Shown piece by piece: positions 1-64,000 of a stretch of DNA of 64,000 nucleotides (position 1 is the first letter of the stretch; the number at the start of each line of letters is the position of its first letter). Source of the stretch: Lachnoclostridium sp. An118 (GTDB lineage: Bacteria; Bacillota; Clostridia; Lachnospirales; Lachnospiraceae). Location of the stretch: positions 248,001 through 312,000 of the forward strand of contig NZ_NFLQ01000001.1 in assembly GCF_002160985.1 (NCBI RefSeq), in the 5' to 3' direction. A program made the translations under genes and the position numbers. Below the pieces are notes generated by a model, which was not told where the DNA came from, made no database searches, and saw only the letters and a list, made by a program, of their open reading frames with translations.

Positions 1-48
1 TAAAACAAAAAATAAAAAGCCGGAAGGCGGAAATGGAGCGAAGAAAAA

Positions 49-714
49 ATGAAAGAACTGACCATCAAAGAACTCTATACACTGGACGAGACCATCGCGA
101 AGGACATTTTCGAGGGAGCTACCTATCCCTGGGAGGTGCTGCCGAAGATCAAGGACTTTATCCTGGAGCTTGGCAAGAGCCTTCCCGAAGACGAGTACGA
201 CAAGGTGGGAGAGGATGTCTGGATCGCAAAATCCGCAAAAGTATTTGAATCCGCCTACATCCACGGGCCTGCCATCATCGGAAAGGACGCAGAGGTGCGC
301 CACTGCGCCTTCATCCGGGGTAACGCCATCGTGGGCGAGGGGGCTGTGGTTGGAAATTCCACAGAGCTGAAAAACGTGATCCTCTTTAACAAAGTACAGG
401 TGCCCCACTACAACTATGTGGGCGATTCTATCCTGGGATACAAGGCACACATGGGCGCCGGCTCCATCACTTCCAATGTAAAGTCAGATAAAAAATTGGT
501 GGTGGTGAAGACACCGGAGGGAAATATGGAGACCGGGCTTAAGAAATTCGGCGCCATGCTAGGCGACGAAGTGGAGGTTGGCTGCGGCACAGTCCTGAAC
601 CCGGGCAGCGTGGTGGGAAGCCACAGCAACATCTATCCGCTCTCCTCTGTGAGAGGCTTTGTCCCGGCGGGGAGCATTTACAAGAAGCAGGGCGAGGTTG
701 TAGAGAAACAGTAA
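49..714 (+). CDS. Left-handed beta-helix (hexapeptide-repeat) protein, GlmU C-domain-like
   Basis: The 221-residue protein has an alpha-helical start (about residues 1-50) followed by imperfect hexapeptide repeats typical of left-handed beta-helix transferases (KVFESAYIHGPAIIGKDAEV, then AFIRGNAIVGEGAVVGN, and later MGAGSITSNVKSD). This resembles the C-terminal acetyltransferase half of GlmU, and such short proteins are often named UDP-N-acetylglucosamine pyrophosphorylase-like. The N-terminal nucleotidyltransferase domain of full GlmU is absent, so uridylyl transfer is unlikely; acyl transfer to a sugar nucleotide is possible but substrate is unknown. The start is ATG 49 after a GGAGCGAAG Shine-Dalgarno. 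It is the first of a run of same-strand genes; its upstream partner lies outside the window. Confidence 0.8.
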   Translation: MKELTIKELYTLDETIAKDIFEGATYPWEVLPKIKDFILELGKSLPEDEYDKVGEDVWIAKSAKVFESAYIHGPAIIGKDAEVRHCAFIRGNAIVGEGAVVGNSTELKNVILFNKVQVPHYNYVGDSILGYKAHMGAGSITSNVKSDKKLVVVKTPEGNMETGLKKFGAMLGDEVEVGCGTVLNPGSVVGSHSNIYPLSSVRGFVPAGSIYKKQGEVVEKQ

Positions 715-742
715 ACAGAAAGTGCAGAAGAGGTGGAGTGGT

Positions 743-1147
743 ATGTTTTTGCTGATCACAGGCGGAAGCGCAAGCGGAAAGTCCTGGATCGCGCAGGAAT
801 TTGCGGGGAAAATGGATAAAGAGCAGTCCACCGTTGTGCTGGACTGTGTGGCGGAGACGCTGACAGAAAAGATCCGGGCATACCAGGGGGAGATCCTTCC
901 CCAGCAGCAGATCGTGGAGGAAATCCTTTCAGAAATCCATGCGCTGGGGGAGCAGACGGACAATCTGATCGTTGTGACAAACCAGGTGTTTTCTGATGTG
1001 CCGGGGACAGATGAGGAGCGGAAATTCCTGGAATGTCTCGGACAGATCAACCAGACGCTGGCGAAAGAGGCGGATCTTTTCGTGGAAGTGGTCTACGGCA
1101 TCCCCATCTGGAGAAAACAGCGGGATGAAAAGAAAGGTTGGTGGTAA
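743..1147 (+). CDS. Short CobU-like P-loop protein (adenosylcobinamide kinase/guanylyltransferase family)
   Basis: The protein starts MFLLITGGSASGKSWIA, a CobU-type P-loop (canonical GGxRSGKS). The C-terminal stretch VVTNQVFSDVPG...LGQINQTLAKEADLFVEVVYGIPIWRK matches the family's VxxEVG...G.xNQxLA..AD.V....G.P.xxK region. At 134 residues it is shorter than a normal CobU (about 180), and the middle region that carries the guanylylated histidine is reduced. ATG 743 is preferred over the in-frame GTG 722 because AGAGGTGGA lies just before it. It lies 28 bases after the previous gene and 3 bases before a second CobU-like gene. No other cobamide gene is nearby, so the true substrate is uncertain. 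Confidence 0.7.
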   Translation: MFLLITGGSASGKSWIAQEFAGKMDKEQSTVVLDCVAETLTEKIRAYQGEILPQQQIVEEILSEIHALGEQTDNLIVVTNQVFSDVPGTDEERKFLECLGQINQTLAKEADLFVEVVYGIPIWRKQRDEKKGWW

Positions 1148-1150
1148 GAC

Positions 1151-1477
1151 ATGATTTTCATAACAGGCGGAAGCTGTCAGGGCAAGGTGGCCTTTGCAAA
1201 GGAGCAGTTTCCGGATCGCATCCTTATGCCTGCCTATCAGTTTTCCGTGGAAAAATATGTAAAAGAGGGCAAGGACCCGGTGGAACAGACAGAGGCCATG
1301 TTGCAAATGAACCCGGAAGTTGTTATTATTATGAGTGAAATGGGATGCGGTATGACTCCAGGGAAAGCGGAGGACCGGATCCTTAGGGAACAGGTTGGCC
1401 GGGTAGGGTGCTATCTGGCGGACATGGCAGACAAGGTGTACCGGGTGACGGCCGGCATCGGTGAACGCATCAAATAA
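1151..1477 (+). CDS. Second short CobU-like protein
   Basis: This 108-residue protein begins MIFITGGSCQGKVAFAKEQF, a P-loop variant, and ends with a CobU signature (VVIIMSEMGCGMTPGKAEDRILREQVGRVGCYLADMADKVYRV split by family positions, then TAGIGERIK). It keeps the Glu-x-Gly-x-Gly element that the upstream neighbour lacks, while missing much of the central region of a full CobU. Canonical members are about 180 residues. The two tandem genes may have arisen by duplication and reduction, or may work as a heteromeric pair. The start ATG 1151 follows the upstream stop by 3 bases with AAAGGTTGGTGG as ribosome site. Confidence 0.65.
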   Translation: MIFITGGSCQGKVAFAKEQFPDRILMPAYQFSVEKYVKEGKDPVEQTEAMLQMNPEVVIIMSEMGCGMTPGKAEDRILREQVGRVGCYLADMADKVYRVTAGIGERIK

Positions 1478-1549
1478 AAGAGACAGGCAGGAACTTCTGT
1501 TGTATCATGGAAAGCCTGTGTACAAAAGAATGGTTTATGGAGGTACAAG

Positions 1550-2026
1550 ATGAGAGTTGCGATTATAACAGCGAATACGGCAGTATACAGAGAAAAAGAG
1601 GAAGATGCCGCAGGAAAAGTGATAAAGAAGCTGATCGAGCAGGCGGGACACACGATCGTGTTCCAGAAAGCCCTTCCCTGTGACAGGACTGTCCTCTCCA
1701 CTGTTATGCAGAGGATGGCGGACGGACATCTGACCGACCTGATCCTGACAACAGGCGGAGCGGGCTGCAATGCCGGAGACTGCACGCCGGAGGCCACCAT
1801 GGATGTGGTGGAGCGGCCGGTCCTTGGTATACCGGAGGCCATGCGCGCGTACACGATGAAGCTGACAAAGAGATCCATGCTCAACAGGAGCGCTGCCGGG
1901 ATCAGGGGAGATGTCCTGATCGTTAATCTTCCCGGAAAAGCAGGGGCTGTTAAGCAGTGCCTTGAATATCTGCTTCCGGAGATCACCCACGCGGTGGAAG
2001 TGATCCAGAAGGCACCCCAGGAGTAA
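1550..2026 (+). CDS. MogA/MoaB-family molybdopterin-binding protein
   Basis: The 158-residue protein has the MoCF-domain layout: MRVAIITANTAVYREKEEDAAG at the start, then DLILTTGGAGCNAGDCTPEAT (family TTGGTG...D.TPEA) and VLIVNLPGKAGAVKQCLE (family LPGxP). Members adenylate molybdopterin before metal insertion, or are assembly chaperones. The usual TTGGTG is TTGGAG here and GxPGSP is LPGKAG, both tolerated substitutions. The start ATG follows TATGGAGGTACAAG. Seven bases after its stop begins the MBL-fold gene, so the two are probably co-transcribed. No molybdoenzyme is seen in the window. Confidence 0.82.
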   Translation: MRVAIITANTAVYREKEEDAAGKVIKKLIEQAGHTIVFQKALPCDRTVLSTVMQRMADGHLTDLILTTGGAGCNAGDCTPEATMDVVERPVLGIPEAMRAYTMKLTKRSMLNRSAAGIRGDVLIVNLPGKAGAVKQCLEYLLPEITHAVEVIQKAPQE

Positions 2027-2033
2027 TTTTGCA

Positions 2034-2753
2034 ATGAGTATGAAGGTTACTTATATCCAGCACAGCGGATTTGCAGTGGAGCTTGGGAAAAAGGTCCTGA
2101 TCTTTGATTATTACAGAGGTGAGCTGCCCGCTTTTGGCCGTGACAGGGATGTGTACGTCTTTGTGAGCCACAGACATTATGATCACTACCAGAGGTCCAT
2201 CTTCCGGTGGTCGGAAGGGCTTCCACGCATTACCTACATCCTGTCCGGCGATGTAAAGGAGGCTGTCCCCTCCTACGCACCAAAGGGGGACATCCTCTTT
2301 GTCGGACCGGGGGAGAGCCTGCGGATCGGAGAAGGAGAGGGAGCGCTTTTTATAGAGACCCTGGAGTCTACAGATGAGGGCGTGGCCTTTGTGGTGAAGG
2401 CAGAGGGGCGGACCATCTACCATGCGGGGGACCTGAACTGGTGGCACTGGGAGGAGGAGACCGACAGGTACAACCAGCTCATGAAAGAAGACTACCAGAG
2501 GGAAATCGGGAAGCTGGAGGGGCTGCACATTGACGCAGCCTTTGTCCCTTTGGACCCGAGGCTGGGGAAGGAGTATTACTGGGGATTGGACTGGTTTATG
2601 CGCCACACAGACACGGATATCGTGTTCCCCATGCACATGCAGGGTCAGTACGGCCTGTGCGATCGGCTGATGGAGGAGACAACGGCTGGCTACAGGGACA
2701 GAGTGGCCCGCATCACAGGGGAGGGCCAGGTCTTTATATTTGATGAAATCTGA
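2034..2753 (+). CDS. MBL-fold metallo-hydrolase (UlaG/PF13483-like)
   Basis: The 239-residue protein has a metallo-beta-lactamase fold signature: SHRHYDHY (HxHxDH-like with R at the second site, residues about 46-53), [12 protein letters not shown] around residue 131, and a late metal histidine in [11 protein letters not shown]. The family includes L-ascorbate-6-phosphate lactonases and many uncharacterised hydrolases, so only the fold is assigned. It lies 7 bases after the MogA-like gene and 20 bases before rnhA. Confidence 0.78.
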
Positions 2754-2773
2754 CACGGGAGCTTGAAAAATTT

Positions 2774-3259
2774 ATGCTGGTAAAAATCTATACAGACGGG
2801 GCGGCAAGGGGCAATCCGGACGGACCGGGGGGCTACGGGGCCGTCCTTGAATATGTGGACACAAAGGGGCAGCTCCACACAAAGGAGCTGTCCCAGGGAT
2901 ATAAGAAGACCACCAACAACCGGATGGAGCTGATGGCGGTGATCGCCGCGCTGGAGGCGCTGAACAGGCCCTGCAGCGTGGAGCTCTACTCAGACTCCAA
3001 GTATGTGGTGGATGCCTTCAATCAGAACTGGATCGGCGGCTGGCTGAAAAAGGGCTGGAAGAGGGGGAGGAATGAGCCGGTGAAGAATGTAGACCTCTGG
3101 CAGCGACTTCTCCGGGCCAAAGAGCCGCACCAGGTCCGGTTTATCTGGGTGAAGGGCCATGACGGCCATCCGCAGAACGAGAGGTGTGACACCCTTGCCA
3201 CCACGGCAGCAGACGGGGAGGACCTGATCGAAGATGCGGGGCTTGCCATAAACTCATAA
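2774..3259 (+). CDS. rnhA: Ribonuclease HI
   Basis: The 161-residue protein is a complete type 1 RNase H, which cleaves the RNA strand of RNA-DNA hybrids. All catalytic residues are visible: D8 in [11 protein letters not shown]-like sequence, E52 in NNRMEL, D74 in YSDSKYV, H129 in VKGHDGH and D139 in NERCD. The basic handle region [16 protein letters not shown] (about 90-104) is present, as in E. coli RnhA. The gene ends 20 bases before the RNase P RNA starts. Confidence 0.95.
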
Positions 3260-3278
3260 TTGTGATAAAATCGAAATC

Positions 3279-3640
3279 CGTGAGACCAGGTATGACAGGT
3301 GATCGCGGCTGCGCACGCCGAAAGGCAGCAGGTGAGGAAAGTCCGGGCTTCACAGGGCAGGATGCCGGATAACGTCCGGTGGAGGCAACTCCAAGGCCAG
3401 TGCAACAGAAATGTACCGCCGGGATCTTCCCGGTAAGGGTGGAAGGGCAGTGTAAGAGACTACCGCCCTCCTGGTAACAGGAGGGGCACATGTAAACCCC
3501 ATCCGAAGCAAGACCGGAACGAGACAATGCGGCGGCCCGCCGCGTCTCAGGTTGGTCGCTCGAGCCTGCCGGCGACGGCAGGCCTAGATAGATGATCACC
3601 CAACGACATAACCCGGCTTATCGTCATGCCTGGTTTCACA
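3279..3640 (+). ncRNA. rnpB: RNase P RNA (catalytic RNA of tRNA 5' maturation)
   Basis: The conserved core is clear: GAGGAAAGTCCGGGCT near 3336, ACAGAAATGTACCGCC near 3405, and CCTAGATAGATGATCACC near 3582 followed by ACATAACCCGGCTTATCG. Helix P1 closes the molecule: TGAGACCAGGTATGAC (3281-3296) pairs with GTCATGCCTGGTTTCA (3623-3638) allowing G-U pairs. Length (about 360 nt) fits a bacterial RNase P RNA. Ends are set from P1, so exact termini are approximate. Confidence 0.95.
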
Positions 3641-3657
3641 CAATTACGACAATTGTG
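3639..3657 (+). other. Small inverted repeat just after rnpB
   Basis: CACAATT (3639-3645) and AATTGTG (3651-3657) form a 7-bp hairpin with a 5-nt loop immediately after the RNase P P1 helix. It has no T-run, so it is not a classical terminator; it may contribute to 3' processing. Confidence 0.4.
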
Positions 3658-3701
3658 AATTCGGGACGTAATACTTTTAAAAAGTATTACGTCCCGAATT
3701 C
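3657..3701. repeat. 45-nt perfect palindrome
   Basis: Two 22-base arms (3657-3678 and 3680-3701) are exact reverse complements around a single central A at 3679. The outer ends are GAATTC. The arms contain CGGGACGTAATACTTTT. No flanking target duplication, ORF or T-run was seen. It sits between rnpB and its probable terminator. Confidence 0.9.
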
Positions 3702-3735
3702 ATATAACTGGTGTGCAAATGTGTATGAACATGCG

Positions 3736-3766
3736 AAAAAAGACTGCATTGGCAGTCTTTTTTTGT
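3736..3766 (+). terminator. Rho-independent terminator after rnpB
   Basis: AAAGACTGC (from about 3738) and GCAGTCTTT (to 3760) form a GC-containing stem with an ATTG loop, followed by a run of eight T (3757-3764). It most likely ends the rnpB transcript. Confidence 0.85.
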
Positions 3767-3835
3767 ACAAAATATACAATACACTATGATACAAATTTCA
3801 CAAAATTTGCCGCTGGATTATGGAAAAGATGCCGA

Positions 3836-3864
3836 TTGACAAAAATATAACAACACGATATATT
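3836..3864 (+). promoter_or_regulatory. Promoter of the hydroxyproline dehydratase operon
   Basis: TTGACA (3836-3841), a 17-base spacer and TATATT (3859-3864) form a near-consensus sigma-A promoter about 70 bases before the activase gene. Just downstream, ACTAT (3879-3883) and ATAGT (3894-3898) form an imperfect dyad in the early transcribed region. Upstream, TTGTACAA (3763-3770) and ATATACAAT resemble half-sites of the TTGTATACAA element found at gntR and proC. Confidence 0.7.
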
Positions 3865-3931
3865 TAAATCAAAGATTAGACTATAGTTCAAACGATAGTT
3901 TAGACTGTGGAAGCATGTACAGGAGAATGCG

Positions 3932-4840
3932 ATGAAAAATATAACCAACATACAAAAGTTTTCCATTCATGACGGTGACGGGATACGGACTACCGTGTTT
4001 TTTAAGGGATGTCCGCTGAAATGTGAATGGTGCCATAACCCGGAGACTCAGCGGTTTGAAAGAGAGATGCAGGTAGACCGGGAAAAATGCACAGGGTGCG
4101 GCACCTGTCAGGCGGTCTGTCCGGCGGGCGCGGTACATATGGAGGACGGGCAGCCTGTCCTCGATGCGGCGGCTTGCACGCTCTGCGGGAAATGCGTGAA
4201 TTTCTGCCCGGCAGGGCTCCGGGAGATCGTGGGGCAGGAGTATCCCGTCAGAGAGCTGGTGAGGGAGCTGATGAAGGACCAGATGTTCTACGAGGAGTCC
4301 GGCGGCGGGGTGACCTTTTCCGGCGGAGAGGTCATGGCCATGGATATGGATTTTGTCCTTGCAGTGGCCAGAGAGCTGAAGAAGCAGGGCGTGACCCTCA
4401 CCATAGACACCTGCGGCTATGTACCTTATGAGAGATTTCAGATGCTCCTTCCCTATGTGGACACCTTCCTCTACGATGTGAAGGTGATGGATCCGGAGCT
4501 CCATAAAAAATATATCGGTACGGACAACAGTCTTATCCTTGACAATCTGGTCCGCCTTGCGCGGGACGGGGCGAGGATTTACATCCGCATTCCCACAGTG
4601 AAGGAAGTAAATGGGAATGAACAGAACATGAGGGAGACCATCGCGTTTCTCCAGGAATACGATATCCATCCGGCACAGGTCAATCTGCTGCCCTACCACG
4701 ATACGGGGAGCGGTAAGTACAGAAAGCTGGATATGGAATATAAAGGCACCGACCTGCACGCGCCGGAAAGAGAAGAGATGGAGGCGCTGGCCGCTCTTTT
4801 CGTTGATGCAGGTTTCAAAAACACGAAAATAGGAGGGTAA
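3932..4840 (+). CDS. Glycyl-radical enzyme activase (HypD-activating radical SAM protein)
   Basis: This 302-residue radical SAM protein installs the glycyl radical on its partner. The SAM cluster motif is C27xxxC31xxC34 (GCPLKCEWCHNPE), and two ferredoxin-type 4Fe-4S clusters follow, C53/C56/C59/C63 and C82/C85/C88/C92, the arrangement seen in activases of the wider glycyl-radical family but not in PflA. SGGEVMAMDMDFV is the GGE SAM-binding motif. It sits 4 bases before the dehydratase gene and is certainly co-transcribed with it, which points to HypD as substrate. Start ATG 3932 follows CAGGAGAATGCG. Confidence 0.93.
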   Translation: MKNITNIQKFSIHDGDGIRTTVFFKGCPLKCEWCHNPETQRFEREMQVDREKCTGCGTCQAVCPAGAVHMEDGQPVLDAAACTLCGKCVNFCPAGLREIVGQEYPVRELVRELMKDQMFYEESGGGVTFSGGEVMAMDMDFVLAVARELKKQGVTLTIDTCGYVPYERFQMLLPYVDTFLYDVKVMDPELHKKYIGTDNSLILDNLVRLARDGARIYIRIPTVKEVNGNEQNMRETIAFLQEYDIHPAQVNLLPYHDTGSGKYRKLDMEYKGTDLHAPEREEMEALAALFVDAGFKNTKIGG

Positions 4841-4844
4841 GAAA

Positions 4845-7223
4845 ATGGCAAAACTGCGGGGTATGAATGAGAGGATCCAGAAGCTCAGAGAAATCAGTGT
4901 GAACACGCCTGTACACATTGATCTGGAGAGGGCGAAGATCGAGACGGATTTTTACAAGGAGAATGATGGAAAATATTCCATACCGGTCATGAGGGCCATG
5001 ACGCTGAAGGAATATTTTTCCAAGAAGACGCTGTATCTCGGGGACGGGGAGCTGATCGTCGGGGAGAAGGGCAAGGACCCCCAGGCGTCCCCCACATTCC
5101 CGGAGCTGTGCTGCCACAGTGAGGAGGATATGGTTGTCATGAGCGAGAGGGAGCTTGTGTCCTTCAAGACAACGGAGGAGGATAGAAAGCTCCAGAGGGA
5201 GGAGATCATCCCCTACTGGACGGGGCGCAGCATGAGAGAGAAGCTCCTCTCCAGGATGACACCGGAGTGGCATGACTGCTACGAGGCGGGCATGTTCACC
5301 GAGTTTATGGAGCAGAGAGGCCCGGGGCACACCTGCGGCGGCGAGCAGGTGTTCACTACCGGCTATATGGAGTATAAAGAGAAGATCAAAAAGACAATGG
5401 ACGGCCTGGACTACATGAACGATCCGGATGCTGTGGATAAATGCGAGGAGCTGAAGGCTATGGACATTGCCTGTGACGCTGTCATCATCCTGGGCGAGCG
5501 CTACCACAGCCTGGCTCTTGAGATGGCGGAAAAGGAAGCGGACGAGACGAGGAAGTCCGAGCTCCTTCAGATTGCTGCCAACCTGGAGGTCGTACCTGCG
5601 CACAGGCCTCAGACCTACTGGCAGGCAATCCAGCTCTACTGGTTCACCCACCTTGCAGTCACCACAGAGCTGAACCCCTGGGACGCTTTCAGTCCGGGAA
5701 GACTGGACCAGCACCTGTATCCCTACTATGAGAGGGATGTGGAGGCCGGCATCCTGGACGATGAAAAGGCACTGGAGCTGCTGGAGTGCCTGTGGGTGAA
5801 ATTCTACAACCAGCCGGCGCCTGTAAAGGTGGGCATCACGCTGAAGGAGAGCGCCACTTACACCGATTTTGCCAATATCAACACAGGCGGAGTGACGCCG
5901 GACGGGCGCAACGGGGTGAACAATGTCAGCTACCTGATCCTGGACTGCATGGATGAGATGAAGTTGGTGCAGCCTAACTCCAACGTGACCATCAGCAAGA
6001 AGACGCCCGCTAAATTCCTGAAGAGAGCCTGCGAGATTTCAAGGAAGGGCTGGGGGCAGCCTGCCTTCTACAACACGGAGGCCCAGATCATGGAGCTGGT
6101 CAATGCCGGCAAAAAGCTAGAGGACGCCAGAAGGGGCGGCTCCTCGGGGTGTGTGGAGACAGGCGCGTGGGGAAGCGAGGCATACATCCTGACAGGATAC
6201 CTGAACATCCCCAAGGTATTCCAGCTCACACTGTTCAATGGATTTGACCAGTACAGCGGAAAGCAGATCGGACTCAAGCTGGGGTATGCGAAGGATTTCA
6301 AGACGTACGATGAGCTCTGGGATGCCTTCAGGAAGCAGCTGGAGTATATTGTTGACGTGAAGATACGCGGAAATAATGTGATAGAGAAGCTGTATGCGAA
6401 GGAGATGCCAGCTCCCTGTCTGTCTGTGGTGACAAACGACTGTATATCCAACGCAAAGGACTACAATGCAGGCGGCGCCAGATACAACACAAACTATATC
6501 CAGGGTGTGGGCATCGGAACGGTGACAGACTGCCTGACAGCTGTAAAATACAATGTCTATGACAAGAAAAACTTTACCATGGAAGAGCTGATCGATGCCA
6601 TGGAGCACAACTATGAGGGATATGACGCCATCTACCGCATGGTCCATGACAGGACGCCGAAATATGGCAATGACGATGATTATGCGGACGGTATCATGCA
6701 GGATGTGTTTGAACTCTACAGGAGCACCATCACGGGGCGCCCGAACATGAAGGGCGGAAAGTACGGTGTGGATATGCTGCCTACCACCTGCCACGTGTAC
6801 TTCGGAGACGTGATTCTGGCAACGCCAAATGGAAGAAAGGCCCATCAGCCTGTTTCAGAGGGGATTTCGCCGGAGAAATCCGCAGACACAAACGGTCCCA
6901 CAGCTGTGATCAAATCCTGCTCCAAGATGGACCATCTGGCGACTGCCGGCACACTTCTGAACCAGAAGTTCACGCCTGATGTGGTGGCGGGAGAGGAAGG
7001 GCTGAACAACATGGCCAGCCTGATACGGTCCTACTTTGCGATGGACGGACACCATATCCAGTTTAACGTGGTGGACCGTCAGACACTCATCAACGCCCAG
7101 AAGCATCCGGAGGACTACAAGGACCTGATCGTCCGCGTGGCCGGATACAGCGATTTCTTCCGCAACCTGGACAAACCGCTCCAGGATGAGATCATCAACC
7201 GCACGGAGCAGTCCTTTCAGTAA
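4845..7223 (+). CDS. hypD: trans-4-hydroxy-L-proline dehydratase (glycyl radical enzyme)
   Basis: The 792-residue protein is a pyruvate-formate-lyase-like glycyl radical enzyme. The thiyl cysteine is C436 in SSGCVETG, with E438 two residues on, and the glycyl radical site is G767 in RVAGYSDFF. These match the layout known for HypD (C434, E436, G765 in the C. difficile enzyme, from memory). HypD removes water from trans-4-hydroxyproline to give pyrroline-5-carboxylate. Its assignment over other glycyl radical dehydratases is supported by the divergent proC gene, whose product reduces exactly that compound to proline. RBS AGGAGGG is at good distance. The enzyme needs anaerobic conditions. Confidence 0.9.
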   Translation: MAKLRGMNERIQKLREISVNTPVHIDLERAKIETDFYKENDGKYSIPVMRAMTLKEYFSKKTLYLGDGELIVGEKGKDPQASPTFPELCCHSEEDMVVMSERELVSFKTTEEDRKLQREEIIPYWTGRSMREKLLSRMTPEWHDCYEAGMFTEFMEQRGPGHTCGGEQVFTTGYMEYKEKIKKTMDGLDYMNDPDAVDKCEELKAMDIACDAVIILGERYHSLALEMAEKEADETRKSELLQIAANLEVVPAHRPQTYWQAIQLYWFTHLAVTTELNPWDAFSPGRLDQHLYPYYERDVEAGILDDEKALELLECLWVKFYNQPAPVKVGITLKESATYTDFANINTGGVTPDGRNGVNNVSYLILDCMDEMKLVQPNSNVTISKKTPAKFLKRACEISRKGWGQPAFYNTEAQIMELVNAGKKLEDARRGGSSGCVETGAWGSEAYILTGYLNIPKVFQLTLFNGFDQYSGKQIGLKLGYAKDFKTYDELWDAFRKQLEYIVDVKIRGNNVIEKLYAKEMPAPCLSVVTNDCISNAKDYNAGGARYNTNYIQGVGIGTVTDCLTAVKYNVYDKKNFTMEELIDAMEHNYEGYDAIYRMVHDRTPKYGNDDDYADGIMQDVFELYRSTITGRPNMKGGKYGVDMLPTTCHVYFGDVILATPNGRKAHQPVSEGISPEKSADTNGPTAVIKSCSKMDHLATAGTLLNQKFTPDVVAGEEGLNNMASLIRSYFAMDGHHIQFNVVDRQTLINAQKHPEDYKDLIVRVAGYSDFFRNLDKPLQDEIINRTEQSFQ

Positions 7224-7239
7224 ATAGAATGACAAAGCA

Positions 7240-7273
7240 GCGCCTGGACCACAGCGGCCAGGCGCATTTCTTT
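7240..7273. terminator. Bidirectional terminator between hypD and the GntR gene
   Basis: GCGCCTGG (7240-7247) and CCAGGCGC (7258-7265) form an 8-bp stem, followed on the plus strand by ATTTCTTTAAA. It separates the convergent hypD and gntR genes. Confidence 0.75.
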
Positions 7274-7922
7274 AAAGATATTCCTGAAGGGAACAGTCCA
7301 TGCCGGTTGTAAAGTGGTCGTCCCGGAGGATGGCGTAGGCGTTCTCGTAATCCCCGGCGCGCATGAGCTCCACCATCCTTTTCAGGTTTTCATTGGTGCG
7401 GTCTATGTCCATGCCGTTCCTGACAGAGAACTGGCCCATGCGGATCAGCTCGGACAGGTTGTTCTCATATATCCTGTCAACGCGGCTGTTTTCCAGAATG
7501 CTGATGATTTCCATGTGCATGGCTGTGTCGGCTACCTCCCAGGCGTAAGTGTCGGAGGCTGCGGCGCACATGCGGACCACCTTCTCCTCGATGCGGTAGG
7601 AGTACTCTTCGTTCTTGCCGGAGGTGAAGATGAGGCGGAAGGCGGCGCCCTCCAGCAGCTCCCGCAGTTGGTAGATCTCCCGGATGTCCTTTTCCGTTAT
7701 CTCTTTTACAGTCATGGATTTGTAGTAGTCCGTGACGATGAGTCCCTCTGTCTGCAGCATCCGGATGGCTGTGCGGACAGGGCTGCGGCTCATGCCCAGG
7801 TCCCGGGCCAGCCGGCTCTCTGTCAGAGTCATGCCCGGAGGGTAGGTCATATTCAGGATATTTGTCTTGATCGTCTCATAGGCCTGGTCGGCGAGAGAGA
7901 CATTCTTTTCTTTCTGCGGCAT
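7272..7922 (-). CDS. GntR-family (FadR/FCD) transcriptional regulator of the hydroxyproline locus
   Basis: The 216-residue protein has an N-terminal winged helix (about residues 10-75; LADQAYETIKTNILN, then LARDLGMSRSPVRTAIRMLQTEGLI) and an alpha-helical FCD-type effector domain with RELLEGAAFRLI and late histidines. ATG 7922 is chosen over the longer frame start because CGCAAGGAG lies 8 bases before it. The gene is convergent to hypD and divergent from proC; a TTGTATACAA palindrome overlaps its own promoter, so self-repression is likely. The effector is probably hydroxyproline or a breakdown product (inference). Confidence 0.88.
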   Translation of the reverse strand: MPQKEKNVSLADQAYETIKTNILNMTYPPGMTLTESRLARDLGMSRSPVRTAIRMLQTEGLIVTDYYKSMTVKEITEKDIREIYQLRELLEGAAFRLIFTSGKNEEYSYRIEEKVVRMCAAASDTYAWEVADTAMHMEIISILENSRVDRIYENNLSELIRMGQFSVRNGMDIDRTNENLKRMVELMRAGDYENAYAILRDDHFTTGMDCSLQEYL

Positions 7923-7949
7923 GAAACACACTCCTTGCGTATGAAGATA

Positions 7950-7965
7950 AATTTGTATACAAATT
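7950..7965. promoter_or_regulatory. GntR operator overlapping the gntR promoter
   Basis: AATTTGTATACAAATT is a perfect 16-bp palindrome. On the minus strand it abuts and overlaps a TATAAT -10 (7968-7963), which is preceded after 17 bases by TTGCCT (7991-7986). The core TTGTATACAA recurs at the proC promoter, which marks it as the probable operator of the adjacent GntR protein. Confidence 0.75.
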
Positions 7966-8003
7966 ATAACGTGAAAAAAAGCGGCAGGCAATACCTCTTT
8001 TTC

Positions 8004-8032
8004 TTGACAGGAAGAAGGACGGATGGTATATT
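8004..8032 (+). promoter_or_regulatory. proC promoter
   Basis: TTGACA (8004-8009), 17-base spacer, TATATT (8027-8032): a near-perfect sigma-A promoter. The expected start is near 8039, directly before the two operators. Confidence 0.8.
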
Positions 8033-8042
8033 ATAAACAAAG

Positions 8043-8070
8043 TTGTATACAAAATATAAAAATGTATACA
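8043..8070. promoter_or_regulatory. Tandem GntR operators in the proC leader
   Basis: TTGTATACAA (8043-8052) and TGTATACA (8063-8070) are two palindromic sites centred 19 bp apart, about two helical turns, located at the predicted transcription start of proC. They share the core with the site at the gntR promoter. Confidence 0.72.
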
Positions 8071-8090
8071 AAAAAGAGGAGGATAAGCAG

Positions 8091-8885
8091 ATGAAACTTG
8101 GATTTATCGGAACGGGAAATATGGCCACAGCCATGATGGGCGGAATCATTGAAAATCACATTGCGGCGCCGGAGGAGATTATTGGAGCAGACCCCTTTGC
8201 GCCAGGGCGGGAGAGAGTAAAAGAAAAGTACGGTATCCGTGTGACCGGGGACAACAATGAGGTCGTAAAAAATGCGGAGGTTGTCATCCTCTCTGTAAAG
8301 CCCCAGTTTTATGCGGACGTGATCGCGGGTATCAGAGACAGTGTGACGGACAGTCATCTGATCATCACCATCGCGCCGGGAAAGACTCTTGCCTGGCTGG
8401 CGGAGCAGTTCCAGAAGCCGGTGAAGATCGTGCGCACCATGCCAAACACGCCTGCCATGGTGGGAGAGGGAATGACAGGAGCCTGCAAAAACGCTTATGT
8501 GACAGACGGGGATATGGAGAAGGCGCTGTCCATTTTAAATGGCTTTGGAAAAGCGGAACTGGTCCCCGAGCACATGATGGATGCGGTCGTGGCAGTCAGC
8601 GGAAGCTCACCGGCCTATGTGTTCATGCTGATCGAGGCCATGGCAGACGCAGCTGTATCCGGCGGTATTCCGAGAAATCAAGCGTATAAATTCGCCGCAC
8701 AGGCAGTGCTGGGAAGCGCGAAGATGGTGCTTGAGACCGGCAGGCATCCGGGAGAGCTGAAGGATATGGTGTGCTCACCGGCCGGGACGACCATCGAGTC
8801 CGTTCGGGTACTGGAGGAAAAAGGCTTCAGGAGCGCTGTCATCGAGGCGATGAAAAAATGCGAGGAGATATCTAAAAGTCTTTAA
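8091..8885 (+). CDS. proC: Pyrroline-5-carboxylate reductase
   Basis: The 264-residue protein reduces 1-pyrroline-5-carboxylate to L-proline with NAD(P)H. The Rossmann start is MKLGFIGTGNMATAMMGGI, followed by VILSVKPQ, RTMPNTPAMVGEG and the C-terminal helical signature SGSSPAYVFMLIEAMADAAV and DMVCSPAGTTIESVRVLE. ATG 8091 is chosen because AAGAGGAGG precedes it and the family begins here; a longer frame to 8043 would run through the operators. In context it takes the HypD product on to proline, which could feed Stickland reduction or protein synthesis. Confidence 0.95.
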   Translation: MKLGFIGTGNMATAMMGGIIENHIAAPEEIIGADPFAPGRERVKEKYGIRVTGDNNEVVKNAEVVILSVKPQFYADVIAGIRDSVTDSHLIITIAPGKTLAWLAEQFQKPVKIVRTMPNTPAMVGEGMTGACKNAYVTDGDMEKALSILNGFGKAELVPEHMMDAVVAVSGSSPAYVFMLIEAMADAAVSGGIPRNQAYKFAAQAVLGSAKMVLETGRHPGELKDMVCSPAGTTIESVRVLEEKGFRSAVIEAMKKCEEISKSL

Positions 8886-8902
8886 AAGTAAACAGGGATA
8901 CA

Positions 8903-8937
8903 GGGACAGAGGTTTTCGTTTTCCTCTGTCCTTTTTT
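8903..8937 (+). terminator. Terminator after proC
   Basis: GGACAGAGG (8904-8912) and CCTCTGTCC (8923-8931) form a 9-bp stem followed by six T. Confidence 0.9.
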
Positions 8938-8988
8938 GTGCTAAAATATAAGAAGCATATCAACTAAAAAGGACAGAGGGACAAGATA

Positions 8989-9588
8989 ATGGAGAAGACA
9001 GAAGAAAAGAAGAGTGTAAAGAGCAGGATCATCTCGGCTGCCTGGGAGCTGTTCCGGGACAAGGGCTTTGGCGGGACGACAGTGGATGACATCATAGAAA
9101 GGTCCGGAACGTCCAAGGGTTCCTTTTACTACTATTTCAGCGCCAAGGATGAGCTGCTGAACACACTGGCGGAGATGCTGGATGACTACTACGGGGAACT
9201 GGAGGACAAGCTGGATCCCGGCGAGGACTGCTTTGAGAAGCTCCTCTATCTGAACAGGGAAATGCACGCCATGATGGAGGAGAATATCAGCATGGAGCTG
9301 CTGGCTTCCCTGTACTCCACCCAGCTTGTGGCCCAGGGAGAGAGCCAGCTCCTGAATGAGAACCGGAAATACTACAAGCTGATATCCGGGATCGTGGAGG
9401 AGGGGCAGAAGAGGGGAGAGATCCGCGGGGATGTGTCTATCCGAACGGTGGTGAAATATTACGCCATGTGCGAGAGGGCTCTCGTGACAGAGTGGTGCCT
9501 CGGAAAGGGGAGCTATTCCCTGGGAGAGTACAGCAGGGAGTATTTTCCTGTCATGATGGAGCATTTCCGGGGGACAGGCAATCCCTGA
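8989..9588 (+). CDS. TetR-family transcriptional regulator
   Basis: The 199-residue protein has the TetR N-terminal helix-turn-helix: RIISAAWELFRDKGFGGTTV then DIIERSGTSKGSFYYYFSAKDEL (about residues 12-56). The C-terminal ligand domain is all-helical and not assignable to a substrate. No divergent target gene is present; the gene stands alone between proC and the convergent pyrBI operon. The stretch GGACAGAGGGACAAG before the ATG serves as ribosome site and repeats part of the proC terminator sequence. Confidence 0.9.
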   Translation: MEKTEEKKSVKSRIISAAWELFRDKGFGGTTVDDIIERSGTSKGSFYYYFSAKDELLNTLAEMLDDYYGELEDKLDPGEDCFEKLLYLNREMHAMMEENISMELLASLYSTQLVAQGESQLLNENRKYYKLISGIVEEGQKRGEIRGDVSIRTVVKYYAMCERALVTEWCLGKGSYSLGEYSREYFPVMMEHFRGTGNP

Positions 9589-9627
9589 AACGCCTGAAAT
9601 TTATGGAAAACACACGGAGAATGGAAA

Positions 9628-9663
9628 CAGGGACAGATACGGCTTCTGCCATATCTGTCCCTG
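9628..9663. terminator. Hairpin between tetR and pyrI (probable convergent terminator)
   Basis: CAGGGACAGATA (9628-9639) and TATCTGTCCCTG (9652-9663) pair over 12 bp with a 12-nt loop. There is no strong T-run on either strand, so termination strength is uncertain. Confidence 0.55.
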
Positions 9664-9691
9664 GATCGTCTGATACTATCTGAGGTCCTTC

Positions 9692-10138
9692 CTATCTGGG
9701 CCTTCTCTCATACTTTTCTTCGCAGTACATGCACCGGTAGATTTCTTTATCCGGGTCAGTCAGGACGAATACGTGATCCAGCTCCTGCTCAATGGAAGTG
9801 ATACACCGGGGGTTTTTGCACCGGATGACATTTTTTATCTTTTTGGGCAGATGAAGCGCTTTTTTCTCGATGATCTGCTCGTCCTTGATGATGTTGATGG
9901 TGATGTTGTGGTCAATGAACCCCAGGATGTCCAGATCCATAAAGTCGATGGGACACTCGATCTTCATGATATCCTTCTTCCCCATCTTGCTGCTCTTGGC
10001 GTTCTTGATGATGGCCACGCAGCAGTCCAGCTGGTCCAGGTGGAGATATTTGTAGATGTCCATACTGCGGCCTGCCTGGATGTGGTCCAGCACAAAGCCC
10101 TCGGAAATGCGTCCGACATTCAATGTATTCTTAACCAT
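9692..10138 (-). CDS. pyrI: Aspartate carbamoyltransferase regulatory chain
   Basis: The 148-residue protein is the allosteric, zinc-binding subunit of ATCase. The start MVKNTLNVGRISEGFVLDHI matches the nucleotide-binding domain, and the four zinc cysteines C107, C112, C136 and C139 are present in CKNPRC and CMYC. It is 11 bases downstream of pyrB and co-transcribed. The presence of PyrI suggests a dodecameric ATCase subject to nucleotide control rather than the simple trimer of Bacillus. Confidence 0.95.
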   Translation of the reverse strand: MVKNTLNVGRISEGFVLDHIQAGRSMDIYKYLHLDQLDCCVAIIKNAKSSKMGKKDIMKIECPIDFMDLDILGFIDHNITINIIKDEQIIEKKALHLPKKIKNVIRCKNPRCITSIEQELDHVFVLTDPDKEIYRCMYCEEKYERRPR

Positions 10139-10149
10139 GTTTCTTCCTC

Positions 10150-11067
10150 CTACACTTCAATTTCCAGCAATGTCAAAATGAGAGCCATGCGGACATAGAC
10201 ACCGTACTGCATCTGTTTGAAATAGGCGGCTCTCGGGTCGGAGTCCACCTCCGTGGAGATCTCGTTGACGCGGGGCAGCGGATGGAGCACGTACATGTCA
10301 TCCTTGGCCAGTTTCATTTTCTTTGCATCCAGGATGTAGAAGTCCTTCATGCGCACATAGTCTTCCTCGTTGAAGAAGCGCTCCTTCTGCACACGGGTCA
10401 TGTAGAGCAGGTCCAGATTAGGAAGAGCATCCTCCAGGCGGACAACCTCCTCGTAGGGAACCTGGTTCTTCTCCAGCACATCGTGGCGGATATATCCCGG
10501 AAGTCTCAGCTCCTCCGGTGAGATGAGGACAAATTTCATGCCCGGATAGCGCACCAGGGCGTGGATCAGGGAGTGGACTGTGCGGCCGAATTTCAGGTCT
10601 CCGCACAGACCGATGGTCATATTGCCCAGATGCCCTTTCAGAGAGCGGATCGTCATCAGGTCCGTCAGTGTCTGGGTGGGATGCTGATGCCCTCCGTCTC
10701 CCGCATTGATGACCGGGATGGAAGAGTGCTGGCAGGCAACCATGGGAGCCCCCTCTTTGGGGTGGCGCATGGCGCAGATGTCCGCGTAGCAGGAGATGGT
10801 GCGGATGGTGTCAGACACGCTCTCTCCCTTGGCGGCGGAGCTGGAGTCAGCGGAAGAAAATCCCATGATGCTGCCTCCCAGGTTCAGCATAGCTGCCTCG
10901 TGGCTTAAACGTGTTCTCGTGCTTGGCTCGTAGAACAGGGTGGCAAGCTTTTTCCCGTCGCAGGCGTGGGCATATTTCTTCGGGTCTGCCTCAATGTCCT
11001 CTGCCAGGTCCAGCAATTTATCCAGCTCTTCCACTGAAAAGTCCAGTGGGCTCATTAAATGTCTCAT
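10150..11067 (-). CDS. pyrB: Aspartate carbamoyltransferase catalytic chain
   Basis: The 305-residue enzyme makes N-carbamoyl-L-aspartate, the committed step of pyrimidine synthesis. The carbamoyl-phosphate signature [16 protein letters not shown], the PALA-binding HPTQTLTD and HPLPRVNEI are all present. ATG 11067 is chosen because CGAAGGAGG lies 6 bases upstream; the longer frame reaching 11100 has no such site. No PyrR-binding attenuator or other pyr gene was seen nearby. Confidence 0.96.
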
Positions 11068-11114
11068 AAAAACCTCCTTCGTGTTATGTGCCCTTCTCAT
11101 GGCACGGTAAAGAA

Positions 11115-11651
11115 TTAACGGTACGTCAGAAGCTCGTCCACGCTCTTTCGCTTCGGCGCCTCGGGAGCAATGTCCGGATACCCCACTGCGATCAGTGCCC
11201 CAAGCTCACGATCAGCGGGAATGTCAAGAAGCTCTCCTATGCCGTCCTCGTCAAAAATCCCCATGATGACCGTGCCAAGGCCCGCTTCATGGGCAGCCAG
11301 ACAGAAGGTCTGGCAGGCGGCTCCCACATCAAACATCTGCCAGCGGTCCCCTTTCTTTGTAGAGAAAGAGCCGTCCCTCTCAAAGCCGCTGCGCCCTTTG
11401 ACAAAGGTGACAGCCAGGAGGAGCGGTGCCTGACGGATAATATGACTGTTGAATGACGGGGTGAAATCATCGGCAATTTTTGCGAGAATAGAAGAATCTT
11501 CGATAGCGATATAGCGTGTGATCTGACTGTTTTTCCAGGAAGGAGAATAGGATGCCGCCTGGATGACTGTCTCAAGAAGCTGGTGCCCCACAGGGTCCGG
11601 CTTGAATTTGCGGATACTTCTTCTGCTGAAAATGCAATCCATAGTGTTCAT
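11115..11651 (-). CDS. Nitroreductase-family FMN protein
   Basis: The 178-residue protein begins [23 protein letters not shown], the FMN-binding SRRSIRxF start of the nitroreductase fold, and later has [18 protein letters not shown] and [19 protein letters not shown], typical of the family's C-terminal half. Substrate cannot be read from sequence. The stop is 47 bases before pyrB on the same strand, so read-through into pyrBI is possible. Confidence 0.88.
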
Positions 11652-11722
11652 ACTGTTCGCCTCCCTTTAGATCAATCCACCGTACCTACATCATATAATA
11701 AATGCCAAAGTTTTTCAACGTC

Positions 11723-11756
11723 TGACGTGGATTTTGACGTGGACTTGTATTATAAT
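11723..11756 (+). promoter_or_regulatory. Direct repeat and -10-like element upstream of pheA
   Basis: TGACGTGGA occurs twice at 11723-11731 and 11735-11743, a 12-bp period, just before TATAAT at 11751-11756. The TTGACG inside the second copy is only 11 bases from TATAAT, too near for a normal -35, so the repeat may be an activator or repressor site rather than core promoter. Confidence 0.4.
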
Positions 11757-11791
11757 ACCTTTTAGTATGTGTGCAAAAGGAGACAGAAGAA

Positions 11792-12922
11792 ATGGCAGAA
11801 TTAGAGGAACTGAGAGAACATCTGGCGCAGATCGACAGCCAGATCGCGGAATTGTACAAGAGCCGTGTGCAGGTGTGCGAAAAGATCGGCGATATCAAGA
11901 TAGATGCAGGAAAGAAAGTGTTTGACAAAAAGCGGGAAAAGGACCAGCTCGCCAGGATCACCCGGAATGTAGAGGACGATTTCCTGCGCCTCGGCCTGAC
12001 GGAGCTCTTTGAGCAGCTCATGTCTCAGAGCCGAAAAATGCAGTACCAGATGCTGACTAAGAAGGGAGCGCTTGGAAGGCTGCCCTTTATCGGAGTGGAC
12101 AAGCTGGATTACGAGCAGTCCCGGATCGTCTTTCAGGGGACAGACGGCGCCTACTCCCAGGCAGCCATGCACGCTTATTTTGGAAAGGATATAAACAGCT
12201 TCCATGTGCAGACCTTTCGTGACGCCATGGAGGCCATAGAGGAGGGTTCTGCGGATTTTGCGGTCCTCCCCATTGAAAATTCATCAGCGGGAGTGGTGAG
12301 TGAGGTCTATGACCTGCTTGTGGAATTTGAAAATTATATCGTGGGAGAGATCATCCTCCCCATCGACCATGCTCTCGCAAGCGTGGAGGGAGCGTCCCTG
12401 GACACGATAAAGACGGTCTACTCCCATCCCCAGGCACTGATGCAGAGCTCCAAATATCTGGATGAGCAGCCGGGATGGCAGCGGATCAGCGCTCCCAACA
12501 CAGCGGTGGCGGCAAAAAAAGTACTGGAGGACGGGGACATCACTCAGGCGGCCATCTGCAGTGAGCATGCGGCACAGATATACGGACTGAAGATACTGGA
12601 CCGGAAGATCAACTACAATGACAACAACTCCACCCGGTTTATCATTGTGACGAACCAGAAGATTTTCCTGAAGGACGCGAAAAAGATCAGCATCTGCTTT
12701 GAGGTGGACCACTCCAGTGGTTCTCTCTATCACCTGCTGGCCCATTTTACCTACAATAACCTGAATATGACAAAGATCGAGTCCCGTCCGGTGGAGGGAC
12801 GGACCTGGGAGTACCGCTTCTTTGTGGATTTTGAAGGAAACATGGGGGAGGGCGCTGTGAAGAACGCTATCCGGGGCCTGCGGGAGGAGTCCAAGAGCCT
12901 GAAGATACTGGGAAACTATTGA
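11792..12922 (+). CDS. pheA: Bifunctional chorismate mutase / prephenate dehydratase
   Basis: The 376-residue enzyme converts chorismate through prephenate to phenylpyruvate. Residues about 1-85 are an AroQ chorismate mutase (LREHLAQIDSQIAELYKSRVQV, KIGDIK). The dehydratase follows with VFQGTDGAYSQAAMHAYFG, ENSSAGVVSEVYDLL and STRFIIV, and an ACT domain closes it with the ESRP motif that binds phenylalanine, so feedback inhibition by Phe is expected. ATG 11792 is preferred over GTG 11771 because AAGGAGACAGAAGA precedes it. Confidence 0.95.
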   Translation: MAELEELREHLAQIDSQIAELYKSRVQVCEKIGDIKIDAGKKVFDKKREKDQLARITRNVEDDFLRLGLTELFEQLMSQSRKMQYQMLTKKGALGRLPFIGVDKLDYEQSRIVFQGTDGAYSQAAMHAYFGKDINSFHVQTFRDAMEAIEEGSADFAVLPIENSSAGVVSEVYDLLVEFENYIVGEIILPIDHALASVEGASLDTIKTVYSHPQALMQSSKYLDEQPGWQRISAPNTAVAAKKVLEDGDITQAAICSEHAAQIYGLKILDRKINYNDNNSTRFIIVTNQKIFLKDAKKISICFEVDHSSGSLYHLLAHFTYNNLNMTKIESRPVEGRTWEYRFFVDFEGNMGEGAVKNAIRGLREESKSLKILGNY

Positions 12923-12940
12923 TGCGGAGGGAGAAACGAT

Positions 12941-14242
12941 ATGAGGACACATGAGCTGATCATCTATAAAAATCTGGAGCAGGAACAGATCTTAAATGAC
13001 ATGACGTTCCTGATGGAAAACTACGACAATGAATACTATAACGAGGAGGACCTGAAAAGCCTTCTCTTTGCGTGCACAGGCAGCATACTGGAGCTCTGTG
13101 TGGACCACGGCTTTGAGGGAAATCTCTGGCACGATTACCTGACCTTTCTCCTGGCAAACGATGAGAACGCCTACAGCACTTCCTGCGAGATCGTGGGAGA
13201 GACAGGGGGGAGCATCAACAAGGTGGCCCTCCACGACTTCGCTATCTTCAAGGAGCTGTTTGACTACGACTTCTCGGCGATGGAGGCGAGCCTTGGCGTG
13301 GACTGCGTCTCCATGATCCTGGACTACACAGGATCGGGCACACACGGCAGTGTGTTCAACGGCCGCATCCGGGACCGGATCTGCGCCCTGGCAAAAAGCC
13401 TGGGGCAGACAAAGGACGCGGAGGAGTTCAAGGCTTCCGTGACCCAGTTCTACAAGGAGTTCGGCGTAGGCAAGCTGGGCCTTCACAAGGCTTTCCGGGT
13501 GGCCCACGACGAGGAGGGCGTCCACATTGTGCCTATCACAAAGATCGCCCATGTACAGCTTGACGAGCTGGTGGGGTATGAGAGCGCCAAGAAAAAACTC
13601 ATTGACAACACAGAGGCCTTTGTGAAGGGGCGCCGGGCCAACAACTGCCTTCTCTTCGGGGACGCGGGGACCGGGAAATCCTCCTCCATCAAGGCTATCC
13701 TCAATAAATATTACGACCAGGGCCTTAGGATGATCGAGGTGTACAAGCATCAGTTCCAGGACCTCAACGATGTCATCGCCCAGATCAAGAACCGGAACTA
13801 TAAATTTATCATCTACATGGACGACCTCTCCTTCGAGGAGTTTGAAATCGAATACAAATACCTGAAGGCGGTCATCGAGGGCGGACTGGAGAGAAAGCCG
13901 GACAATGTGCTCATCTACTCCACCTCCAACCGCCGCCATCTGATCCGGGAGAGCTTCCGGGATAAGGAGGAGAGAGACGAAGAGCTGCACACAAACGACA
14001 CGGTGCAGGAGAAACTTTCCCTTGTGGCAAGGTTCGGTGTCACCATATATTTTGGAAAACCGGCCAAGAAGGAATTCCAGGAGATCGTCCGTCAGCTGGC
14101 AAAGAGAAACGGCATAGAGATGGACGAAGAAAAGCTCCTTCTGGAAGCCAACCGCTGGGAGCTGAACCACGGCGGCATGTCCGGGCGGACAGCTCAGCAG
14201 TTTATAGACTATCTGCTGGGGATGGAAACGCAGTCCTGCTGA
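12941..14242 (+). CDS. DUF815-type AAA ATPase
   Basis: The 433-residue protein has a helical N-terminal region (to about 200) and a C-terminal AAA domain with Walker A GDAGTGKSSS (about residue 236), Walker B YKFIIYMDDLSFEE and sensor-like YSTSNRRHL. The layout VQLDELVGYESAKKKLIDNTEAF before the P-loop is typical of DUF815 proteins, whose cellular role is not established. It follows pheA by 18 bases, but a functional link is not evident. Confidence 0.88.
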   Translation: MRTHELIIYKNLEQEQILNDMTFLMENYDNEYYNEEDLKSLLFACTGSILELCVDHGFEGNLWHDYLTFLLANDENAYSTSCEIVGETGGSINKVALHDFAIFKELFDYDFSAMEASLGVDCVSMILDYTGSGTHGSVFNGRIRDRICALAKSLGQTKDAEEFKASVTQFYKEFGVGKLGLHKAFRVAHDEEGVHIVPITKIAHVQLDELVGYESAKKKLIDNTEAFVKGRRANNCLLFGDAGTGKSSSIKAILNKYYDQGLRMIEVYKHQFQDLNDVIAQIKNRNYKFIIYMDDLSFEEFEIEYKYLKAVIEGGLERKPDNVLIYSTSNRRHLIRESFRDKEERDEELHTNDTVQEKLSLVARFGVTIYFGKPAKKEFQEIVRQLAKRNGIEMDEEKLLLEANRWELNHGGMSGRTAQQFIDYLLGMETQSC

Positions 14243-14278
14243 TCTGACCGCTGATCCTGTTAATATGTTGCAGATAAA

Positions 14279-14316
14279 GAAGTGCGGATGAACTGATGTC
14301 AGTTCGTCCGCACTTC
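14279..14316. terminator. Convergent hairpin between the DUF815 gene and rqcH
   Basis: GAAGTGCGGATGAACT (14279-14294) pairs with AGTTCGTCCGCACTTC (14301-14316), 16 bp with one mismatch or wobble. The right arm encodes the last residues of rqcH. On the minus strand it is followed by CTTTATCTG. It probably terminates both convergent genes. Confidence 0.65.
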
Positions 14317-16041
14317 TTCAATTCCGCTGATATCCGAGTCAATGACAAGCGAGTAGTTTGTGTGGTAGATGACAAAGCCTGGCTTTCCGCCGCCGGGCTT
14401 TTTCACATGTTTCTTTTCAATGTAGTCGATCTCGACTTTATCGTTTCCGCGGCTCTTTGAGTAGTAGGCAGCCAGCCGGCCGGCCTCCTCAAAGGTGCGG
14501 TCCGGCAGCTCATCCCCGCCGGATTTCACGATGACGTGGGAGCCGGGCACCTTCTTTGCGTGGAACCACCAGTCGTTGCCGGAGGCAAAGTGGAAGGTCA
14601 GCTCCTCGTTCTGCAGATTGTTTTTTCCTACATACATATGATAGCCGTCGCTGGAGATGTAGTGGAAGGGACGGCTTGTGATGCGCACCTTCTGCTTTGT
14701 GCTGCGCCGGCGGATATAACCGGTCTGGGTCAGCTCCTCCTTGATCTGTACCAGGTCCTCCTCGGCCCGGGCGATGTCCAGGGCGTTGCTGATGGACTCC
14801 AGGTACTGGATGTCATCCCGGGTCTCCTGTATGAGCTGGCTCAAGGCCTCGAAGGTCCGCTTCTGTTTGTTGTATTTCGCAAAATAGCGCTGGGCATTCT
14901 CACCGGCTGTGAGATGTTCGTCCAGAGGGATGGTGACCTCCTCGTTGGTGTAGTAGTTGAGGGCGGTGAGCTTTTTCGCGCCGGGCTCCAGGCCGTAGCC
15001 GTAGGTGTTGATCAGCTCCCCGTAGACTTTAAATTTATCCCGGCCCTCCGTGTCCTTAAGCTGCCTGGACTGCAGGTCGTATTTCTTTCGGTTCCTCTCC
15101 AGGGCCGTCTGGACAACGTGGCGCAGGTCTGCGGACTTCTGCCTGATGCGGGTCAGCGCCTCCCGGGAGGAGTAGTAGGTGCGGATCACCTGGGAGATGG
15201 AAGAAAGTTCTTCCCTTCTGTAATTGGAGAAATGACTCAAGGGCAGGGCGGAAAATTCCTTCGGTTCCGTGCCGTCGTAATAGATGGCAGGAGAGAAAGA
15301 GCCAAGACGCACCTGTTCCATATAGTAGCTGAACTGCCGGTGGAGGTGGATGAGCATGTCTCCAGAGAGGTCCTCTGCCGTCATCCGGGACTCCAGGGCG
15401 GCCAGATAACAGATCTCCTCCGCCACCACAGGACTGATGCCGGTAAAGCTGGTGTACAGGGCTTTGGAGAGAGGCCCGCCCCTTGCCTTGAGAGCGTGGA
15501 TAAAATCCTCCTGTGTCACAGTCAGGGAATCCAGTTTGTGCATGGTATCGGGTATAAAATATTCCCGGCCGGGGAGCACCTCCCGGATGGAGCTTGTCTG
15601 GGCAGATATGTGCTTGATGCTGTCGATGATGCGGCCGCTGTCATCGCAGAAGATAATGTTGCTGTGCTTTCCCATCAGCTCCACCACAAGCGTCTTCTGG
15701 CACAGATCTCCCATCTCATCCAGGTGCTCGATGTCAAAGCGGATGATGCGCTCCATCTTTGGCTGATGGATGCCCATGATGCGCCCGCTGCCGATGTGCT
15801 TGCGCAGCAGCATGCAAAAGCCCGGAGCCTGCATGGGGCTCGTCTTGTTTTCGTCAGTGAGATATATAAGAGGAAGAGAGGCGCTGGCGCAGATGCACAG
15901 CCGCCTCTGTCCTGCGGGAGTCTTGACTGTCAGGAGAAGCTCATCTGCCTCCGGCTGAGCGATCTTGCTGATCCGCCCGCCTTCCAGAGCCTCCTTTAAT
16001 TCTTTTGTCACAGCTGCGATCGTAATTCCGTCAAAAGCCAT
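14299..16041 (-). CDS. rqcH: RqcH / NFACT-family ribosome quality-control protein (fibronectin-binding protein-like)
   Basis: The 580-residue protein begins MAFDGITIAAVTKELKEAL, the NFACT-N start common to RqcH, FbpA and eukaryotic Rqc2. A coiled-coil middle (about 280-440) and a C-terminal NFACT-R domain (GYHMYVGKNNLQNEELTF, DWWFHAKKVPGSHVIVK) follow. RqcH binds obstructed 50S subunits and adds C-terminal alanine tails that mark nascent chains for decay. Annotation as fibronectin-binding reflects older work on surface homologues; no signal peptide is present here. It is divergent from yicC. Confidence 0.93.
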   Translation of the reverse strand: MAFDGITIAAVTKELKEALEGGRISKIAQPEADELLLTVKTPAGQRRLCICASASLPLIYLTDENKTSPMQAPGFCMLLRKHIGSGRIMGIHQPKMERIIRFDIEHLDEMGDLCQKTLVVELMGKHSNIIFCDDSGRIIDSIKHISAQTSSIREVLPGREYFIPDTMHKLDSLTVTQEDFIHALKARGGPLSKALYTSFTGISPVVAEEICYLAALESRMTAEDLSGDMLIHLHRQFSYYMEQVRLGSFSPAIYYDGTEPKEFSALPLSHFSNYRREELSSISQVIRTYYSSREALTRIRQKSADLRHVVQTALERNRKKYDLQSRQLKDTEGRDKFKVYGELINTYGYGLEPGAKKLTALNYYTNEEVTIPLDEHLTAGENAQRYFAKYNKQKRTFEALSQLIQETRDDIQYLESISNALDIARAEEDLVQIKEELTQTGYIRRRSTKQKVRITSRPFHYISSDGYHMYVGKNNLQNEELTFHFASGNDWWFHAKKVPGSHVIVKSGGDELPDRTFEEAGRLAAYYSKSRGNDKVEIDYIEKKHVKKPGGGKPGFVIYHTNYSLVIDSDISGIEEVRTN

Positions 16042-16064
16042 ATAGATACAATCCTTTCTATTTT

Positions 16065-16108
16065 AAGTGTCCACAGTGCCAAGTGTTCACAGGACCAAGT
16101 GTTCACAG
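16065..16108. repeat. Three phased repeats in the rqcH-yicC intergenic region
   Basis: AAGTGTYCACAG occurs at 16065-16076 (with CC), 16081-16092 and 16097-16108, an exact 16-base period. Each copy contains the dyad GTGTTCAC-like core GTG/CAC. The array lies just upstream of the rqcH start and the yicC ribosome site and may be a regulator binding array. Confidence 0.8.
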
Positions 16109-16201
16109 TATACCACAGAAAGGAGGGTTTGCAAAGTTGACGGGGGAGGGGAAATGAATTATAATAATGCAGTATCAAAAAGCGAAAAAGAGGTTGCCAA
16201 A

Positions 16202-17083
16202 ATGATAAAGAGTATGACAGGCTTCGGGCGGTGTGAATTTGCTGACGGAGAGCGGAAATTTACGGTGGAGATGAAGGGCGTGAACCACCGCTACCTGGAT
16301 GTCAACATCCGCATGCCCAAGAAGCTGAATTTTTTTGAGACATCTATCCGCAGTCTTTTAAAGCAGTCTGTCTCCAGAGGCAAGGTGGATATTTTTATTA
16401 CCTACGAGGATCTGTCTGAGGGGCAGGCGGTGCTGAAATACAATGCGTCTCTGGCAAAAGAGTATATGGAAAGGCTCAGGGAGATGGAGCAGCAGTTCGG
16501 TCTGGACAATGACGTCCGCGTGTCCACGCTGTCCCGGTATCCGGAGGTCCTCACTATGGAGGAGCAGGCCCTGGATGAAGAGGAGATATGGAACTGCCTG
16601 AAAAAGGCCATGGAGGGCGCCATCGCCCAGTTCGTGGAGACCCGGACTCTGGAAGGGGAAAATCTCCGCAGGGATATCATCGAGAAGCTGGACGGCATGA
16701 TGGAGCTGGTAGGCTTCATCGAGGTGCGCGCTCCACAGATCATCGCCGAGTACAGGGAAAAGCTGGAGGAGAAGGTGAAGGAGCTTTTGGAGGACACCCA
16801 GATAGACGACAGCCGCATCGCCGCGGAGGTAGTTGTATTTGCAGATAAGATATGCACGGACGAGGAGGTAGTGAGACTCAAAAGCCATATCAGCCATATG
16901 AAGGACGTGCTTCTCTCCGATGAGGCGGGCATAGGAAGAAAGCTGGATTTTATCGCCCAGGAGATGAACCGGGAGGCAAATACCATCCTGTCCAAGGCAA
17001 ACGACCTGGAAGTCTCCAACAGAGGCATTGACCTGAAGACAGAGATCGAGAAGGTCAGAGAACAGATACAGAACATAGAATAG
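16202..17083 (+). CDS. YicC/YloC-family endoribonuclease
   Basis: The 293-residue protein starts MIKSMTGFGR, the invariant YicC N-terminus, and has the family's C-terminal DUF1732 with GRKLDFIAQEMNREANTILSKAND. YicC homologues have been described as endoribonucleases acting on structured or small RNAs. ATG 16202 matches the family start; an in-frame ATG at 16154 has the better ribosome site (GGGGGAGGGG) and would add 16 polar residues, so both starts may be used. gmk follows 12 bases later. Confidence 0.92.
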   Translation: MIKSMTGFGRCEFADGERKFTVEMKGVNHRYLDVNIRMPKKLNFFETSIRSLLKQSVSRGKVDIFITYEDLSEGQAVLKYNASLAKEYMERLREMEQQFGLDNDVRVSTLSRYPEVLTMEEQALDEEEIWNCLKKAMEGAIAQFVETRTLEGENLRRDIIEKLDGMMELVGFIEVRAPQIIAEYREKLEEKVKELLEDTQIDDSRIAAEVVVFADKICTDEEVVRLKSHISHMKDVLLSDEAGIGRKLDFIAQEMNREANTILSKANDLEVSNRGIDLKTEIEKVREQIQNIE

Positions 17084-17095
17084 AAAAGCGGGGAC

Positions 17096-17731
17096 ATGAA
17101 CATGAGCAAGCAAAAAGGAATCCTCACCGTCCTGTCCGGTTTCTCCGGAGCAGGGAAAGGGACTGTGCTTAGAAGGCTTCTTGAGAAGTATGACAATTAT
17201 GCGCTCTCCATCTCGGCCACCACAAGAGGACCCAGAGAGGGAGAGGAAAACGGCAGGGAATATTTTTTCAAAACGCGGGAAGAATTTGAAAAAATGATTG
17301 CGAAAGATGAACTGATAGAGTATGCTATGTACGTGAATAATTACTATGGCACGCCCAAAGCGTACGTGCAGGAGCAGCTCGCAGAGGGAAAAGATGTGAT
17401 ACTGGAGATCGAGGTCCAGGGCGCTCTGAAGGTGAAGGAGAAATTCCCTGACACTCCCCTCATCTTTATCACGCCTCCCACCGCCAGTGAGCTGAAAAGA
17501 AGGCTGACAGACAGAGGGACAGAAAGTCCCGAAGTGGTGGAGGAGAGGATGGAGACAGCGGCAAAGGAAGCCCGCTTCATGGAGTCCTACGACTACATCA
17601 TCCTCAATGAGAGAGACCGGCTGGAAGAGTGCGTGGAGGCAGTCCACGGGGTGATCCTGGCGGAGCACGAGAAGAGTACGCGCAATCAGGCATTTATTGA
17701 TCATATGAAAGAAGAGTTGAAAGGAGAATAA
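17096..17731 (+). CDS. gmk: Guanylate kinase
   Basis: The 211-residue enzyme phosphorylates GMP to GDP. It has the P-loop SGFSGAGKGTVLRRLL, the GMP-binding SISATTRGPREGEENGREYFF and LEIEVQGALKVK. Two start codons lie six bases apart (17096 and 17102); the first is used here. The order yicC-gmk-rpoZ is conserved in Clostridia, usually with remA between yicC and gmk; only 12 bases separate them here, so remA is absent from this site. Confidence 0.95.
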   Translation: MNMSKQKGILTVLSGFSGAGKGTVLRRLLEKYDNYALSISATTRGPREGEENGREYFFKTREEFEKMIAKDELIEYAMYVNNYYGTPKAYVQEQLAEGKDVILEIEVQGALKVKEKFPDTPLIFITPPTASELKRRLTDRGTESPEVVEERMETAAKEARFMESYDYIILNERDRLEECVEAVHGVILAEHEKSTRNQAFIDHMKEELKGE

Positions 17732-17735
17732 GAAT

Positions 17736-17978
17736 ATGCTGCATCCATCATACACGGATCTGATGAAAGTAGTGAACAAGGACGTGGAGGAGGGCGAGAC
17801 AAAGGTTGTCAACAGCCGGTACTCCATCGTCATGGCGACAGCCAAGAGAGCCAGACAGCTGATAGACGGCGACCTGCCTCTTGTGAAGACGAAGGACGGT
17901 GAGAAGCCTCTCTCCGTTGCCATTGATGAGCTGAACAGCGGCAAGATCACGATCATTGCAGAGGACTCTGAAGAATAA
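17736..17978 (+). CDS. rpoZ: RNA polymerase omega subunit
   Basis: The 80-residue protein has the omega core SRYSIVMATAKRARQL (residues about 27-42) and ends with an acidic tail. It begins 4 bases after gmk. Omega stabilises RNA polymerase. Confidence 0.92.
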   Translation: MLHPSYTDLMKVVNKDVEEGETKVVNSRYSIVMATAKRARQLIDGDLPLVKTKDGEKPLSVAIDELNSGKITIIAEDSEE

Positions 17979-17994
17979 GCAGACGAAAATGATG

Positions 17995-18032
17995 AGGCAG
18001 ATGCTTTTATTTTATAAGGTATCTGCCTTTCT
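17995..18032 (+). terminator. Weak hairpin between rpoZ and rimO
   Basis: AGGCAGAT (17995-18002) and ATCTGCCT (18021-18028) pair over 8 bp with an AT-rich loop, followed by TTCT. It could attenuate read-through from rpoZ into rimO. Confidence 0.45.
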
Positions 18033-18052
18033 GACTGAAAGGAGAAAAAGCT

Positions 18053-19375
18053 ATGAATGTGCTTTTTATATCGCTGGGCTGCGACAAGAACCTGGTGGAC
18101 TCGGAGGTCATGATCGGCCTGCTGGCAGACAGGGGCTACCAGATGACAGACGATGAGACCCGGGCGGATGTGATCGTCATCAACACCTGCTGTTTCATTC
18201 ACGACGCCAAGGAGGAGAGCATCCAGACCATCCTGGAGATGGCGGAATACAAAAAGACAGGCACCTTGAAGGCCCTCATTGTCACCGGCTGCCTGGCCCA
18301 GAGATACCAGGAGGAGATCCTGGAGGAGATACCGGAAGTGGACGAAGTGCTGGGGACCACATCCTACGACAAAATAGTGGAGGCTATTGAGGAGGCCCTG
18401 GAGGGAAGAGGGGGCGTCCGGATAGAGGATATCGACGCTCTGCCTCTGCCTGACACCAAGCGGCTTGTGACCACAGGCGGGCATTTTGCCTACCTGAAGA
18501 TCGCGGAGGGCTGCGACAAGCACTGCACCTACTGTATCATCCCGAAGATCCGGGGCAATTACCGCAGCGTTCCCATGGAGCGGCTCGTGAAGGAGGCCAG
18601 GGACCTGGCAGAAGACGGCGTGAAGGAGCTGATCCTGGTGGCCCAGGAGACCACCATTTACGGGACTGACCTGTACGGGGAGAAATCTCTGCACCGGCTT
18701 TTGCGGGAGCTGTGTAAGATAGACGGCATACGGTGGATACGTATCCTCTACTGTTACCCGGAGGAGATTGATGACGATCTCATCCAGGTCATGAAGGAGG
18801 AACCAAAGATCTGCCACTATCTGGACCTGCCCATCCAGCATGCCAGCACGGAGATACTCCGCAGGATGGGACGGCGCACCTCCAGGGAGGATCTGGAGGA
18901 GATCATCGGGAAGCTGAGGAGAGAGATACCGGATATCGCCATCCGCACCACCCTCATCACCGGATTTCCCGGGGAGACAAAGGAACAGCATGAGGAGCTG
19001 ATGGACTTTGTGGATCAGATGGAATTTGACCGACTGGGCGTCTTTACCTACTCGCCGGAGGAGGGGACACCGGCGGCCGGGATGGAGGGCCAGGTCCCGG
19101 AGGAAGTGAAAGAAGACCGGCAGGCAGAGCTGATGGAGCTCCAGCAGGAGATTGCCTTTGACCTGGCAGAAGACATGATCGGCCGGGAGGTGCTGGTCAT
19201 GATCGAGGGAAAGGTGGCCGACGAGAACGTCTACGTGGGCAGGACCTACAAGGACGCCCCGAACGTGGACGGGCTGATCTTTGTAAATACAGATGAGGAA
19301 CTGATGTCCGGTGATCTTGCCAGGGTGAAAGTCACAGGGGCAGCAGAATACGATTTGATGGGAGAGTTGATGTAA
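18053..19375 (+). CDS. rimO: Ribosomal protein S12 methylthiotransferase
   Basis: The 440-residue radical SAM enzyme methylthiolates Asp88 of ribosomal protein uS12. The N-terminal MTTase domain has cysteines in SLGCDKNLVDSE, NTCCFIHDAKEE and VTGCLAQRY; the radical SAM motif is CDKHCTYC. The early DKNLVDSE sequence and the C-terminal TRAM domain (REVLVMIEGKV...ARVKVTGAAEYDLMGEL) favour RimO over MiaB. Start ATG 18053 follows GAAAGGAGAAAAAGCT. Confidence 0.95.
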   Translation: MNVLFISLGCDKNLVDSEVMIGLLADRGYQMTDDETRADVIVINTCCFIHDAKEESIQTILEMAEYKKTGTLKALIVTGCLAQRYQEEILEEIPEVDEVLGTTSYDKIVEAIEEALEGRGGVRIEDIDALPLPDTKRLVTTGGHFAYLKIAEGCDKHCTYCIIPKIRGNYRSVPMERLVKEARDLAEDGVKELILVAQETTIYGTDLYGEKSLHRLLRELCKIDGIRWIRILYCYPEEIDDDLIQVMKEEPKICHYLDLPIQHASTEILRRMGRRTSREDLEEIIGKLRREIPDIAIRTTLITGFPGETKEQHEELMDFVDQMEFDRLGVFTYSPEEGTPAAGMEGQVPEEVKEDRQAELMELQQEIAFDLAEDMIGREVLVMIEGKVADENVYVGRTYKDAPNVDGLIFVNTDEELMSGDLARVKVTGAAEYDLMGELM

Positions 19376-19376
19376 G

Positions 19377-19919
19377 ATGAATTTGCCAAATAAACTGACC
19401 GTACTGCGGGTGATCATGGTACCATTTTTTGTGTTTTTTATGCTCACGGATGTGGCGGGAGGAGCCGGCAAGTGGATTGCTCTCGTCCTGTTCTGCCTGG
19501 CAAGCCTGACAGATATGCTGGACGGCAAGATAGCCAGGGCCCGGAACCTGGTGACTAACTTCGGAAAATTCATGGACCCTCTGGCGGACAAGCTGCTCGT
19601 TTGTTCTGCCATGATCTGCCTGATCCCCTCCGGGCAGCTTCCGGCCTGGGTGGTCATTGTCATTATCGCGCGGGAGTTCATTATCAGCGGGTTCCGCCTC
19701 GTGGCGGCCGACAGCGGCATTGTCATCGCGGCCAGCTACTGGGGAAAATTCAAGACCGTGTCCCAGATGTTCATGGTGATCGTGCTGATCGCGGACCTGG
19801 GAGGTGTGTTCGACACAGTGGGTACTGTGCTCATCTGGATCGCACTGGTCCTCACGGTAGTCTCGCTTGTTGACTATATTGCGAAAAACGTGGAAGTGCT
19901 GACAAAGGGAGGAATGTAG
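19377..19919 (+). CDS. pgsA: CDP-diacylglycerol--glycerol-3-phosphate 3-phosphatidyltransferase
   Basis: The 180-residue membrane enzyme makes phosphatidylglycerol phosphate. The CDP-alcohol phosphotransferase motif is intact: SLTDMLDGKIARARN then TNFGKFMDPLADKLL. Several hydrophobic segments span the protein. It starts one base after the rimO stop and is followed one base later by cinA, so the three are translationally linked. Confidence 0.95.
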   Translation: MNLPNKLTVLRVIMVPFFVFFMLTDVAGGAGKWIALVLFCLASLTDMLDGKIARARNLVTNFGKFMDPLADKLLVCSAMICLIPSGQLPAWVVIVIIAREFIISGFRLVAADSGIVIAASYWGKFKTVSQMFMVIVLIADLGGVFDTVGTVLIWIALVLTVVSLVDYIAKNVEVLTKGGM

Positions 19920-19920
19920 G

Positions 19921-21195
19921 ATGACCGTTGAGCTGATATCAGTCGGTACGGAGATACTTCTCGGGAATATCGTAAATACAAACGCTGCCTATCTGGCAGA
20001 GAAGATCGCCCTTCTGGGACTTTCCTGCTACCATCAGAGCGCGGTGGGAGACAATGAGGAGCGTCTGGAGGACGCCATCCGGCTGGCACTGTCCAGATCG
20101 GATATCGTCATCCTGAGCGGTGGCCTTGGACCCACCAAGGATGACCTGACAAAGGAAGTGACGGCCAAGGTGTTTGGAAGGGAGCTCTATGAGGACGCCC
20201 ACTCCCGGGAGCGGATACAGGCCTATTTTGACAGGAGGAGGGCCCAGGGCCGGGAGATCACGGCCAACAACTGGAAGCAGGCCCTTGTCCCGGAGGGAGC
20301 CATCGTGGTGGACAATTACAACGGCACAGCGCCGGGCATCATCCTGGAGGATAAGGGAAATGGAAAGACAGCCATCCTGCTGCCGGGGCCTCCCAACGAG
20401 ATAAAGCCCATGTTTGAGCGGGACATCGCTCCCTATCTGAATAAACTGCAGCCGGAGGGCATCTACTCAAAGATGGTGAAGATCTGCTCCATCGGTGAGA
20501 GCCAGGCGGAGACTATGGTGGCGGACCTGATGGAAGCCCAGAGCAATCCCACTCTTGCGCCCTACGCCAAGACCGGGGAGGTGCATTTCCGGGTGACTGC
20601 CAAGGCATCGGACGAGGAGACTGCCGAGAGACTGATGGCGCCTATGCTGGCGGAGCTTGAGAAGCGCTTCGGGGACTACATCTACACTACAGACGAGGAG
20701 GTCACTCTGGAGGAGGCCGTGGTAGACCTGCTCCGGGAGAGACAGATGACGGTCACTACAGCCGAGTCCTGTACCGGGGGACTGCTGGCAGGCAGGATCA
20801 TGAATGTGCCGGGAGCCTCCAGAGTGTACAGAGAGGGCTATATCACCTACTCCAATGAGGCCAAGGAAAAGCTCCTGGGTGTGGAGCACCGGACCCTGGA
20901 GACTGTGGGGGCAGTGAGTGCGGAGACTGCGGCGCAGATGGCCCGGGGAGCGGCCCGCCAGGCAGATGCGGACGCAGCCCTGTCTGTCACCGGCATAGCA
21001 GGGCCGGACGGAGGAACGAAGGAAAAGCCGGTGGGCCTTGTGTACATCGGCTGCTGCGTGCAGGGCCGGACCCGGGTGGAGGAGTTCCGATTTACCGGAA
21101 ACCGCAGCAAGAACAGAGACTATGCTGTCGTCAGGGCGCTGACCCTGCTGCGGGAGGAGCTGCTCCGGCCAGAGGAAAAGGCACAGATACGATAG
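19921..21195 (+). CDS. cinA: CinA-family protein (competence/damage-inducible; NMN amidohydrolase-like)
   Basis: The 424-residue protein has a MoCF-type N-terminal domain (MTVELISVGTEILLGNIVNTN; LSGGLGPTKDDLTKE) and a C-terminal amidase domain (TTAESCTGGLLAGRIMNVPGAS, SVTGIAGPDGGTKEKPVGLVYIG). Known CinA proteins deamidate NMN and have ADP-ribose pyrophosphatase activity. In Firmicutes the pgsA-cinA order is common, often followed by recA, which is not present here. Confidence 0.93.
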   Translation: MTVELISVGTEILLGNIVNTNAAYLAEKIALLGLSCYHQSAVGDNEERLEDAIRLALSRSDIVILSGGLGPTKDDLTKEVTAKVFGRELYEDAHSRERIQAYFDRRRAQGREITANNWKQALVPEGAIVVDNYNGTAPGIILEDKGNGKTAILLPGPPNEIKPMFERDIAPYLNKLQPEGIYSKMVKICSIGESQAETMVADLMEAQSNPTLAPYAKTGEVHFRVTAKASDEETAERLMAPMLAELEKRFGDYIYTTDEEVTLEEAVVDLLRERQMTVTTAESCTGGLLAGRIMNVPGASRVYREGYITYSNEAKEKLLGVEHRTLETVGAVSAETAAQMARGAARQADADAALSVTGIAGPDGGTKEKPVGLVYIGCCVQGRTRVEEFRFTGNRSKNRDYAVVRALTLLREELLRPEEKAQIR

Positions 21196-21212
21196 AGAAG
21201 GAGGAAGACCCT

Positions 21213-22670
21213 ATGAACATACGCAGACTGGAGAGACAGGAGGTACTGGACGCCCTCCACCTTGTGTGGGATGTGTTTGCCCAGGATGTGGCGCCCCTGT
21301 ACACACCTGAGGGAGTGGCTTCTTTTCAGGAGTTTATCAGATATCCGAATATAGAGAGAAAGATGCAGACAGAGGGACTGGCCCTGTTCGGCGCCTTCGA
21401 GGGGAGCCAGATGCTGGGGGCGGGGGCTATCCTGCCTACCGGCCATATCGCCCTCCTCTTTGTGAGGCGGGAGCACCAGCACAGAGGGGTCGGAAAGGCT
21501 ATCCTGCTGGAGATGTGCTCCTTCGCGGTCCAGGTGTACCGGGTGGAGAAGTTTACCGTCAACGCCTCGCCGGGGGCGGTGGACGCTTACCGCCACATGG
21601 GCATGCACGACACGGCACCGGAGCAGAACGCAGGCGGGATGCGGTATATCCCCATGGAAATGTGGGCGGCCTCTGTTCCCATTAAGAAAAAGCGGCGAAA
21701 GAGCGCCTACATTGCCGCCGGCGTGGGGGCGGCCTGCCTCGTCCTGGCCATCGTGGCGGGAGCAGCCATCTCAAATGAGCTGCGCTACGTGGCGGAGAAC
21801 GGTGTGGACGAGTATATGCAGGACGGCAGCCAGTGGGGAGACGACGGGTCCTCCATAGAGGACTGGTACGATGAATTTTACGGGGACTATGGCCAGGACG
21901 GCTACGGGCAGGATGAGGACAGCCAGGAGGAGTCCGGCATCAACGCGATCCCGGAGTATGTGGACGAGGACTGCGGCTACGACGTGACGGAGGACAATTA
22001 CATTTACACGGCGGACAATACGAGCAGCACCACCATCCAGTTCGAAGTGTACTATCCCCAGGTGGAGGGCCTGAGCGGGGATGTGCAGGAGAAGGTGAAC
22101 GGGGCGCTCCAGGACTGTGCGCTGGAATCTGTTGACAAACTGTATCTGGAGCCCTCTGACGAGATGAAGGAGAAGGTGCTGGGCGAGGAATATCCGGTGC
22201 TGGCCAGCTTTGTGGAGTACAAGGTCACCTACCAGAGCAGGTCCCTCCTGAGCGTAGTGTTCCAGGATTACAGCTATGAGGGCAGCGAGAGCGACTACCA
22301 CGTGGCTCTCCGGTGCGTGAATGTGAACCTCCAGGACGGAACTCTCTACGAGGTGAAAGACATTGTCAATCTGGACGACAGCTTTGTCAGCCAGTGGGCG
22401 CAGGTCATGCAGGATGAGGCAGATGACGACACCTTCCTCTCAGAGCTGACCGCAGAGGACATGAAGGCTGTCCTTGGCGGAGACACAAAGGACGGCGTCT
22501 ACACACCGGGATTTTTCGTGGACGAGGACGGGCTGGAGATCGGCCTTTCCTTCCGCTATCCGGCGGAAAGCCAGGACGACAGAGGATACGCCTGGGTGAC
22601 AGCGCCCTTTGACTTTGACGAGATAGGTCCCTTTGCCTCTGACAGCGGCTTCTGGGCGCTCGTTCAATAG
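21213..22670 (+). CDS. GNAT acetyltransferase fused through one membrane helix to an extracytoplasmic DUF4163/DUF3298-like domain
   Basis: Residues 1-150 are a GNAT domain: MNIRRLERQEVLDALHLVW, then LLFVRREHQHRGVGKAILLEM (the R/QxxGxG/A acetyl-CoA loop) and NASPGAVDAYRHMGM. A basic KKKRRKS patch precedes one hydrophobic helix (about 168-188), giving an outside C-terminus. An acidic Gly/Tyr/Asp linker (about 200-245) leads to a domain with YYPQVEGLSGDVQEKVNGAL and YHVALRCVNVNLQDGTLYEVKDIV, like DUF4163/DUF3298 of RsiV- and PdaC-type proteins. The combination of an inside acetyltransferase and an outside domain is unusual; substrate unknown. It follows cinA by 17 bases. Confidence 0.75.
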   Translation: MNIRRLERQEVLDALHLVWDVFAQDVAPLYTPEGVASFQEFIRYPNIERKMQTEGLALFGAFEGSQMLGAGAILPTGHIALLFVRREHQHRGVGKAILLEMCSFAVQVYRVEKFTVNASPGAVDAYRHMGMHDTAPEQNAGGMRYIPMEMWAASVPIKKKRRKSAYIAAGVGAACLVLAIVAGAAISNELRYVAENGVDEYMQDGSQWGDDGSSIEDWYDEFYGDYGQDGYGQDEDSQEESGINAIPEYVDEDCGYDVTEDNYIYTADNTSSTTIQFEVYYPQVEGLSGDVQEKVNGALQDCALESVDKLYLEPSDEMKEKVLGEEYPVLASFVEYKVTYQSRSLLSVVFQDYSYEGSESDYHVALRCVNVNLQDGTLYEVKDIVNLDDSFVSQWAQVMQDEADDDTFLSELTAEDMKAVLGGDTKDGVYTPGFFVDEDGLEIGLSFRYPAESQDDRGYAWVTAPFDFDEIGPFASDSGFWALVQ

Positions 22671-22713
22671 AAATCCCCGAGGAATAGAAGACGACTGAGG
22701 AGAAGACTGACAG

Positions 22714-24897
22714 ATGAAAGCATTGGTTATCGCAGAAAAGCCATCGGTGGCCCGGGACATAGCCAGAGTCCTGAAGTGCGGGAAAAATATTTCCGGCGCC
22801 ATCGAGGGCGGACAGTATATCGTCACCTGGGGGCTGGGGCACCTTGTGACCCTGGCGGACCCGGAGGACTATGACCCCAAATACAAGGCCTGGAAGCTGG
22901 AGGACCTGCCCCTGATGCCAAAGGAGTTCAGGCTGGAGGTGATCCGCCAGAGCCAGAAGCAGTACCAGGCCGTGAAGGCCCAGATACACAGGAAGGACGT
23001 GGGGGAAATTATCATCGCCACCGACGCCGGGCGGGAGGGGGAGCTGGTGGCCCGGCTGATCCTCGCCAAGGCGGGCAATAAAAAGCCCATCAGGAGGCTC
23101 TGGATCTCCTCCGTCACGGACAAGGCCATCCGGGAGGGCTTCGCCCGGCTGCGGGACGGACACGACTATGACCCTCTCTACGACGCTGCCCTGTGCCGCG
23201 CGGAGGCGGACTGGCTTGTGGGGATCAACGCCACGAGAGCGCTGACATGCAAGTACAACGCCCAGCTCTCCTGCGGCAGGGTCCAGACCCCCACCCTGGC
23301 TATTGTGGCCAAGAGGGAGGAGCAGATACGCAGCTTTGTCCCCCAGACCTACTACGGGCTGCGGGCGTCCGCAAAGGGCATCACTCTTATGTGGAAGGAC
23401 AGAAGCTCGGGGAGCACAAGGACCTTTGACAGAGGCAGGATACAGGGCCTTGAGAGAGACCTGGAGGGACGGGAGGCAGTCGTGGAAGAGGTGAGGACCT
23501 CCAGGAAAAAGACCTATGCGCCTCTTCTCTATGATCTGACAGAGCTCCAGAAGGACGCCTACAAGAAGTTCGGGTTTTCGCCAAAGGAGACGCTGAACAT
23601 CATGCAGCGGCTCTACGAGGATCACAAGGTGCTGACCTATCCCAGGACAGACTCCCGGTATATCAGCAGCGATATCGTGCCCACCATAAAAGACAGGCTC
23701 GGCGCCTGCGCCGCAGGCCCCTACCGGAAGCTGGCCGCAAAGGTGATGCGTGTCCAGGTAAGTCCGAAGGCCGCCTTTGTCAATGACAAAAAGGTGTCTG
23801 ACCACCACGCCATCATCCCCACAGAGCAGTATGTGGAGCTGACCCACATGACGAACGAGGAGAGAAGGATATACGACCTGGTGGTGAGACGCTTCCTGTC
23901 CGTCCTCTATCCGCCGGCAGAGTACGAGGAGATACAGCTCACAGCGGCCATCGGAGGGGAGAGCTTCACCGCAAAGGGAAGGCACATGCTGAAGGAGGGC
24001 TGGAGAGAAATCTACGGCCCGGATGAGGAAGATGAGAGCGGGGATGAGGAGGAAGTGAAGAGCCAGTCGCTCCCCGGCCTGGAGAAGGGAGACCGGATCG
24101 GGGACATCCATCTTGTCATCACGGAGGGGAAAACAAAGCCCCCTGCCAGATTTAACGAGGGAACTCTTCTGGCTGCCATGGAGGATCCGGCTGCCTACAT
24201 GGAGAGCCATGATAAGAAGGCGGCAAAGACACTGGGAGAGACCGGCGGACTTGGGACTGTGGCCACCCGGGCGGACATCATGGACAAGCTTTTTGGAAGC
24301 TTTCTCCTGGAGAAAAGGGGGAACGAGATCTATCTCACCTCCAAGGCAAAGCAGCTTTTGGAGCTGGTCCCTGCAGACCTGAAAAAGCCGGAGCTTACCG
24401 CAGACTGGGAGATGAAGCTCTCCCGCATCGCGGAGGGAAAGCTGAAGCGGACTGTTTTTATGCGCGATATCCGGGACTATGCGCAGGCGGTCACGGAGGA
24501 GATCCGTACCGGCACAGGAACTTTCCGCCACGATAATCTGACCAACACGAAATGCCCGGTCTGCGGCAAGCGGATGCTGAAGGTGAAGGGAAAGAACGCG
24601 GAGATGCTGGTGTGTCAGGACAGAGAGTGCGGCCACCGGGAGACCATTGCCCGCACCTCCAACGCGCGGTGCCCAAACTGCCACAGGAAGATGATGCTCA
24701 AAGGGCAGGGTGACGGACAGGTCTTTGTCTGCTCCTGCGGATACAAGGAGAAGCTGTCCGCCTTCAAAGAGCGCAGAAAGAAAGAGGGGGCAGGTGTCAG
24801 CAGGCGGGACGTCCGGAAATATCTGGACAGACAGAAGGATGAGCCGGTCAACACGGCCTTTGCGGACGCCCTCGCAGGAATAAAGCTGGACCAGTAG
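22714..24897 (+). CDS. topB: DNA topoisomerase III (type IA)
   Basis: The 727-residue enzyme relaxes and decatenates DNA. The Toprim domain has LVIAEKPSVARDIARVL and ATDAGREGELVARLIL; the catalytic tyrosine lies in TYPRTDSRYIS; SCGRVQTPTLAIV is also typical. The C-terminus carries two zinc ribbons (CPVCGKRM...CQDRECGH and CPNCHRKM...CSCG). Length and layout fit the TopB/TraE group, often present beside TopA in Firmicutes. There is no sign of a mobile element around it. Confidence 0.95.
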   Translation: MKALVIAEKPSVARDIARVLKCGKNISGAIEGGQYIVTWGLGHLVTLADPEDYDPKYKAWKLEDLPLMPKEFRLEVIRQSQKQYQAVKAQIHRKDVGEIIIATDAGREGELVARLILAKAGNKKPIRRLWISSVTDKAIREGFARLRDGHDYDPLYDAALCRAEADWLVGINATRALTCKYNAQLSCGRVQTPTLAIVAKREEQIRSFVPQTYYGLRASAKGITLMWKDRSSGSTRTFDRGRIQGLERDLEGREAVVEEVRTSRKKTYAPLLYDLTELQKDAYKKFGFSPKETLNIMQRLYEDHKVLTYPRTDSRYISSDIVPTIKDRLGACAAGPYRKLAAKVMRVQVSPKAAFVNDKKVSDHHAIIPTEQYVELTHMTNEERRIYDLVVRRFLSVLYPPAEYEEIQLTAAIGGESFTAKGRHMLKEGWREIYGPDEEDESGDEEEVKSQSLPGLEKGDRIGDIHLVITEGKTKPPARFNEGTLLAAMEDPAAYMESHDKKAAKTLGETGGLGTVATRADIMDKLFGSFLLEKRGNEIYLTSKAKQLLELVPADLKKPELTADWEMKLSRIAEGKLKRTVFMRDIRDYAQAVTEEIRTGTGTFRHDNLTNTKCPVCGKRMLKVKGKNAEMLVCQDRECGHRETIARTSNARCPNCHRKMMLKGQGDGQVFVCSCGYKEKLSAFKERRKKEGAGVSRRDVRKYLDRQKDEPVNTAFADALAGIKLDQ

Positions 24898-25048
24898 AGG
24901 GACCGGCAGAAAAATTGCTGAAACCAGATTGACGAATGTCGAAAATTATGAGAAAATAATTTTAGCTATGGGTTAAATATATAACAACCCTGCAAAAAAT
25001 CCATACGTGCAGCCAAGGGCATGTATGCATATCGAAAGGAGTTTTAAA

Positions 25049-25741
25049 ATGATTTATTCACATGAAGTAGAAATGATGTGTCCGGTAGCTCAGGGTGCAA
25101 ATCACGGACCGGCTCCGATCCCGGAAGAAGCAAAATGGGTACAGGCTAAAGAGATCAAGGACATCTCCGGATTTACACACGGTGTGGGCTGGTGCGCACC
25201 TCAGCAGGGAGCATGCAAGCTGACACTGAACGTAAAAGACGGCATCATCCAGGAGGCTCTCGTTGAGACACTGGGATGTTCCGGAATGACTCACTCCGCA
25301 GCTATGGCTTCTGAGATCTTGCCTGGAAAGACCATCCTCGAGGCACTGAACACAGACCTTGTCTGTGACGCTATCAACACAGCCATGAGAGAGCTCTTCC
25401 TCCAGATCGTTTACGGAAGAACACAGAGCGCGTTCTCTGAGAACGGCCTTGCTATCGGAGCAGGACTGGAAGACCTCGGAAAAGGACTCCGTTCACAGGT
25501 TGGAACCATGTATGGTACATTAGCCAAAGGTCCCCGTTACCTTGAGATGGCAGAGGGATATGTAACAGGTATCGCTCTTGACGAGAACGATGAGATCATC
25601 GGATACCAGTTCGTAAACCTTGGAAAGCTGACAGACTTTATCAAAAACGGCGATACACCGAACGATGCCTGGGAGAAGGCAAAGGGCCAGTACGGACGTG
25701 TAGATGACGCTGTGAAGATCATCGATCCGCGCAAAGAGTAA
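25049..25741 (+). CDS. NifU/IscU-like scaffold protein paired with GGGtGRT protein
   Basis: The 230-residue protein has an IscU/NifU-N-like core: GWCAPQQGACKLTLNVKDGI, then EALVETLGCSGMTHSAAMASE and LPGKTILEAL, where LGCSGMTHSAAM corresponds to the scaffold's Cys-containing substrate loop. It lacks a clear third cluster cysteine of classical NifU. Start ATG 25049 follows CGAAAGGAG; the longer frame upstream has no site. Codon use (CGT, GGT, GTT, ACA rich) differs from neighbours and suggests high expression. It is 49 bases upstream of the GGGtGRT gene, its conserved partner by my recollection. The metabolic role is not known. Confidence 0.8.
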   Translation: MIYSHEVEMMCPVAQGANHGPAPIPEEAKWVQAKEIKDISGFTHGVGWCAPQQGACKLTLNVKDGIIQEALVETLGCSGMTHSAAMASEILPGKTILEALNTDLVCDAINTAMRELFLQIVYGRTQSAFSENGLAIGAGLEDLGKGLRSQVGTMYGTLAKGPRYLEMAEGYVTGIALDENDEIIGYQFVNLGKLTDFIKNGDTPNDAWEKAKGQYGRVDDAVKIIDPRKE

Positions 25742-25790
25742 TAGCAGGTTGTCGCAGAGAATAAAGGTAATAATTCAGGAGGATACATAA

Positions 25791-26801
25791 ATGGCTTTAT
25801 TTGAATCATATGAAAGAAGAATTGATAAAATCAATGAAGTATTAAACAGCTACGGCATTGCTTCACTGGAAGAAGCTGAGAAGATCACAAAAGATGCCGG
25901 ACTGGACGTATACAACCAGATCAAAGGCATTCAGCCGATCTGTTTCGAGAATGCATGCTGGGCTTACATCACAGGTGCAGCTATCGCCATCAAGAAGGGC
26001 TGTGAGACAGCTGCAGACGCCGCCGCAGCGATTGGAGAGGGCCTGCAGGCTTTCTGTATTCCGGGATCCGTTGCTGACCAGCGTAAAGTAGGTCTTGGAC
26101 ATGGTAACCTTGGCAAGATGCTCCTTGAGGAGACAACAGACTGCTTCTGCTTCCTGGCTGGACATGAGTCCTTCGCAGCAGCAGAGGGTGCAATCGGTAT
26201 CGCTGAGAAAGCAAACAAAGTGCGCAAGAAACCTCTCCGTGTTATCCTGAACGGACTTGGAAAAGACGCTGCAAAGATCATTTCCAGGATCAACGGTTTC
26301 ACATACGTACAGACAGAGTACGACTACTTCACAGGCGAGCTGAAAGAAGTACAGAGGATTGCTTACTCTGACGGACTTCGCTCCAAAGTAAACTGCTACG
26401 GTGCAAACGACGTGCGCGAGGGTGTTGCCATCATGTGGAAAGAGGGCGTTGACGTTTCCATCACAGGTAACTCCACAAACCCGACACGTTTCCAGCATCC
26501 GGTTGCAGGAACATACAAAAAAGAGTGCGTAGAAGCAGGAAAGAAATACTTCTCCGTTGCATCCGGCGGCGGTACAGGACGTACACTCCACCCGGACAAC
26601 ATGGCTGCAGGACCGGCTTCCTACGGTATGACAGATACAATGGGACGTATGCACTCTGACGCTCAGTTTGCAGGATCCTCTTCCGTACCGGCTCACGTAG
26701 AGATGATGGGTCTCATCGGCGCAGGAAACAATCCGATGGTTGGTATGACTGTTGCGGTTGCCGTTTCCATCGAGGAAGCAAAGAAAGCTGGCAAATTCTA
26801 A
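25791..26801 (+). CDS. GGGtGRT protein (conserved, function unknown)
   Basis: The 336-residue protein contains SVASGGGTGRTLHPDNMAAGP near residue 258, the sequence from which the GGGtGRT family takes its name. Other features are CFENACWAYITGAAIAIKKG, a GHGNLGKMLLEE stretch and a Gly-rich C-terminus. No transmembrane helix or known enzyme motif was found. Several conserved Cys and His residues could bind metal. RBS CAGGAGGATACATAA is strong and codon bias matches the preceding gene. The two form a discrete, probably highly expressed operon ended by a terminator. Confidence 0.85.
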   Translation: MALFESYERRIDKINEVLNSYGIASLEEAEKITKDAGLDVYNQIKGIQPICFENACWAYITGAAIAIKKGCETAADAAAAIGEGLQAFCIPGSVADQRKVGLGHGNLGKMLLEETTDCFCFLAGHESFAAAEGAIGIAEKANKVRKKPLRVILNGLGKDAAKIISRINGFTYVQTEYDYFTGELKEVQRIAYSDGLRSKVNCYGANDVREGVAIMWKEGVDVSITGNSTNPTRFQHPVAGTYKKECVEAGKKYFSVASGGGTGRTLHPDNMAAGPASYGMTDTMGRMHSDAQFAGSSSVPAHVEMMGLIGAGNNPMVGMTVAVAVSIEEAKKAGKF

Positions 26802-26822
26802 TGAAAATCCTTTGAAATGAAA

Positions 26823-26880
26823 GGCTCCCCATATGGCGGACACCGGAAGATCCGGAGCTGCCTTGTGGGGAGCTTTTTTA
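26823..26880 (+). terminator. Terminator after the GGGtGRT operon
   Basis: GGCTCCCCA (26823-26831) pairs with TGTGGGGAGC (26865-26873 region), with a second internal hairpin (CACCGGAAGATCCGGAG), followed by six T. Confidence 0.82.
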
Positions 26881-27015
26881 TGTCTGAGGGATGTGCCTTT
26901 TGTAAGAAAACGGTATAAACTTTGGCGTTATTATGATACACTGTAAACACCGGCATAAAATCCGGAAAGGAAAATATCAGAAGAAATATAAGAGAGTGAA
27001 CAGGAGAGAAGGAAG

Positions 27016-27927
27016 ATGCAGGTCAAAGCGATAACTCCGAGGGGATACTGCAAGGGCGTTGTGCGGGCAATAGAGATGGCAAAAAAGGCAAGGGATGAAA
27101 AGAAGCCCATCGTCATCCTGGGTATGATCGTCCACAACCAGTACATTGTGGATGCCTTGAAGGAGATGGGCATTGAGACCATCGATCATCCGGGCAAGAC
27201 CCGGCTGGAGCTTCTGGATGAGATTGAGGAGGGGACGGTCATCATCACGGCCCACGGGGCCAGCGACCAGGTGTTTGAGAAGGCCCGAAGAAAGGGACTC
27301 CACGTCATTGACGCCTCCTGCCTGGATGTCATCAAGACCCACAATGTGATCAAGACAAGGCTGAGAGAGGGGTTTGAGGTATTATATTTTGGAAAGGCAG
27401 GGCACCCGGAGGCGGAGGGCGCCGTCTCCATCGACACAGAAAGGGTCCACCTGATCACAAGCAAAGAGGACCTTGATGGCATGGACGCGGACAGGTCCTA
27501 CGTCATCACAAACCAGACCACTATGTCTCTGTACGATGTGCAGGAGCTGTGCGAGTACGCGGAAGGACTGCTGCCCCGCGTACTCGTTGAGAAGGAGACG
27601 TGCACGGCCACCAAGATACGGCAGGAGGCTATCAAAAATATGGACGAGGATGTGGATATCGTGTTTATCGTGGGGGACCCCCACTCCAACAACACCCAGA
27701 AGCTGGCCGCTATCGCGCGGGAGAAGAGGGAGGTCCACATGATAGAAAGCCTGGACGACCTGGATGTGGAGCTCCTGAGAGGAAAGAGAAAGGCGGCTGT
27801 CTCCTCCGGGGCTTCCACCCCCACCTACCTGACAAACCAGGTCATTGCCTTTCTGGAGCAGTTTGAGGAGGATGACCCTGCCACCTGCCAAAAGCCGGCC
27901 ACTGACCTGACGAAAATCCTTGACTGA
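27016..27927 (+). CDS. ispH: 4-hydroxy-3-methylbut-2-enyl diphosphate reductase
   Basis: The 303-residue 4Fe-4S enzyme makes IPP and DMAPP in the last MEP-pathway step. Cluster ligands C12 (RGYCKGV), C102 (DASCLDVIKTH) and C196 (ETCTATKIRQ) are present, as are H40, H80 (AHGAS) and GHPEAEG, SGASTPT. The second cysteine context is SCLDV where most homologues have TCPLV, so this is a divergent branch. No rpsA fusion is present, unlike several clostridial IspH proteins. Start ATG follows GAGAGAAGGAAG. Confidence 0.9.
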   Translation: MQVKAITPRGYCKGVVRAIEMAKKARDEKKPIVILGMIVHNQYIVDALKEMGIETIDHPGKTRLELLDEIEEGTVIITAHGASDQVFEKARRKGLHVIDASCLDVIKTHNVIKTRLREGFEVLYFGKAGHPEAEGAVSIDTERVHLITSKEDLDGMDADRSYVITNQTTMSLYDVQELCEYAEGLLPRVLVEKETCTATKIRQEAIKNMDEDVDIVFIVGDPHSNNTQKLAAIAREKREVHMIESLDDLDVELLRGKRKAAVSSGASTPTYLTNQVIAFLEQFEEDDPATCQKPATDLTKILD

Positions 27928-27948
27928 CGGGTCATAGAAAGGAACCTG

Positions 27949-28962
27949 ATGAGAGAAAAAAATTATAATCTGGAACTGATACGCATGGTGTCCTTTGTCC
28001 TGGTGATCGCCATACATGTGAGCAATTATTTCTGCCGGGGCTACGGGGAAATCCCGGACAGTGAATACCTCTTTTCACTTGTGGTGGACACGGCGGCAAG
28101 AGTGAGCGTGCCCTGCTTTTTCATGATCACCGGGGCGCTGCTGATGGGGAGAGATGAGCCCCTTGAAAAGCATGTGAAGAGGCTCGTCCGCTTTTTTACC
28201 GTGCTGGTGGTGTGGAGCCTGGTCTACTATCTGTGGAATATCTTTTACATGAAATCGGATTTTGACCTGCGGACGATCCTCTATGAGCCGGCGGAAGCGC
28301 ATCTGTGGTATCTGTATGCCATGATACCCATTTACCTGGTCCTTCCGTTCCTGCAGGTGATGTGCAGGAATTTCAGCGTAAGGCTGGAGAAGGCGTTCTT
28401 TGTGGTGACGACAGGAACGGTCATCGCCAACTATCTGCTGTGGCTGATGCACGGCGAATTTTACTACGACCCGCCCCTGATAGGAGACCGGGTCTATGTC
28501 TATTACCTGTACGCAGGCTACTACCTCTATAAGTACAGGGACCGCATCCGCCTCAGCCAGAGAGTGGCAGCAGCGGTATGCCTCGTGAGCCTTGCTGCCT
28601 CCTTTGGCATCACGCTGGCCGCGACGGTGGCCCAGGAGGATCACTACGAGGGAGCCCTCACCTACGGCATGCCCTTTATCGTGCTGGCCTCAGCCATGTT
28701 TTTCCTCTTTATGCTCAGGCTGGGAGGAGGAAAGCTGCGGCCCGGTGAGAGGGCGAAAAAAGTCATCGACCTCTTCTGCGGATGCTCCTTTGGGATTTAT
28801 CTCATCCATATCCTGTTCCTGGACAACTACAAAAAACATATGGAGCCCTGTGACCTGTCCGCCTGGATCGCGGTGCCGGCGCTTGTGGCGAGCATCACGG
28901 CCGTCTCCTTCCTGTGCGTCTGGCTGCTGCGGAGGACAGGAGCCGGCAGGAAGATCACCTGA
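27949..28962 (+). CDS. Membrane acyltransferase (acyltransferase_3 family)
   Basis: The 337-residue protein has about ten hydrophobic segments and the family start NLELIRMVSFVLVIAIHVSNYF, where the R and the H are the conserved catalytic-region residues. Members O-acetylate cell-wall or surface polysaccharides and lipids. The second signature (LWYLYAMIPIYLVLPFL) also fits. The gene follows ispH by 21 bases, but the likely substrate cannot be read. Confidence 0.85.
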   Translation: MREKNYNLELIRMVSFVLVIAIHVSNYFCRGYGEIPDSEYLFSLVVDTAARVSVPCFFMITGALLMGRDEPLEKHVKRLVRFFTVLVVWSLVYYLWNIFYMKSDFDLRTILYEPAEAHLWYLYAMIPIYLVLPFLQVMCRNFSVRLEKAFFVVTTGTVIANYLLWLMHGEFYYDPPLIGDRVYVYYLYAGYYLYKYRDRIRLSQRVAAAVCLVSLAASFGITLAATVAQEDHYEGALTYGMPFIVLASAMFFLFMLRLGGGKLRPGERAKKVIDLFCGCSFGIYLIHILFLDNYKKHMEPCDLSAWIAVPALVASITAVSFLCVWLLRRTGAGRKIT

Positions 28963-29042
28963 TGCCGGCGGGTAGAGATTGACAAGACCCGACAATCTTA
29001 CTACAATAAAGCTATCAGAAATGAGAAGGAAGGGGACAAAAG

Positions 29043-30131
29043 ATGGCAAAATTTTGTACACAATGCGGAAGAAGATTGGAAGAAGGCGAGGTCTGCAACT
29101 GCACACAGCAAGAACAGAGCGCAGCACAGAAACAAAGTACAACTCAGAACCAGAGTGCAGCGGCCCCCGGAGCAGCGGGCTGGCAGCAGAGCGGTGATCA
29201 GCACCAGAGCTCAGCCTACACGAATTACCAGGGAGGACAGCAGAGCCAGAGCGCAGGCCCCCGGCAGCAGTCCCAGGGGACAAATTACCAGCAGTACGGT
29301 CAGCCGCAGTATAACCAGGGCGTGGGTGGCAATCAGCAGTATAACCAAGGAATGAACAGCGGCCAGCAGTACAGGCAGGGAATGAACAATGGCCAGCAGT
29401 ACAGGCAGGGAATGAACAATGGCCAGCAGTCCCAGTGGGCGGGCATGAACAGCCAGCAGATGAAGCAGATGGGAGCGCAGGCCATGGCGGGAGCTCAGAA
29501 TATGTTCCGCGAGGTCCTTCCCATCCTGAAACGCCCTGTGACAGAGACAAGGAGGATAGCCGCAGGAAACTCCCCGCTGGTGGGGCTGGAGCTGATCGGC
29601 TTAAAGGCGCTGGTCATCCTTATCATTGTCCTGATCGCGGCGTCAAGGATTTCTGGAGCTGCAAATGGGCTGATACAGATGCCCTATTTTAAGCTGGTCA
29701 TTCTCGTTCTCCTCTTGACACTGGGAGTGGATGCCCTGGAGGCAGTGCTCCTGAACGTGTTTGCCGGCATGTTTAAGGGCAGCGCCAATATAAACGCCAT
29801 GTTCTGTGTAGTGGGAAGCCGGGCGCTCTACGACGGGATCATCGCCATCGTGGCGGGTATACTGGCTCCGTTTTTCCTCACAGGTTCTGTCTTTGTCCTT
29901 GTGTTCGGCAGCCTGATCCTGCCCTATGTCCAGTACGGGGCTTACCGGGCAGTCGCACAGGGCGACGATGACAGGAGAGTGTATGCGTTCTTTCTCGTGA
30001 AAGTGATCTCGTCGCTTGTCCTGTATATCATTTTATACATGATGGCAGCTGATATGCTGACTTCTATGCTTGGGAGCGCCATGAGCGGCTTTGGCTCAGG
30101 CCTTGGTTCAGGCTTTGGCTCATATTATTAA
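29043..30131 (+). CDS. Zinc-ribbon, Q/N-rich repeat and Yip1-like membrane protein
   Basis: Residues 3-20 are a zinc ribbon (CTQCGRRLEEGEVCNC). Residues about 22-145 are Gln, Asn, Gly, Tyr and Ser rich, including three copies of a QQYRQGMNNG-type decapeptide coded by 30-base DNA repeats. Residues about 180-350 contain five or six hydrophobic helices resembling Yip1/DUF1282 domains. The C-terminus is GFGSGLGSGFGSYY. Proteins of this build are common in Lachnospiraceae but have no defined role. The low-complexity segment is prion-like in composition. Confidence 0.75.
   Translation: MAKFCTQCGRRLEEGEVCNCTQQEQSAAQKQSTTQNQSAAAPGAAGWQQSGDQHQSSAYTNYQGGQQSQSAGPRQQSQGTNYQQYGQPQYNQGVGGNQQYNQGMNSGQQYRQGMNNGQQYRQGMNNGQQSQWAGMNSQQMKQMGAQAMAGAQNMFREVLPILKRPVTETRRIAAGNSPLVGLELIGLKALVILIIVLIAASRISGAANGLIQMPYFKLVILVLLLTLGVDALEAVLLNVFAGMFKGSANINAMFCVVGSRALYDGIIAIVAGILAPFFLTGSVFVLVFGSLILPYVQYGAYRAVAQGDDDRRVYAFFLVKVISSLVLYIILYMMAADMLTSMLGSAMSGFGSGLGSGFGSYY
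29351..29430 (+). repeat. 30-base tandem repeat inside the Q/N-rich gene
   Basis: AATGAACARYGGCCAGCAGT followed by ACAGGCAGGG forms a 30-base unit at 29351-29380 and 29381-29410, with a 20-base third copy at 29411-29430. Copies two and one differ at two bases. Multiples of three bases keep the frame, so copy number can vary without breaking the gene. Confidence 0.9.
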
Positions 30132-30151
30132 AAAAGGGAGCGTGATCCGGG

Positions 30152-30454
30152 ATGATGGTAAAGCTGAATGACCAGGCAAAGGCATATATGGAAAGGCTGG
30201 GGTGGAAGGACCTTGTGCTTGGCGTGGAGGAGTACACCAGCTGATGCGCGCCTCCGTATAAGGAGGTCGTGGTAAGTTTTACCCGAGAGGAAAAGGAAGC
30301 CATGGAGGCGAAGGGCTATGTGGCCGCAGAGAGCGAGGTCGGCAGTGTGTATTACCCTGCGGAAGGGGTGAAGACCTCGGAGGAAATAGCTGTGAATTAC
30401 ATAGAATATCCGTGGCTTACCAGATTTGAAGTGGAAGGGATCGAGCCGTCATAG
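30152..30454 (+). CDS. Probable selenoprotein of the CC/Se-motif type (in-frame UGA)
   Basis: One reading frame runs from ATG 30152 to TAG 30454 (100 residues) and is interrupted only by a TGA at 30242-30244 (codon 31). Before it: MMVKLNDQAKAYMERLGWKD to GVEEYTS; after it: CAPPYKEVVVSFTREEKE and on. Both halves read as one protein, giving ...TS-U-CAPP..., a Sec-Cys pair. This fits the small family that NCBI, as I recall, names CC/Se motif family (seleno)protein. A hairpin follows the UGA directly. The upstream site is AAAAAGGGAGCG. The alternative is a pseudogene or an internal start at 30269 giving a 61-residue protein. Function is unknown. Confidence 0.7.
30245..30271 (+). promoter_or_regulatory. 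Candidate bacterial SECIS hairpin
   Basis: Directly after the UGA, GCCTCC (30250-30255) pairs with GGAGGT (30262-30267) around the loop GTATAA (30256-30261); with one bulged C the stem extends through GCG/CGT. The loop starts with GU, as in many bacterial SECIS loops. Only 11 bases separate UGA and loop, shorter than the usual spacing I know (about 16-37), so support is partial. Confidence 0.5.
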
Positions 30455-30486
30455 AGCCGGCGGCAGGTGAAAGAGGGGGATGCTTT

Positions 30487-30621
30487 ATGGACAGCCGGAC
30501 TGTAATGGAGCTTGTGCTGGTCACGGTACTTGCGGTTTTGGGCATTGTCCTGACTGTCTGTGAGAGCAGGAGGGTGACAGAGCCGATCACCGTGCAGACT
30601 CGCCTTACCGCTCTGTCCTGA
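30487..30621 (+). CDS. Small membrane protein
   Basis: A 44-residue ORF: MDSRTVMELVLVTVLAVLGI then VLTVCESRRV, one transmembrane helix (about 7-25) with a basic end. GAGGGGGATGCTTT precedes the ATG. The following ORF at 30630 lies in another frame and looks like its continuation, so the two may be one frameshifted gene. No family recognised. Confidence 0.45.
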   Translation: MDSRTVMELVLVTVLAVLGIVLTVCESRRVTEPITVQTRLTALS

Positions 30622-30629
30622 TCAGCGGG

Positions 30630-30806
30630 ATGACAGCCGCTCTCGCAGCAGCCGTGTTATGCGTGGCCGCGCTGTGGGAGCATGCGGGGATGTACAGCAT
30701 CCTGGCGGCCGGAGCATATCTGGCGGTGTATTTCCTCGTCAGATATTTCTGCGGAAAGAGGCAGGCCGAGCGGAGCGGGGACGGCCAGAACGGCCGGAGC
30801 AGCTAG
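30630..30806 (+). CDS. Small hydrophobic ORF, possible continuation of the preceding one
   Basis: A 58-residue ORF with two hydrophobic stretches (MTAALAAAVLCVAALW and GMYSILAAGAYLAVYFLVRYF) and a basic, Gly/Asn/Ser-rich tail. It begins 9 bases after the previous stop in a different frame, without a good ribosome site. It is either a separate small membrane protein or the 3' half of a frameshifted gene. Confidence 0.4.
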   Translation: MTAALAAAVLCVAALWEHAGMYSILAAGAYLAVYFLVRYFCGKRQAERSGDGQNGRSS

Positions 30807-30810
30807 AAAG

Positions 30811-30857
30811 AAAACTCTGTGCAGACGAAAAAAATAAGTCTGCACAGAGTTTTTTTC
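30811..30857 (+). terminator. Strong terminator before udp
   Basis: ACTCTGTGCAGAC (30814-30826) pairs perfectly with GTCTGCACAGAGT (30838-30850), 13 bp, followed by seven T. Confidence 0.93.
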
Positions 30858-30880
30858 TGTTTAACTCTTTCAAAAAGATA

Positions 30881-30910
30881 CTGACAGCACCTCGACCTAT
30901 GATGTAAAAT
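30881..30910 (+). promoter_or_regulatory. Possible promoter of udp-cdd-deoC
   Basis: CTGACA (30881-30886) and TAAAAT (30905-30910) are 18 bases apart, about 25 bases before the udp start. Five of six bases match consensus in each box. Confidence 0.5.
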
Positions 30911-30935
30911 TATAGCACAGAAAGAGGTGAAAGCG

Positions 30936-31733
30936 ATGATCAATTACTCGGAAAATGAACAGAAACAGTATCACACCCAGGTGGGCGAGGGGGATGTGGG
31001 AAGATATGTGATCCTTCCCGGTGACCCGAAGCGGTGCGCGAAGATCGCGAAATATTTTGACAGTCCAAAGCTGGTCGCGGACAGCAGGGAGTATGTGACC
31101 TACACCGGCTGCCTGGAGGGGGAGAAGGTGAGTGTCACCTCCACCGGCATCGGCGGTCCGTCAGCGGCCATCGCCATGGAGGAGCTGGTCATGGCCGGGG
31201 CGGACACCTTTATCAGAGTGGGCACCTGCGGCGGCATGCAGCTTGATGTGAAGAGCGGGGACATAGTGGTCGCCAGCGGCGCCATCCGGATGGAGGGGAC
31301 CAGCAGAGAATATGCGCCCATCGAGTTCCCGGCAGTGGCGGACATAGGGATCACCAACGCGCTCATGGAGTCGGCGAAGGAGCTGGGGTATCCCTGCCAC
31401 GTGGGCGTGGTGCAGTGCAAGGACTCTTTTTTCGGACAGCATGCGCCGGAGACAAAGCCGGTCAGCTATGAGCTCCTGAACAAGTGGGAGGCCTGGAAGC
31501 GCCTGGGATGCCTGGCCTCCGAGATGGAGTCGGCGGCTCTCTTTGTGGTGGCCAGCGCGCTCCACGTCAGGGTGGGCTCCTGCTTCCTCGTCATGGCCAA
31601 CCAGGAGCGGGCGAAGGCCGGACTGGAAAATCCCGTGGTCCACGACACGGACACAGCCGTGCGGACAGCAGTGGGGGCGCTGCGCAGGCTGATACGTGCT
31701 GAGAAACAGGCCGGCGGGGAGGAGAAGAAGTGA
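30936..31733 (+). CDS. udp: Uridine phosphorylase
   Basis: The 265-residue enzyme splits uridine with phosphate. PNP/UDP family motifs are [40 protein letters not shown] and [16 protein letters not shown] 30936 is preferred over GTG 30927 because AAGAGGTG lies before it. Its stop overlaps the cdd start by four bases, and with deoC it forms a pyrimidine nucleoside salvage operon. Confidence 0.92.
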
Positions 31734-32194
31734 CAGAAAGGGAACAGATGGAAAGAGGACAGGTGGATAAAGAACAGACACAGGAGCTGATAAGCGCGGC
31801 CATGGCCCAGCTAGAGAGGGCCTACGCACCCTACTCCCACTTTAAGGTGGGGGCGGCCCTGCTCACAGAGGAGGGAAGGATCTACACCGGGTGCAACATT
31901 GAAAATGCCGCCTACACGCCCACCAACTGCGGGGAGAGGACCGCTTTTTTCAAGGCGGTCAGCGAGGGAGAGCGGAGCTTCCGGGCTATCTGCATTGTGG
32001 GAGGCATGGACGGCGTGCCGACAGACTACACAGCCCCCTGCGGGGTGTGCAGGCAGGTCATGATGGAGTTCTGCTCCCCGGAGGAATTTGAGATTATCCT
32101 GGCCAGGGGAGTGGAGGACTATCAGGTCTATAAGCTGAAGGACCTGCTGCCCTGTGGCTTTGGGCCCGGCAATCTGGAAAAGAGGGAGCAGTAG
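31730..32194 (+). CDS. cdd: Cytidine deaminase
   Basis: The 154-residue zinc enzyme deaminates cytidine and deoxycytidine to uridine forms, which the upstream phosphorylase can use. The zinc motif is [13 protein letters not shown] with CGE in place of the usual CAE, and [12 protein letters not shown] supplies the other two cysteines. [16 protein letters not shown] and [13 protein letters not shown] are typical. The GTG start at 31730 overlaps the udp stop (GTGA). The N-terminus has about 20 extra polar residues; ATG 31748 is an alternative start. Confidence 0.92.
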
Positions 32195-32215
32195 AAAGAG
32201 AGGACAAAAAAGAGA

Positions 32216-32866
32216 ATGGATAGACTGGAAATATTAAAGTATGTAGACCACACGCTGCTGGCCCAGGACGCCACCTGGGAGGACATCCGGCAGATACTGG
32301 ACGACGCTGTCGCCTACGGGACAGCCTCCGCCTGCATCCCGGCGGCCTATGTAAGGCGGGCGGCGGATTACGTGGATGGGAGGCTCCCCATCTGTACAGT
32401 GATCGGCTTCCCCAACGGATACAGCACCGCGCAGACAAAGGTATATGAGACCCGGGACGCTGTCGCCAATGGAGCGTCGGAGATTGACATGGTGATCCAT
32501 GTGGGAGCTCTTAAAGACAAGCGATACGATGAGATCGAGGAGGAGATACGCAGGGTTCACGAGGCCTGCCAGGGAAGGGCCCTGAAGGTCATCATCGAGA
32601 CATGCCTTCTTGCGGAGGAGGAGAAGATCGCCATGTGCGGCATCGTCACAAGAGCCGGGGCGGAGTACATCAAGACATCCACCGGATTTTCCAGCGGCGG
32701 AGCCACCTTTGCGGATGTGGAGCTGCTGAAAAGGCATGTGGGAGAAGGGGTGAAGGTCAAGGCAGCCGGAGGCATCCGCTCCTTTGAGGATGCGGAGCGG
32801 TTCCTTGAGCTGGGGGCTGACCGGCTGGGAACAAGCAGGCTGGTGAAGTTGATGAAGAGCAGTTGA
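32216..32866 (+). CDS. deoC: Deoxyribose-phosphate aldolase
   Basis: The 216-residue class I aldolase cleaves deoxyribose-5-phosphate to glyceraldehyde-3-phosphate and acetaldehyde. [18 protein letters not shown], the Schiff-base lysine in YIKTSTGFS and VKAAGGIRS are present. It lies 21 bases after cdd. The three gene products together break nucleosides down to central carbon intermediates. Confidence 0.95.
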
Positions 32867-32903
32867 GAAAACAATTTCAAAAAACAATTGATAAAAAAAC
32901 AAA

Positions 32904-32933
32904 TTGACAGACAAGTATGTCCGGTGCTATACT
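32904..32933 (+). promoter_or_regulatory. Promoter of the T-box operon
   Basis: TTGACA (32904-32909) and TATACT (32928-32933) are 18 bases apart, placing the transcript start near 32940. Confidence 0.75.
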
Positions 32934-32939
32934 TACTAC

Positions 32940-33242
32940 CATAAACCGGAGACGGGGAAGTTGTATTGTCAAACGGTCTGCAGCGAATTCGGGATGGTGG
33001 AAGCCGAAGAGACGTCAGTGGCAGTAAGTGGGCCCCGGAGGGCGAAGTGAAAAGAAGAGGTCTGCATCTGAACAGTTTTTGCGGGCGGCTTCCCAGTAGC
33101 CGAGACGCAAGGCCAGCGTTAGAGGGCCAGGGATGTGATGGCATTCCGGCAGAGTGGGCATATCATATATGATTTGTCAAACAGGGTGGTACCGCAGGTT
33201 TTTACCTGTCCTTGAAGTGTTTTCAAGGACGGGTTTTTTTAT
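32940..33242 (+). promoter_or_regulatory. T-box leader (tRNA-sensing riboswitch), probable UGG (Trp) specifier
   Basis: The T-box sequence ACAGGGTGGTACCGCAGG is at 33181-33198. The apical hairpin of stem I is TTCGG / GATGGTGGAAG / CCGAA (32988-33008), like the GlyQS leader. By hand I pair TATTGTC (32963-32969) with GGCAGTA (33020-33026) and GGGG (32954-32957) with CCCC (33033-33036). This leaves AGUGGG as the 3' side of the specifier loop, with UGG at 33029-33031 followed by one purine. GUG cannot be excluded. The terminator is GTCCTTGAA (33208 on) with TTCAAGGAC and seven T. The downstream genes would be expressed when charged cognate tRNA is low. Confidence 0.85.
33208..33242 (+). terminator. 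Regulated terminator of the T-box leader
   Basis: GTCCTTGAA and TTCAAGGAC form a 9-bp stem around GTGTT, followed by GGG and seven T. ACCTGT just before it can instead pair with ACAGG of the T-box to form the antiterminator. Confidence 0.88.
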
Positions 33243-33325
33243 TTTACAGGAAAGCCCTTCGGGCTCCACTGTTGCAGAAAATCTGTCAGCCGGGTGCACT
33301 AGGAAGACAGTCTGGAGGTGAGAAA

Positions 33326-33667
33326 ATGGATGACAGCTTTATGCTCTATGACCTGAAGGTGGAAGTGATCGGGTCAGAGAAGCCCATGGTGTGCAGCCAT
33401 AAGGAAGGAGATCATTTTCTGGTGATAGGAGAAAATCTTGTCTTTCCGGAAAACAATTCCTTTTCAATGTACGCCCTGAGCGCGCTGCTCCCCCTGCTGC
33501 CTGCGAAGCAGCGGGTGCTGGATCAGAACGACTGGATGCTCTCGGACAGCGTCATTGCCTGTCCGGACCCGAACTGCGGGGCGAGATTTAAGATCACCCG
33601 CATCGGGAAGAGAAAATTCAGTCACGGCGAGTGTACAGTGGAACCTCTGTACAGAGGGGAAGATTAA
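33326..33667 (+). CDS. TIGR04076-family protein
   Basis: The 113-residue protein matches the family by its start YDLKVEVIGSEKPMVCSHKEGD and its CPDPNCGARFKITRIGKRKF segment. The conserved cysteines at the start and in CPDPNC could bind metal. The function is not established. ATG 33326 follows TGGAGGTGAGAAA; the longer frame upstream runs into the T-box terminator. It is the first gene after the T-box and 27 bases before the reductase gene. Confidence 0.85.
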   Translation: MDDSFMLYDLKVEVIGSEKPMVCSHKEGDHFLVIGENLVFPENNSFSMYALSALLPLLPAKQRVLDQNDWMLSDSVIACPDPNCGARFKITRIGKRKFSHGECTVEPLYRGED

Positions 33668-33694
33668 AGGACTCAAAAAAGGAGAAGACAGACT

Positions 33695-34744
33695 ATGACA
33701 GAGAAGATCGAACTTACAGACGGCTATAAGATAAACAGAGTGATCAACGGGTGCTGGCAGCTCTCTGAGGGGCACACCATCAAGAATGATCTGGATTTTG
33801 GCGATGTGATGCGGGCCTTCCACATGCTTGCCGAGAGAGGATTTACCACCTTTGACTGCGGCGACATCTACACAGGGGTGGAGGAGTTCCTGGGGAAATT
33901 CGTGCTGGAGCTGAAAAACGGCAGCGGCGTCTCCCCGGCAGACATCCAGATACACACGAAATACGTACCGGACCTGGATATGCTGGACAAAGTGGATTTC
34001 CAGTACACGGAAAAGATCATTGACAGGAGCCTTAAGAGGCTGAACAGGGATGTACTGGACATGGTGCAGTTCCACTGGTGGGATTACGATGTGCCGGGAT
34101 GCGTGGAGACAGCCGGATATCTGTGCAGGCTGAAAGAGAAGGGGAAGATCCGCAACATCAGCGTCACCAATTTCGACACGGCTCATCTGGCAGAGCTGGT
34201 GGATGCGGGGATTCCTGTGGTCACAAGCCAGACCCAGTACTCTGTGTTCGACAGAAGGCCGGAGAAAGGATATCTGGATTACCTGAAGCAGCATCACATC
34301 CCCATGCTCTGCTACGGAACCCTGTCCGGCGGATTTCTGGCGGAGAGATGGATCGGGAAGAAGATGGAGGAGCCGGAGACAAGGTCCCAGGTGAAATACA
34401 TGCAGGTCATCGAGGACTCCCTCGGCTGGGACGGGTATCAGCAGCTTCTCCTCATACTGAAGGACATCGCTGATAAATACGGCGTAGGTATCTCCCAGGT
34501 GGCATCCCGGTATATCCTGAGCCAGGAGGGCGTGGGAGCCGCCATCATCGGCGTCAGGAACAGCCGCCACGTGGAGGCTAATATGGGGATATTCTCCTTT
34601 GAGCTCTCTGAGGAAGATATAGAGAGGATACGGAGCTTCCTTAAGCAGTACCCCACAGTGGAGGGCGAGCCCTTCCAACAGGAGAGGACCGTGGGGTCCA
34701 AGTACAGGAGCATCATGTGGATGAACCTGAGTGAGGAAGAGTAA
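33695..34744 (+). CDS. Aldo/keto reductase
   Basis: The 349-residue protein is an AKR barrel enzyme. The catalytic tetrad can be read as D52 and Y56-type residues in TFDCGDIYTG, K in IHTKYV and H in MVQFHWWDYD. IRNISVTNFD and SRYILSQEGVGAAIIGVRNSRHVEAN are typical of NADPH-binding positions. Substrate is unknown; co-transcription with a T-box controlled antiporter hints at amino-acid related chemistry. Confidence 0.9.
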   Translation: MTEKIELTDGYKINRVINGCWQLSEGHTIKNDLDFGDVMRAFHMLAERGFTTFDCGDIYTGVEEFLGKFVLELKNGSGVSPADIQIHTKYVPDLDMLDKVDFQYTEKIIDRSLKRLNRDVLDMVQFHWWDYDVPGCVETAGYLCRLKEKGKIRNISVTNFDTAHLAELVDAGIPVVTSQTQYSVFDRRPEKGYLDYLKQHHIPMLCYGTLSGGFLAERWIGKKMEEPETRSQVKYMQVIEDSLGWDGYQQLLLILKDIADKYGVGISQVASRYILSQEGVGAAIIGVRNSRHVEANMGIFSFELSEEDIERIRSFLKQYPTVEGEPFQQERTVGSKYRSIMWMNLSEEE

Positions 34745-34763
34745 AAAGGAAGGAGGTATTTTT

Positions 34764-36260
34764 ATGGAGCAGCAGAAGAACACGCAGACAAAAGAAAGAC
34801 TGGAATTTCGCGGCGGATGGGCCATGGCTTTTCTTCCGGTTGCGATCTTTCTCTTTTTCTGCATCCTCTATTTTGTCGTCTTTAAGGCATTTGAGATGTA
34901 TGCGCTGGCCATGGGAGCCTTTGTGGGGCTTCTCGCGGGGGCCATGTTTGTGAAAAAAGGACAGTATGACCGTTTCTGGGAGGCTGTCTATGAGGGGGCC
35001 AAAGAGGCGGTGCCCATCGGTATCCTCCTTCTCATCATCGGCATGTTTGCATCCATGATAAAGGCGGCTGATATCTCCTCCGGCTTTGTATGGCTGGCAG
35101 ATTATTTCCATGTGAGCGGCGGGCTCTTTACGGCATTTACCTTTTTTGCTGTCTGCGTCATAGCCACTGCCACCGGCTCCTCTCTGGGGACCATGTTTAC
35201 CTGCTTCCCCATCTTTTATCCGGCAGGCATCCTGCTGGGGAGCAATGCGCCGGTGCTGGCCGGGGCCATCGTGGGCGGCGCTATCTTCGGAGACAATCTG
35301 GCGCCCATCTCGGACACCACCATCATCTCAGCCGGGACCCAGGAGTACAGGAACCGGCCGGGAACGGCGGATGTAGGAGGATGCGTGTCCACCCGCCTGA
35401 AATATTCCCTTGTAGCTGCGACCTTTTCCTTTGTCCTGTTCTGGGTGTCCGGCGGAGGCGGGACCGCAGGGGCAGGAGGAGAGGAGATACTGGCAGGAAA
35501 CAGGAACCCGGCTACCCTGATCATGCTCATACCTGTGGCAGTCATGCTGGTGCTTGCGGTGAAGACAAGGAACATCTACAAAGCCATCACAGCCGGCATC
35601 CTCCTGGGAACAGCGATCGGCCTGGGGTCCAGGCTCCTCACGTTTGCTGATGTGATCTCTATCCAGGACGGCGTTCCCGCAGGATTTCTGACAGACGGCA
35701 TCAGCGGCATGATGGCCACGGTGGTGCTGGTGCTCTCCGTGTACGGCATCATGGGTGTGCTCACTGCGGCAGGCGTTCTGGACCGTATCGCGGAGGCAAT
35801 CCTGTCGAGCCGCCTCGGAAAGAGCGCGAGGGGAGCGGAGGTGGCCATGATGCTTGGCATCTCCGTCACCACCCTTATCTTCGGCGGGGTGACAAGCGCC
35901 TCCATGGCGACTTTTGGAAAGATACAAAATGAGATCGGCAGGCGGGCCGGGCTCCATCCCTACCGCCGGGCCAACCTGCTGGACGGCTTCGCCAACGCCA
36001 TTGTGCTGAATGTTCCCTTCCTCAGCGTGTTTGTATTTATAGGCACCTCCCTGACAGAGGGCTACGACATGGCAGCGCCCCTCACTGTTACACAGGTGGG
36101 AGGCAGCATGTTCTACAGCATGATGCTGTTCCTTGTCCTCCTCTTTTCTGTCATCACTGGATGGGGCAGAGATTATGAGGGGGAGAACGGCGAGCCTGTG
36201 AGGGGGAAGAAAGAGAGGAAAGAGAAGGCGGCCGGAAGGAAGAGCGTGCTGGAAGCTTAA
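34764..36260 (+). CDS. NhaC-family Na+/H+ antiporter (possible amino acid transporter)
   Basis: The 498-residue membrane protein has about 11-12 helices and the NhaC signature GGAIFGDNLAPISDTTIISA (about residue 178). ATATGSSLGTMFTCFPI and GGVTSASMATFGKIQNE are further family motifs. NhaC members include malate/lactate antiporters and, where T-box regulated, candidate amino acid importers (comparative work has proposed a tyrosine role for some). ATG 34764 has AAGGAGG before it; a longer frame to 34731 lacks a site. With a UGG specifier upstream, tryptophan or an indole compound is a candidate substrate (inference). Confidence 0.88.
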   Translation: MEQQKNTQTKERLEFRGGWAMAFLPVAIFLFFCILYFVVFKAFEMYALAMGAFVGLLAGAMFVKKGQYDRFWEAVYEGAKEAVPIGILLLIIGMFASMIKAADISSGFVWLADYFHVSGGLFTAFTFFAVCVIATATGSSLGTMFTCFPIFYPAGILLGSNAPVLAGAIVGGAIFGDNLAPISDTTIISAGTQEYRNRPGTADVGGCVSTRLKYSLVAATFSFVLFWVSGGGGTAGAGGEEILAGNRNPATLIMLIPVAVMLVLAVKTRNIYKAITAGILLGTAIGLGSRLLTFADVISIQDGVPAGFLTDGISGMMATVVLVLSVYGIMGVLTAAGVLDRIAEAILSSRLGKSARGAEVAMMLGISVTTLIFGGVTSASMATFGKIQNEIGRRAGLHPYRRANLLDGFANAIVLNVPFLSVFVFIGTSLTEGYDMAAPLTVTQVGGSMFYSMMLFLVLLFSVITGWGRDYEGENGEPVRGKKERKEKAAGRKSVLEA

Positions 36261-36335
36261 GAAAGGAAAATGGCTGGACAGCGACAATTAGCCGATAACC
36301 AGCCTGTGGTTTAAGCCGCCACAAAAACGGAATAG

Positions 36336-36370
36336 AAAACCCCGGAGGTCTGGCACACCTCCGGGGTTTT
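36336..36370 (+). terminator. Terminator of the T-box operon
   Basis: AAAACCCCGGAGGT (36336-36349) pairs with ACCTCCGGGGTTTT (36357-36370) around CTGGCAC, a 14-bp stem with T-rich tail. Confidence 0.93.
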
Positions 36371-36605
36371 CGTTTTGCGTGTTCCTCTTGGAATATTTGT
36401 ATCTTTTAGCCTAATGGCATTATAGTATATGCTTTCTGAGAATGCAATATACATATTGGAAGAGTATACATATGTGATATCTGATCTTGCTACATCTAAA
36501 TCTACCGTATCCCCGTCAGAGTTGATGAGGGTACGCCCCGCCAGGTCAGGCAGATGGGAAAAATCCTTCACAGAGAGCAGACAGAAAAGATAAAAATTCG
36601 TCAAA
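36371..36605. other. Intergenic stretch without recognised gene
   Basis: About 235 AT-richer bases. A 97-codon open frame crosses it on the minus strand, but it runs through the terminator, has no ribosome site and matches no family I know. It could be a decayed remnant. Nothing else is supported. Confidence 0.5.
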
Positions 36606-36610
36606 ACCTA

Positions 36611-36638
36611 TTGCATTTCCGACAGACCTATGTATAAT
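36611..36638 (+). promoter_or_regulatory. Promoter of the XRE-cupin/pot operon
   Basis: TTGCAT (36611-36616), 16-base spacer, TATAAT (36633-36638), 60 bases before the regulator start. Confidence 0.7.
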
Positions 36639-36697
36639 AGAGAAGGTTCATTAATTTTTAACGAAAAGTATAGTATTAGAAAACAGGAGGCGCACAG

Positions 36698-37231
36698 GTG
36701 GATATTGGAAAAAAATTGAAAGAACTTCGTCTGCAGAACGACCTGACTCTGGGAGACCTGGCATCCAGGAGCGAGCTGACAAAGGGATTCCTGTCCCAGG
36801 TGGAGCGAAATCTTACTACTCCCAGCATCGCCACCCTGGAGGATATCCTGGAAGCCCTGGGCAGCAGTCTGTCTGAATTTTTCCGGGAGGAGGAGGAAAA
36901 GCAGATCGTCTTCCCGACAGAGGATTTCTTTGTGGATGAGCAGGAGGACTGCACCATCGAGTGGATCGTCCCCAATGCCCAGAAGAACCAGATGGAGCCT
37001 ATTATCCTGACGCTGCACCCGCGCAAAAAGAGCCAGGTCATGTCCGCCTACCAGGGGCAGGAATTCGGATATGTGCTCAAGGGAAGCGTGACCATTGTAC
37101 AGGGAGGCAAGAAGTACAGGGTGAAGGCAAAGGAGACCTTTTACCTGGACGGGACCACAAGCCATTATCTGTACAACCATGGCAGCAGTGATGCCAGAGT
37201 GCTCTGGATCACCACGCCGCCCATGTTTTAG
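36698..37231 (+). CDS. XRE-cupin regulator (PuuR-like)
   Basis: The 177-residue protein has an N-terminal XRE helix-turn-helix (IGKKLKELRLQNDLTLGDLASRSELTKGFLSQVERN, read in parts) and a C-terminal cupin (residues about 105-172, EFGYVLKGSVTIVQGGK and KETFYLDGTTSHYLYN). This is the build of PuuR and related regulators of polyamine metabolism, and it sits 27 bases before potA, so it probably controls the importer and senses a polyamine. Start is GTG 36698, with ACAGGAGG at 8 bases. Confidence 0.9.
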   Translation: MDIGKKLKELRLQNDLTLGDLASRSELTKGFLSQVERNLTTPSIATLEDILEALGSSLSEFFREEEEKQIVFPTEDFFVDEQEDCTIEWIVPNAQKNQMEPIILTLHPRKKSQVMSAYQGQEFGYVLKGSVTIVQGGKKYRVKAKETFYLDGTTSHYLYNHGSSDARVLWITTPPMF

Positions 37232-37258
37232 CAAGTTCTTACAGGAAGGAGAAGTGAG

Positions 37259-38836
37259 ATGGAAGAGAAAAAACTGATAGAGTTCCGCAATATTGTAAAG
37301 AATTTTGACGGACAGATCGTTCTGAAGGGGATCAACCTTGATATATACGAAAATGAATTTGTCACCCTGCTGGGGCCCAGCGGATGCGGAAAGACTACCC
37401 TGCTGCGGATCCTGGGAGGATTTCTGGATGCGGACGAGGGTTCTGTCATCTTTGACGGGGAGGAGATAAGCAAAAAGCCGCCCTACGAGAGGGAGCTGAA
37501 CACCGTGTTCCAGAAATACGCCCTTTTCCCCCATCTGAGTGTGTATGAAAATATCGCCTTTGGGCTGAAGATCAAGAAGATGAGCAAGGACGTCATCGAC
37601 CAGAAGGTGATGAAGATGTTGAAGCTCATCGGCCTGGAGGGCTTTGAGGACAAGAATACCACCCTTCTGTCCGGCGGGCAGCAGCAGAGGGTGGCCATCG
37701 CCAGGGCCCTTGTAAACGAGCCCAAGGTCCTGCTTCTTGACGAGCCACTGGCAGCCCTGGACTTAAAGCTCCGAAAGGAGATGCAGTACGAGCTGAAAAG
37801 GATCCAGCAGGAGGTGGGGATCACCTTCATCTTTGTTACCCACGACCAGGAGGAGGCCCTGACCATGTCTGACAAGATCGTGGTCATGAAGAACGGAGAG
37901 ATCCAGCAGGTGGGCAGTCCCCAGGATATCTACAACGAGCCTGCCAACCGTTTTGTGGCCAACTTTATCGGGGAGAGTAACATCATCCCGGCAGTCATGC
38001 CGGAGGACTACAAGGTGCGCTTTGACGACATCACCTTTGACTGTGTGGATTTTGGCTTCAAGGAGAACGAGCCGGTGGACGTGGTCATCCGTCCCGAGGA
38101 TATCGACATCGTGGATGTGAAGGACGGCAAGATGACAGGCGAGGTGTTGAGCGTGCTCTTCAAGGGAGTCCACTATGAGATCATGGTGGAGACCGTGCCC
38201 GGTACCAGTGTGACAGTCAACATGCGCGTCATAAGGAACCAGGATGTAAAGAGCGAGGACGGCAAGGAGATGATCAGCGCAAACGACTTCTATGTGGATA
38301 TCGACGATGTGGAGGGACTGGACGACAAGGAGATCATCGCCCTGTCCAACGCCCAGGCCTGGGACCCGGAGACGGACGAGTACATTTCCATCGCAAAGGT
38401 GGAGTACAGCCTGGAGAAGGAGGAAGGAAAATATCCGGTCACCTTCACCACATCAGGCGGCACCAGCATCGAGAAGACCATCTACGTGGTGGACCAGCCC
38501 TTTGTCAAGAACGAGAAGGCAAACGAGGGCGTCATGGCCTTCAACTTCTTCAAGACTGTGGATGAGATCACAGAGTCCCAGGCTCTGGACACGGACCTGA
38601 AGACCTGGGCCGGCGCCCAGGGCTGGAAGCTGAGCAACGAGGACGAGTCTGTGGACCTCAGCGTAGACTACGATTTCGAGCCGGAGAACGTGAAGGAGGG
38701 CGTTTACCAGATCACCTTCTCCACCACAGGCCGGGAGTTCAAGATACACACCACAGACTACACCCAGGAGGGACAGGAGGTGGGACTCACCTTCTTCCCG
38801 GAGGATATCCACGTTATGTCCAGGGAGGTATTTTAG
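37259..38836 (+). CDS. potA: Spermidine/putrescine ABC transporter ATPase with enlarged C-terminus
   Basis: Residues 1-240 are a canonical PotA ATPase: Walker [11 protein letters not shown]-loop [10 protein letters not shown], signature LSGGQQQR, Walker [13 protein letters not shown]-loop THDQEEA. The TOBE region starts near 245 ([24 protein letters not shown]). Instead of ending near 350 residues, about 170 extra residues rich in Asp, Glu, Thr and beta-type patterns ([20 protein letters not shown], later [17 protein letters not shown]) are inserted before the TOBE end [22 protein letters not shown]. The total is 525 residues. The insert looks like two Ig-like units. The gene directly abuts potB. 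Confidence 0.9.
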
Positions 38837-39679
38837 ATGAAAAGATTTTCAACACTGGCAGTGCCCTACATTGTGTGGGCCGCGCTGATGCTGGTGCTCC
38901 CCATGGCGCTGATCGCCATGTACTCCTTCATGGAGCCGGGAAACAGCATCATATCTTTTTCTTTTACACTGGAACACTATGTGAAGTTCTTCACGGATCC
39001 GGATTTCCTCCTGATCCTGTGGCGCTCCCTTGTGATCGCTGTGAAGACCACCATCATCTGCCTGATCCTGGGCTATCCTGTGGCGTACTTTATCGCCAGG
39101 AGCCGGGAGAAGGTGCAGAACATACTGATCCTGTGCATTACCATTCCCATGTGGATCAATATGCTGGTGAGGACCTACGCCTGGATCGGACTTCTCAGCG
39201 AGGGGGGCATCATCCAGCGGATACTGGGCCTCTTCGGCTTCGGGGATGTGGAGCTTCTCTACACGGAAGGATCCGTGCTCCTTGGCATGGTCTACAATTT
39301 TCTGCCTTTTATGATCCTGCAGATCCAGACGTCCCTGTCCAAGATGGACTACTCCCTTCTGGAGGCCAGCGCGGACCTGGGAGCCAGCCCGGTGCAGACC
39401 TTCAGGAGGGTGACATTCCCGCTGTCCCTGCCGGGCGTCATCAACGGCATCACCCTGGTGTTCCTGCCGGCGGTCAGCTCCTTCTTTATCCCGAAGCTGC
39501 TGGGCGGCGGACAGTATTTCCTCATCGGAAATATGATCGAGAACCAGTTTATCACCGTCGGTGAGTGGAACTTCGGAAGCGCTATCTCCATGATCATGGC
39601 CGTGATCATGATGCTGCTCATGATGGCGGTGCGCAAGATTGAGATACACAACCAGGGAGGAAAGGGGGAGAGAGCATGA
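38837..39679 (+). CDS. potB: Spermidine/putrescine ABC transporter permease PotB
   Basis: The 280-residue permease has six helices and the BPD inner-membrane signature ASADLGASPVQTFRRVTFPLSLPGVINGI (EAA loop, about residues 177-205). It starts immediately after the potA stop and overlaps the next gene by four bases (ATGA). Confidence 0.93.
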   Translation: MKRFSTLAVPYIVWAALMLVLPMALIAMYSFMEPGNSIISFSFTLEHYVKFFTDPDFLLILWRSLVIAVKTTIICLILGYPVAYFIARSREKVQNILILCITIPMWINMLVRTYAWIGLLSEGGIIQRILGLFGFGDVELLYTEGSVLLGMVYNFLPFMILQIQTSLSKMDYSLLEASADLGASPVQTFRRVTFPLSLPGVINGITLVFLPAVSSFFIPKLLGGGQYFLIGNMIENQFITVGEWNFGSAISMIMAVIMMLLMMAVRKIEIHNQGGKGERA

Positions 39680-41571
39680 AAAAGAACAGGCGTCCTTTCG
39701 GGAAGATCCTGATGATCCTGGCGATTGCATTTTTCTATCTTCCCATCCTCTACATGATCGTCTTCTCCTTCAATGAGGGGAAATCGCTGACCAGCTTTAC
39801 AGGCTTTTCCCTGCGCTGGTATCAGCACATGATGGAATCCAGCGATATGATGACGGCCCTCTACACCACCTTCAGCGTGGCCATCATTGCCACGCTTGTC
39901 TCCACGGTGGTGGGCACAGTGGCGGCCATCGGACTTTCCAGCTCAAGGAAGATCGTGCGAAATATCATGGAGCAGGTGAACAACCTGCCCATGATGAACC
40001 CGGAGATCGTGACAGCCATCGGTTTTATGCTCCTCTTTATCACCTTTAATGTGGAGAAGGGCTACATGACCATGCTGCTGGCCCACATCGCCTTCTGTAT
40101 CCCCTATGTCATGCTGTCCGTTATGCCAAAGATCCGGTCTCTGGACCCGAACCTGGCGGATGCGGCCATGGACCTGGGGGCTACCCCATTCAGGGCTCTG
40201 ACAAAGGTCATCGTGCCCCAGATCACCCCGGGCATCCTTTCCGGCGCCCTCATCGCCTTTACCATGTCTGTGGATGATTTTATCATCTCCTACTTTGTGA
40301 CCGGCCGGGGCGTGAAGAACCTGAGCATTGTGGTCTACACCATGAGCAAGCGGGTCAATCCAAGCATCAATGCCGTGTCCACCCTTGTGGTGGTGATCAT
40401 CACCATCGTGCTCATCGTCATCAACGTGGCCCCCGTCCTGGCGGCCAGGAGGAGCAGGAAGGCGGAGCTGGGAAGGCGCAGGAGGTTTGTTCCGGCTGTG
40501 GCCGTGTGCTGCGCCCTTGTGATCGGCCTCTTTGCCTTCCGCGCAGGAGGGGGAGCCGGCGGGGACCGGCCCTTTGAGGGACAGACCCTCCACATCTACA
40601 ACTGGGGAGAGTACACCGGCGAGAATATCATCGGCGATTTTGAGGAGGAGACCGGAGCCACGGTGGTCATGGAGAACTTTGACTCCAATGAGCAGATGTA
40701 CATCAAGGTGGCAAACGGAGAGTCCTACGATATCCTTGTCCCCAGCGACTACATGATCCAGCGCCTGATACAGGAGGACTACCTGCAGAAGCTGGACAAA
40801 TCCAAGCTGGACTGCTTTGACAAGCTCTCCGATGAGGTGCTGGGGCTGCCCTATGATCCGAACAATGACTACTCTGTCCCCTATTTCTGGGGTACGGTGG
40901 GAATCGTGTACGATAAGACAAAGGTGGATATCGAGGACCTGGAACAGGAGGGATATAACATCTTCCTGGACGAGAAGTACAAGGGAGATGTGTACCTGTA
41001 CGACTCAGAGAGGGACTCCTTCATGATGGCCCTCAAGGCTCTGGGCTACTCCATGAACACGGAGAACGAGGCGGAGCTGCAGGAGGCCTATGACTGGCTG
41101 GTGCAGTGCGTGGAGACCATGGACACGGAGATCGTCACAGATGAGATCATCGACAACATGGCACAGGGAAGGAAGGCACTTGGGCTGATCTACTCCGGAG
41201 ACGCCACCTATGTCATGGCGGAAAATGAGGACATGGGCTACTACATGCCGGAGACCGGCACAAACCTCTGGTCCGACGCCATGGTCATCCCGAAGAACGC
41301 GAAAAATCCGGATCTGGCCCACGCGTTCATCAACTTTGCCAGCGACTACGACGGCGCCTACGACAACTCCAGCTACGTGGGCTACACCTCCGCCAACCAG
41401 GAGGTCATGGAGGTGCTGTCCGGGGAGGGCGGCGACTACGAGGGCATCAACGCCTACATCCCCAGAGCGGACAATGAAAACGATGAGGTGTTTGTCTACA
41501 ACGAGAGCACAAAGAAGATCATCAGCGACCTGTGGAGCCGTGTGAAGATCGCGGCCAGCAACGCGGATTAG
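39676..41571 (+). CDS. Fused PotC permease and PotD polyamine-binding protein
   Basis: Residues 1-255 are a PotC-like permease with six helices and the EAA loop AAMDLGATPFRALTKVIVPQITPGI. A basic linker (ARRSRKAELGRRRRF) leads to an extra membrane helix (about 275-292), then residues 300-631 form a PotD-like binding protein (LHIYNWGEYTGENIIGDFEEETG; YDILVPSDYMIQRLIQEDYL; WGTVGIVYDKTKV; SDAMVIPKNAKNPDLAHAFINF). The helix tethers the binding domain outside the cell. Such fusions occur in other Firmicutes. With PotA and PotB it completes a polyamine importer. Confidence 0.92.
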   Translation: MKKNRRPFGKILMILAIAFFYLPILYMIVFSFNEGKSLTSFTGFSLRWYQHMMESSDMMTALYTTFSVAIIATLVSTVVGTVAAIGLSSSRKIVRNIMEQVNNLPMMNPEIVTAIGFMLLFITFNVEKGYMTMLLAHIAFCIPYVMLSVMPKIRSLDPNLADAAMDLGATPFRALTKVIVPQITPGILSGALIAFTMSVDDFIISYFVTGRGVKNLSIVVYTMSKRVNPSINAVSTLVVVIITIVLIVINVAPVLAARRSRKAELGRRRRFVPAVAVCCALVIGLFAFRAGGGAGGDRPFEGQTLHIYNWGEYTGENIIGDFEEETGATVVMENFDSNEQMYIKVANGESYDILVPSDYMIQRLIQEDYLQKLDKSKLDCFDKLSDEVLGLPYDPNNDYSVPYFWGTVGIVYDKTKVDIEDLEQEGYNIFLDEKYKGDVYLYDSERDSFMMALKALGYSMNTENEAELQEAYDWLVQCVETMDTEIVTDEIIDNMAQGRKALGLIYSGDATYVMAENEDMGYYMPETGTNLWSDAMVIPKNAKNPDLAHAFINFASDYDGAYDNSSYVGYTSANQEVMEVLSGEGGDYEGINAYIPRADNENDEVFVYNESTKKIISDLWSRVKIAASNAD

Positions 41572-41601
41572 CATATGTGGAAAGCGGAGGAAGAGAAGAA
41601 T

Positions 41602-42219
41602 ATGAAGGTTTTAATGATCAACGGAAGTCCTCACGCCAAGGGCAACACGGCTGCTGCCCTGGAGGAGATGAAGAAGGTATTTGACGCAGAAGGGATGGAG
41701 GCGGAGATCATCCATATCGGAAACAAGGATATAAGAGGCTGCATCGCCTGCCGCTCCTGCCACAACACAGGAAAATGTGTCTTTGACGACTTTGTCAATG
41801 AGACGGCGGCGAAATTCGAGGCGTGCGACGGCCTTGTGGTGGGAAGCCCGGTGTACTACGCTTCCGCCAACGCCACTCTCATCGCCTTCCTGGACCGTCT
41901 GTTCTACAGCACGCATTTTGACAAGACCATGAAGGTGGGAGCCAGCGTGGTGGTGGCAAGACGGGGAGGCCTGTCCGCCACCTTTGACGAGCTGAACAAA
42001 TATTTTACTATCTGCGGCATGCCGGTGGCCTCCAGCCAGTACTGGAACAGCGTCCACGGCCAGATGCCCGGGGAGGCGCTGGAAGATGCAGAGGGACTGC
42101 AGACCATGCGGACCCTGGCCAGGAACATGTCCTTCCTCATGAAGAGCATTGCCCTGGGCAAAAAAGAGTACGGGCTGCCGGAGAAGGAAGAGGGACTGCA
42201 CACCAATTTTGTGCGGTGA
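41602..42219 (+). CDS. NADPH-dependent FMN reductase / flavodoxin-like protein
   Basis: The 205-residue protein begins MKVLMINGSPHAKGNTAAALEE, the FMN phosphate loop of the NADPH-dependent FMN reductase family. GCIACRSCHNTGKCVFDD is a conserved cysteine segment of one subgroup (multimeric flavodoxin WrbA-like or iron-sulfur flavoprotein-like), and VVGSPVYYASANATLIAFLDR is typical. ATG 41602 follows GCGGAGGAAGAGAAGAAT. It may be co-transcribed with the pot genes, 30 bases away. Confidence 0.88.
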   Translation: MKVLMINGSPHAKGNTAAALEEMKKVFDAEGMEAEIIHIGNKDIRGCIACRSCHNTGKCVFDDFVNETAAKFEACDGLVVGSPVYYASANATLIAFLDRLFYSTHFDKTMKVGASVVVARRGGLSATFDELNKYFTICGMPVASSQYWNSVHGQMPGEALEDAEGLQTMRTLARNMSFLMKSIALGKKEYGLPEKEEGLHTNFVR

Positions 42220-42265
42220 CAGATTTCCTGCGGCAGCAGAACAGAAGAACTGTATAGGAATAGAA

Positions 42266-42301
42266 AACGCCCGGGAGAGGAGAGCGCCTTTCCCGGGCGT
42301 T
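42266..42301 (+). terminator. Terminator after the flavodoxin-like gene
   Basis: AACGCCCGGGA (42266-42276) pairs with TCCCGGGCGTT (42291-42301), 11 bp; the tail is only weakly T-rich. Confidence 0.75.
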
Positions 42302-42393
42302 CCTTATGCCTTCCAGGCATTGGAAGGTATGAAGAGCAGGTATTCGACAGGGAAAAGGCAAGGAGGCTATAATGGAGGGCGGGGTGAAATGCT

Positions 42394-42642
42394 TTGAAAC
42401 AATTTCTGATGAAGATAACAGAACCAAAGGCCGGCCTTCCGGAAGAGCGAAAGCTTTTCTCCAACCGGGACCTGAAGATACTGATCCTGCCCCTTTTTCT
42501 GGAGCAGCTCCTGGAGGTGCTGGTGGGGGTGGCAGACACCTTCATGGTGAGCTACGCCGGTGAGGCGGCGGTCTCCGGCGTCTCTCTTGTCAACATGTTC
42601 AACACGGTATTCATCTTCCTCTTTTCGGCCCTGGCTGCAGAG
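42394..42642 (+). pseudogene. 5' fragment of a MATE-family efflux transporter
   Basis: About 83 codons from a TTG start at 42394 read as the N-terminus of a MATE exporter: LFSNRDLKILILPLFLEQLLEVLVGVADTFM, then VSYAGEAAVSGVSLVNMFNTV and FLFSALAA. Full MATE proteins have about 450 residues and 12 helices. Homology stops near 42640, after which the plus-strand frame is only the antisense of the convergent VWA remnant. The open frame running on to 43593 is therefore not a real protein. GGCGGGGTG precedes the start. Confidence 0.8.
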
Positions 42643-43629
42643 GGAGTCGGGGCAGCCTCCGGAGACGTTCAGATCCTCCGGCAGGACGAATCTGACACAC
42701 TTGACTGTCACGTCCCGGCAGGTGGGAGCGTAGTGGGCGGGAATCGTGATGGCCTTCATGCCCCGTGGGTGTTCCTGACCGTTCGTGTCTGTCTCGGTCA
42801 GGATGATGCCGAGGGCCACCCGCTTTCCGGGGCAGACATTTTTGACAGTCACATCCAGCTGGAGGATGCGCCCCTGGGACTCCAGCCAGGTATCTCCCAG
42901 GTCCACGGTCAGGGAGTCCTGACAGCTCTCGAAGGCAATGTCTGCCGGCTCGGGACAGGGCTCCGGGTCCACGATGATGCCGCAGCTCACCTCCACGGAC
43001 GGGTCCGGGAAGGTGACCGCATTCTGCTCTGTGTCCTCGTAGGTGATGGACTGGTTCACCAGCTTTGTTCCGGCGCTCAGTGCTGTGTGCCGGATATAGA
43101 ATTCAAGGGAAGCCCCCTCGTTTCCCGCTACCACCAGGGCCGGGATCTCCCAGCGCAGGGAAGTCTGGCTGAGCACTGTGGCGGTTCCCTTGGTGGGAAG
43201 GCCGACGCTCACAATGGTAAAGTCCGGGTTGACCGTCTCGTTGATGACGATGCTGGTGGCGCCGGGCCTGGAAATGTTGGCGGCCAGGTCGGCAAAAAGG
43301 TCCTCCAGATCCGCGTCATCTGGGGTGACAGCCACGTGGGAGGCGTCCGGGTCAGTGGCCCAGTCATTGAGGACGCTGACGTCGATCCCGTCCGCGCCGA
43401 TGAGGCCGATGCAGTAGATGATGACTCCCGCGGTCCTGGCGGCAGCGGCCACAGGGGCAGGCGGGGCCCCGGCCGTGGTCTTGCCGTCTGTGAACATGAC
43501 GATCACCTTGGCGTTCGCGGACAGAGGGTCAAAGAGCGACACCGCCGAGAGGGCCAGAGTGACCTTCAGTGTGCCGTCACAGTCGATCTGTGACAGATTG
43601 ATCTCTTTGTTGGAATTTGTGATACCCAT
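42638..43629 (-). pseudogene. Doubly deleted VWA-domain protein gene
   Basis: Starting at ATG 43629 the frame reads MGITNSNKEINLSQIDCDG, the start of a VWA protein family common in Lachnospiraceae. After about residue 28 it jumps to SLFDPLSANAKVIVMFTDGK, so the segment with the metal-binding DxSxS motif is missing. It continues through ARTAGVIIYCIGLIGADGID and a beta-rich tail with VDLGDTWLESQGRILQLDVT. Homology ends near LNVSGGCPDSLC at the junction with the MATE fragment, and the last 100 codons of the open frame are antisense to it. The protein is probably non-functional. Confidence 0.75.
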
Positions 43630-43817
43630 AGTTGTTCTCCGTTTCTTGTGATGTTGGAAAATCCTCTTCTCTACATCATATGTGCCGGGATGGAGAAAGT
43701 GCGCATTTTGTCGAAGGAGAATAAGTCACTGTTGAAATGCGAACACATGTTTGATATGATGTGTATAGAGAAGCATCCAAAAAGACAGATGAGAAGATCG
43801 GGGTGACAGTTTGTAAT

Positions 43818-45158
43818 ATGGAACAGATGACATTGTTTGACCAGAGGGAGGAGATGACGCCTCTGGCCAACCGGCTGCGGCCGGATACGCTGGCTGATTT
43901 TGTGGGACAGGAGCACCTGCTGGGACCGGGGAAGATGCTCCGGCAGATCATAGAGAGGGACCAGATCTCCTCCATGATATTCTGGGGCCCTCCGGGTGTG
44001 GGAAAGACGACCCTGGCCAGTATCATAGCCGGACGGACCAATGCGGAGTTCATCAATTTCAGCGCAGTCACCAGCGGAATAAAGGAGATACGCTCGGTGA
44101 TGGAGGCGGCGGAGATGAGCCGCAGGGCAGGCAGGAGGACCCTTCTCTTTGTGGATGAGATCCACAGGTTCAACAAGGCCCAGCAGGACGCCTTCCTCCC
44201 CTATGTGGAGAAGGGCAGCATCATCCTCATAGGGGCCACCACGGAAAACCCGTCCTTTGAGATCAACGCCGCTCTTCTATCCAGATGCCGGGTATTCGTG
44301 CTGAAGGCTTTGGAGGAGAAGGACCTGCTGCGGCTCCTTGAAAACGCCCTGAAAAGCCCCAGGGGCTTTGGCGGGCAGAACGTGCAGATCACGACCGGAC
44401 AGCTCCGGGCCATCGCCGCCTTTGCCGGGGGCGACGCCAGGACGGCGCTGAACACCCTGGAGATGGCGGTATTAAACGGAGAGATAAGAAAGGACGGCAT
44501 CCTGGTCACCCGGGAGGGGATGGAGCAGTGCATCAGCAGGAAGTCCCTCCTCTACGACAAGACAGGGGAGGAGCACTACAACCTGATCTCCGCCCTCCAC
44601 AAGTCCATGCGCAACAGTGACCCGGACGCGGCCATTTACTGGATGTGCCGGATGCTGGAGGGAGGGGAAAATCCCCTGTACATTGCAAGGAGACTGATAC
44701 GCTTTGCCAGCGAGGATGTGGGGATGGCGGACAGCCAGGCCCTGCAGGTGGCGGTAGCCGCCTACCAGTCCTGTCATTTCCTGGGAATGCCGGAGTGTGA
44801 TGTGCACCTGACCCATGCGGCGGTGTATCTGGCCATGACACCCAAGTCCAACGCCCTCTATACAGCCTGCGAGGCCTGCAAGAGGGACGTGCGGACGGGG
44901 AGGGCGGAGCCGGTGCCCCTGCAGCTCCGCAATGCGCCCACATCCCTCATGAGGGAGCTGGATTACGGGAAGGGCTACGAGTACGCCCACGACAGAGAGG
45001 AGAAGCTGACTTCCATGGAGTGCTTCCCTGCGTCCATGAGGGGGACCACCTACTATCATCCCACCGGGGAGGGCCGGGAGAGGCAGGTGGCAGAAAGGCT
45101 GGAAAATATCAGGAAATGGAAAAGCGCCCATCTTGACAAAGAGAATGGTTCAGCATAA
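43818..45158 (+). CDS. rarA: Replication-associated recombination protein A (MgsA/WRNIP1 family)
   Basis: The 446-residue AAA ATPase acts at stalled replication forks. It has NRLRPDTLADFVGQEHLLG, Walker A FWGPPGVGKTTLA, Walker B LFVDEIHRFNKAQQDAFLP, sensor 1 IGATTENPSFEIN and the C-terminal tetramer domain (ASEDVGMADSQALQVAVAA). ATG 43818 fits the family; the ribosome site is weak (GGGGTGACAG), and an in-frame GTG at 43803 or earlier start 43761 is possible. Confidence 0.94.
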   Translation: MEQMTLFDQREEMTPLANRLRPDTLADFVGQEHLLGPGKMLRQIIERDQISSMIFWGPPGVGKTTLASIIAGRTNAEFINFSAVTSGIKEIRSVMEAAEMSRRAGRRTLLFVDEIHRFNKAQQDAFLPYVEKGSIILIGATTENPSFEINAALLSRCRVFVLKALEEKDLLRLLENALKSPRGFGGQNVQITTGQLRAIAAFAGGDARTALNTLEMAVLNGEIRKDGILVTREGMEQCISRKSLLYDKTGEEHYNLISALHKSMRNSDPDAAIYWMCRMLEGGENPLYIARRLIRFASEDVGMADSQALQVAVAAYQSCHFLGMPECDVHLTHAAVYLAMTPKSNALYTACEACKRDVRTGRAEPVPLQLRNAPTSLMRELDYGKGYEYAHDREEKLTSMECFPASMRGTTYYHPTGEGRERQVAERLENIRKWKSAHLDKENGSA

Positions 45159-45184
45159 CATGGAAGAAAGGTATATCATTACAG

Positions 45185-46102
45185 ATGAGGAGGAAGGCAG
45201 GATGCGGGGGTCCTGTTCATAGCACCATGAGAAAATCACCGGTTTTTAAAGCGTTTCTTCTGATACTGGGCTGTCTGTGCTGCAGTATCTCTACCAACTG
45301 GATCATGATACCCAACGGCCTTGCTGCTCCCGGGATCACAGGTATTTCCATGACCATTGAACATTTCACGGGTATTAACTATGCGCTTATCTACTACGCC
45401 ATCACCATTATCATCCTGGTCATCACCTGGCTGACCCTGGGAAAGAAGGATGCGTCCAACATTGTCATCCTTTCCATCTTATATCCCATGGTCCTGTGGG
45501 TGCTGAGCTTTGTGGACGTGCAGATCATCTTCGAGGAGAAGCTCATCGCCCTGGCGGCGTTCGGGGTCCTCTACGGCGTGGGCATCGGCATTCCCTACCG
45601 CATCGGATTTTCCTACGGCGGGGACGACACAGTGGCGAAGATACTGAAGAAGACCATATGGAAGTCCACAGAGCTGAAGAAGATCTACTCCTTTGAGGAG
45701 GTCATCATCCTTCTTTTCATGACCCTGGCCTTCAGCCTGGATCAGCTGGCCTACGCCTTCGCGGGGCAGCTCATCTATGTGAACAGCATGAACTACGTGG
45801 TGTTCAACCTGGGGCCCAAGCTGTACGATGTGCAGATGATCGGAAAGAATATGGAGAAGATAGAGGATTTTGTCATCAATACCATCCACAAGAGCGTGAC
45901 CATCTACCACGACGCCATGGGGGGCTACTCCAAGGAGCCCAAGGTGCAGATGAGCTGCGTGTGCAACTCCAGGGAGTATGTGCAGCTTCGGGAGTTCATC
46001 AAGGAGGGGAACTACGACTGCTTTATCAAGGTCATCCCCCTGATCCACGTGTTTGGGAACAACCGGGATTTCCACAGGCTGGATGACGAGAATATTGAAT
46101 AA
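45185..46102 (+). CDS. YitT-family membrane protein (DUF161-DUF2179)
   Basis: The 305-residue protein has five or six helices in its first 210 residues (LILGCLCCSISTNWIMIPNG, GIPYRIGFSYGGDDTVAK) and a cytoplasmic DUF2179-like C-terminus (SVTIYHDAMGGYSKEPKVQM, RDFHRLDD). Transport or export roles have been proposed for the family but no substrate is firm. Homology starts near ATG 45227; 45185 is the longer option and neither has a strong ribosome site. Confidence 0.82.
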   Translation: MRRKAGCGGPVHSTMRKSPVFKAFLLILGCLCCSISTNWIMIPNGLAAPGITGISMTIEHFTGINYALIYYAITIIILVITWLTLGKKDASNIVILSILYPMVLWVLSFVDVQIIFEEKLIALAAFGVLYGVGIGIPYRIGFSYGGDDTVAKILKKTIWKSTELKKIYSFEEVIILLFMTLAFSLDQLAYAFAGQLIYVNSMNYVVFNLGPKLYDVQMIGKNMEKIEDFVINTIHKSVTIYHDAMGGYSKEPKVQMSCVCNSREYVQLREFIKEGNYDCFIKVIPLIHVFGNNRDFHRLDDENIE

Positions 46103-46126
46103 AGTATGAAAGCTAGTATGGGCCTT

Positions 46127-46157
46127 GCGGCCGGGAGGGATCCCGGCCTTTTCTATT
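46127..46157 (+). terminator. Terminator after the YitT-family gene
   Basis: GGCCGGGA and TCCCGGCC form an 8-bp GC stem around a short loop near 46130-46150, followed by TTTTCT. Confidence 0.82.
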
Positions 46158-46204
46158 GTTCATCCCGGGAGGAACAAAATGGTCTCTCCTGTCACAATTT
46201 TACA

Positions 46205-46233
46205 TTGAAACTCCGCAGGATAAAACTTATAAT
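46205..46233 (+). promoter_or_regulatory. Promoter of the c-di-GMP operon
   Basis: TTGAAA (46205-46210), 17-base spacer, TATAAT (46228-46233), about 78 bases before the first gene. Confidence 0.75.
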
Positions 46234-46310
46234 GAGATAGAGGAATAGGAGCCTACGGGATAAAAAGACAGATTTTGTTCCCAAAGAAATGACAACAGGA
46301 GGAACCTGGG

Positions 46311-49300
46311 ATGCGGGGGGAAGACAGGGCAATGGAGCTGCTGGACGGAGAGGCGGCCCAAAGGTATATTTCGCAGCATTTAAGGAGTATGGAGGAAAAT
46401 GACAAGTGTGTCATTTTCCTGATTGATATAGACAATACTGCGGAAATCGTGGAACATTATGGAGAGAAAGAGAAGGAGTGCGTCACACAGCATATGGGCC
46501 ATATGCTCTCCTCTGTGTTCAGGGCTTCAGATATTGTCAGTCAGGTTGGAAACGATGAATTTATTGTATTTCTCTCCGGCGATTTCACGGAGGAGGAAAT
46601 TGTCAGGCAGGCGGAAGCGCTGTGTGAAAGCGTACAGTATAGGCCGGAGGAGGCTCCCAAGATCCGGGTGACGGCCTGCATAGGTGTGTATATTGCATAC
46701 GGAAGGCGGATCAGCTTTGAAAGGCTGTTTGGGCAGGCGGCTGCCGCTCTCTATAAAGCGAAAAAGAGCGGGCGTGGAAGCTTCTATATCCTGACCAACC
46801 GGAAAGAGCTTCGGATACAGACCGGCGGATCGGAGGAGGATATTTCCGGGATCTCGGTAAACACTCTCATGGAATATATGGACAGTGGGATCGGACTGCT
46901 GGAGATAGGGACTGAGATCCGGCTCATCTATGCCAGCCACGGGCTGTATCAAATGCTGGGAAGGGACAGGGACTCCCTTCCGGTCCCCTGCGGCATCAGA
47001 GAGATCGGCATTCACCCGGATTATGAAGCTGACTATGAGGAGGCGCTTCGGGAAGGAGCAAAGAAGGAGGGAGCTACAGACCATATTCATCGGATCTGTG
47101 TCGATGGTGATAAATGGGTATGGCGCCATGTGAGGGCTGCGAGGGTGGCCTATCCCGGCAGAGAAAATCCGGTCATGCTGGAGCTGTCCACGGATATCTC
47201 GGAGCTGATAAGAACAGAGAGGCAGCTTCGGGTGAGCAATGAACGGCTGCGGGTAGCATTCCGGCAGACTCCCCATGTCCTGTGGGAGGTGGACATAGGA
47301 GGACGCACCTTTAATATCTATAATGTGGACGAGCAAAAATGCCAGCAGGATACAGTAGTGACAGATTTTCCACGCTTCTTTCTGGAGAGGAGGATCGTTC
47401 ATCCCGATTCGGCGGAGGATTTCCGGAAATTTGCCGAGGAGATGATAAGTGGAAGAACGGCGGGGAAGGGGAATTTTATGATGCGGGACTCTGCCAGCCA
47501 CAGCTATGGATGGGTTTCCATGTCCTACCGTATGACCTACGACGAAGAGGGCCGGCCGCTGAAGGCGGTGGGGGTCCAGGCAAAGCTTCCAGGGCTGGCG
47601 GGGATTGGCAGCAGCGTGATGAGACGGCGGCCGCTTCCGGAGATCGTCCGGCGGCATCTGCTGATACGCACAAAGGTAAACCTGACAAAGGACGCGGTTG
47701 AGGAAATCTGGCTTGGAGGGATTGACCAGACGGCGTGGACATGGGGGAAAACCTACTCACAGATTCTGGAAGTTGAAAAACGATATTTGTTTGCCCGGAA
47801 GGATGAAAGGAGTTTTCAGGAAAGGTTTTTGAGGGAGAAGCTGATCAGGGAGTATGAAAATGGTGTGCTCTGGTCTGCGGAGGAGTACAGGAATGTGGAT
47901 GAGGCAGGGCATATCGGGTGGCTCAGAGCTGTCGTAAATCTGGTAAGGAATGTCAATACCGGCGATGTACACATGTATGCCTGTTATCTGGATTCACAGC
48001 TATGCCATGACCGGGAAAAGCTGGCGGGGGATGGGATCATGCGGGATCCTGTCACCGGGCTCTATGACATGAAGACAGTGAGAGAGATCGCAAAGGCACT
48101 CATTGAGAACAGCAGAGGGACGAAGTGCGCGCTTTCACTGATCCGCATCATGGGAGATGAGAGGAGCGACAGACTCCGACGCTTCATTGCGGTCGCCCTC
48201 ACTATGGCGCTGGGAATGGACTGCGTGGTAGGACAGTACAGCCCGGAGATCATACTGGCTTTTATCCCGGACTCGTCTTCCAGGTTTGATGTCAAGCACA
48301 GAATTGAAGACGCCTTCGCTTATCTGCGGGTGGCCATGGCGGATATCCCTGAGATAAATGATCTGCGCTTTGTGGCAGGGACGGTGACCAGCCAGACAGA
48401 CGAAGCGGATTATGACAGCATGCTGCTGAGAGCCGGCTTCCTGAGTGAACAGGGGAAATACATGGCGGTGGATACAGTATTCTTTCCCACAGAGGATGAA
48501 GAGTGGACGTGGGCAGGGCTGTACAGGGCAGAGTGGGAGAGGAGCATACCTGTGGATGAGGGAGAGCTTGAGAGGCCTCTCTCTGAAGGAGAGCAGGCGG
48601 AGGCCTTCCGCTGTGTGGCGGATATGCTGTCTGCAAGGTCTCTGGAGTCATCCCTGTCAGATGTGCTGCGCGATCTGGGCAGATTTTATGATGCAGACAG
48701 GACATACATTCTGAAGCTTTCCACAGACAGGCAGGCGGTGGATATGGTCTGGGAATGGACAGCTCCGGCAAAGCAGAGTATCCGCAGTGTTGTACAGGGT
48801 GCCCGGATGAGCAGGATCCCTTTGCTGCGGAGCTGCTGCAGCAGAAGGGCACCGGTCACGACAGACTGCCGGAGAGTGACATCTGACCGGGGAGATGGGC
48901 CGGAGAGATGGCATTTTATTACATATCCTCTTCAGCGAAGCGAGGAGATCAGCGGCTTTCTGTGCATTGAAAACGCACAGAGGCATATGGAGGATATGGC
49001 GCTCCTGCGGACGCTGGCACCTTATATCAGCGGAGAGGAGGATCGTTTTCACAATATGGCAGACAGCGTGCTGCGGGAGAAACAGGATGCGCTGACCAGG
49101 CTTCCGAATCTAAGCTCATATATGGAGGCGGTCTGCTCCATGGATTCTGGCTCATACAGCTCCATGGGAGTTCTGGCACTTGACATTCCCAACTATTCGT
49201 CGATCAACAGCAGCTATGGCTTTGAGTACGGAAAAAAGATGCTGGTCTATATAGCGGAAACACTGGCGAATGTATTTGGTAAGACATCCATTTTCAGGAC

Positions 49301-50288
49301 CTGGGATGCTGAATTTGTCGTCCTGTTTCCCAACACGATCCAGGAGGTGTTCAACGGGCGATGCGCCAGACTTCGCACGATAATCCAGCGGAGATATCCC
49401 AGGCAGGTGCGCATAGGATGTGTGTGGGCTGAAGGAGTTTTTTCGGCAAGGCATATGGTGAAGGAAGCCCAGAGTATCATGCACAATGAAAACGTGAAGG
49501 AGCCTGTGACGGAGAGAGGCGGAGCCCTGGAGGGACTCCGGCATAAGGCAGAGGTGTCTCAGAAGGATTTTGTCCCCTATTTTCAGCCCAAGGTAGATAT
49601 GCGTGACGGAAGCCTGACAGGGGCTGAGGCGCTGGTAAGGCGGATAGGGATCAATGGCAGCATTCTGCTGCCAGATGGCTTCATAGAAAAAATGGAGCAG
49701 GATGGCACAATCCGCAAGCTTGATCTGCTGATGCTGGAGCTGGTGCTGCGTCAGCTCAGCGAGTGGCGGGACAAAGGATATCCGCCGATCAGGGTATCCA
49801 TCAATATATCGAGAGTGACCCTGTTCCACTCGACCACGTTTGCCTCTGTCCTGGCGATCCAGAGCCGGTATCCGGAGGTGCCCGCGGAGCAGATAGAACT
49901 GGAGATTACAGAGACGGCAGGTGACATTGAGAAGGCTACGCTGGCGGAGATCATTGAACGTTTTCGGCAGTGCGGCATCCGATTTGAACTGGATGATTTC
50001 GGATCCGGCTACGCCAATCTCTCTTTGCTGAGCAATGTCAGGTTCCATACAGTCAAGATGGACCGCACCTTGGTAAACGATATACCGGACAATGAGATCA
50101 GCAGCATGATGGCGGAGAACATCACGCAGATATGCAGAAATTTCGGAATGAAGTGCATAGCGGAGGGAGTGGAGACACAGCGGCAGGCCGAGGCCCTCCT
50201 GAGAGCGGGCTGTGTGTACGGACAGGGCTACTACTACGCGAAGCCGATGCCGGCCCGCATGTTTGAGAAAAAATATTTTGATGCATAA
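46311..50288 (+). CDS. Multidomain c-di-GMP phosphodiesterase (degenerate GGDEF, PAS, GAF, EAL)
   Basis: This 1325-residue protein has, in order, a degenerate GGDEF (about 30-160; VGNDEF), two PAS-like regions (about 185-320 and 325-430), a further GGDEF-like region (about 575-720; QYSPE), a GAF-like region (about 750-910), a third degenerate GGDEF (about 935-1060; TWDAEF) and an EAL domain (about 1080-1320). The EAL keeps its catalytic residues: AEALVRR, SINISRV, LEITETAG, LDDFGSGYANLSL, KMDRTLV, AEGVETQRQAE. It should hydrolyse c-di-GMP, with the rest sensing or regulating. No transmembrane helix is seen. Start ATG follows ACAGGAGGAACCTGGG. Confidence 0.9.
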   Translation: MRGEDRAMELLDGEAAQRYISQHLRSMEENDKCVIFLIDIDNTAEIVEHYGEKEKECVTQHMGHMLSSVFRASDIVSQVGNDEFIVFLSGDFTEEEIVRQAEALCESVQYRPEEAPKIRVTACIGVYIAYGRRISFERLFGQAAAALYKAKKSGRGSFYILTNRKELRIQTGGSEEDISGISVNTLMEYMDSGIGLLEIGTEIRLIYASHGLYQMLGRDRDSLPVPCGIREIGIHPDYEADYEEALREGAKKEGATDHIHRICVDGDKWVWRHVRAARVAYPGRENPVMLELSTDISELIRTERQLRVSNERLRVAFRQTPHVLWEVDIGGRTFNIYNVDEQKCQQDTVVTDFPRFFLERRIVHPDSAEDFRKFAEEMISGRTAGKGNFMMRDSASHSYGWVSMSYRMTYDEEGRPLKAVGVQAKLPGLAGIGSSVMRRRPLPEIVRRHLLIRTKVNLTKDAVEEIWLGGIDQTAWTWGKTYSQILEVEKRYLFARKDERSFQERFLREKLIREYENGVLWSAEEYRNVDEAGHIGWLRAVVNLVRNVNTGDVHMYACYLDSQLCHDREKLAGDGIMRDPVTGLYDMKTVREIAKALIENSRGTKCALSLIRIMGDERSDRLRRFIAVALTMALGMDCVVGQYSPEIILAFIPDSSSRFDVKHRIEDAFAYLRVAMADIPEINDLRFVAGTVTSQTDEADYDSMLLRAGFLSEQGKYMAVDTVFFPTEDEEWTWAGLYRAEWERSIPVDEGELERPLSEGEQAEAFRCVADMLSARSLESSLSDVLRDLGRFYDADRTYILKLSTDRQAVDMVWEWTAPAKQSIRSVVQGARMSRIPLLRSCCSRRAPVTTDCRRVTSDRGDGPERWHFITYPLQRSEEISGFLCIENAQRHMEDMALLRTLAPYISGEEDRFHNMADSVLREKQDALTRLPNLSSYMEAVCSMDSGSYSSMGVLALDIPNYSSINSSYGFEYGKKMLVYIAETLANVFGKTSIFRTWDAEFVVLFPNTIQEVFNGRCARLRTIIQRRYPRQVRIGCVWAEGVFSARHMVKEAQSIMHNENVKEPVTERGGALEGLRHKAEVSQKDFVPYFQPKVDMRDGSLTGAEALVRRIGINGSILLPDGFIEKMEQDGTIRKLDLLMLELVLRQLSEWRDKGYPPIRVSINISRVTLFHSTTFASVLAIQSRYPEVPAEQIELEITETAGDIEKATLAEIIERFRQCGIRFELDDFGSGYANLSLLSNVRFHTVKMDRTLVNDIPDNEISSMMAENITQICRNFGMKCIAEGVETQRQAEALLRAGCVYGQGYYYAKPMPARMFEKKYFDA

Positions 50289-50308
50289 TGCTGGTAAGGA
50301 GGATGTAC

Positions 50309-52834
50309 ATGACAAAGGTAAATCAAACAATGGAAACTACCAGAGAAGATCAGTCGCTCAAAAGTCCGCTGATTGTCGGGATCGGCGCATCTGCCGGCGG
50401 ACTGGAGGCCCTGCAGCAGTTCTTTCAGCATATGCCTGGCAACAGCGGCCTGAGCTATGTGGTGATCCAGCATCTGTCGCCGGACTACAAAAGCCTGATG
50501 GCGGATATTTTGGGAAAACACACGGAGATGACGGTGAGGCAGGCCGAGGATGGGATGGAGATCCATCCGGATACAGTTTATCTGATCCCTCCAAAGAAAA
50601 ATCTGTCTCTGCGGGATGACCGGCTGGTACTGTCGGACATCGTGCCGGGGCAGCTCAACCACCCCATCGATGTTTTTCTTATATCGCTGGCTCTGGAGAA
50701 GAGAGAACGTGCCATCGGGGTCATCCTGTCGGGAACCGGGACTGACGGCACAAGCGGGATCAAGGCTGTCAAGGAGCACGGGGGCCTGGTGATCGTGCAG
50801 AGGCCGGATACAGCAAAATTTGACGGGATGCCCAGAAGCGCCATCAATACGGGGCTGTCGGACTTTGTGCTGTCGCCGGAGGAAATCGTGGATGAGATCC
50901 TGAATTTTTCAAATTATCCCACACTGATTCGCCCCCAGGAGCAGGAGGTGCTGTTCTCGGATGATGAAATGTTTCCAAGGATCTATTCTGTCCTGAAGAA
51001 GGTCAGTGGGATTGATTTTACAAACTATAAGCGCACGACTGTGCTCCGCAGGATCGAGAGACGCATGGTGGTCACCCACAGTCCCAGTCTGGCGGAGTAT
51101 GTGAAGCTGCTGGCCACGGAAGCGGATGAGGCTAATATCCTGGTAAAGGAGATCCTGATCGGCGTTACGAACTTCTTCCGTGATCCGGAATTTTTTGAGA
51201 AGCTAAAGCAGAATGTCGTTCACAATATTGTGGAGCGCACGGGGGAGAGAGAGCCGATCCGGATATGGAGTGCAGGCTGCTCCACAGGAGAGGAGGCCTA
51301 TTCGATCGCTATTTTGTTCAGGGAGGTGCTTGAGGAGCTGAATGTCCAGAGAGATATTAAAATCTTTGCAACGGACGTGGACGCCAAGGCGATCGAACAG
51401 GCCGGGAAAGGAGTGTTCTCGGAGAGTATACTGGATGATGTGTCCAGTGAGCGTCTGGCCAGATTTTTCAGCAAAAAGAACGACCAGTATGTGATATCCA
51501 AGGAAATCCGGAGGATGATCATCTTTGCACCCCATAACATGCTCTCAGATCCTCCGTTTGGAAAGCTGGACCTGATAAGCTGCAGAAATGTTATGATCTA
51601 CTTCCAGCCCGTGCTTCAGAGATCGCTGTTTGGCATCTTTCATTCGGCGCTGAAGAAGGGAGGCTATCTGTTCCTGGGGAAAAGCGAGACAGCGGGAGAA
51701 TACACGAGCGTGTTTGTACCTGTCTGCAATGCGGAAAAGATATACATACACAGGGGGGAGGGAAAGGTGGATGAATTAACGCCGCCGTCATTCAATATAC
51801 CGAATGTGCAGACTGTGTCACCAAGAAATATCAGTGTCTCAAACAGGAATGAGGGCGATTATACGCTGGAGAGCACATATGTACATTTTCTGGAGGATTT
51901 TCTCCCGGCCTCTGTTGTCCTGAATGAGGCCAACCAGGTGATCCATTTCTTTGGAAATTACCAGGACTTTTTGCGGATCGCACCGGGAAAGGCGACCTTT
52001 AACTTTTTCAGTATGATCCACAAGGATCTGAGCCTGGTGTCTTCCACTGCTCTGAACCGGTGCAGAGCAGAGCATATAACAGTAACCTACACGGGGATTG
52101 TCGTGGATTGTTCTGGGGGGAGACGGACGATCGATCTGACAGTCAGTCCGGTGCCGGGGCATCGGAACGAAGAGAGCGGGCTGGTGGCAGTTCTGTTCGT
52201 GGAGAACCGGAACGTGGAAACGGATGGAATTACTGAAAAATACGATGTGGATACCACGGCGGCCCGCAGGATCGCTGATCTGGAGCAGGAGCTGCACGAG
52301 TCCCGGAACGACCTGAAGTCCACCATTGGTGAACTGGAGACGGTGAACGAAGAGCTGCAGGCTGCCAACGAGGAGCTGCTGACAGCCAACGAGGAGCTCC
52401 AGAGCTCCAACGAAGAGCTTCAGTCTGTCAACGAGGAGCTGTACACGGTGAATACGGAATATCAGCAGAAGCTGGACGAGCTGACTATGCTGACAAATGA
52501 TCTGTCCAATTTCCTGTCCTCCACCATGATCGGTATCCTGTTTGTGGACAGTAATCTGAATATCAGAAAGTTTACCGAGTATGTAGGGAGAGAGTTCCAG
52601 CTCATGGAGCATGACGTAGGGCGCTCCCTGCAGATATTTGCCCACAGCTTTCCTGAGGAGGATATAGTAAAGGACGCAAAGGAGGTCTCCAAAAATCTTG
52701 TACCCATTGACAGGGAGGTGACGGCCATGAACGGACGCTATTATACACTCCGCATCGCTCCCTACCGGACAACAGAGAACAGTATACGCGGGCTTGTTAT
52801 CACGATCATTGACAGCCTCGGAGCACAGGACTGA
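50309..52834 (+). CDS. CheB-CheR-PAS fusion protein (methylesterase/methyltransferase)
   Basis: The 841-residue protein has an N-terminal CheB methylesterase (catalytic S in GIGASAGGLEAL, H in VIQHLSPDY, D in SGTGTDGTSGI) without a receiver domain, then a CheR methyltransferase (about 205-480; SAGCSTGEEAYSIAILFREV, LISCRNVMIYFQ), a PAS region, a coiled coil of repeated NEELQ units (about 660-720) and a final PAS. There is no histidine kinase. ATG 50309 is chosen because AAGGAGG lies 6 bases before it; ATG 50288 overlaps the upstream stop. No chemoreceptor or other che gene is nearby, so its role is likely in the adjacent c-di-GMP circuit rather than chemotaxis. Confidence 0.9.
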   Translation: MTKVNQTMETTREDQSLKSPLIVGIGASAGGLEALQQFFQHMPGNSGLSYVVIQHLSPDYKSLMADILGKHTEMTVRQAEDGMEIHPDTVYLIPPKKNLSLRDDRLVLSDIVPGQLNHPIDVFLISLALEKRERAIGVILSGTGTDGTSGIKAVKEHGGLVIVQRPDTAKFDGMPRSAINTGLSDFVLSPEEIVDEILNFSNYPTLIRPQEQEVLFSDDEMFPRIYSVLKKVSGIDFTNYKRTTVLRRIERRMVVTHSPSLAEYVKLLATEADEANILVKEILIGVTNFFRDPEFFEKLKQNVVHNIVERTGEREPIRIWSAGCSTGEEAYSIAILFREVLEELNVQRDIKIFATDVDAKAIEQAGKGVFSESILDDVSSERLARFFSKKNDQYVISKEIRRMIIFAPHNMLSDPPFGKLDLISCRNVMIYFQPVLQRSLFGIFHSALKKGGYLFLGKSETAGEYTSVFVPVCNAEKIYIHRGEGKVDELTPPSFNIPNVQTVSPRNISVSNRNEGDYTLESTYVHFLEDFLPASVVLNEANQVIHFFGNYQDFLRIAPGKATFNFFSMIHKDLSLVSSTALNRCRAEHITVTYTGIVVDCSGGRRTIDLTVSPVPGHRNEESGLVAVLFVENRNVETDGITEKYDVDTTAARRIADLEQELHESRNDLKSTIGELETVNEELQAANEELLTANEELQSSNEELQSVNEELYTVNTEYQQKLDELTMLTNDLSNFLSSTMIGILFVDSNLNIRKFTEYVGREFQLMEHDVGRSLQIFAHSFPEEDIVKDAKEVSKNLVPIDREVTAMNGRYYTLRIAPYRTTENSIRGLVITIIDSLGAQD

Positions 52835-52929
52835 TCCTGCTATTGGAGACCTGAAGGGCGGATGCCTGCTGTACGACACAGAAAAAATGACAGACAGTCA
52901 TCAGAACAGGTGTGAAGGAGAGATAGCGC

Positions 52930-54315
52930 ATGAAAGATATTTTGACAGTCAAAGAGCTGCCGGCGTTTGAGAAGCCGGAGCTGTACCCGGTCCTGGATGA
53001 ATTTTTTCGTTCCTACCTAGTGGAAAGAGATATTGAGAAGACGCTGGCGCTCGTAACAGAGGATGTGTACAGCATCGGGACCGGAGAGAATGAGGTTGCC
53101 GTGGGAAGGGAGAATCTGGAGGGCCTGCTAAGGATGGAGATTGAAGCAATGCCGGAGCCTATCGGCTATCAGATACTGGAGTACAGAGAGAAGCCTGAGG
53201 GGGAGGATGCGGGGACCTGCTTCTGCCAGGTCAGGACTACACCGGAGAAGGGACTTGGAGAGCTGATGTTTTATCAGACTCGTTTTTCCGCCTCCTTCCG
53301 GAGAGTGGAGGGCAGATGGCTGGCGAGTGCCATGCACATGTCGGAGGCCAGCAGGTCGCAGGAAAAAGAGGAGTTCTTCCCCCTGCGCTTCCTGTCCAGG
53401 CAGGCGGCCAGGTTCAACGAGCGAACCCAGAAGCTTCTCCTGGACATTATGTGTGGAATGATCCCCGGAGGTGTGATTGGCAGATACCTTGAGGAAGGCT
53501 TTCCGCTGTATGTTATCAACGATACAATGCTGGAAATGATGGGATATACTTATGAAGAGTTTGTGAATGCCGTGAACAGCAGAGTGGCCAATGCGATCTA
53601 TGAGGAGGATGCGGACAGAGTTGCGGAGCTCATCCGCAGCAGGATGGAGACAGACGGTGAGTATGTCATGGAATACAGGATCAAAAAGAAAACGGGCGGC
53701 TACCTGTGGGTGCAGGATGTAGGGAGGAGGATTGTTACCGAGGACGGCAGGGAGGCAGTCATCAGCGTTCTTGTGGATATTTCGGAGGATGTCCAGAACC
53801 GGATCCGCCTTATGGAGGAGTCCTCCCGGGATTTCCTGACAGAGGTCTATAACCGGCGCGGCGGGGAAATACAGATTGCCGAGAGAATGAAAATCCCCAT
53901 GCCTTACGCCTTCTTCATGATCGACCTGGACAATTTCAAAAAAGTCAATGATCTGTACAGCCACGAGGAGGGAGACCGGATGCTTCATTTTACCGGGAGG
54001 ATACTCAAGCAGATCTTCCGACAGACAGACGTGGTGATACGCGTGGGAGGGGATGAATTTGCCGTGCTGGCTTATCCCTGTAAGGACATGCAGGCGATCA
54101 GGAGAAAGGCCGATGAGGTGATCCGCATGTACGGTGAGGAGGCAGAGAAAAAATATCCCTTGAGCGGCACCTCGGTGTCCATAGGCGGCATATATGGGAG
54201 CCGGCCGAGAAGCTTTCTGGAATTATACAAGATGGCAGATCAGGTCCTGTACAGGGTAAAAAAGAAAAAAGGGTACTGTGAAATCTGGGAAGCGGATCAG
54301 AAAAACGGCATGTAA
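52930..54315 (+). CDS. Diguanylate cyclase (SnoaL-like, PAS, GGDEF)
   Basis: The 461-residue protein has an N-terminal SnoaL/NTF2-like domain (about 15-150; LDEFFRSYLVERDIEKTLALV, FSASFRRVEGRWLAS), a PAS domain (about 185-295; YVINDTMLEMMGYTYEEFV) and an active-type GGDEF (about 305-450) with DFLTEVYNRRGGE, FFMIDLDNFKKVND and RVGGDEFAVLA. It should make c-di-GMP from GTP. An RxxD inhibitory site is not evident just before GGDEF. It is the only intact GGDEF in the operon. Confidence 0.93.
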   Translation: MKDILTVKELPAFEKPELYPVLDEFFRSYLVERDIEKTLALVTEDVYSIGTGENEVAVGRENLEGLLRMEIEAMPEPIGYQILEYREKPEGEDAGTCFCQVRTTPEKGLGELMFYQTRFSASFRRVEGRWLASAMHMSEASRSQEKEEFFPLRFLSRQAARFNERTQKLLLDIMCGMIPGGVIGRYLEEGFPLYVINDTMLEMMGYTYEEFVNAVNSRVANAIYEEDADRVAELIRSRMETDGEYVMEYRIKKKTGGYLWVQDVGRRIVTEDGREAVISVLVDISEDVQNRIRLMEESSRDFLTEVYNRRGGEIQIAERMKIPMPYAFFMIDLDNFKKVNDLYSHEEGDRMLHFTGRILKQIFRQTDVVIRVGGDEFAVLAYPCKDMQAIRRKADEVIRMYGEEAEKKYPLSGTSVSIGGIYGSRPRSFLELYKMADQVLYRVKKKKGYCEIWEADQKNGM

Positions 54316-54338
54316 AGCATCTGATACAGGAGAGAGAC

Positions 54339-56603
54339 ATGAATGAAAGGACTTTAAGAAAACGCCTGAACCGGATGACAGTTGTGGTCATTGCGGTGAG
54401 TATTATGATCATTGCAGGGGGAAGTGTAGTGTCCTTCCACCTGCGAGGTATACTGCAAAATGCGCTGACCAGACAGATGGAAAGTAATACTGAGCAGTAC
54501 AAGATTAATATCCAGAGGCAGACCGAGGGGGATCTCCAGACACTGAACACGCTGGCCTGCTTCCTCCAGTTTGGGAAAATGGATACAAATGCATTTATGA
54601 GAGGGCTTCTCGCTTCAAAGCAATATACGGAATTTGACCGTATGGGATATTTTGATACCTCCGGGAGGGGGATTAATGTGACGGTGGACTCGATGATCGA
54701 AGACGAGCTTTCACTGGAAGACATGGATGAAAATGTGCAGGCTGTGGTGAAGGACGCATGGTGTGGAGAGAATGGGATCTCTAAAATATATCATCCACGG
54801 GGCACAGAGAAAAATGTGTTTGCCTATGCGGTCCCGGTATATTCGGGGGAGGAGATTGCGGGGGCTCTTGTTGCCGGAGTGGGTGCGGAGACCTTTGAGG
54901 AGCTCCTGCAGGACAGGACAATCCTGAAAGGACAGGGATATATCCATTTGATTTCAGATAATGGCACAATCCTCGTGCGCTCAGAGGACGGAGTGGTCGA
55001 GGAGAAAACAGAGAATATTTATGAGGGGGACTATATAGCGCCACAGGAGCAGGAGCGAATCAGGAAGGCTATGGCTGCGGGAGAAGCCTGCGCATCAGAA
55101 TTTACGTACAGAGACATGACCTATCAGATCCTTTTGGAGCCGCTTGAGATAAATGGATGGTATCTGTTCAGCGTACAGATGGCACAGAGCGTGAACAGCA
55201 GCATCTATCAGTTTATGACAAGCATGAGGAGTCTGACCGTGGCTGTTCTGCTGGCTCTCCTGCTGTTCATTTTCTATGGCTACCGGCAGATATACCGGAG
55301 TAACCACAGACTGATCCGAAGTGCCTGGTATGACCCTGTGACAGGCGCCTGCAATATTGCGAGGTTCGAGCAGGATGCCTCGGAGGTCATCGAAGGAACT
55401 CAGGAATACAGTCTGATAGCCATGAATGTGCGCCAGTTCAAGTTCTTCAATGAGATTTTTGGCAGCCGGAAAGGGGACCAGCTGCTGTGCCGCATTAAAG
55501 AAGCAATAGAGTCTCATATAAAGGACGGAGAATATTTCTGCCGGAGCACAGATGACTTGTTCTACATCCTCCTCCGGGATACGGACAGGAAAGTGATACG
55601 TGGAAGACTGGAAGAGATGACGGCCGAGATAAGCGGGTACGTAGTGAACAATAACGGCAGCTATCAGATCATGCTTTACTGTGGTGGGGTGATCGGAACA
55701 GATGTAAAGGATGAGGAGCCCTCTGTGCAGAAAAGTATGACTCATGTGAAATTTGCTTTAAATACTGCCAGACAGTCATTAAAGAAGAGCATATGGTTTT
55801 ACGACACCAGACTCCACGAGGACGAGATACTGGAAAACTACGTGGAGAGCCACATGGCGACAGCCCTGGAAAGGGAAGAGTTCCACATGTATCTTCAGCC
55901 CAAGGTGGATCTGGGCACGGGAAAGGTCTGTGGTGCGGAGGCGCTGGTGAGATGGATCCCGGAGGATGGGAAGATGATCTATCCCGGCCAGTTCATTCCC
56001 GTATTTGAGAGCAATGGATTCTGCGCCGAGCTGGACATGTATATGGTAGAGAAGGTATGTGCGCAGATCCGGTCCTGGATCGACCAGGGCAAGAAGCCGC
56101 TGCCCCTGTCTGTCAATCAGTCAAAGCTTCTGTTTTATGAGGCGGATTATATTGACAAGCTGAAGGCGCTTCTGGAAAAGTACCGAGTTCCGGCCAGCCT
56201 CATTACGCTGGAGATACTGGAGGGGCTGGCTATGGAGAATATCGAGGAGCTGAACGAGAGGATCGCCAGGCTGACCAGGATGGGCTTCCGGATTTCCATG
56301 GACGATTTTGGAAGTGGATATTCCTCTCTCAACACGCTGGCCAGCCTGAAGATAAACGAGCTGAAGATAGATCGTGAATTTCTGCTGCGGCTGCAGAATC
56401 CGAAGGAGGATTACAGGCGTCAGCTTATCATCATGAATAAGGTGGTGGAGCTGACGAAGGATCTGCAGATACAGACCGTGGTAGAGGGGGTGGAGACAGA
56501 GGAGGATGAAGGACTGGTGCGGGAGATGGGCTGTGTTCAGGGCCAGGGATACTACTACAGCAGGCCCGTGAGTGCGGAGAAATTCTCGGAGATCTATGTG
56601 TGA
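54339..56603 (+). CDS. Membrane c-di-GMP phosphodiesterase (Cache-like sensor, degenerate GGDEF, EAL)
   Basis: The 754-residue protein has an N-terminal helix (about 13-32), a Cache/PDC-like extracytoplasmic sensor (about 35-285) with FDRMGYFDTSGRGINVTVDS and YIHLISDNGTILVRSE, a second helix (about 297-315), a degenerate GGDEF (about 325-480, STDDLFYILL in place of the motif) and an EAL domain (about 505-750). EAL residues are kept: AEALVRWIPEDG, SVNQSKLLF, LEILEGLA, MDDFGSGYSSLNTL, KIDREFL, VVEGVETEEDE. It should break down c-di-GMP in response to an external ligand. Confidence 0.92.
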   Translation: MNERTLRKRLNRMTVVVIAVSIMIIAGGSVVSFHLRGILQNALTRQMESNTEQYKINIQRQTEGDLQTLNTLACFLQFGKMDTNAFMRGLLASKQYTEFDRMGYFDTSGRGINVTVDSMIEDELSLEDMDENVQAVVKDAWCGENGISKIYHPRGTEKNVFAYAVPVYSGEEIAGALVAGVGAETFEELLQDRTILKGQGYIHLISDNGTILVRSEDGVVEEKTENIYEGDYIAPQEQERIRKAMAAGEACASEFTYRDMTYQILLEPLEINGWYLFSVQMAQSVNSSIYQFMTSMRSLTVAVLLALLLFIFYGYRQIYRSNHRLIRSAWYDPVTGACNIARFEQDASEVIEGTQEYSLIAMNVRQFKFFNEIFGSRKGDQLLCRIKEAIESHIKDGEYFCRSTDDLFYILLRDTDRKVIRGRLEEMTAEISGYVVNNNGSYQIMLYCGGVIGTDVKDEEPSVQKSMTHVKFALNTARQSLKKSIWFYDTRLHEDEILENYVESHMATALEREEFHMYLQPKVDLGTGKVCGAEALVRWIPEDGKMIYPGQFIPVFESNGFCAELDMYMVEKVCAQIRSWIDQGKKPLPLSVNQSKLLFYEADYIDKLKALLEKYRVPASLITLEILEGLAMENIEELNERIARLTRMGFRISMDDFGSGYSSLNTLASLKINELKIDREFLLRLQNPKEDYRRQLIIMNKVVELTKDLQIQTVVEGVETEEDEGLVREMGCVQGQGYYYSRPVSAEKFSEIYV

Positions 56604-56688
56604 GAGGAGAAAACGCAGGACAGGAAAAGAGTGAACGTACGTCATTCCGAATATGGAGATCCTTCTTCCCTGACAGCAGCTGTCGCTC

Positions 56689-57051
56689 TCAGCTCTGACC
56701 AAGAGCGCGGGCTGCCTTTATAACTGTATCCTGGATAAAATCCTCCCCCATCCGGGTGTCCAGGAAGAGGTGATAGTTGGGGGCGGAGCCCCAGGGGCGC
56801 CGGGTGTAGTAGTGGTAGTACTCTGCCCGGTGCTGGTCTGTCTGACGGATTTTCTGGCGCGCCTTCTCCTCATTCAGTCCCTCCCGTGTCATGACACGGC
56901 CAAGCCGGTAGGAGAGAGGCGCCTGGAGGAAAACACGCAGACAGGCCGGATCGTCCCGGAGTATGTAGTCGGCGCAGCGGCCGGTGATGACGCAGTTCCC
57001 CTTGCGGACCAGCTCCCGTGTGGATCGTAAAGAGGCAGAAAAAGCAGCCCC
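56689..57051 (-). pseudogene. 5'-truncated cytidylate-kinase-like gene
   Basis: In one minus-strand frame the codons read RELVRKGNCVITGRCADYIL, RDDPACLRVFLQAPLSYRLGRV, MTREGLNEEKARQKIRQTDQHRAEYYHYYT and end at 56689. This is the C-terminal half of the cytidylate kinase-like family (PF13189 type). The frame closes at a stop (57052-57054) with no P-loop start (ISRQYGSGG type) upstream, so the gene has lost its 5' half. It lies just downstream of the NCS2 permease terminator. Confidence 0.7.
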
Positions 57052-57108
57052 TCATAGAGCAGCTCAGATTGGTGGAGTAGAGGCGCGGAAAATATAGTTT
57101 TGGGAAGA

Positions 57109-57142
57109 TAAAAAAGAGGATGCCGATGGGGCATCCTCTTTT
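57109..57142 (-). terminator. Terminator of the NCS2 permease gene
   Basis: On the minus strand AAAAGAGGATGCC and GGCATCCTCTTTT pair over 13 bp around CCAT-type loop, followed by TTTATC. Confidence 0.88.
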
Positions 57143-57153
57143 GCTATATGGCT

Positions 57154-58500
57154 TTATTGAGCGGATTTTTCTTCCCTTGGCAGTATGATGTTCAGAAGAA
57201 TAGCCATCAGTGTGGCAACCACTACCGGTGAGCTTCCAAATACAGTCGTTACCCACTCCGGGAAAGCTGCCAGGGAGCCGGAAGCCTGGGTGATCCCCAT
57301 GCCCAGCGCAACGGACAGTCCCACAATGGACGTGTTGCGGAAGTTCATCTCTTCCTGGAAGATCAGCTTGATACCCGTCATGGCGATGGAGGCGAACACG
57401 GAGATGGTGGCGCCGCCCAGCACGCACTGTGGGATGGTGGTCAGAAGTCCGGAGAACTTCGGCACAAAGCCGGCGATCATCAGAATGATGGCTGCCAGTC
57501 CCAGCACGCACCGGTTGATGACTTTGGTGGTGGTGACGATACCTACGTTCTGGCTGTAAGTGGCTGTGGGAAGTCCTCCGAAGAACGCGCACAGGATGTT
57601 GCTGATTCCGTACATGACAATGCCGCCCTGGAGTTCCTTGTTCTCCGGCATGCGGTTCATACTTCCGGATGTGGTGGCGGAGAAATCTCCGATGGCCTGG
57701 ATGGAGTTGATGGCAAAGAGAAGACCGATAGCCACACAGGCAGAGGGCTCAAAGCTCATGGAAAAATGCATGGGCTGGGGAAGCTGGAACCATCCGGCGG
57801 ACTGTACACCCGACAGATCCACAAGGCCGAAAGGAATGGCAAGGATGTAGCCGGCTATAATACCGATCAGGATGGAGGCCAGTTTCAGAAAGCCTTTCGC
57901 GAAGTGATTCAGCCCTGTCACGACAGCCAGCGTAAAGAAGGCTACCAGCCAGTTCTGCCAGGAACCGTAAGTCTCGCTGGATGTTCCGCCGGCCATGTAG
58001 TTGACAGCTGTGGGGTAAAGAGACAGACCGATGGTGAAGACCACAGTTCCTGTCACAAGGGGCGGGAACAGGACGCGGATCTTTCGGATAAAAAGACCAA
58101 CGATAATGGCAATGACGCCGCCCACTACCTGGGCGCCCAGAATGGTGGCAATGTCGTACGTGCCTGCGATGGCCTGCATGCTTGGCACATAGGCAAAGCT
58201 GATACCCATGATGACAGGCAGAGCGCTTCCAAGTTGAAAGTTCCCGAATTTAATAAAGGGGAAGAGCTGCAGAAGCGTGCTGATGGCGGAGCAGAACAGT
58301 GCAGCCTGTATGAGGATGACGCGGTCGCTGTCGCTGATCCCGGCCACTCCTGCGATAATGATGGACGGAGTGACGCAGCCCACGATCATGGCGACTACGT
58401 GCTGCAGTGCCAGGGGAAGAGCCTGTCCGAACGCCGGAACACCGCTCAGCTCAAAGACAGACGCATTTTTTTTGCTGACAGATGAATTTGAAGCAGACAT
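57154..58500 (-). CDS. NCS2-family nucleobase permease (xanthine/uracil type)
   Basis: The 448-residue protein has about 14 helices and NCS2 signatures: GQALPLALQHVVAMIVGCVTP at the start, the QH motif, and GLPTATYSQNVGIVTTTKVINR plus GIKLIFQEEMNFRNTSIVG. The sequence resembles xanthine/uric acid permeases more than UraA, though the exact base cannot be read. AGGAGGAAATT precedes the ATG. A 9-bp leader hairpin lies 39 bases upstream. Confidence 0.92.
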   Translation of the reverse strand: MSASNSSVSKKNASVFELSGVPAFGQALPLALQHVVAMIVGCVTPSIIIAGVAGISDSDRVILIQAALFCSAISTLLQLFPFIKFGNFQLGSALPVIMGISFAYVPSMQAIAGTYDIATILGAQVVGGVIAIIVGLFIRKIRVLFPPLVTGTVVFTIGLSLYPTAVNYMAGGTSSETYGSWQNWLVAFFTLAVVTGLNHFAKGFLKLASILIGIIAGYILAIPFGLVDLSGVQSAGWFQLPQPMHFSMSFEPSACVAIGLLFAINSIQAIGDFSATTSGSMNRMPENKELQGGIVMYGISNILCAFFGGLPTATYSQNVGIVTTTKVINRCVLGLAAIILMIAGFVPKFSGLLTTIPQCVLGGATISVFASIAMTGIKLIFQEEMNFRNTSIVGLSVALGMGITQASGSLAAFPEWVTTVFGSSPVVVATLMAILLNIILPREEKSAQ

Positions 58501-58538
58501 AATTTCCTCCTAAGTATGATGAATTAGATTTACCTTCT

Positions 58539-58567
58539 GTTTCCATGTCGTATTCTGCCATGGAAAC
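58539..58567 (-). promoter_or_regulatory. Hairpin in the leader of the NCS2 permease gene
   Basis: GTTTCCATG (58539-58547) and CATGGAAAC (58559-58567) pair perfectly with an 11-nt loop. No purine riboswitch core was recognised. It may be an operator dyad or an RNA element. Confidence 0.5.
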
Positions 58568-58685
58568 TACCTTATTACTTTATCACTAAACAGAGAAAAT
58601 GCAAAGAAGAAAATCAAATCACTGGCAAATTCCTGCCCAATGCGATATAATGGGCAAAGCGGTATTTTGCAAGGAGGATTATAGA

Positions 58686-59558
58686 ATGGCAGATTTTGTG
58701 ATCACAACAGACTCCAACTCAGATGTGCCAGAAGGATTTCTGGTACAGCATGGCATCCCTGTCATACCCCAGTATTATATGTTCGGGGAGACGGTGTACG
58801 GAGACGAGATAAAGATGGAACCGTCGGAATTTTATGAGACGATGCGGAAGGGAGAGCTTCCCAAATCCATGGCCAACAATCCGGAAGTGATACGGGAGAA
58901 ATTTACGAAGATATTAAAAGAAGGAAAAGATATACTTCACATTGCGTTTTCCAGCGCGTTAAGCGGCAGCTGCCAGAACGTGCAGGTGGCGGCCCGGGAT
59001 CTGATGGAAGACTATCCGGAAAGAAAGATCCTTGTGTTCGACTCACTCAATGCCTCCCTGGGAGAGGGCGTGTCCGTGATGCGGGCAGTGCAGCTTAAAG
59101 AGGAAGGCAGGAGCATGGAGGAGATCTACGATATCCTGGCAGAGGAGAGAGCGCATGTCAATGTGTGCTTTACAGTGGACGACCTTCACCATCTGCAGCG
59201 GGGAGGGCGTGTCTCAAAGACGACAGCCGTTGTGGGAAGCATGATCAATATCAAACCTCTCCTTGCGGTGACATCCACCGGGGAACTGAAGTCTGACGGC
59301 ACTGTGCGGGGCAGAAAAAAGGCTCTCAAAACCCTTGTGACCAGAATGGAGCAGTGTCTGGACACAGAGCATTTCGGAAAGGACAGGCCTGTGGCCATTG
59401 TCCACGGTGACTGTATAGACGATGCTCTTGCCGTGCAGGAGCATGTAAAAGAACTTGGATTTGAAAATGTAGTGATCAACGACGTGAGCCCCAGTATCGG
59501 CACCCACGCGGGTCCCGGGGTAGTCGGGCTGATCTTTTATGGGAAAACCGTAAAATAA
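58686..59558 (+). CDS. DegV-family fatty-acid-binding protein
   Basis: The 290-residue protein has the DegV start FVITTDSNSDVPEGFL, SFALSG-type FSSALSGSCQN, DSLNASLGEGV and VDDLHHLQRGGRVSKTTAVVG. In several Firmicutes, DegV/FakB proteins present fatty acids to FakA kinase. No fakA is nearby. ATG 58686 follows CAAGGAGGATTATAGA; the longer frame upstream lacks a site. Confidence 0.93.
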   Translation: MADFVITTDSNSDVPEGFLVQHGIPVIPQYYMFGETVYGDEIKMEPSEFYETMRKGELPKSMANNPEVIREKFTKILKEGKDILHIAFSSALSGSCQNVQVAARDLMEDYPERKILVFDSLNASLGEGVSVMRAVQLKEEGRSMEEIYDILAEERAHVNVCFTVDDLHHLQRGGRVSKTTAVVGSMINIKPLLAVTSTGELKSDGTVRGRKKALKTLVTRMEQCLDTEHFGKDRPVAIVHGDCIDDALAVQEHVKELGFENVVINDVSPSIGTHAGPGVVGLIFYGKTVK

Positions 59559-59658
59559 AGAAAGCTTTACTTTGATTTGACAAAGGCTTAATCCTTTTGT
59601 GACAAAGATATGCTACTCTTCTTATAGCAACAATTTTAAGACAGCGAGGTTGATAAAG

Positions 59659-59790
59659 ATGCGTAAAGAGAGAAGAAGCCGCAAGAGGATCAAAGCGGAT
59701 CTGATGAGATCCTACTATACCATGGAGTCAAAAGTGGACCCCAGGGCAAAGGAAGTTTTCAAAAGAAAACCTTACGCTGCGGTGCACTAG
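59659..59790 (+). CDS. Small basic protein, unknown function
   Basis: A 43-residue ORF (MRKERRSRKRIKADLMRSYY then TMESKVDPRAKEVFKRKPYA) is strongly basic and has GCGAGGTTGATAAAG before the ATG. TTGTGA and TTATAG upstream (59598-59627) could be a promoter. A terminator follows. No family recognised; a longer start at 59599 is possible. Confidence 0.5.
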   Translation: MRKERRSRKRIKADLMRSYYTMESKVDPRAKEVFKRKPYAAVH

Positions 59791-59820
59791 AACAGTTGCC
59801 GCAATAGCAGGCAGGAAAGC

Positions 59821-59866
59821 ATTCCCATATCAGTCCCCGAAAAAAGGGAGATATGGGAATTTTTCT
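59821..59866 (+). terminator. Terminator after the small basic ORF
   Basis: ATTCCCATAT (59821-59830) pairs with ATATGGGAAT (59851-59860), 10 bp, followed by TTTTT. Confidence 0.88.
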
Positions 59867-59900
59867 GTTCTGAAAAAATACAGATGAAGAGGCAGATATT

Positions 59901-60812
59901 ATGACGAACATGGAGCGAAGAGAGGCGCTGCGGGGCATGGCTATCGCCCTGATCGGCGGCATTTTCTGGGGACTGGCAGGCGTCTTCGGGCAGTTTCTAT
60001 TTGAATACAAGGGGACCAATGCCAGATGGCTTGTCAGCGTGCGGCTTGTGCTGGCGGGACTGTTGCTTCTGTCCACCGTGGTTGTGAAACAGCGGGCTAC
60101 ATTCTGGAAGATCTGGACTGACAAAAAAGATGCCGCCACTCTGGTCCTTTTTGGCATCCTGGGCATGGCGGGGTGTCAGCTTTCCTACTACACGGCGGTG
60201 GAGCTGTCCAATGCGGGGACGGCCACTGTGCTGCAGTACACAGCGCCTGTCCTGATCCTCGGATATGAGGCCGTCAGAATGAGGCGCCGCCCCAGGGGCT
60301 TTGAGATTGCGGCTCTCGTCCTGGCACTGGCAGGGACGTTTCTTCTGGCGACCCACGGAAATCCGGGATCCATGTCCCTTTCCGGAAAGGCCCTTGCCTG
60401 GGGACTTATGTCGGCGGTGATGATGGCGGTATACAACCTGCTTCCTGCAAAGCTGATGAAAAAGTACGGGACATTCTGCGTCATAGGCTGGGGAATGCTG
60501 GTGGGCGGCATTGTCCTGTCCGCTTTTACCCATCCCTGGCATGTTGTGGGACGCTGGGATCTGGAGGCAGTGGGAGCGATGGCAGTGGTGGTCGTGCTGG
60601 GGACTGTGCTGTCCTTTTCCTTCTATATGGAGGGCGTGCGCATGATCGGGGCGGCAAAGGCCAGTCTGCTGGCCTCGGTGGAGCCTGTGACAGCCACCAT
60701 AGCCTCAGCCCTTATAATGCACGTGGTGTTTGCCGGGATGGATGTGCTGGGCATCGTCTGTATCCTGGGAGCCGTGCTGCTTCTGTCTGTGCCGGGCCTT
60801 AAAAAGGCCTGA
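59901..60812 (+). CDS. DMT-superfamily (EamA) transporter
   Basis: The 303-residue protein has ten predicted helices in two EamA repeats (GGIFWGLAGVFGQFLFE; later LGTVLSFSFYMEGVRMIGAAKASLLASVEPVTATIASAL). The latter stretch is the hallmark ending of EamA domains. Substrate is not predictable; amino acids and nucleobases are typical. Confidence 0.92.
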   Translation: MTNMERREALRGMAIALIGGIFWGLAGVFGQFLFEYKGTNARWLVSVRLVLAGLLLLSTVVVKQRATFWKIWTDKKDAATLVLFGILGMAGCQLSYYTAVELSNAGTATVLQYTAPVLILGYEAVRMRRRPRGFEIAALVLALAGTFLLATHGNPGSMSLSGKALAWGLMSAVMMAVYNLLPAKLMKKYGTFCVIGWGMLVGGIVLSAFTHPWHVVGRWDLEAVGAMAVVVVLGTVLSFSFYMEGVRMIGAAKASLLASVEPVTATIASALIMHVVFAGMDVLGIVCILGAVLLLSVPGLKKA

Positions 60813-60862
60813 CCTTAGCTGAAAAGATATAAATAAAAATGATAAATAAAAAGGAGAAAGAC

Positions 60863-61987
60863 ATGGAAAAAGCAAAAGTGTATTTCACGGACCTTCGGGC
60901 TCTTCCCGGAACGAACCTTCCCGGAAAGCTCCAGAAACTTATCAGAAAGGCGGGCATCGGGGACATTGATTTCGAGAAGAAAATGACGGCCATCAAGATC
61001 CATTTTGGCGAGCCGGGCAACCTGTCCTATCTGCGCCCCAACTATGCCAAGGCTGTGGCGGATGTCATCAAAGAGCTGGGAGGTCGCCCCTTCCTTACAG
61101 ACTGCAACACGCTGTACGTGGGCAGGAGAAAGGATGCCCTGGAGCACTTAAGCGCAGCTTTTGAGAACGGGTTCAATATGCTCTCCACAGGCTGTCACAT
61201 CATCATCGCAGACGGTCTGAAAGGAACAGATGAGGCCTACGTACCCGTGAGAGGCGGTGAGCTTGTGAAGGAGGCAAAGATCGGACGGGCTATCATGGAT
61301 GCGGACGTCTTTATCAGTCTGAACCACTTCAAAGGACACGAGGCCACCGGATTTGGCGGCGCGTTGAAGAATATCGGTATGGGCTGCGGCAGCCGGGCCG
61401 GAAAGATGGAGCAGCACAACAGCGGAAAACCTACCGTGGACCAGGAGCACTGTGTGGGATGTACTGTCTGTTCAAAGAACTGCGCCCACGGCGCCATCTC
61501 CTTCCACGAGAAGAAGGCCAGCATTGACCACAGTAAATGTGTGGGCTGCGGACGGTGCCTGGGAGCCTGCAACTTTGACGCCATCTACAATGAGAACAGC
61601 TCGGCTGTAAAGGATCTGGACATGAAGATCGCCGAGTACTCCAAGGCGGTGCTGGACGGAAGGCCGAACTTCCATATCAATCTCGTCATCGATGTGTCTC
61701 CCTACTGTGACTGCCATGCGGAGAATGATCTTCCCATCCTGCCGGATGTGGGCATGTTCGCAAGCTTTGATCCGGTGGCCCTGGACCAGGCCTGCGCGGA
61801 CGCCTGCAATGCACAGCAGCCCATCCCGGGAAGTCTTCTTGACGACCGGATGCACGAGCATGATTTCTGCGATCACCACGACCACTTTGTCAACACCACG
61901 CCGGAGAGTGAGTGGGAGACCTGCCTGGCTCACGCGGAGAAGATCGGCATCGGCACACGGGAATATGAACTAATTGAAGTAAAATAA
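60863..61987 (+). CDS. DUF362 protein with two 4Fe-4S clusters
   Basis: The 374-residue protein has a DUF362 domain on both sides of a ferredoxin insert. IHFGEPGNLSYLRPNYAKAV and SLNHFKGHEATGFGGALKNIGMG are DUF362 motifs. The ferredoxin motifs are CVGCTVCSKNCAHGAI and CVGCGRCLGACNFDAI (about residues 194-240). Such proteins are probable iron-sulfur oxidoreductases of unknown substrate. ATG 60863 follows AAAAAGGAGAAAGAC. Confidence 0.9.
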   Translation: MEKAKVYFTDLRALPGTNLPGKLQKLIRKAGIGDIDFEKKMTAIKIHFGEPGNLSYLRPNYAKAVADVIKELGGRPFLTDCNTLYVGRRKDALEHLSAAFENGFNMLSTGCHIIIADGLKGTDEAYVPVRGGELVKEAKIGRAIMDADVFISLNHFKGHEATGFGGALKNIGMGCGSRAGKMEQHNSGKPTVDQEHCVGCTVCSKNCAHGAISFHEKKASIDHSKCVGCGRCLGACNFDAIYNENSSAVKDLDMKIAEYSKAVLDGRPNFHINLVIDVSPYCDCHAENDLPILPDVGMFASFDPVALDQACADACNAQQPIPGSLLDDRMHEHDFCDHHDHFVNTTPESEWETCLAHAEKIGIGTREYELIEVK

Positions 61988-62017
61988 AGCGTCTGGAACA
62001 AGAGTTTCAGCATGAAA

Positions 62018-62070
62018 AAAAGCTGGCCATGTCCGGGATCCCATTCCCTAGTGCATGGTCAGCTTTTGTA
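62018..62070. terminator. Convergent terminator overlapping the VWA gene end
   Basis: AAAAGCTGGCCATG (62018-62031) pairs with CATGGTCAGCTTTT (62054-62067), 14 bp with one G-U pair. The right arm encodes the last residues of the minus-strand VWA gene, so it can serve both genes. Confidence 0.8.
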
Positions 62071-63814
62071 TCTGTCTTTGTATGAGCACGCCGGCGGCCT
62101 CGCTGAAGCGCTCCATCTTTTCGATGCGGACAAACTCGGTGCCGAAGATCTCACTGGCGGCTTTTGTGTCTCCGTCCGTCCCTGTCAGTATCCCGCAGAC
62201 GTGCACGCCTGTTTTGCGGAGAGCCCGGACTTCGGCGGCGGTATCCTTCACGCCGGCAGAGCCGGAGTAATCCTGGCTGACAAGCCTTCTGGCGGCCGGA
62301 TCCGGGGGAATGCGGCGGTCATCGTTGGGGCTGGCGTCCGTCAGAATGATGAGAAGCCGGTTCTTTGCCGGGGAGCCCTCCATAAGATGGCCGGCGCCCC
62401 GAAGGGCAAGTCCGTCCCTGTTCCAGCCGGCGGCGAAATAGCGGAAGATCTGCTCAGCGCAGCCTTCGCCTGTCCCGTCATAGTCCACAAACCTCTGCAT
62501 AACCGTGCATCCCCGGACGCTTAAAAAGGAAAAGACCTGCACCGGGATCCGGTTGAGCTGCAGGCTTCTGGCTATGACGTAGCCCTGGGCGGCGATGATC
62601 TCCTGGCTTTCCAGTCTGGACGCGGAGGCATCCAGCATCAGATCCACGGAAAAGTCTGTCTCTGCCTCGTTCAGCGTGTCCATGAAGACACGGGGATCAT
62701 GCAGATGCAGCCCTCTCCAAATCTGGGAGGGATAGAGCCTTCCGGAGCGGCTGCGGACACGGATGGGCTGGGGGTAGACAAGGAGACAGTTCCGGATCTG
62801 CTGGGAAAGCCGGGTGATGCTTCCCTTGTAGAGCCGGTATCTGCCCTGGAAGTGGGCTTTGTTTTTGTGCATCTGCTCCCTGGCGTCCCGGCGCACTTTC
62901 TGGATGGCCGGATCCGGAGAGGGGGCAGGGCTCTGCTTTCCGTCTGTAAAATAGAGGTGGGAGTCCGCGTGGGCGCCTGTACAGAGCAGATCTTCCACCA
63001 GATGATGCTCTTCATCAGACAGGAGCGGTCTGCCAAAGCATCCTTCAATATAGAGCCGGTCAGCCCTCTGTGCCGCGGGACTGCGGCGCCTGGCATCCAG
63101 GCCCCGGCGTCCTTCCGCCACCCGGCCATTTGCGGCGGCGGTTCCGGTCATGAGAAGGGTGTCTGTGCGCACCAGGCGGGAGGGCAGTTTTTTCAGAAGG
63201 AACTGGTGCATTTTATTTCGCATTTTCCCGAGAATGGAAAGGCGGCCAGGTCCGGAGGAGAAGCCGGCGTGGAAGAAACGGCGGAATACCTGGATGGTCC
63301 TGTCCGCGATCTCCTGGGCTGTCAGGGAACCGTCGTACTGAAGAGCCAGAAAAAGGCTGCGCTCCCAGGGATTGGCAAGGCCCATGTCCTTTCCCAGCAC
63401 GAGGCGGCACCGGGCAGCCTGCAGCGCGTAGACAAGGCTGTTCTGGGCCATCCACTGCTGACGGGAACGTGTCAGCTCGCAGGCGAAGAATTCTTCTGCG
63501 TGACGGCGACGCAGCTCCGTCAGGACCGGGCGGTCTGCCACCTCCTTTTCGTAGACGCAGTTTTCCAGAGCCACCCACAAAAGGCCGTCCAGCGTCTCGC
63601 TGAAAGCGGAGCTGCTGATGCGGTCAAAGAGATCATTCATAATGTCCGGGTCATACCATTTATGCACATATCCGATGATGGAATTCATGTAGAAATCCGG
63701 CTCTCCGTCCTGGGTAAAGGCTGTAAAGGCGGGCGTGAAAGAGTAGTCGCCGGCGGCGGTCCAGATAATGTTCAGCGCCCTCCTTTCCGGGCGGGGCAGC
63801 TTCTTTGTTTCCAT
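62048..63814 (-). CDS. VWA-domain protein (CobT/NorD-like) partnered with an AAA ATPase
   Basis: The 588-residue protein has a helical, arginine-rich N-terminal two-thirds and a C-terminal VWA domain with a metal site DASASRL (DxSxS, about residue 393), VRGCTVMQRFVDYDG and IILTDASPNDD. This build matches partners of MoxR-type AAA ATPases, such as NorD and the CobT type, which work as chaperones for metalloenzyme assembly. It is 23 bases downstream of the ATPase gene. The target is unknown. Confidence 0.82.
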   Translation of the reverse strand: METKKLPRPERRALNIIWTAAGDYSFTPAFTAFTQDGEPDFYMNSIIGYVHKWYDPDIMNDLFDRISSSAFSETLDGLLWVALENCVYEKEVADRPVLTELRRRHAEEFFACELTRSRQQWMAQNSLVYALQAARCRLVLGKDMGLANPWERSLFLALQYDGSLTAQEIADRTIQVFRRFFHAGFSSGPGRLSILGKMRNKMHQFLLKKLPSRLVRTDTLLMTGTAAANGRVAEGRRGLDARRRSPAAQRADRLYIEGCFGRPLLSDEEHHLVEDLLCTGAHADSHLYFTDGKQSPAPSPDPAIQKVRRDAREQMHKNKAHFQGRYRLYKGSITRLSQQIRNCLLVYPQPIRVRSRSGRLYPSQIWRGLHLHDPRVFMDTLNEAETDFSVDLMLDASASRLESQEIIAAQGYVIARSLQLNRIPVQVFSFLSVRGCTVMQRFVDYDGTGEGCAEQIFRYFAAGWNRDGLALRGAGHLMEGSPAKNRLLIILTDASPNDDRRIPPDPAARRLVSQDYSGSAGVKDTAAEVRALRKTGVHVCGILTGTDGDTKAASEIFGTEFVRIEKMERFSEAAGVLIQRQIQKLTMH

Positions 63815-63837
63815 GATATATGTATCCTGCCTTCCTT

Positions 63838-64000
63838 TTACACTGTGAAGATGGTATCCCTGTCGGCCTTTCTGGAGATCCGGGAGGAGATGATGTCCCG
63901 CACAAGAGACTGCTCGTAATCATCGGCAGTTTTGTTTGTGATGCCCATGTCCAGCGCCTGGCAGGGGCCGAGGCCGCCCTCCATCATCCGCAGGGCTCCG
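63838..64000 (-). CDS. AAA ATPase (MoxR/NorQ-like), C-terminal part, cut by the window end
   Basis: The minus-strand frame ending with TAA at 63838-63840 reads LRMMEGGLGPCQALDMGITN, KTADDYEQSLVRDIISSRIS, RKADRDTIFTV. Only about 53 codons are in the window. Placement just upstream of a VWA gene and the AAA-like C-terminal helices suggest a MoxR-type ATPase; the P-loop is outside the window. Confidence 0.55.
   Translation of the reverse strand, partial: GALRMMEGGLGPCQALDMGITNKTADDYEQSLVRDIISSRISRKADRDTIFTV

Follow-up and report, generated by a model that had tools for sequence, protein, structure and literature searches.

The A-type carriers IscA and SufA (PF01521) are built on the HesB/IscA fold, and IscA has three cysteine ligands, the last two of which are found near the C-terminus. 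A fold of the same type, with a selenocysteine (Sec) near the first cluster cysteine, is shared by the selenoproteins of the models TIGR01911 and NF038090 (IscA_HesB_Se). A further set of small proteins is gathered in the CC/Se motif family NF041239 (predicted, Moorella thermoacetica), which has been functionless so far. In Table 1 of PMC13188914, the motif of NF041239 is given as CxxU and that of TIGR01911 as UxGP.

We analyzed a window of 64,000 nucleotides from Lachnoclostridium sp. An118 and found in it a small gene whose product, with the motif UCAP, can be compared with all of these proteins. It represents, beside the CC/Se family, a new Sec-Cys selenoprotein subfamily whose fold is predicted to be of the HesB/IscA type.

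A small gene with an in-frame UGA codon

The gene consists of one frame of 100 codons followed by TAG. Its lone internal TGA, codon 31, is directly followed by a TGC codon that encodes the sole cysteine of the protein, and the first-pass annotation had given both the coordinates and the description of this frame correctly. With the TGA read as Sec, the protein contains ...GVEEYTS-U-C-APPYKEVVVSFT... and may begin at either of two ATG codons, most homologues starting at the position of the second one in the alignment. The features of the locus are as follows (A and B being the two subfamilies described below).

29043..30131, + strand: upstream neighbour, by eye a zinc-ribbon-like membrane protein; also upstream in L014, not in L015
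30135..30140, + strand: Shine-Dalgarno-like AGGGAG, 11-14 bases ahead of the two candidate ATG codons
30152..30454, + strand: selenoprotein gene with TGA read as Sec, from sequence and homologues; start ATG at 30152 or 30155
30242..30244, + strand: UGA codon 31, inferred Sec; TGA in 18/18 sequences of subfamilies A and B
30245..30247, + strand: TGC, Cys32, proposed partner of Sec31; invariant in 13/13 sequences of subfamily A
30252..30265, + strand: first small hairpin after the UGA, CUCC/GGAG; invariant in subfamily A
30267..30287, + strand: SECIS-like hairpin, with 8 possible pairs in the window, a bulged U at 30270 and the apical loop GUU at 30276-30278

A search of 299 genomes from the same family as the window yielded a homologue (E up to 0.001) in 13. 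All 13 homologues contain exactly one in-frame stop, always TGA and always at the same column, and in the alignment the similarity continues through this TGA into both flanks; the lack of homologues across the UGA, which the first-pass annotation had named as the result that would speak against it, was thus not observed. For this gene, the nearest named relatives belong to Eubacterium sp. ER2 (93% identity), Claveliimonas monacensis (85%) and an otherwise unspecified Lachnospiraceae bacterium (46%). TGA also occupies the homologous column in these three, which come from named contigs, and in L052, which comes from another family of the class. Taken together, the sample of 299 genomes, the named-contig relatives and the class-level profile matches gave 18 sequences, 13 of them forming subfamily A (motif T/S-S-U-CA) and five forming subfamily B (motif C-x-T-U-GG or SG). 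The Sec column holds TGA in every one of the 18 and never TAA or TAG, and subfamily A has 25 invariant columns lying on either side of Sec (n=13). When 391 genomes of the class were searched with a profile of A and B, three gave a match, that of the window being counted in.

The replacement of the UGA by a cysteine codon, which we had been advised to look for, is seen only in distant relatives such as the Cys-Cys protein of G412; in the alignment, no cysteine stands at this column in the 13 sequences of subfamily A, nor in subfamily B. The genome of the window also carries a Sec-Gly paralogue of subfamily B with one TGA (L054, G000:C9:40603-40884), and more Sec-Gly paralogues are present in G035, G296 and G085, one of the G085 copies being split across two frames.

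One could argue that the TGA is a plain stop, a sequencing error or the mark of a pseudogene, and that two short open reading frames are simply separated there. Under translation table 11 with a threshold of 60 amino acids, only the downstream half is indeed listed, starting at GTG 30269 and coding for 61 amino acids. This explanation is nevertheless highly improbable in view of the identical TGA throughout two subfamilies, of the conservation of the protein to either side of it and of the covarying hairpin that follows.

This hairpin pairs columns 26-34 with columns 38-46 after the UGA in the 18 sequences. We observed pairing in 91.4% of 162 cells, compared with 22-53% in slid registers. Cells changed on both sides numbered 21, against 7.2 in shuffles, and the covariation score reached 0.438, against 0.280, neither value being attained in any of 500 shuffles. 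On the other hand, the number of pairs with both sides changed (five of nine) and that of further pair types did not exceed the shuffles, 34 and 423 of 500 of which were as high. RNAalifold, when left unaided, recovered the inner six pairs. When the 13 sequences of subfamily A were taken by themselves, with both hairpins, changes on both sides were seen in 10 cells, against 3.2 in shuffles (0/500 as high), while the count of pairs changed on both sides was equalled in 195 of 500. As subfamily A shows no variation in the first hairpin, covariation is uninformative for it.

The fdhF SECIS of E. coli has a bulged U and a GU loop, and the apical loop of such elements follows a G/U rule. The hairpin of the window, just 3' of the UGA, has both G and U in its apical loop, and this loop reads G-N-U in 17 of the 18 sequences, the exception being L009 with A-U-U. 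In the window, L014 and L015, the bulging of one U prevents three outer pairs of the nine from forming in the straight register; the bulged register restores U26-A45, C27-G44 and G28-C43 and leaves U29 out, and in L014 and L015 it is the minimum free energy fold. That of the window itself differs, an extended first hairpin being preferred, which counts against the SECIS-like form.

We then come to the machinery for Sec insertion, whose absence from the genome would also have told against a selenoprotein. In the genome of the window (G000; 3.47 Mb, 57 contigs), selD (4949-5869), selA (6026-7366), selB (7429-9312) and the gene selC for tRNA-Sec (16043-16136, 65.5 bits) all lie within 12 kb of contig C56, and selD itself carries one in-frame TGA. 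Along the first 20,000 bases of this contig (L037), which look like a selenium island, we take selD, selA and selB to be preceded by a YedF-like gene and followed by genes for a LysR-type regulator, a cysteine desulfurase and a YedE-like transporter; after tRNA-Sec come what are presumably proline reductase genes of the PrdC/PrdA type.

In the 299 genomes, tRNA-Sec scored above 58 bits in 44, a line that we drew after seeing the gap between 58.7 and the next score, 48.9. Genomes with a homologue have such a tRNA-Sec in 11 of 13 cases, and the 286 without one in 33 (Fisher p 1.3e-8, shared ancestry not being corrected for). The cut-off of Rfam itself (47) is passed by 57 of the 299, the same 11 of 13 included. 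Similarly, selB, selA and selD exceed their cut-offs in 11, 11 and 11 of the 13 genomes, versus 0, 0 and 1 of eight control genomes picked because they had neither the homologue nor tRNA-Sec. In G124 (320 contigs), tRNA-Sec was not found, even in a deeper rescan, and selA, selB and selD are present; in G231 (82% complete), neither tRNA-Sec, deeper rescan included, nor any sel gene over cut-off was found. G104 (L021, L038), a 3-contig assembly that is 96% complete, has a homologue with the UGA as well as tRNA-Sec (67.9 bits); no selA, selB or selD over cut-off was detected in it, nor did a search of the 20 kb around its tRNA-Sec with proteins of the window's genome give any match. Among 32 genomes picked from the wider family, tRNA-Sec exceeds 60 bits in 30. 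The remaining two, G412 (47.3 bits) and G924 (49.4 bits), encode Cys-Cys forms; their scores nominally pass the cut-off of Rfam but are of the size seen below the gap. Since some genomes that have tRNA-Sec encode Cys forms too, these are independent of its absence.

Altogether, an in-frame UGA with coding conservation on either side and the presence of selA, selB, selC and selD, as found in bacterial selenoproteins, uphold the Sec-Cys selenoprotein suggested by the first-pass annotation, and the SECIS-like hairpin adds to them. The window gene almost certainly encodes such a protein, its UGA being read as Sec, and Sec insertion at this codon is supported as well as sequence comparison allows.

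As regards its surroundings, the upstream neighbour has no Pfam match at E up to 0.01. Downstream, a small membrane-protein-like open reading frame (30487-30621) ends early in the window; its counterpart in C. monacensis (L015), one base different in length, reads on in frame. Upstream, a weakly NifU_N-like gene (25007-25741; 20.9 bits for a cut-off of 22) adjoins a GGGtGRT gene (25791-26801), and such a pair also lies near the G296 homologue, in the other orientation. In subfamily A, the only neighbours found to be common across genera were generic transporter-type matches, and these lay at varying places. We thus discarded gene context as a source of evidence on its function, no informative neighbour being shared.

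Relation to the CC/Se family and predicted fold

The CC/Se motif family had been named in the first-pass annotation as a small family with Cys-Cys or Sec-Cys at this place. NF041239 is indeed the only NCBIfam model that matched the window protein, over the full length but weakly (14.2 bits, E 0.035, for a cut-off of 40). When ten further relatives were compared with the model, three of four subfamily B proteins matched with 13.6-26.4 bits (E up to 1) and none of six subfamily A proteins did at E up to 1. By the rule of NCBI, the window protein is therefore not a member. Profiles gave a more favourable picture. Direct hhalign comparison of subfamily A with NF041239 members yielded E 5.9e-5 (probability 65%), that of A with B E 5.1e-19 (99%) and that of B, with its Sec-Gly motif, E 9.7e-11 against NF041239 (97%), so that B forms a bridge; in all three cases, Sec was aligned with Sec, and the homology extends along the whole protein. 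The family name thus pointed to the right neighbourhood, and the homology stands, but subfamily A lies outside the model. The two are alike in length and in the Sec column. They differ in score and in motif, Sec-Cys (UC) in the window, although UC also occurs in some of the NF041239 loci that we fetched (L065, L075, L080, L083, L084). With subfamily A, Lachnospiraceae-like bacteria gain a selenoprotein subfamily that escapes the NCBIfam and Pfam models tried.

As for the other selenoproteins of this fold, neither TIGR01911 nor NF038090 matched the window protein at E up to 1, whereas the NF041239 protein L065 weakly matches both, as well as ErpA-related, HesB-like and SufA models.

An AlphaFold model of the window protein (43 sequences) had a pLDDT of 91.6 and a pTM of 0.79. 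Compared with the PDB by Foldseek, its ranks 1-6 were all IscA or SufA (E 1.2e-4 to 5.0e-3, probability 1.00, TM 0.54-0.63, rmsd 3.1-4.2), four of these matches at E up to 0.001. The predicted model thus displays the HesB fold of PF01521 and IscA, and we consider it very likely that the protein adopts this A-type carrier fold. Sequence comparisons were less telling. A profile search of the PDB gave chance-level matches only (best E 0.059), direct alignment of E. coli IscA with subfamily A had no significance, and a Pfam scan of the window protein returned nothing, PF01521 included. Six of eight related proteins hit PF01521 below its cut-off, the best with 8.4e-5. The Sec of NF041239 members aligns with the cysteine of the SGCSG motif of IscA with E 0.032 and a probability of 1.6%, and its placing at this position consequently leans more on fold than on sequence.

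The window protein differs from IscA and SufA in having no C-terminal Cys-x-Cys; instead of the three cysteine ligands of IscA, it holds only Sec31 and Cys32. Membership among the canonical A-type carriers was rejected on these grounds and because PF01521 fails. The CC/Se family gains a likely fold and a testable chemistry.

The Sec-Cys pair and its possible chemistry

To see how Sec is accompanied in this group, we tabulated 70 rows, made up of the 18 sequences of subfamilies A (13) and B (five), the 30 NF041239 loci that we fetched and 22 further rows, leaving out of the count one duplicate and 12 Sec-free rows (ten Cys-Cys, one CxxC and L098, which has no pair). A second cysteine or Sec lies within three residues of Sec in 55 of the 57 distinct Sec proteins (expected 1.9% each), a count that cannot be used as a probability because the rows are best matches and many are related. 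Cysteine elsewhere in these proteins is rare (0.32%). The partner varies in position, at -3, -1, +1 or +3, and the two exceptions are L055, with no partner, and L082, with a cysteine at +4. L098 (G909:C1:1838322-1838594), an NF041239 match with neither Sec nor cysteine at the active place, speaks against a universal need for the pair.

Within flanks of about 1.5 kb, 18 of the 30 fetched NF041239 loci have beside them, by sequence, a gene for thioredoxin or for a thioredoxin-thioredoxin reductase fusion (L055, L056, L059-L064, L066, L068-L070, L073, L077, L079, L082-L084); Pfam confirmed four representatives. These 18 loci come from five taxonomic families, 11 of them from a single one. None of the 18 belongs to subfamily A, and in the comparison of neighbours no thioredoxin gene was among those shared in that subfamily.

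On this basis, we propose the following mechanism. The hairpin at 30267-30287 would direct SelB and Sec-tRNA-Sec to decode the UGA at 30242-30244 as Sec. Sec31 and Cys32 would then sit on a loop between two strands, where IscA holds its first cluster-ligand cysteine, and could act as a vicinal selenol/thiol redox site that cycles via a selenenylsulfide, the latter being reduced by the thioredoxin system. We infer such a thioredoxin-reduced site from the Sec partner kept in 55/57 proteins together with the thioredoxin genes beside 18/30 loci; for the window protein, the link with thioredoxin would hold by analogy with distant relatives. A redox site is preferred to a conventional iron-sulfur carrier because the protein lacks the two C-terminal cysteines of IscA and has, besides Sec31, no chalcogen residue but Cys32. 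That the pair serves redox chemistry rather than the carriage of Fe-S, another metal, selenium or sulfur is the reading to which the sequences incline us, if only slightly. The explanation as a whole, namely a SECIS-directed selenoprotein with the HesB/IscA fold and a thioredoxin-linked Sec-Cys redox site, seems to us reasonably probable.

An iron-sulfur or metal carrier, in which Sec31 and Cys32 of at least two subunits would bind Fe, [2Fe-2S] or a soft metal, would agree with the predicted IscA/SufA fold. It would also fit the genomes: in the 13 with a homologue, that of the window included, PF01521 found no match at E up to 0.001, whereas a control search was positive in 9 of 14 named genomes, and the A-type function looks unfilled because of this absence. 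The NifU_N-like and GGGtGRT genes, 3.4-5.1 kb upstream in the window and also near the G296 gene, go in the same direction. Yet nothing in the window protein corresponds to the C-terminal cysteines of IscA, the sole other recurring cysteine (+60) occurs in only 7 of 13 subfamily A sequences, the partner of Sec shifts in position across the family and relatives have thioredoxin neighbours, all of which makes a carrier of this kind rather unlikely.

The protein could otherwise relay selenium or sulfur, as a per-selenide or persulfide, to SelD or to iron-sulfur assembly. The gene is found mostly in genomes with Sec machinery, and the stretch from selB to tRNA-Sec in the genome of the window includes what we take to be a cysteine-desulfurase-like gene. 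Against this, this query, which distant paralogues may escape, recovered a homologue in only 11 of the 44 genomes with tRNA-Sec in the family sample, and the protein is hence not a needed part of Sec synthesis; moreover, inspection by eye and clustering revealed no sel gene beside the homologue loci. We regard such a relay as quite improbable.

Returning to the redox site, one may tentatively extend it to the CC/Se family and subfamily A taken together. They could form one branch of the HesB/IscA fold that has turned from iron-sulfur trafficking to thioredoxin-linked selenol redox, a branch that would keep Sec and move its partner (CxxU, CU, UC, UxxC), with one subfamily bearing a Sec-Sec pair read from UGA-UGA with the help of a single SECIS-like hairpin.

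Adjacent Sec-Sec proteins and other NF041239 loci

In the phylum sample, 89 of 398 genomes gave NF041239 matches. Ten of its matches, from ten genomes of five families, contain an in-frame UGA-UGA, that is Sec-Sec (L085-L094, in G722, G944, G755, G824, G898, G921, G791, G1008, G1028 and G1046). Five of the seven Sec-Sec proteins tested pass the cut-off of 40 bits, and tRNA-Sec scores at least 74 bits in each of the ten genomes. The motif column of Table 1 of PMC13188914, the latest inventory, contains no UU motif and thus no adjacent Sec-Sec pair, nor is Sec-Sec named in the titles or opening abstract lines returned by literature searches.

After each UGA-UGA, a hairpin with a GG-containing loop is possible, the minimum free energy fold of L094 being different. 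In nine of the ten loci, 91.7% of the cells of this hairpin are paired. Four cells are changed on both sides, against 1.1 in shuffles (1/500 as high), and the two pairs changed on both sides do not exceed the shuffles (127/500). Six Sec-Sec loci adjoin genes for an aldehyde ferredoxin oxidoreductase and a ThiS-like protein, one representative of each being confirmed by Pfam, and a seventh adjoins the oxidoreductase gene.

Finally, two NF041239-like frames of G1048 (C13:31701-31967 and 28056-28307) are broken by TAA or TAG and are perhaps pseudogenes, and L101 (G722:C17:28912-29489) carries tandem NF041239 genes, one of them Cys-Cys and the other Cys-Sec.
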